From NCBI GenBank assembly GCA_031286005.1, contig JAITVC010000297.1, positions 1 through 14,138 on the forward strand: a stretch of 14,138 nt of DNA, written 5' to 3'. The notes under the pieces were generated by a model. The model worked only from the letters and a program-made list of their open reading frames with translations, had not been told where the DNA came from and did not search any database. This document shows positions 1-14,138 of the stretch, one piece after another. The number at the start of each line of letters is the position of its first letter. Positions within the stretch are counted from its first letter, which is position 1. Source of the stretch: Bacteroidales bacterium. GTDB taxonomy: Bacteria; Bacteroidota; Bacteroidia; Bacteroidales; P3. The position numbers and the translations under genes are program-made.

Positions 1-283
1 GAACCACTTTCACTTTGGCAATGATTTCGTCCACCTTGACTTTTTGTCCGGCTTCTTTATACAAATCCGTGATAATACCATTGATTTGCGGTTTGATTAG
101 AATCTCGTCGCGAGGTTCCACTTTGCCTGTGGCAACGGTCTTTTTCACGATGGTGTACTTTTCGAGTTCGACCAACTCATAAACCACTTCTTTGGGTTTA
201 GATTTGGAATACAAGAAATAGAATGTGTAGATCACAACAAGACCTACAAGAGCAAGAAGGAAATACCTGAAGAATTTTTTCAT
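1..283 (-). CDS. HlyD/MacA-type periplasmic adaptor subunit of an efflux pump (N-terminal part, cut by window edge)
   Basis: Only the first 94 codons are in the window; the rest lies beyond position 1. The protein starts MKKFFRYFLLALVGLVVIYT, a short cytoplasmic stub followed by one hydrophobic anchor (about residues 5-24). A segment follows (about 45-94, with VEPRDEILIKPQINGIITDL) typical of the beta-strand and lipoyl/biotinyl-like hairpin region of membrane fusion proteins. Adaptors of this family link an inner-membrane ABC or RND transporter to a TolC-type outer-membrane channel. It is the expected partner of the MacB-like ATPase and permeases upstream, although about 7 kb of unrelated genes now separates them. 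Its ribosome-binding region and first five codons lie inside an exact 34-bp direct repeat. No promoter box is obvious directly in front, so it may depend on Fic-unit or upstream transcription. Family call is solid; the substrate is unknown. Confidence 0.88.
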   Translation of the reverse strand, partial: MKKFFRYFLLALVGLVVIYTFYFLYSKSKPKEVVYELVELEKYTIVKKTVATGKVEPRDEILIKPQINGIITDLYKEAGQKVKVDEIIAKVKVV

Positions 284-301
284 GTTTATTTTTGTTTAGT
301 T
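268..301. repeat. 34-bp exact direct repeat, copy A (start region of the adaptor gene)
   Basis: Positions 268-301 are identical to 1504-1537 in the same orientation. The repeat runs from TGAAGAATTTTTTCATG to TTTATTTTTGTTTAGTT. On the minus strand it holds the A-rich leader, the ATG and the first five codons (MKKFF) of the adaptor gene. The two copies, 1236 bp apart, bracket the Fic gene. Confidence 0.93.
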
Positions 302-321
302 GTTATTATTGCGTTTTTTTA

Positions 322-1356
322 TTAAAAATAATTTTCCACGGCAAATTTGAATTGTTGGATAAAAATTTGTTTGAATGTTGATAGATTGTTTTGCTCATAA
401 AACAAAAGCATTGCTTTCTTGTAATCAACAGCATCCACCGTACGGAACGAAATCGGACAGTATTTGTTGGCAACCAAAAGAGCATTTGCCGTGATTCTTG
501 CGATACGTTTATTGCCATCTGCAAATGCCTGAATATACGAAAGCAATACCAAGGCGAACAATGCTTTTTCAAAAATATTTTCACGACTGTTTATTAAATC
601 GCATGTTTGTTGTAGGGCTTCACGAATCTGAAATTCGTTGTCAAGCGGACGGTAATTCGTGCCTGTTATACCCACTCGTCGCGTTCGGATATTTCTGTCA
701 ACGCCCAATTCTTTGACTAAGACACCATGCAAGTTTTCCAATTTAGCAACACTCAGCAAATGAAAATAATCAGAATTTTCAACCACAAAATCAATCGCAT
801 CTTTATGATTTAAAAGCATGATTGCCTCATCTTTTGTTTTTCCTGCTGCCGTTTGTTTATCTTTCAAAAGCCGTTCGGTTTCAAGCAAAGAATATGTATT
901 GCCTTCTATTTGCGAAGACTTCCAACTCAAATCTATCGCCAATCGTTCCATATCTTTTTTGTATTCAAAATCGGACAATTGAGCAATGTTTTTGGAAAAT
1001 TTATATTGCAAATTGTTTAATACAGCCAACTCTTCAATGGTGAAAAGTGAACTATGCTGCAATATATCCGGAATAAGTGAGAAATTGTAGCTTGTTAAAA
1101 TGTCCCGATCATCTATTTCTTTATTGAAGTATTCGTTTAAATTGACAGGATAAAAAAGATTAAATGTGGGAGAAAGTGCATAACGACTATTCTTTGCATT
1201 CCCTTGTTGTAGAATGTAACCGCTACTTAACAATTTGGACAAACATCGTTTCACGGTTGCATAGCTAACAATGGAATTTAAGCCGTCAAAAACTTCTTTT
1301 GAAGAAGAGTTGGCATGATTTTTCAAATAATCCAATATCAGTTCTTGTGTTTTCAT
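322..1356 (-). CDS. Fic-domain protein with N-terminal winged helix, degenerate catalytic motif
   Basis: The 344-aa protein has three visible parts. Residues about 1-60 (from MKTQELILDYLKNH) look like a winged helix DNA-binding domain. SSQIEGN at 147-153 matches the Fic inhibitory motif [S/T]xxxE[G/N]. QAFADGNKR at 276-284 is the Fic signature, normally HPFx(D/E)GN(G/K)R. Fic enzymes usually transfer AMP from ATP to protein hydroxyls; the catalytic His is Gln here. Related proteins with an IQxFxDGNKR version are known, so this may be a subfamily trait rather than decay. I chose the start at 1356: an in-frame ATG at 1395 lies upstream of or within the promoter box at 1383-1390. The gene stands as a single unit between two 34-bp repeats. 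Likely role is a regulator or an altered-activity Fic; target unknown. Confidence 0.9.
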   Translation of the reverse strand: MKTQELILDYLKNHANSSSKEVFDGLNSIVSYATVKRCLSKLLSSGYILQQGNAKNSRYALSPTFNLFYPVNLNEYFNKEIDDRDILTSYNFSLIPDILQHSSLFTIEELAVLNNLQYKFSKNIAQLSDFEYKKDMERLAIDLSWKSSQIEGNTYSLLETERLLKDKQTAAGKTKDEAIMLLNHKDAIDFVVENSDYFHLLSVAKLENLHGVLVKELGVDRNIRTRRVGITGTNYRPLDNEFQIREALQQTCDLINSRENIFEKALFALVLLSYIQAFADGNKRIARITANALLVANKYCPISFRTVDAVDYKKAMLLFYEQNNLSTFKQIFIQQFKFAVENYF

Positions 1357-1371
1357 TTTTCTTTTGTTGTG

Positions 1372-1444
1372 TTTTGAGCTCACAAAGATAATCATTTTTC
1401 TTTTAAAACTCCGACTTTTGAGCTTAATATTGCTTTTTTTGAGC
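1372..1444 (-). promoter_or_regulatory. Three GCTCAAAA direct repeats around the fic promoter (candidate operators)
   Basis: GCTCAAAA occurs on the minus strand at 1437-1444, 1416-1423 and 1372-1379. Spacings are 21 and 44 bp, near two and four helical turns. The last copy sits just downstream of the promoter box and the other two upstream of it. The layout resembles sites for an autoregulating winged-helix protein. The link to the Fic protein is inference. Confidence 0.45.
1383..1390 (-). promoter_or_regulatory. Bacteroidota-type -7 box (TATCTTTG) for the fic gene
   Basis: TATCTTTG on the minus strand matches the Bacteroidota -7 consensus TAnnTTTG, 26 bp before the chosen ATG at 1356. The -33 TTTG is poor here (only a T-rich GTTTTA at a suitable distance), which would fit a promoter helped or controlled by the flanking repeats. 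Confidence 0.6.
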
Positions 1445-1519
1445 CGAATAATGGTTTTGACTTTCTTGCCCTATCACTTGTATATCACTATATTTTCTGT
1501 GCTTGAAGAATTTTTTCAT
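1424..1519 (-). pseudogene. Stub of the adaptor gene start next to DUF4932
   Basis: A 31-codon reading frame starts MKKFFKHRKYSD and stops at 1424. Its leader, ATG and first five codons are identical to those of the adaptor gene at 283, because they lie in copy B of the 34-bp repeat. After that the similarity ends and the frame runs into the fic promoter region. It looks like a leftover of adaptor-gene sequence made when the Fic unit was inserted, not a real peptide gene. Translation cannot be excluded because the leader is intact. Confidence 0.55.
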
Positions 1520-1537
1520 GTTTATTTTTGTTTAGTT
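1504..1537. repeat. 34-bp exact direct repeat, copy B
   Basis: Identical to 268-301. It begins only 7 bp past the DUF4932 stop codon (1545), which suggests the adaptor gene once followed DUF4932 directly and the Fic unit came between them later. Flanking bases diverge immediately on both sides. Confidence 0.93.
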
Positions 1538-1544
1538 ATTTTTA

Positions 1545-2939
1545 TCATTTTGTTTTAAAATCTAAATACACCGTATTTTTTGCATTAACACCATCTTCAC
1601 TGTAAAACCACTGTGCCGGAAAAGAGATGGAGTATTTTTTATTGGGCTCTAACTGTACTTTCAAAACCCATTCTGTTTTGGTTTCTTTATTCCATTCTGC
1701 ACCCAAAGCTTTTGGCATATAATCTTTTCCTTGTTTACCGGAAGATGTGCCGTATGGTATGGTGAACATGGGTTTGTCAAATTTGATAACGATTTCAGTC
1801 GTTGAAGCGTCAACATTTTGGTCGCCGTTCGTAATATTAGCAACCAACATTGTTGGCTTCTTTTTTTGTCGCTCTTTTTCCATTCTTTTAGGATCCATCT
1901 GATTTAAGGCATAAACAATTTCAGGCATAAAACTTCTTAAAGTAGGATATGTATCACGATTTTCTTCGTATTGGTCTAATAAATTGTAAAGTTCTTCAAT
2001 CCAAATAAAACCGTTGATTTTTTGTCTGGACAAATAATCTTGGGGATTCTCCTGAAAATGGTCTGCCAAATATTGGATAACACTTGCTCTAACTAAAACT
2101 TCAAACAACATTATTTGTGGATCGCCATAATCCATTCTTTTAAACGTTTTCTTTTTCTGTTTGAAAAAAGCATTTGCTTTCTCTTGCATTTTAGGATAAT
2201 TTTCCGTAATCAGAGGATTGCAAAACGAATGACAAAATTCGTGAACGATCAATTCAATTGCCCAATCGTCTTCAAAAACAGGATTATTCAAACTATCTAT
2301 TCCGCAAATAATTATTGAGTATAAATCTTCTTTCCCGTCAAGATATTCCACATTGGGACCGTAATTATTATTTCCATTCGACAAACTAATAACTAGGTTA
2401 AAATTGCCTTCCGGCACTTCCCCGAAAAAGCTCTCGAACCATTTCATATCAATTTTTTTGAAATATTCATTGGCTGCAATCTCAACTTTTTCTTTTATGG
2501 TTTGCGTTTGAAAAAAATCGTGAAACTTTGTTACGGTATAAAAATCATTCAACAATTCTATAAAACGGGGCAGTGCATCTCTATCCCAGCGACTATCCAA
2601 ACTGTTTTCTTTCACATTCGGAATTAGTGAAATCTTTCCTTCAATAATTTGTAAATGAACTGCCATGTTCATCGGAGCATCATAAGCAATGCTATGTTTT
2701 TTGCGATACATTTTGCAGTATTCAACCACTTCGTGATTCTTGTACGGCTCAAAATACTTGATTACACTATCCACAAAAACAGAAAATTCATTGGGCGTAT
2801 ATTCCTCTATTTCTGCCAAACGAAAAACGGTACTCAATAATTCACAACGTTCATCAACTTTTGCATTCAGTTCTATTTTTTGTGCAAAAACGAATGAATT
2901 TATAACAAACAATACGATTAAAGATGTTAACTTTTTCAT
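1545..2939 (-). CDS. Secreted DUF4932-type HExxH zinc peptidase-like protein with C-terminal Ig-like domain
   Basis: The 464-aa protein has a Sec signal peptide (MKKLTSLIVLFVINSFVFAQ, probable cleavage after AQ). The central region carries VHEFCHSFCNPL with HEFCH at 233-237, a zinc-peptidase HExxH motif in the form typical of DUF4932. A likely third-ligand region is FEVLVRA near E280. Residues about 362-464 (ANITNGDQNVDASTTEIVIK, then FDKPM) resemble an SbsA-type bacterial Ig-like domain. It should act in the periplasm or outside the cell as a metal-dependent peptidase; the substrate is unknown. It is last in a run CPBP - two HExxH paralogs - DUF4932 and starts 37 bp after the preceding stop. 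No separate TAnnTTTG box was seen, so it is probably cotranscribed. The ATG at 2939 is supported by the signal peptide directly after it. Confidence 0.85.
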   Translation of the reverse strand: MKKLTSLIVLFVINSFVFAQKIELNAKVDERCELLSTVFRLAEIEEYTPNEFSVFVDSVIKYFEPYKNHEVVEYCKMYRKKHSIAYDAPMNMAVHLQIIEGKISLIPNVKENSLDSRWDRDALPRFIELLNDFYTVTKFHDFFQTQTIKEKVEIAANEYFKKIDMKWFESFFGEVPEGNFNLVISLSNGNNNYGPNVEYLDGKEDLYSIIICGIDSLNNPVFEDDWAIELIVHEFCHSFCNPLITENYPKMQEKANAFFKQKKKTFKRMDYGDPQIMLFEVLVRASVIQYLADHFQENPQDYLSRQKINGFIWIEELYNLLDQYEENRDTYPTLRSFMPEIVYALNQMDPKRMEKERQKKKPTMLVANITNGDQNVDASTTEIVIKFDKPMFTIPYGTSSGKQGKDYMPKALGAEWNKETKTEWVLKVQLEPNKKYSISFPAQWFYSEDGVNAKNTVYLDFKTK

Positions 2940-2976
2940 GTTTATTTTGTTGTTTAATTGAGAATAGACTATTGGG

Positions 2977-4227
2977 TTATTCGCCTTTTTCTATTTTATA
3001 AATTCCATCTGCGTTAACTACTTTCCAGCCTTTATTCAGTTGGATTTCGTAGCCATCTCCTTTGATAATAGCGCCGTTTATTTCCTTTGGCGGAAGCAGG
3101 TGAAATGCCGACCAGTCGTTTAGCCGAACGATGTTCTCAGCTTTGACTTCACCCCATTCTCCCTTGAGAGTTATGTTTCGTAATAGTACGGCATTATCAA
3201 ATGCTATTACACGGTCGTTCATGTTATACGTGATATAAATACCATTGTTCATAACGCTAAGTTTCGATGTTTCGGGCTTAAGTAAGGCTTCAAATGCAAC
3301 GACATCGCCAAAAGATTTTAGCGCTTCTTTTTCTGCGCATAGAATTTTATCATAGCTAAATTTGTCAAACAGTTTGTTCAAATGTGAACTGTCGACAGTA
3401 ATGTCATATTCCGGATTTGATTTTTTAAGCAAAAAAATCATACCTTTGTTTAAATCCTTATCTTGTTTCCATTGTGGATACAATCCATCTAAAAGTATAG
3501 CGTAAGCAGTCCCTGTGGCAAATCCGAATGTATTGGTGTATCCAATATTGACATCATAGTTTAACCTGTTTTTTGCATACGAAAGGATACTATCCATAGA
3601 TAGTTTCATACCCATATATGCAGCCAAACCTTCGCTCAACTCAAACAAATCTTCGTTATTGTTTGGATAAAGGTTTTGGCGATAAGCGCGTATATGTAGC
3701 GCGTCTTGTAAACTTTCCACATCCCCGTCCAATGCCTGTTGCAAGGCTTTCATTTCCATTTGAAGCAAAGTTCGTCCTTCAGTTTCGTCCATATAAAAAT
3801 TTGTAGACATGAAATTTTGAATACCCAAACTATTTTGGTGCAGGTGAAATATTTCGTGAGCCAACAGACTTATACGTTCTTCGCAAGAACTATTCATTAG
3901 CCACATGTGAACAATAGTCACATATCTTTTGCCGTTAAATTCAAAAGTGCTGTTTGCTATAGGCACCTTGTTATCCCACGGTTCCTCTTTCATGGGTTGA
4001 ACATTTCCGTTTTCGATGGCTGTGAAATACATCTTGTTTGCAACATGATCAATAATGATTATAGGCGCATTCAGCGCGACATTCCATAAGTTCCGAGATT
4101 CGGGCTTATTCAATATTTCAGCCATTTGTTTCAGGCTTTCTTCCATTGTTTTTTCGCAAGGCGATTGTTGTCCATAACCTGTATGGATGGCTGACAAGAG
4201 CAATAATGCTATAAGAATTTGTTTCAT
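2977..4227 (-). CDS. Secreted HExxH metallopeptidase-like protein, paralog 2
   Basis: The 416-aa protein opens with a signal peptide (MKQILIALLLLSAIHTGYGQ). There is a Cys soon after it but no lipobox. LLAHEIFHLH places HEIFH at 124-128. SEGLAAYMG with E199 fits the third zinc ligand of gluzincins of the peptidase-MA type (HExxH followed by EGLAxY). The C-terminus after about 320 is beta-rich and lacks a recognised domain. It is clearly a tandem duplicate of the next gene upstream (4273-5529): by eye roughly three quarters of residues match and the C-terminal 20 or so are almost identical. I do not recognise a named family. A zinc-dependent secreted peptidase is the best reading; the substrate is unknown. 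Confidence 0.8.
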   Translation of the reverse strand: MKQILIALLLLSAIHTGYGQQSPCEKTMEESLKQMAEILNKPESRNLWNVALNAPIIIIDHVANKMYFTAIENGNVQPMKEEPWDNKVPIANSTFEFNGKRYVTIVHMWLMNSSCEERISLLAHEIFHLHQNSLGIQNFMSTNFYMDETEGRTLLQMEMKALQQALDGDVESLQDALHIRAYRQNLYPNNNEDLFELSEGLAAYMGMKLSMDSILSYAKNRLNYDVNIGYTNTFGFATGTAYAILLDGLYPQWKQDKDLNKGMIFLLKKSNPEYDITVDSSHLNKLFDKFSYDKILCAEKEALKSFGDVVAFEALLKPETSKLSVMNNGIYITYNMNDRVIAFDNAVLLRNITLKGEWGEVKAENIVRLNDWSAFHLLPPKEINGAIIKGDGYEIQLNKGWKVVNADGIYKIEKGE

Positions 4228-4272
4228 TTTATATTGTTTTTTAAGTGTTAATTTTCAAAGAATGCAATCTGT

Positions 4273-5529
4273 TTATTCGTCTTTTTCTATTTTATAAATT
4301 CCATCTGCGTTAACTACTTTCCAGCCTTTGTTCAATTGAATTTCGTAGCCGTCGCCTTTGATAATACCAGCGTTTGTTTCTGTTGGAGGATGCAGGTAAA
4401 ACGCCGACCAATTGTTTAACCGAATGATATTTTTAGTTTTGATTTCGCCCCATTCTCCCTTGATGGTTATGTTTCGCAACAATACGGCATTGTTCAATGC
4501 GATTACGCGGTCATTCGGATTGTACATGAAATTAATGCCATTGTTTATAACACTCAGTTTGGGCGTTTCGGGTTTAAGCAGGGCTTCAAACGCAGCGACA
4601 TCGCCAAAAGATTTTAACGCTTCCTTTTCTGTGGACAAAATTTTGCTATAACCGTATTTGTCAAACAGCTTGTTTAAATGTAAACTGTCAACTGTAACCA
4701 CATATTTCGGATTCGACTTTTTCAACAAAAAAATCATCCCTTTGTTTAAATCTTTATCTTGTTTCCATTGCGGATACAATCCATCCAAAAGTGTAGCATA
4801 GGCCGTGCCTGTAGCATAACCAAATGCGTTGGCATACCCGCTATTGATATTGTAGTTCAACCTGTTTTTTGCATACGAAAGGATGCTATCCGTAGATAGC
4901 TTCATTCCGGTATATTCAGCCAAACCTTCATTCAACTCATATAAATCTTCATTATTGTCGGGATAAAGACTTTGACGGTATGTGCGTATATACAATGCAT
5001 CGTATAAACTTTCCAAATTTCCATATAATGCCTGTTGCAGGGCTTTCATTTCCATTTGAAGCAAGGTTCTTCCTTGAATTTCGTCCATATAAAAATTCGT
5101 GGACATTGCATTCCGGATTCCCAAATTGTTTTGGTGCAGGTGGAATATTTCGTGAGCCAGCAGATTTACCCGCCCTTTGCAAGAACTGTGCATTAGTGAA
5201 GGATACATAATAATGACCTGCCTTTTGCCGTCATATTCCACAAAACTGTTTGCTAAAGGCACTTTATTATTCCACGCCTCCTCTTTAATGGGTTGAACGT
5301 TTCCGTTTTCGATGGCGGTGAAATACATCTTGTTTTCGTTGGGATTAATAATGATTATGGGCGCATTCAGTGCGATATTCCACAAGTTTTTAACCTCTTT
5401 TCTGTTCAGTGTTTCCGCCGTTTGATTGAGGCTTTCTTCCATCGTTTTTTCGCAGGGCGAGGGTTGTCCAAAGCCTGTAAAAATTGCTAAATGGAGTAAT
5501 AGTGCGGTGAGAAGAATTGATTTTTTCAT
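4273..5529 (-). CDS. Secreted HExxH metallopeptidase-like protein, paralog 1
   Basis: The 418-aa protein has a signal peptide (MKKSILLTALLLHLAIFTGF, cleavage near GQ), HEIFH at 126-130 and NEGLAEYTG with E201 as likely third zinc ligand. It matches the downstream paralog over its whole length without large gaps. The most diverged stretch is residues about 94-123, just before HExxH, where gluzincins place the substrate-binding edge strand. The active-site segments (LLAHEIFHLHQN, GRTLLQMEMKALQQAL, EDLYELNEGLAEY) are almost unchanged. This suggests both copies keep catalysis and differ in what they bind, which is inference. It starts 23 bp after the CPBP gene, in the same presumed operon. Confidence 0.8.
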   Translation of the reverse strand: MKKSILLTALLLHLAIFTGFGQPSPCEKTMEESLNQTAETLNRKEVKNLWNIALNAPIIIINPNENKMYFTAIENGNVQPIKEEAWNNKVPLANSFVEYDGKRQVIIMYPSLMHSSCKGRVNLLAHEIFHLHQNNLGIRNAMSTNFYMDEIQGRTLLQMEMKALQQALYGNLESLYDALYIRTYRQSLYPDNNEDLYELNEGLAEYTGMKLSTDSILSYAKNRLNYNINSGYANAFGYATGTAYATLLDGLYPQWKQDKDLNKGMIFLLKKSNPKYVVTVDSLHLNKLFDKYGYSKILSTEKEALKSFGDVAAFEALLKPETPKLSVINNGINFMYNPNDRVIALNNAVLLRNITIKGEWGEIKTKNIIRLNNWSAFYLHPPTETNAGIIKGDGYEIQLNKGWKVVNADGIYKIEKDE

Positions 5530-5552
5530 ATTTTATTGACTCAATAATGTCT

Positions 5553-6251
5553 TCATCTTTCACTTATTGCTTGAAATATTGCCATCATTGCCGTCAAGTC
5601 GAATAGCAGATGTATTATTATGGCAGGTAGCAACCTTTTACTAAGTATAAAAATTATTCCGAAAATCAGTGCAGGAGTGAAGTAAAAAAGGAATTGACTG
5701 TACCCGCCTGCTATAGCTCCCATCCCATGAATAAATACAAAAGATATGCCTGCCGGAACTAATGCCAGCCATTTGTTAAGGCCGGCTGCTGTCAGTTTTG
5801 TAATCGCAAATCCACGATAAATAATTTCTTCACAAAATCCGGCGGTAAGAACGGTTATTATAAACAACAGTCTTTGGGAAGTTGTTTTGGGAAAGAAATT
5901 GGATAAATTCAACAATTTGCTTTGGTCTATTGAAACATAGTTTAGCGACATCTCTGTAAAACCGAAAATCAAAAAGGCTACAGTTAAGTACGAAAAAACT
6001 AAAATCAACGTTTTTTTAGTATTCAATCCGTACCCTATATCTGTCCATGTTTTGTTTTCTTGTTTCAGAAACATTTTAACAATAAAAAGACTTGCCCAAT
6101 GCAGAATAATTATTCCACTCCAAAATGGGATAAATACATTGCTGTTTCCTTTTGTAAACAATTCCGTAGCCCAAGGCGTCAAGGTATACAGAATATAGAC
6201 CAGCGGAAATCCCACTAAAACGATCAATAGATTTCTTTTTGACTTGCTCAT
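5553..6251 (-). CDS. CPBP-family intramembrane metalloprotease (Abi/CAAX protease-like)
   Basis: The 232-aa, strongly hydrophobic protein has about six to eight membrane segments. The CPBP motifs are in order: EEIIYR with E141, E142 and R146; FIHG with H175; HLLFD with H214 and D218. These match the glutamate-based intramembrane protease family that includes Rce1-like CAAX proteases and bacterial proteins linked to bacteriocin maturation or self-immunity. It starts MSKSKRNLLIVLVGF at 6251, with a promoter box about 57 bp upstream. It appears to head an operon with the two HExxH paralogs and DUF4932. Grouping a membrane protease with secreted peptidases beside an exporter hints at peptide processing or immunity, but no small peptide gene was found nearby. 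Confidence 0.88.
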   Translation of the reverse strand: MSKSKRNLLIVLVGFPLVYILYTLTPWATELFTKGNSNVFIPFWSGIIILHWASLFIVKMFLKQENKTWTDIGYGLNTKKTLILVFSYLTVAFLIFGFTEMSLNYVSIDQSKLLNLSNFFPKTTSQRLLFIITVLTAGFCEEIIYRGFAITKLTAAGLNKWLALVPAGISFVFIHGMGAIAGGYSQFLFYFTPALIFGIIFILSKRLLPAIIIHLLFDLTAMMAIFQAISER

Positions 6252-6307
6252 ATTTTGTTGTTTTATGTCCTTTTCAGACGTTGTTAATGATATTATTTTA
6301 CCGAATA

Positions 6308-6315
6308 CAAAGATA
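6308..6315 (-). promoter_or_regulatory. -7 box (TATCTTTG) for the CPBP/peptidase operon
   Basis: TATCTTTG on the minus strand lies between the dinD stop (6332) and the CPBP start (6251). The -33 element is weak and would fall inside the end of dinD. It suggests the peptidase group can be transcribed apart from the efflux operon. Confidence 0.55.
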
Positions 6316-6331
6316 GTGTTTTTTTATTAAT

Positions 6332-7186
6332 TCATTCGTCCAACATCAATTTCTTTTGAGATTTCAGTTTTCGGAGTTGTTCTTTTTGAATTTCCTCAAT
6401 GCTTTTGTTTGGTGTTGGCTGCTTTTCGGGCAATACGCCATTGACACGTTCGATGGTCTGCCGTACTTCGTGTCCCACTTGATGATGTGCTTCAATCGCC
6501 GCATCTGTGCCTTGAATCTGCTCTTTTTTAATCTTCTCATCGGCAAGCGATATGCGGAATAAATTCGCTATAAGTTCCTGACTGTTCATGTAGTCAAGAA
6601 TCTTTTGTTTAGGTGTGAGACCTTTTCGGCTATGAATATCTTGCACGGTTTCGCCGCCATAAAGTCCCATATATCCGGCATTTTGGAACTCTGCAAATTC
6701 TTCATCACTGATAACTCCGGCGTTGTGGGCTGTTTCCGCAAGCATCTGATTCCATTGCTTAATATCGCCACAAATAACGAGCCGTTTATTGTCCTCATCC
6801 AATTGGTTGAAATAATCTGCTACTTCTTGTCTACGGGTTTGAATGGCAAAATAGGTTTGTCCCGTGGCGATAATTTCCTTACGGGGATCGCCGTTTTGCA
6901 CAATCAGATAACAGGCATAGCGGGAAAGTTTGTAGTCTGTCACTCTTCGTTTACCACCCTTGCCATGTTCTATCAATTTGCTGACCTCAACAAATTGATC
7001 AAGCACATTAAATCCACTGTTTTGGCAGGCAAGCATTGCTCTATCCAACACTTTACTGAAGTTGCGCCATTGTACATATTCCAGCACAGGTGCTAATTCA
7101 CGTGCAAGCCAATATTCATGACCGGACTCATCCGTATGTTTGATTTGTTCAAATCCTTGATATTCTTTGGCTATTAAATTACTCAT
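6332..7186 (-). CDS. dinD: DNA damage-inducible protein D (DinD), BRO-type N-terminal domain
   Basis: The 284-aa protein compares with 274 aa in E. coli DinD. The N-terminal domain (about 1-110) has the BRO/DinD pattern YWLARELAPVLEYVQWRNFS, then DYKLSRYACYLIVQNGDPRK and GQTYFAIQTRRQE. The middle contains YMGLYGGETVQDIHSRKGL, also characteristic of DinD. The C-terminus is charged and probably helical. E. coli DinD is SOS-induced and blocks RecA filament activity, and BRO-N domains also occur in phage antirepressors. It lies 28 bp after the second permease stop and before a promoter for the next genes, so as placed it would be read with the efflux operon. No own promoter or SOS box was recognised. 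It marks the start of the foreign cargo in the operon. Confidence 0.9.
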   Translation of the reverse strand: MSNLIAKEYQGFEQIKHTDESGHEYWLARELAPVLEYVQWRNFSKVLDRAMLACQNSGFNVLDQFVEVSKLIEHGKGGKRRVTDYKLSRYACYLIVQNGDPRKEIIATGQTYFAIQTRRQEVADYFNQLDEDNKRLVICGDIKQWNQMLAETAHNAGVISDEEFAEFQNAGYMGLYGGETVQDIHSRKGLTPKQKILDYMNSQELIANLFRISLADEKIKKEQIQGTDAAIEAHHQVGHEVRQTIERVNGVLPEKQPTPNKSIEEIQKEQLRKLKSQKKLMLDE

Positions 7187-7214
7187 GATTTATTTTTGTT
7201 TTTCACTCTCAATT

Positions 7215-8459
7215 TTACTCATCCCGTAGTGCGTCAATCGCCTTAATCTGCATGGCTCGCCAGGCGGGGAGCAATCCGGCTAAAAGGCTTAGGAATATTA
7301 ATACTATGGCTGCGGAAATGGCTGTCCAGAATGGAATCATGAAGCCCGATGTTTCGCCGCCACCGCCACTGATGCCTAAATCGGCTATTTGGAGAACGAG
7401 TACGCCGAAGGCTATGCCGAGTAATCCGGAAATTCCGGTTAGCACGGCGGTCTCTGATAAGATTTGCGACAGAATTTGAATCGGCCTTGCGCCGAGCGCA
7501 CGCCTTACGCCGATTTCTTGGGTGCGTTCTTTTACGGTTACCATCATGATATTGCTCACACCTATCACACCGGCAAGCAACGTGCCAAGTCCTACTATCC
7601 AAACCAAGATGTTAATACCCGTAAACAGGTTTTCGAACATCATAAACTGTTTTTCAACATTCATAACGAAGAGAGCTTTTTTATCGTGAGGGGCAATTTG
7701 GTGTTCACGCTTGATGATTTGTGCGATTTTTTCTTCCATATCGCTGATGCGATGACCTTTCTTTGCGGTAAAGACCATCAAACCTACCCAATCACCGGTT
7801 TGTGTAATCAAGGTCATGGTTGAAAACGGAAGCACCATCATATCGTTATCATTCCCGCCAACGTTCATAGTTTCGGAAACGGGTTTATATACGCCTATCA
7901 CTTGAAACAGCACATTGTTCCAACGGATGGTTTGCCCAATAGGGTCTTCGCCGTTTAGAAACAGTGTTTCGTATACTCGCTCGCCAATCACGCACACCTT
8001 TCGCTTTTCCCGCACATCAATATCGTTGATATAACGTCCTTTTAGGATAATGGGGGTATGTATCTTTGCGTAAGTCGGCGTAACGCCTTTCAACTGCGCT
8101 TCTTTTTCGCGCTCACCTCTCACCAAAACACCATCCCACCAAGTGTTTACCGGTGCGATATGCTCTATTTCGGGAACCTGTTTTTTGAGAATATTCACAT
8201 CCTTATACTGCATATTCCAACGTCGACCTTTGCGGAAACCTTTGTAAGGCTCAGCCGTGGTGTTTGTAAACATGAGTCCCGAATTGGTTGCAATCCCGCC
8301 AATTTGTTTCTTGAGAAAGTAGTCCATGCCGTTGCCGCCGCCAATCAAGGCCACGAGCATGAAGATACCCCAAAACACGCCAAATGCGGTGAGTAGACTA
8401 CGGGTTTTGTTGCGGGTAATCGTTTGTAGGATTTCTGTCCATTTATCGAGGTCAAACAT
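7215..8459 (-). CDS. MacB/FtsX-type ABC transporter permease (second permease)
   Basis: The 414-aa protein has the MacB layout. A cytoplasmic N-terminal helix (MFDLDKWTEILQTITRNKTR) precedes TM1 at about 21-41. A large periplasmic MacB_PCD-like domain of about 230 residues follows. Three C-terminal TM segments lie at about 283-307, 330-357 and 372-400. The cytoplasmic loop with VKERTQEIGVRRALGAR is the hallmark coupling region, and the C-terminus is the typical AIDALRDE. It would pair with the other permease (8886-10133) and the ATPase (10232-10891) to drive mechanotransmission-type efflux with an adaptor. It is separated from the first permease only by the inverted-repeat-bounded unit. Its ATG at 8459 lies 5 bp from the unit's end. 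Confidence 0.93.
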   Translation of the reverse strand: MFDLDKWTEILQTITRNKTRSLLTAFGVFWGIFMLVALIGGGNGMDYFLKKQIGGIATNSGLMFTNTTAEPYKGFRKGRRWNMQYKDVNILKKQVPEIEHIAPVNTWWDGVLVRGEREKEAQLKGVTPTYAKIHTPIILKGRYINDIDVREKRKVCVIGERVYETLFLNGEDPIGQTIRWNNVLFQVIGVYKPVSETMNVGGNDNDMMVLPFSTMTLITQTGDWVGLMVFTAKKGHRISDMEEKIAQIIKREHQIAPHDKKALFVMNVEKQFMMFENLFTGINILVWIVGLGTLLAGVIGVSNIMMVTVKERTQEIGVRRALGARPIQILSQILSETAVLTGISGLLGIAFGVLVLQIADLGISGGGGETSGFMIPFWTAISAAIVLIFLSLLAGLLPAWRAMQIKAIDALRDE

Positions 8460-8464
8460 AGGTT

Positions 8465-8496
8465 TAATTGAGAATTGAGAATGGAAAATTGAGAAT
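8465..8496. repeat. Terminal inverted repeat, left arm
   Basis: It pairs with 8857-8888 over 32 bp with three mismatches. It is built of degenerate TTGAGAAT/TGGAAAAT units and contains the end of the four-helix-bundle gene (TAA at 8496-8498). Confidence 0.85.
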
Positions 8497-8858
8497 TATT
8501 TTTTTAGATTTTGCTTAGATGTTTTTAGGATTGAAACCAATAGACTGATGATTTCGTTGATTTCGGGCTGAATAGATTCGTGTTCTTTTGATGTTAAATA
8601 CTCGCTATCACAGAGAAGTTGAAGCCAGTATTCCGTTTCATTCGCTTCTTTTAGGGCGATATTTATTTTATTGATGAAATCTGCCTTGGATTGTGCGTGT
8701 TCAGACTCTTTAACCAATGCACCAATGGATGTTCCGGAACGCAAAACTTGTTTGGATAGAACAAATTCTCTTTTTTCTAATGATAAATATTGATATAATT
8801 TCACAATTCTTAATGCAAAACTATATGACTTATCTTTAATAATATTTTCCTTTTTCAT
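8496..8858 (-). CDS. Four-helix-bundle protein, S23/IVP family (23S rRNA intervening-sequence protein-like)
   Basis: From the ATG at 8858 the protein has 120 aa, the usual family length of about 115-125. The family pattern is clear: KDKSYSFALRIVKLYQYL at the start, LRSGTSIGALVKES at 39-52, and EANETEYWLQLL at 71-82. The predicted fold is four antiparallel helices; relatives include the Avd protein of diversity-generating retroelements, which binds nucleic acid. Family members are often found in insertions in 23S rRNA genes and in small dispersed units; no cellular function is established. Two upstream in-frame starts (ATG at 8879, TTG at 8885) would add MENGELR or MRMENGELR, which is just translated inverted repeat, so I prefer 8858. 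It lies between two permease genes with no sign of a functional tie to efflux. Confidence 0.88.
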   Translation of the reverse strand: MKKENIIKDKSYSFALRIVKLYQYLSLEKREFVLSKQVLRSGTSIGALVKESEHAQSKADFINKINIALKEANETEYWLQLLCDSEYLTSKEHESIQPEINEIISLLVSILKTSKQNLKK

Positions 8859-8888
8859 TCTCAATTCTCCATTTTCCATTCTCAATTA
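8857..8888. repeat. Terminal inverted repeat, right arm
   Basis: Partner of 8465-8496. Its outer three bases are the stop codon of the first permease, so insertion here left that protein's reading frame ending exactly at the boundary. Confidence 0.85.
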
Positions 8889-10133
8889 TTTAGCTGACAG
8901 TGCTGTCACCGGCTTTATTCTCACGGCGTTGCGGGCGGGGAAGAATCCGGCGAGAGTGCCTGCGATGACTAATGTTAGGGTGGCGCCGATGGCTATGCCC
9001 ATGTCTACTGTTGGGTTCTTAAAGGCCATGCCTCCCCCACCCTGCGCTTCGAGTATGGCATTCAATGCCTCTGTTACACCAATGCCTAAGAACATGCCTA
9101 TATAGCCAAAAACACCTGTGATGATTATCGATTCCAACACAACCACCTTCAAAATAGATAGTGGGGAAGCGCCTATGGCTTTGCGAATACCAAATTCTTT
9201 GGTGCGCTCTTTCACGCTTATCAACATGATATTGCCCACGCCGACAATGCCTGAAATGAGTGTAAACAGTCCGATAACCCATATTGCTATGGACATTACG
9301 CCAAGAATCATATTTGTTTCCAAATAGCTTTCGTAGCGGTTCCAAATCCAAATGGCGCCATCGTCGGTAACATCAAATTGTTTTCTCGTAGCCAATGCCT
9401 GCGTGACGGCTTTGTTGAATTGCTCGTTATCTTCTGCCGTGTTAAGACCCTCTACGATGAGTGACATTCCTCGAATGAACGGCCCTGCGTTGAACACAAT
9501 TCGCCCGGTGGTGAAAGGAACAAGAATAGTTTGGTTTCGGCCTTCGTCGTCTTCATTAACATCATAAACACCGACTACTTGAAACAATACCGAACCTATT
9601 TTAATCATTTGTCCCAATGGCTCTTTGTTGGGAAACAAAATCTCTGCCGTTTTCGGATGAATGATGACAACTTTGCGTTTTTCGTTGAGGTCTTGTTGAT
9701 TGATAAACCGTCCGTTTTTGCCGGAAACCTTGAATCCATCGGTCATACTTGCTTCCGGATACATGGCCGAAATCTGATTGGTGGTGTAGTTTGTTCCTAC
9801 GGAAACGGTTTGATTCCTGAAATTCACGTAAGGCGCAATCACAGAAATAGTTTTCGGGAATTGTTGTTTGATATACTCCACATCCGTCAAATCAAAGCGG
9901 ATTTGTCTCCCTATTTTAAAGCCCTGATACGCTTTAGCCGTCCAACCGGGGAATACTTTTACAACATTCACCGTTTGCCCTTCAAAATTAGACCTGACGC
10001 CGTTCATCAGTCCGTTTCCCGCACCCAGCAAGACGATGAGCATAAAGATTCCCCAAGCTACGGCGAAGCCGGTTAAGGCCGTCCTTAGTTTGTTCTTTTT
10101 TAGAGTTGTCAGTATTTCGTATATTGTGTCCAT
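8886..10133 (-). CDS. MacB/FtsX-type ABC transporter permease (first permease)
   Basis: The 415-aa protein starts MDTIYEILTTLKKNKLRTAL. TM1 is at about 18-38, a periplasmic MacB_PCD-like domain follows, and three C-terminal TM segments flank SVKERTKEFGIRKAIGASPL, the conserved cytoplasmic loop. The end is FFPARNAVRIKPVTALSAK, typical of the family. An in-frame start at 10205 would add 24 residues encoded by the intergenic inverted repeat (MRGSFAISYSSHPAPRHL), which does not look like protein sequence, so 10133 is preferred. It forms a heteromeric permease pair with the gene at 7215-8459. Two unequal permeases with one ATPase and an adaptor is a common Bacteroidota layout. Confidence 0.92.
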   Translation of the reverse strand: MDTIYEILTTLKKNKLRTALTGFAVAWGIFMLIVLLGAGNGLMNGVRSNFEGQTVNVVKVFPGWTAKAYQGFKIGRQIRFDLTDVEYIKQQFPKTISVIAPYVNFRNQTVSVGTNYTTNQISAMYPEASMTDGFKVSGKNGRFINQQDLNEKRKVVIIHPKTAEILFPNKEPLGQMIKIGSVLFQVVGVYDVNEDDEGRNQTILVPFTTGRIVFNAGPFIRGMSLIVEGLNTAEDNEQFNKAVTQALATRKQFDVTDDGAIWIWNRYESYLETNMILGVMSIAIWVIGLFTLISGIVGVGNIMLISVKERTKEFGIRKAIGASPLSILKVVVLESIIITGVFGYIGMFLGIGVTEALNAILEAQGGGGMAFKNPTVDMGIAIGATLTLVIAGTLAGFFPARNAVRIKPVTALSAK

Positions 10134-10146
10134 CGGTATGCTTTTT

Positions 10147-10227
10147 GGTACGAGGTGGCGGGGTGCGGGGTGCGAGGAGTACGATATGGCGAAGCTACCT
10201 CGCACCTCGTACCCAACACCCCGTACC
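10147..10227. repeat. GC-rich imperfect inverted repeat in the ATPase-permease gap
   Basis: Arms at 10147-10177 and 10197-10227 pair imperfectly over about 31 nt around a 19-nt loop. They are composed of variants of GGTACGAGGTGCGGGGTGCG. No T-run follows on the minus strand, so it does not look like an intrinsic terminator of the operon. It resembles a dispersed intergenic repeat that has entered the operon, and could form a hairpin in the mRNA that changes the ATPase-to-permease ratio. Confidence 0.75.
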
Positions 10228-10231
10228 GTTT

Positions 10232-10891
10232 TTATTCGTCAATGATGCCATCTTTAATGTGAATAATTCGGTTTGTTTTCTCCGCTACTTCGCGTTCGTG
10301 GGTGACAATGATAACGGTTTTTCCCATGCGGTTTACTTCGCTGAGGATCTCCATGACTTCGGCGGAGGTTTTGCTGTCTAATGCGCCCGTTGGCTCATCT
10401 GCAAGGATGATACCGGGATTAGAAATCAAGGCACGAGCGATGGCTACCCGTTGTTTTTGTCCGCCCGACATTTCGTTCGGTAAGTGATGTGCCCAATTCT
10501 TTAGGCCTACTCTGTCGAGATATTCCAACGCAATTGCATTGCGCTTTTTTCGTGGAATGTTGCGATAATAAAGCGGAAGTGCCACGTTTTCTTCGGCATT
10601 CTTAAAGTTGATGAGGTTGAAGGATTGAAACACAAAACCGATGAGTTCGTTTCTCATCCGTGCGGATTGTGTTTCGGTCAAATCTTTGATGAGACGGCCG
10701 TTGAGATAATAGGTACCCGTGTCGTAATTGTCCAAAATGCCCAGAATGTTGAGCAGAGTGGACTTTCCGGAGCCGGATTGTCCCATAATCGAGACATACT
10801 CGCCTTCTTTAATGTGCAGGTCGATACCTTTCAGTACGTGCAACGGTTGTGCACCGAAATAGGTTTTGTTTAAGCCGGAGATTTGTATCAT
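10232..10891 (-). CDS. MacB/LolD-type ABC transporter ATP-binding protein
   Basis: The 219-aa ATPase is complete. Walker [10 protein letters not shown] is at 37-45, Q-loop Q89, signature MSGGQKQR at 141-148, Walker [13 protein letters not shown] at 161-172 and H-loop H199. [10 protein letters not shown] and [10 protein letters not shown] are typical of the MacB/LolD/FtsE group rather than importers. It powers the two permeases downstream in the efflux complex. It heads the operon, with a well-formed promoter about 50 bp before its ATG. The GntR gene ends upstream of that promoter, so the efflux operon and the GntR unit are separate transcripts at least in part. Confidence 0.95.
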
Positions 10892-10941
10892 GTGGCGTTA
10901 CTGTTTTAAAGTTGTTTGTTGTATGACGAACTTCGAGGGTG

Positions 10942-10972
10942 TAAAGTTACAATTTTTTTTTGAATTAACAAA
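10942..10972 (-). promoter_or_regulatory. Promoter of the efflux operon (TTTG-N19-TAACTTTA)
   Basis: On the minus strand TTTG (10969-10972) is followed after 19 bp by TAACTTTA (10942-10949), one base from the Bacteroidota -7 consensus TAnnTTTG. The -7 box lies inside a small palindrome, TGTAA-AG-TTACA (10940-10951), that could be a regulator site. The spacer is a nearly pure A/T inverted repeat next to the GntR gene's stop. Confidence 0.65.
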
Positions 10973-10981
10973 AAAAAATGG

Positions 10982-11335
10982 CTATTGTTTGGCATGGCGG
11001 GCAACAATTTCATCTATCGAAATTTCTAACCAGTGCATCTTTTTGAACAGATTTGGCAGGTCTTCGTTTAGGAATTCTGTTTTATAGTTTTCTTGAATGC
11101 GTTGCAGGCCGTTGCTTTCGACGAAATAGCCGATGCCTCGTTTTTGAAAGATAATTTGTTTGTTTTCCAGATATTCAAATGATTTTACGATGGTGTTTGG
11201 GTTCACTTCTAAGGTTACACTCAATTCGCGCACGGACGGAATGCGCTCATCGGCTTTCCAAACACCCTGTAAAATGCGCTCGCACACATAATCGGCAATT
11301 TGCAAATAAATCGGTTTATCTACTTTATAATCCAT
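10982..11335 (-). CDS. GntR-family transcriptional regulator, YtrA subfamily
   Basis: The 117-aa protein carries a GntR winged helix-turn-helix at about 1-72: DKPIYLQIADYVCERILQG, then RIPSVRELSVTLEVNPNTIVKSFEYLE and GIGYFVES. A short helical tail of about 45 residues replaces the large effector domain of other GntR proteins. That length and layout define the YtrA type, which usually represses a neighbouring ABC transporter operon. It starts 6 bp after the membrane-subunit stop, so it is the third gene of the unit led by the ATPase at 12925. Many YtrA genes come first in the operon; here it comes last. Likely targets are the inverted repeat at 12952-12975 and possibly the efflux promoter at 10942-10972. 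Confidence 0.92.
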   Translation of the reverse strand: MDYKVDKPIYLQIADYVCERILQGVWKADERIPSVRELSVTLEVNPNTIVKSFEYLENKQIIFQKRGIGYFVESNGLQRIQENYKTEFLNEDLPNLFKKMHWLEISIDEIVARHAKQ

Positions 11336-11341
11336 ACTGTT

Positions 11342-12082
11342 TTAGATTTGAGTTCGAGGAAATTTAATGAAAGCAAGCGCCCATAACGCCATCGTTATAG
11401 CATACAGGTAAGCATTAGTCTCAAAACAAAAATTATAAATATGCATATAAAGTGAGCGGTCGAAATAACTGATAATCCCAACGGCAACAATAACGGCTAT
11501 AACAGTCAAGATAGTCTTTGCAATTTTCCGTTGTTTAAACCAAAATACACCCCAAAAAGCAACGGATTGAATGCAGATCATCGGCAAATAATATTTGGTT
11601 AAAACGTACTTGAAATTGAGAACATCCCAATTCATCGGGACACCGGCCAAATCGCCAACCAGCGATACTAACAATGAAAATCCAAAAATCACAAGCGGTG
11701 CTACAATCACACATTGCACAAATGCGGACAAGAATTTCTCAAATTGAGAGGCGGGCAGCATGGCGTAGGTCAAACCTTGCGTGGGATGATACAAGAATTT
11801 GTACAAGATAAAGGGAACGATAAAAAGCATAACTCCAAATGCGCCTCCCGGGCGAAATGGCATTACTCCGCCCATAAATTCATGCGCGGTTTCGGCAAGT
11901 TGCATGTTGTCGGTTTGAGACGCTGCTTTTGTAATTGCTCCAACGGAGATTGAGTGGGTGCCCATGGAAATGATTAAGTCTAACAGGGTTATTCCAAACA
12001 GTATAAGATAGACTTTTAGAAACATGCGAGATTCCATTTGGAAAACCTTTGCAAAGCGGTTTATATTGAAAATAAGGTTCAT
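11342..12082 (-). CDS. ABC transporter membrane subunit (ABC-2-like), six membrane segments
   Basis: The 246-aa protein has about six hydrophobic segments, near residues 22-42, 81-97, 116-142, 167-183, 192-208 and 225-240. The first outward loop (about 45-75) is longer than the others. I see no named signature beyond YKFLYHPTQGLTYAMLPASQFEKF, a phrase common in Bacteroidota ABC-2-type membrane partners of YtrB-like ATPases. The start is 9 bp past the ATPase stop and the stop is 6 bp before the GntR gene, so the three are translationally tight. It is probably the membrane part of an exporter that responds to envelope stress or an antimicrobial peptide; the substrate is unknown. Confidence 0.82.
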   Translation of the reverse strand: MNLIFNINRFAKVFQMESRMFLKVYLILFGITLLDLIISMGTHSISVGAITKAASQTDNMQLAETAHEFMGGVMPFRPGGAFGVMLFIVPFILYKFLYHPTQGLTYAMLPASQFEKFLSAFVQCVIVAPLVIFGFSLLVSLVGDLAGVPMNWDVLNFKYVLTKYYLPMICIQSVAFWGVFWFKQRKIAKTILTVIAVIVAVGIISYFDRSLYMHIYNFCFETNAYLYAITMALWALAFIKFPRTQI

Positions 12083-12091
12083 GATGTGGGT

Positions 12092-12925
12092 TTATTTTTG
12101 GATGAATAATGATTTGAATACTTCTTTGTTTGCAATGGCGGCGTTGAACAACTGTTCGATGTTTACTTTGGTTTCGGCGCCATCTGCGTTTGGTTCCACG
12201 CAAGCAAAACCGCCCATCGTAGGTTCTGAATAGAGAGTGTGTTCGGATGGGGTTTCTTTCACAACGAATTTCAGTTTCTGCGTGATTTCTTCTATCGAAT
12301 TGTTTAGCAGGACTTGGTTGTATTCCAAAATAATAATCGGGTCGATTAAATTTTCCAAATCGCGCACTTGATGTGTTGAAATGATAACGGTTTTTTGGTC
12401 GCTCATCGCTTCGGCCATCAGTTTGCGAAAGATGGTTTTTGATGGAATATCCAAACCATTGGTTGGCTCGTCCATCAATAGTAATTCAGTATTGGTGGCT
12501 AAACCGAAACTAATGAGCCATTTCTTTTGCTGTCCGTGCGAAAATTCGGATAGTTTTTGTGTTTCCGATAGACCGAATGTTTTCACGTATTCGGCCAGTT
12601 TCTGATGGTCGAACTTGGGATAAAACGGCGCATACAATTTCACGTATTCGCTCATCTTCATTTTCGGCAGTGTGTAGACTTCCGGCAAGAGATAGATTTT
12701 TTCCAACATACGTGGGTTGCGTTGTTTGGGTTCAAAGGTTAGGACGGAACATTGTCCGCTTGTGGGGAACAATAATCCTGAAATCAGTTTTAGGAGGGTT
12801 GTTTTTCCTACTCCATTTTCGCCGAGTAGTCCATAGATGTTTCCTCTTTGCAGCACCATGTCTACTCCTGAATAGATTGGCCTACCTGCTTTGTAATGGA
12901 AGCTAAAATTTTGGATGTTAATCAT
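12092..12925 (-). CDS. ABC transporter ATP-binding protein (YtrB/BcrA-like)
   Basis: The 277-aa ATPase has Walker A GENGVGKTT at 35-43, a variant signature FSHGQQKK at 128-135 in place of LSGGQ, Walker B LLLMDEPTNGLD at 148-159, and H-loop H185 in ISTHQ. The expected Q-loop region reads YLLPEVYTL without an obvious Gln. These features match drug- or peptide-exporting ATPases partnered with ABC-2 membrane proteins and YtrA regulators. Residues after about 205 form a C-terminal extension of unknown role. It is the first gene of the ATPase - membrane protein - GntR unit, with its own promoter (12977-13008). Confidence 0.93.
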   Translation of the reverse strand: MINIQNFSFHYKAGRPIYSGVDMVLQRGNIYGLLGENGVGKTTLLKLISGLLFPTSGQCSVLTFEPKQRNPRMLEKIYLLPEVYTLPKMKMSEYVKLYAPFYPKFDHQKLAEYVKTFGLSETQKLSEFSHGQQKKWLISFGLATNTELLLMDEPTNGLDIPSKTIFRKLMAEAMSDQKTVIISTHQVRDLENLIDPIIILEYNQVLLNNSIEEITQKLKFVVKETPSEHTLYSEPTMGGFACVEPNADGAETKVNIEQLFNAAIANKEVFKSLFIQK

Positions 12926-12951
12926 ATCAATTATTTTTAAAAGTTATTTTT

Positions 12952-12975
12952 AGTGTATTAGTAATCTACGACACT
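12952..12975. promoter_or_regulatory. Candidate GntR/YtrA operator (AGTGT-N14-ACACT)
   Basis: The inverted repeat AGTGT (12952-12956) and ACACT (12971-12975) lies directly downstream of the -7 box, over the likely transcription start of the ATPase-permease-GntR unit. B. subtilis YtrA is known to bind an AGTGTA/TACACT-type inverted repeat with similar spacing. The match of half-sites and position makes autoregulation likely, but this is inference. Confidence 0.5.
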
Positions 12976-12976
12976 G

Positions 12977-13008
12977 CAAAGATACGATAAATATTTTAGA
13001 TGGGCAAG
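12977..13008 (-). promoter_or_regulatory. Promoter of the ATPase-permease-GntR unit (CTTG-N20-TATCTTTG)
   Basis: TATCTTTG (12977-12984, minus strand) is a full -7 match. CTTG (13005-13008), one base off TTTG, lies 20 bp upstream. The start codon at 12925 is about 50 bp downstream. Confidence 0.7.
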
Positions 13009-13046
13009 TTTTTTTGAAATTTTTTTAGAATTTTTTTAGAAAGGTA

Positions 13047-13108
13047 TCATTTTGAGTGCAGTAGAGACATCCCTTAGCAAGGGGATTCCTCGACTACGCT
13101 CGGAATGA
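13047..13108. repeat. Long imperfect hairpin repeat (27-nt arms, 8-nt loop)
   Basis: Arms 13047-13073 and 13082-13108 align at 20 of 27 positions; several mismatches would be G-U pairs in RNA. The right arm read on the minus strand begins TCATTCCGAGCGTAGTCGAG. That motif resembles dispersed intergenic palindromes I know from Bacteroidota genomes. It lies in the gene-free stretch 12926-13468. It has no clear T-run for a terminator on the minus strand, but could end or protect the YqeY transcript. Confidence 0.7.
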
Positions 13109-13120
13109 CGGGCTATAGTT

Positions 13121-13146
13121 GGGTGCGGGGTAAAAGGGTTAATGGG
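13121..13146 (+). other. Canonical G-quadruplex motif on the plus strand
   Basis: GGG-N3-GGGG-N5-GGG-N5-GGG meets the four-runs-of-three rule with short loops. The block continues in telomere-like wording (GGGTTAATGGGTTAAAAGG). It is noncoding on both strands. Confidence 0.5.
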
Positions 13147-13220
13147 TTAAAAGGTGAAAGGTTAAGGGGGGAAGGATAGTAAATTGTGAAGAATGGAAAA
13201 TGGCCTGATAAATTCCATTT

Positions 13221-13300
13221 TGGCAACATAAATGGCAACGTAAATGATACAGTAAATCTTGAAATGATACAGTAAACGATACAGTAAATGATACAGTAAA
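13221..13300. repeat. Degenerate 12-bp tandem repeat (TGATACAGTAAA type)
   Basis: Units are TGGCAACATAAA (13221), TGGCAACGTAAA (13233), TGATACAGTAAA (13245), an 8-bp break, then TGATACAGTAAA (13265), CGATACAGTAAA (13277) and TGATACAGTAAA (13289). All end in TAAA. No long open frame runs through it. It sits in the gene-free stretch before the ATPase promoter. Confidence 0.88.
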
Positions 13301-13369
13301 TTCCAATTAAAAATTACGAATTAAAAATTAAAAGACTGATAATCATTTGTGAAATATTAGATCGATAGA

Positions 13370-13399
13370 GGTTGGTTGGCGGGGATGGGGTATGGTTGG
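13370..13399 (+). other. G-rich block with repeated GG/GGGG runs
   Basis: Seven G-runs (GG TT GG TT GG C GGGG AT GGGG TAT GG TT GG) could form a two-layer quadruplex on the plus strand. It directly precedes the palindrome and the 11-bp repeats. Confidence 0.35.
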
Positions 13400-13406
13400 A
13401 TATAGC

Positions 13407-13420
13407 TTGGTTATAACCAA
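13407..13420. repeat. Perfect 14-bp palindrome TTGGTTATAACCAA
   Basis: The sequence is identical to its own reverse complement. It abuts the first 11-bp tandem unit with no gap. It may be a dimeric protein site or a remnant of a mobile-element end; nothing shows which. Confidence 0.6.
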
Positions 13421-13464
13421 TAGTGGAGATGTAGTGGACTTGTAGTGGAGTTGTAGTGGAGTTG
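13421..13464. repeat. Four tandem 11-bp units (TAGTGGAGTTG)
   Basis: Units start at 13421 (TAGTGGAGATG), 13432 (TAGTGGACTTG), 13443 and 13454 (both TAGTGGAGTTG). The array ends 4 bp before the stop codon of the YqeY gene. Perfect recent units suggest slippage-driven length change. Confidence 0.92.
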
Positions 13465-13468
13465 ATGC

Positions 13469-13918
13469 TTAGTTCAACAGTCGTTTTACGGTTTCTGATA
13501 TTGTTCGGCCTTCAGCTTTTCCGGCTAATTGTTTGCTGGCAACACCCATTACTTTGCCCATGTCTTTGGCGCCGCTGGCACCGGTATCGGCAATGATTTT
13601 TTTGATGGCGGCTTCTAACTCGACTTCGGAGAGTTGTCTGGGCAGATAGGCTGATATGGCTTCTACTTCGGCTATTTCTCTTTCGGCTAATTCGGGACGA
13701 TTTTGTTGCACATAGATGTCGGCGGCATCTTTGCGTTGTTTGACCATTTTGGTGAGGATTTTGATGGCGGTATCGTCGTTGAGTTCTCCATCTCCGCCTT
13801 TGGCGGTTTTGGCTTCGAGAAATTCTTTTTTTATTCCGCGCAGGGCTTCGAGTTTTATGGTTTCTTTGGCGAGCATGGCGGTTTTAATGTCGGCGGTGAT
13901 TTGGTCGAATAGGTTCAT
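13469..13918 (-). CDS. GatB/YqeY domain-containing protein
   Basis: The 149-aa protein matches the YqeY family along its length. MNLFDQITADIKTAMLAKE and LEALRGIKKEFLEAK fall in the N-terminal helical part. Then come VKQRKDAADIYVQQNRPELA, EVEAISAYLPRQLS, and GKVMGVASKQLAGKAEGRTI at the C-terminus. The family shares the tail domain of GatB and is thought to bind tRNA, but its own function is not settled. I chose the ATG at 13918: an in-frame ATG at 13939 (MHQKTVI...) overlaps the -7 promoter box. It is a single-gene unit with its own promoter, and its stop is next to the 11-bp tandem repeats. Confidence 0.93.
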   Translation of the reverse strand: MNLFDQITADIKTAMLAKETIKLEALRGIKKEFLEAKTAKGGDGELNDDTAIKILTKMVKQRKDAADIYVQQNRPELAEREIAEVEAISAYLPRQLSEVELEAAIKKIIADTGASGAKDMGKVMGVASKQLAGKAEGRTISETVKRLLN

Positions 13919-13936
13919 GATAACTGTTTTTTGGTG

Positions 13937-13944
13937 CAAAGATA
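13937..13944 (-). promoter_or_regulatory. -7 box (TATCTTTG) of the YqeY gene
   Basis: A full TAnnTTTG match on the minus strand, 18 bp before the ATG at 13918, implying a very short leader. The -33 region is replaced by TTCTCAATTTTTT, part of a fragment of the same TTGAGAATGG repeat family seen at 8465-8888. Confidence 0.6.
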
Positions 13945-13973
13945 CGAAAAAAATTGAGAATGGCGAATGGAAA

Positions 13974-14005
13974 TTTGGTGGTTTCGGAAATTATTTGTAA
14001 CTTTG
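13974..14005 (+). promoter_or_regulatory. Divergent plus-strand promoter (TTTG-N20-TAACTTTG)
   Basis: TTTG (13974-13977) and TAACTTTG (13998-14005) with a 20-bp spacer are a full Bacteroidota consensus on the plus strand, pointing out of the window. The following sequence to 14120 has no long open frame and could be a leader of about 110 nt. Confidence 0.6.
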
Positions 14006-14120
14006 TGAAATATTGTGGACGAATTTGACTGCTTGCAACCACGTAAAAAAACGCTAAAACGCATATTTTGAATTGTTTTGCAAGTAATAGAATTTTCCAC
14101 AGGAGGAGAGTTCTTTTTTT

Positions 14121-14138
14121 ATGTCCGTTGTGGCGGAC
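14121..14138 (+). CDS. Possible start of a plus-strand gene cut by the window edge
   Basis: ATG at 14121 opens MSVVAD and runs off the window. AGGAGGAG (14101-14108), an unusually good Shine-Dalgarno match for this phylum, lies 12 bp upstream, and a full divergent promoter ends at 14005. Six codons are too few to identify a family, so this is a tentative call. Confidence 0.3.

Follow-up and report, generated by a model that had tools for sequence, protein, structure and literature searches.

A small S23-type gene unit between inverted heptamer arrays in a Bacteroidales permease operon, a candidate for an overlooked kind of mobile element

The window, i.e., the whole analysed stretch of 14,138 bp from a Bacteroidales bacterium, carries a 424-bp inverted-repeat unit with an S23-type gene between two permease genes (8465–8888), just as the original prediction had described (Table 1). 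Its arms (8465–8496 and 8857–8888) pair at 29 of 32 positions, in keeping with the three mismatches first counted (G.A, A.C, and G.T on the sense strand), and the outer edge of the unit is indeed the stop codon of the upstream permease, with TAA at 8886–8888 ending the upstream arm. On the other side, only 5 nt separate the downstream arm from the ATG of the next permease (8457–8459). The S23 gene is the single ORF of at least 60 aa in the unit and encodes a product of 120 aa from the ATG at 8858, which overlaps the upstream arm by two bases; its frame stays open up to a TTG at 8885 in the arm, with the TTG at 8885 and an ATG at 8879 as candidate starts within the arm. The gene was therefore correctly said to start at one repeat, while placing its stop "inside" the other was generous, as the stop codon (8496–8498) overlaps that arm by one base.

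Table 1. Coordinates of the S23 unit, its host genes, and a related array in the window.
Feature	Positions	Strand	Remark
Upstream (5′, sense) arm, GAGAATT-type heptamer array	8857..8888	-	Outer 3 bases are the upstream permease stop codon
S23 / 23S_rRNA_IVP four-helix-bundle gene	8496..8858	-	PF05635 and TIGR02436 above cut-offs; PDB 2rld E 6e-44
Downstream (3′, sense) arm, inverted heptamer array	8465..8496	-	1-nt overlap with S23 stop codon
Upstream host gene, MacB/FtsX-type ABC permease (insertion context)	8886..10205	-	PF12704 and PF02687
Downstream host gene, MacB/FtsX-type ABC permease (insertion context)	7215..8459	-	PF12704 and PF02687
Solitary short heptamer array without S23, upstream of YqeY gene	13952..13977	+	88% identical to 8466-8491

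The arms are more than plain inverted repeats, since both are tandem arrays of a 7-nt word, a feature that the original prediction had missed. Their identity at a lag of 7 nt is 80%, versus a mean of 25% at seven other lags, and they are built from the words GAGAATT, GAGAATG, GAAAATG, and GAAAATT in an order that differs between the two sides. The related repeat fragment announced near 13951–13975 was recovered as the solitary array (88% identity over 26 nt), which by eye belongs to the same heptamer family, whereas the fragment near 2955–2966 is short (76% over 21 nt at 2949–2969) and was given no weight. Across the 996 kb formed by the window and the loci of 80 relatives, 24 inverted repeats scored at least 34 with a loop of at least 8, versus one in mononucleotide-shuffled sequence; two of these 24 (i.e., in the window and in locus L002) enclose S23 genes, which are the only two S23 genes found there by the profile.

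The sole Rfam match at gathering score in the window is a SAM-II riboswitch (RF01726, 61.7 bits; 14009–14067, plus strand) near the solitary heptamer array, and the unit itself sits between permeases and outside rRNA. Two further short tandem arrays are present in the window (13217–13301, period 12; 13421–13464, period 11), as well as a tandem duplicate (2977–5529) of a 416–418-aa protein with, by eye, a signal-like N-terminus and no Pfam match. Directly after the second permease lies a gene with a BRO-N domain (6332–7186, minus strand), of a type often found in phages.

The window S23 gene scored 95.8 bits against PF05635 (cut-off 33.8) and 103.7 bits against TIGR02436 (cut-off 24), and its PDB relatives 2rld (E 6e-44) and 2gsc (weak, E 0.049) each have five chains listed. 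The Pfam scan of 13 window proteins revealed no transposase, as had been predicted, and neither a Y1/RAYT transposase nor a reverse transcriptase was among them. The scan also bears on the possibility that the unit belongs to a diversity-generating retroelement, with the S23 protein in the role of Avd, or to another reverse-transcriptase system. A weak match to the Avd model (E 2.9e-5) and the structural homology between S23 and Avd described in the available text of PMC10053308 would suit such an origin, but the score of 24.3 bits lies far below the Avd cut-off of 80 and none of the 13 scanned proteins is a reverse transcriptase, so that we regard it as scarcely credible. Of the proposed membership of Avd in the same family, a distant homology thus stands, and the Avd model itself is not matched at its cut-off.

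Relatives of the locus were found via the first permease, and the best 80 of 584 were used, the closest among which (L001) shows 69% identity in that gene. Both permeases could be placed in 78 of the 80 loci (the second one is lacking in L045 and L060), and none of these 78 gaps holds an S23 gene, as the longest measures 188 nt and 44 are, by hand count, at most 8 nt long. The empty site anticipated for the window unit was therefore found in 78 relatives, and a second empty site came to light elsewhere (the L240 site, see below). The only S23 gene found across the 80 loci is located after the second permease in L002. In L001 and L054, the same permease gap is occupied by an inverted heptamer unit that lacks S23, and heptamer arrays are seen there in L009, L063, L079, and others when inspected by eye. 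When the window and L240 sites were compared by eye with empty relatives, no target duplication was visible in what are short and diverged gaps. The gap also looks like a hot spot for small repeats, in that it carries unrelated REP-like palindromes in close relatives (seen by eye at 7252–7323 in L002 and 7255–7315 in L003).

In the wider phylum, PF05635 matched 116 of 148 Bacteroidota genomes at E 0.001 (113 above the cut-off), with up to 16 matches per genome. A set of 116 S23 hits (including those of the window and L002) was reduced to 111 units by dropping four at contig edges and one duplicate; the loci sampled were those with the best E-values, meaning that weak family members are under-sampled and that some units are near-identical orthologues. 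Each unit was given an arm score, i.e., the best inverted match between the 250 nt upstream and the 250 nt downstream of the gene. This score reached at least 30 in 66 of the 111 units (59.5%), as compared to 1.2% of 2220 combinations in which flanks were swapped between units, 0.7% of 427 shifted windows from the same loci, 2 of 755 other genes, and none of 208 small genes. With coding sequence excluded and more units included, 44.7% of 188 units were armed versus 1.05% of 2000 swaps. Because swapping the flanks abolishes the match, the units carry arm sequences of their own. The 45 units that scored below 30 count against a reading of the unit as a mobile element.

The period of seven extends to these arms as well. 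In the 43 units scoring at least 36, left-arm identity was 0.547, 0.56, and 0.545 at lags 7, 14, and 21, respectively (with fewer units at long lags), as compared to 0.23–0.36 at the other lags from 2 to 20. S23 genes in Bacteroidota are thus commonly flanked by heptamer arrays, each unit having its own heptamer. Since the arrays are private to the unit, a search with the 32-bp ends, as originally suggested, should miss most relatives. Two loci of 9 kb each (L131 and L132) hold clusters of three and four S23 units, with differing heptamers where these are clear.

The units show a preferred placement among their neighbors. Both neighboring genes run along with S23 in 84 of 105 units, both run opposite in 12, and 9 are mixed (the other 6 of the 111 have no callable neighbor gene and were left out), versus 351, 90, and 261, respectively, among 702 control gene triples. 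Co-directional neighbors are therefore in excess (96 of 105 vs. 441 of 702; Fisher p-value of 3.7e-10), whereas the sense bias among units with co-directional neighbors (84 of 96) is weak (p-value of 0.085). An open frame of at least 100 codons precedes S23 on the same strand in 59 of the 66 well-armed units, and for 46 of these 59 no more than 10 nt lie between the stop codon of that frame and the outer end of the left arm (median distance of 0, quartiles –4 and +5). The right arm ends a median of 9.5 nt before the next ATG (54 units). The genes used here are open frames rather than annotated genes, and short operon gaps by themselves bring an arm near a stop codon.

When the heptamers were aligned by rotation, the motif NNRTNAG emerged on the sense strand of the left arm. 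Its information content in 55 Bacteroidota left arms was 2.36 bits, versus 1.81 (sd 0.07, maximum 1.93 of 60) with positions permuted, and 26 held-out arms from other phyla gave 1.43 versus 0.82 (sd 0.24; reached by 4 of 500 permutations), with 0.78 in the reverse orientation. A like motif with TNAG was obtained from right arms alone (2.40 vs. 2.02 bits, sd 0.05, maximum 2.16 of 60; 57 arms), which have no upstream stop codon inside. Using the right-arm model, 16 of 41 units had their upstream stop codon in TNAG register, meaning that TAA or TGA forms the first three bases of TNAG or TAG the last three, against an expected 1 in 7 (p-value of 9e-5), and with the left-arm model 26 of 45 stops fell at two favored offsets (p-value of 0.001 for unevenness). 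The stop codon upstream of the window unit itself is out of this register, which counts against the mobile-element reading. Arrays inserted at gene ends could elsewhere supply the stop codon themselves, but at the window and L240 sites the gene ends at the same position in relatives, and the stop there is therefore original. The idea that stop codons alone account for the TNAG motif was discarded, since its N position is not depleted in C (0.19) although TCAG contains no stop. TAG stops were not significantly in excess upstream of S23 genes (29 of 79 vs. 77 of 275; p-value of 0.16), and the published GGGAATC arrays do not fit NNRTNAG. Taken together, what had been called a self-contained unit that lands in operon gaps without breaking genes holds up in its gap placement, its S23-free sites, its co-directional neighbors, and its position at stop codons. 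A terminal sequence shared between units did not hold up, the heptamers being private, and autonomy and movement are what the replacement of units and the empty sites suggest.

The S23 protein proved to be under strong purifying selection, with a mean dN/dS of 0.03–0.15 over ten orthologous sites (0.06 overall). Among 98 representatives, a few polar residues are near-invariant (in window domain numbering: Q31, 0.98; R34, 0.98; S38, 0.97; E45, 0.96; E68, 1.00), and position N42 (0.89) is L in the window protein. The other positions of the bundle are mostly variable around these five, and the conserved Q/R/S/E/E set could, judging from the alignment, form a catalytic or ligand site. Two properties of the protein count against the mobile-element reading: the median net charge across the 98 representatives is 0, and S23 is not known to have a nuclease or transferase motif.

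The turnover of units was followed within one genus, using 82 units (of the 83 matches listed) from 8 genomes, of which 74 fall in 17 shared sites and 8 are single. Two kinds of unit were found at 6 of the 17 shared sites, where flanks are mostly 89–96% identical (85–94% at the first site), while nucleotide identity falls to 56–67% in the S23 core and to 44–68% in the arms; background identity for such alignments is about 50%. Related species with similar flanks can thus carry, at one and the same site, a gene and arms that differ as a block. At one replaced site, G105 and G153 are alike in the core (97%) and the right arm (100%), whereas their left arms differ (54%); arms and core hence do not always change together, a point against the mobile-element reading. 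At another, the cores of four genomes are 96–99.7% identical with flanks of 89–95% (one distal G031 stretch, 69–70%), whereas the G153 core shows 60% identity and arms that by eye are of the same heptamer kind. At the L240 site, the G043 unit follows directly after the stop codon and is absent from the six relatives aligned (L275, being incomplete, was left out), of which G105 has a bare AGCTGAT/AGCTGAC array in its place. The flank of the single L261 site matches G043:C44 (near 230000; L294, L284) at 96%, beside a weak S23 match (23.6 bits) that is perhaps a decayed unit. Homologous recombination could also have produced the unit replacements, and as many unit sites are common to the whole genus, either units move slowly or they are inherited vertically and changed by homologous recombination.

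The relation between protein and heptamer was examined in the 119 of 188 units with a clear tract, reduced to 98 representatives below 85% protein identity, with orthologous sites and coding DNA excluded. Protein and heptamer similarity were correlated with a Mantel r of 0.140 that none of 2000 permutations reached (sd 0.032, maximum 0.122), in a permutation that ignores phylogeny; restricting the comparison to different genomes again gave 0.140 (4660 pairs). Heptamer similarity averages about 0.51 at 30–45% protein identity and 0.63 at 60–70% (28 pairs). At unrelated sites, heptamer type therefore tends to follow the relatedness of the S23 protein. The effect is small, and fits either a protein that recognizes the array or arms that move together with their gene.

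These data can be held against the view that the unit is a resident regulatory cassette, in which a vertically inherited host S23 gene regulates its own operon, with the protein binding the arrays in its own transcript as a TRAP-like ring and the arms controlling translation or stability of the neighbors. The strong purifying selection (dN/dS of 0.06), the many sites kept throughout the genus, the sense orientation in 84 of 96 co-directional placements, and the protein–heptamer correlation would all be expected of such a cassette. Set against these, the sense bias over ordinary neighbors is weak (p-value of 0.085), units are replaced or absent in close relatives, the host genes vary among units at the plasmid loci presented below, and one of those units sits in 23S rRNA. 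We therefore rate a regulatory cassette as unlikely.

Heptamer arrays also occur on their own. They were searched for in stretches chosen without regard to S23 (i.e., ends or fixed positions of contig C1) from 20 of the 32 S23-negative genomes and from 20 genomes with at least 8 S23 matches, which represent extremes that may differ in clade. Period-7 tracts scoring at least 12 numbered 0 in 765,814 nt of the S23-negative and 29 in 752,716 nt of the S23-rich genomes, where they occurred in 10 of the 20 genomes and, in 28 of 29 cases, not within 300 nt of an S23 gene. Corresponding counts were 0 versus 7 for period 8 and 9 versus 2 for period 9, and for period 7 they were 6 versus 42 at a threshold of 10 and 0 versus 20 with a coding filter and a threshold of 14. 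Within the 80 Bacteroidales loci, a non-coding tract was found in 9 of 33 S23-negative versus 18 of 47 S23-positive genomes, which is not a significant difference (p-value of 0.34; 0.065 before the coding filter). A rule by which heptamer arrays occur only in S23-bearing genomes is accordingly not claimed.

Such solitary arrays might indicate that replication slippage generates heptamer arrays in the operon gaps of some lineages, and that S23 genes merely settle there. The inverted arrays that occupy the same permease gap without S23 (L001 and L054), the bare array at the L240 site in G105, and the non-coding arrays in 9 of 33 S23-free Bacteroidales genomes are in line with this idea. Slippage nevertheless leaves unexplained why the two inverted sides of an S23 gene match each other and not other units, why heptamer and protein are correlated, and why period-7 tracts in the wider phylum number 0 in 766 kb of 20 S23-negative genomes versus 29 in 753 kb of 20 S23-rich ones. 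It strikes us as quite improbable for these reasons.

A tblastn search with the window protein yielded 29 plasmid and 2 phage-collection records, of which 16 of 31 were examined. The 14 plasmid loci among them stem from Cyanobacteriota (8), Chloroflexota (2), Spirochaetota (1), Bacillota (1), Bacteroidota (1), and Pseudomonadota (1). Inverted arms were present at all 14 examined plasmid S23 loci (of the 29 records), with scores of 32–78 and lag-7 identities of 0.65–1.0, whereas 8 of 240 swapped controls for the plasmid and phage-collection loci reached 30. In A/T-rich arms, identity at lags 6 and 8 was also raised (e.g., 0.67 vs. 0.58 and 0.59 in L190; also in L187 and L194), making the period there less sure. 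The inverted-heptamer architecture thus recurs at examined plasmid loci of five other phyla, including an S23 gene in 23S rRNA (see below). Inverted arms were absent at both phage-collection loci (scores of 16 and 18), which speaks against the mobile-element reading.

Several neighborhoods in this set deserve mention by themselves. Plasmid units L185, L190, L191, L193, and L194 split hsdS/hsdR, cas2/cas1, csx2/cas1, or DUF1156/Swt1-HEPN pairs, the last of which is split by S23 units in two phyla. Although several plasmid units thus sit in restriction or CRISPR operons, a reading of the unit as a defense system was rejected, as there was no PADLOC match. Both phage-collection loci have neighbors (M18 peptidase, CHAP-dockerin, FGGY kinase) that look bacterial rather than phage-borne, and a Gut-1 RNA (RF01706) ca. 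130 nt upstream of S23 (1280–1350 in L196 and 1293–1365 in L197; MT835815 and MT835590). This RNA near armless S23 genes is possibly a second kind of S23-associated RNA.

In plasmid AZO_p2 of Azospirillum lipoferum 4B (L195), the S23 gene lies inside 23S rRNA: bases 271–1424 correspond to positions 1–1208 of the LSU model and bases 1893–3318 to positions 1225–2762, with the S23 match at 1501–1818 in between. The insertion point is presumably in the helix-45 region of 23S rRNA, and the arms consist of heptamers of the GACGGAT/GACAGAG kind. Of 14 Bacteroidota loci, most of which have weak arms or none, not one was found to carry its S23 gene within rRNA. According to the available text of PMC4990558, the intervening sequence (IVS) of Coxiella 23S rRNA measures 428 nt, has a 28-bp terminal stem and an S23p ORF, is cleaved by RNase III, and has GACAGAT heptamers, two or three in tandem, preceding the ORF; the same text describes Xanthomonas S23p as a toroidal homopentamer and cites older ideas by which IVSs were either mobile elements or what transposition had left behind. 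Operon-gap unit and rRNA IVS are alike in gene, size, inverted ends, and heptamer periodicity, and because the Azospirillum S23 gene resides in 23S rRNA with heptamer arms, both appear to form one class. The family link to 23S rRNA insertions drawn in the original prediction was thus right, and is strengthened by this locus.

The likeness to rRNA IVSs raises the question of whether the arms serve only as an RNase III stem that removes the insert from the transcript, with S23 as a dispensable passenger. Folding of the minus strand from 8440 to 8910, a check proposed at the outset, placed the whole ORF in a loop closed by the arm stem in both the MFE and the centroid structure (–100.2 kcal/mol, z of –3.73, with 0 of 100 shuffles as good), and RNase III excision of the Coxiella IVS, with its S23 ORF and 28-bp stem, is described in the available text of PMC4990558. 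Arm mismatches in 148 units, in contrast, showed no excess of G.U over A.C (222 vs. 241; p-value of 0.40), so that nothing indicates selection for RNA pairing of the arms. Moreover, S23 is strongly conserved, and there is the correlation between heptamer class and protein, which would not be expected to persist in a passenger after neutral sequence had diverged. A pure RNA-processing element hence seems rather unlikely.

We consider it reasonably probable that the window unit is an S23-type (i.e., IVS-type) mobile element outside rRNA, the protein of which recognizes the heptamer ends; movement, recognition, and excision are what we infer from comparing sequences, and the fact that no movement of a unit was observed counts against it. 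Such an element would consist of one S23 gene between inverted heptamer arrays, and in the window it sits where the first permease ends, at its stop codon. The S23 protein (pentameric as far as described in PMC4990558) would recognize its cognate heptamer array at both ends, which would then act like terminal inverted repeats, and may direct where the unit is copied, namely to sites whose TNAG motifs are compatible and which are often stop codons, while host enzymes would provide the chemistry of copying. Pairing of the arms in the transcript may give a long stem open to RNase III cleavage, which is published for rRNA IVSs, and the host transcript would thereby tolerate the insertion. Clear arrays have a median length of 40 upstream and 35 downstream, and since five subunits times 7 nt gives 35 nt, we may speculate that an S23 ring touches five heptamers. 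More tentatively, and with considerable doubt, S23 proteins might confer specificity on a broad family of minimal mobile elements that includes the rRNA IVSs, each with a clade-specific heptamer (often NNRTNAG), whose inverted arrays would be placed, copied, and spread at stop codons (TAAG, TGAG, TTAG) with reading frames left intact, and which might be the source of many bacterial heptamer repeats.

Among the closest known systems are the 23S rRNA IVSs of Coxiella and Leptospira (PMC4990558, available text), sharing an S23 ORF, size (428 nt in Coxiella, ca. 425 nt here), complementary termini (a 28-bp stem there, 32 nt here), sporadic presence, and heptamers upstream of the ORF (GACAGAT there). 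In contrast, the window unit lies between two protein genes at a stop codon and not in rRNA, and the S23 genes studied here are under purifying selection, whereas the Coxiella ORF is described there as decaying. The TAACTGA (PMC4679880) and GGGAATC (PMC4692102) repeats likewise form 7-nt tandem arrays in gene gaps, and 70–75 convergent inverted heptamer pairs are reported for Xanthomonas in these heptamer-repeat papers; a link to S23 is not described in their available text, whereas here the array encloses S23 and correlates with it. Avd of diversity-generating retroelements is also a four-helix bundle and a distant homolog, but its model scores far below cut-off and the 13 window proteins include no reverse transcriptase. 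Insertion sequences and MITEs resemble the unit in their terminal inverted repeats, empty sites in relatives, and S23-less copies, but differ in that the unit has no transposase, ends that vary by unit, and no target duplication seen by eye. REP/RAYT systems share small palindromic intergenic repeats (with REP-like palindromes in the same gap of L002 and L003), but the window proteins include no RAYT-type transposase, and in place of a short hairpin the unit has a gene enclosed by long inverted arrays.

Heptamer arrays (PMC4679880, PMC4692102) and S23 IVSs (PMC4990558) are thus already known separately, as far as the available text of these papers shows, and PMC4990558 notes heptamers beside one S23 ORF. 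Likewise from available text, PMC10053308 notes the likeness of PF05635 and Avd, while PMC8700078 and PMC5524665 merely list four helix bundle genes, one of which is placed by PMC5524665 between guanylate kinase and nucleotidyltransferase genes. In the open full-text literature (subscription papers and preprints being outside its scope), no link of S23 genes outside rRNA to heptamer arrays was found among the papers listed.

The recurrence of this layout with differing repeat letters across bacterial groups suggests that a kind of small mobile element has been overlooked. The tie between heptamer arrays and S23 would give PF05635, the function of which is described as unknown in the available text of PMC4990558, a concrete role, i.e., recognition of the array, as suggested by sequence patterns. 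It would place the rRNA IVSs in a larger class together with elements from protein operons, and offer a candidate cause for bacterial heptamer repeats. If true, this would be a mobile element that avoids damage to its host by sitting on stop codons.
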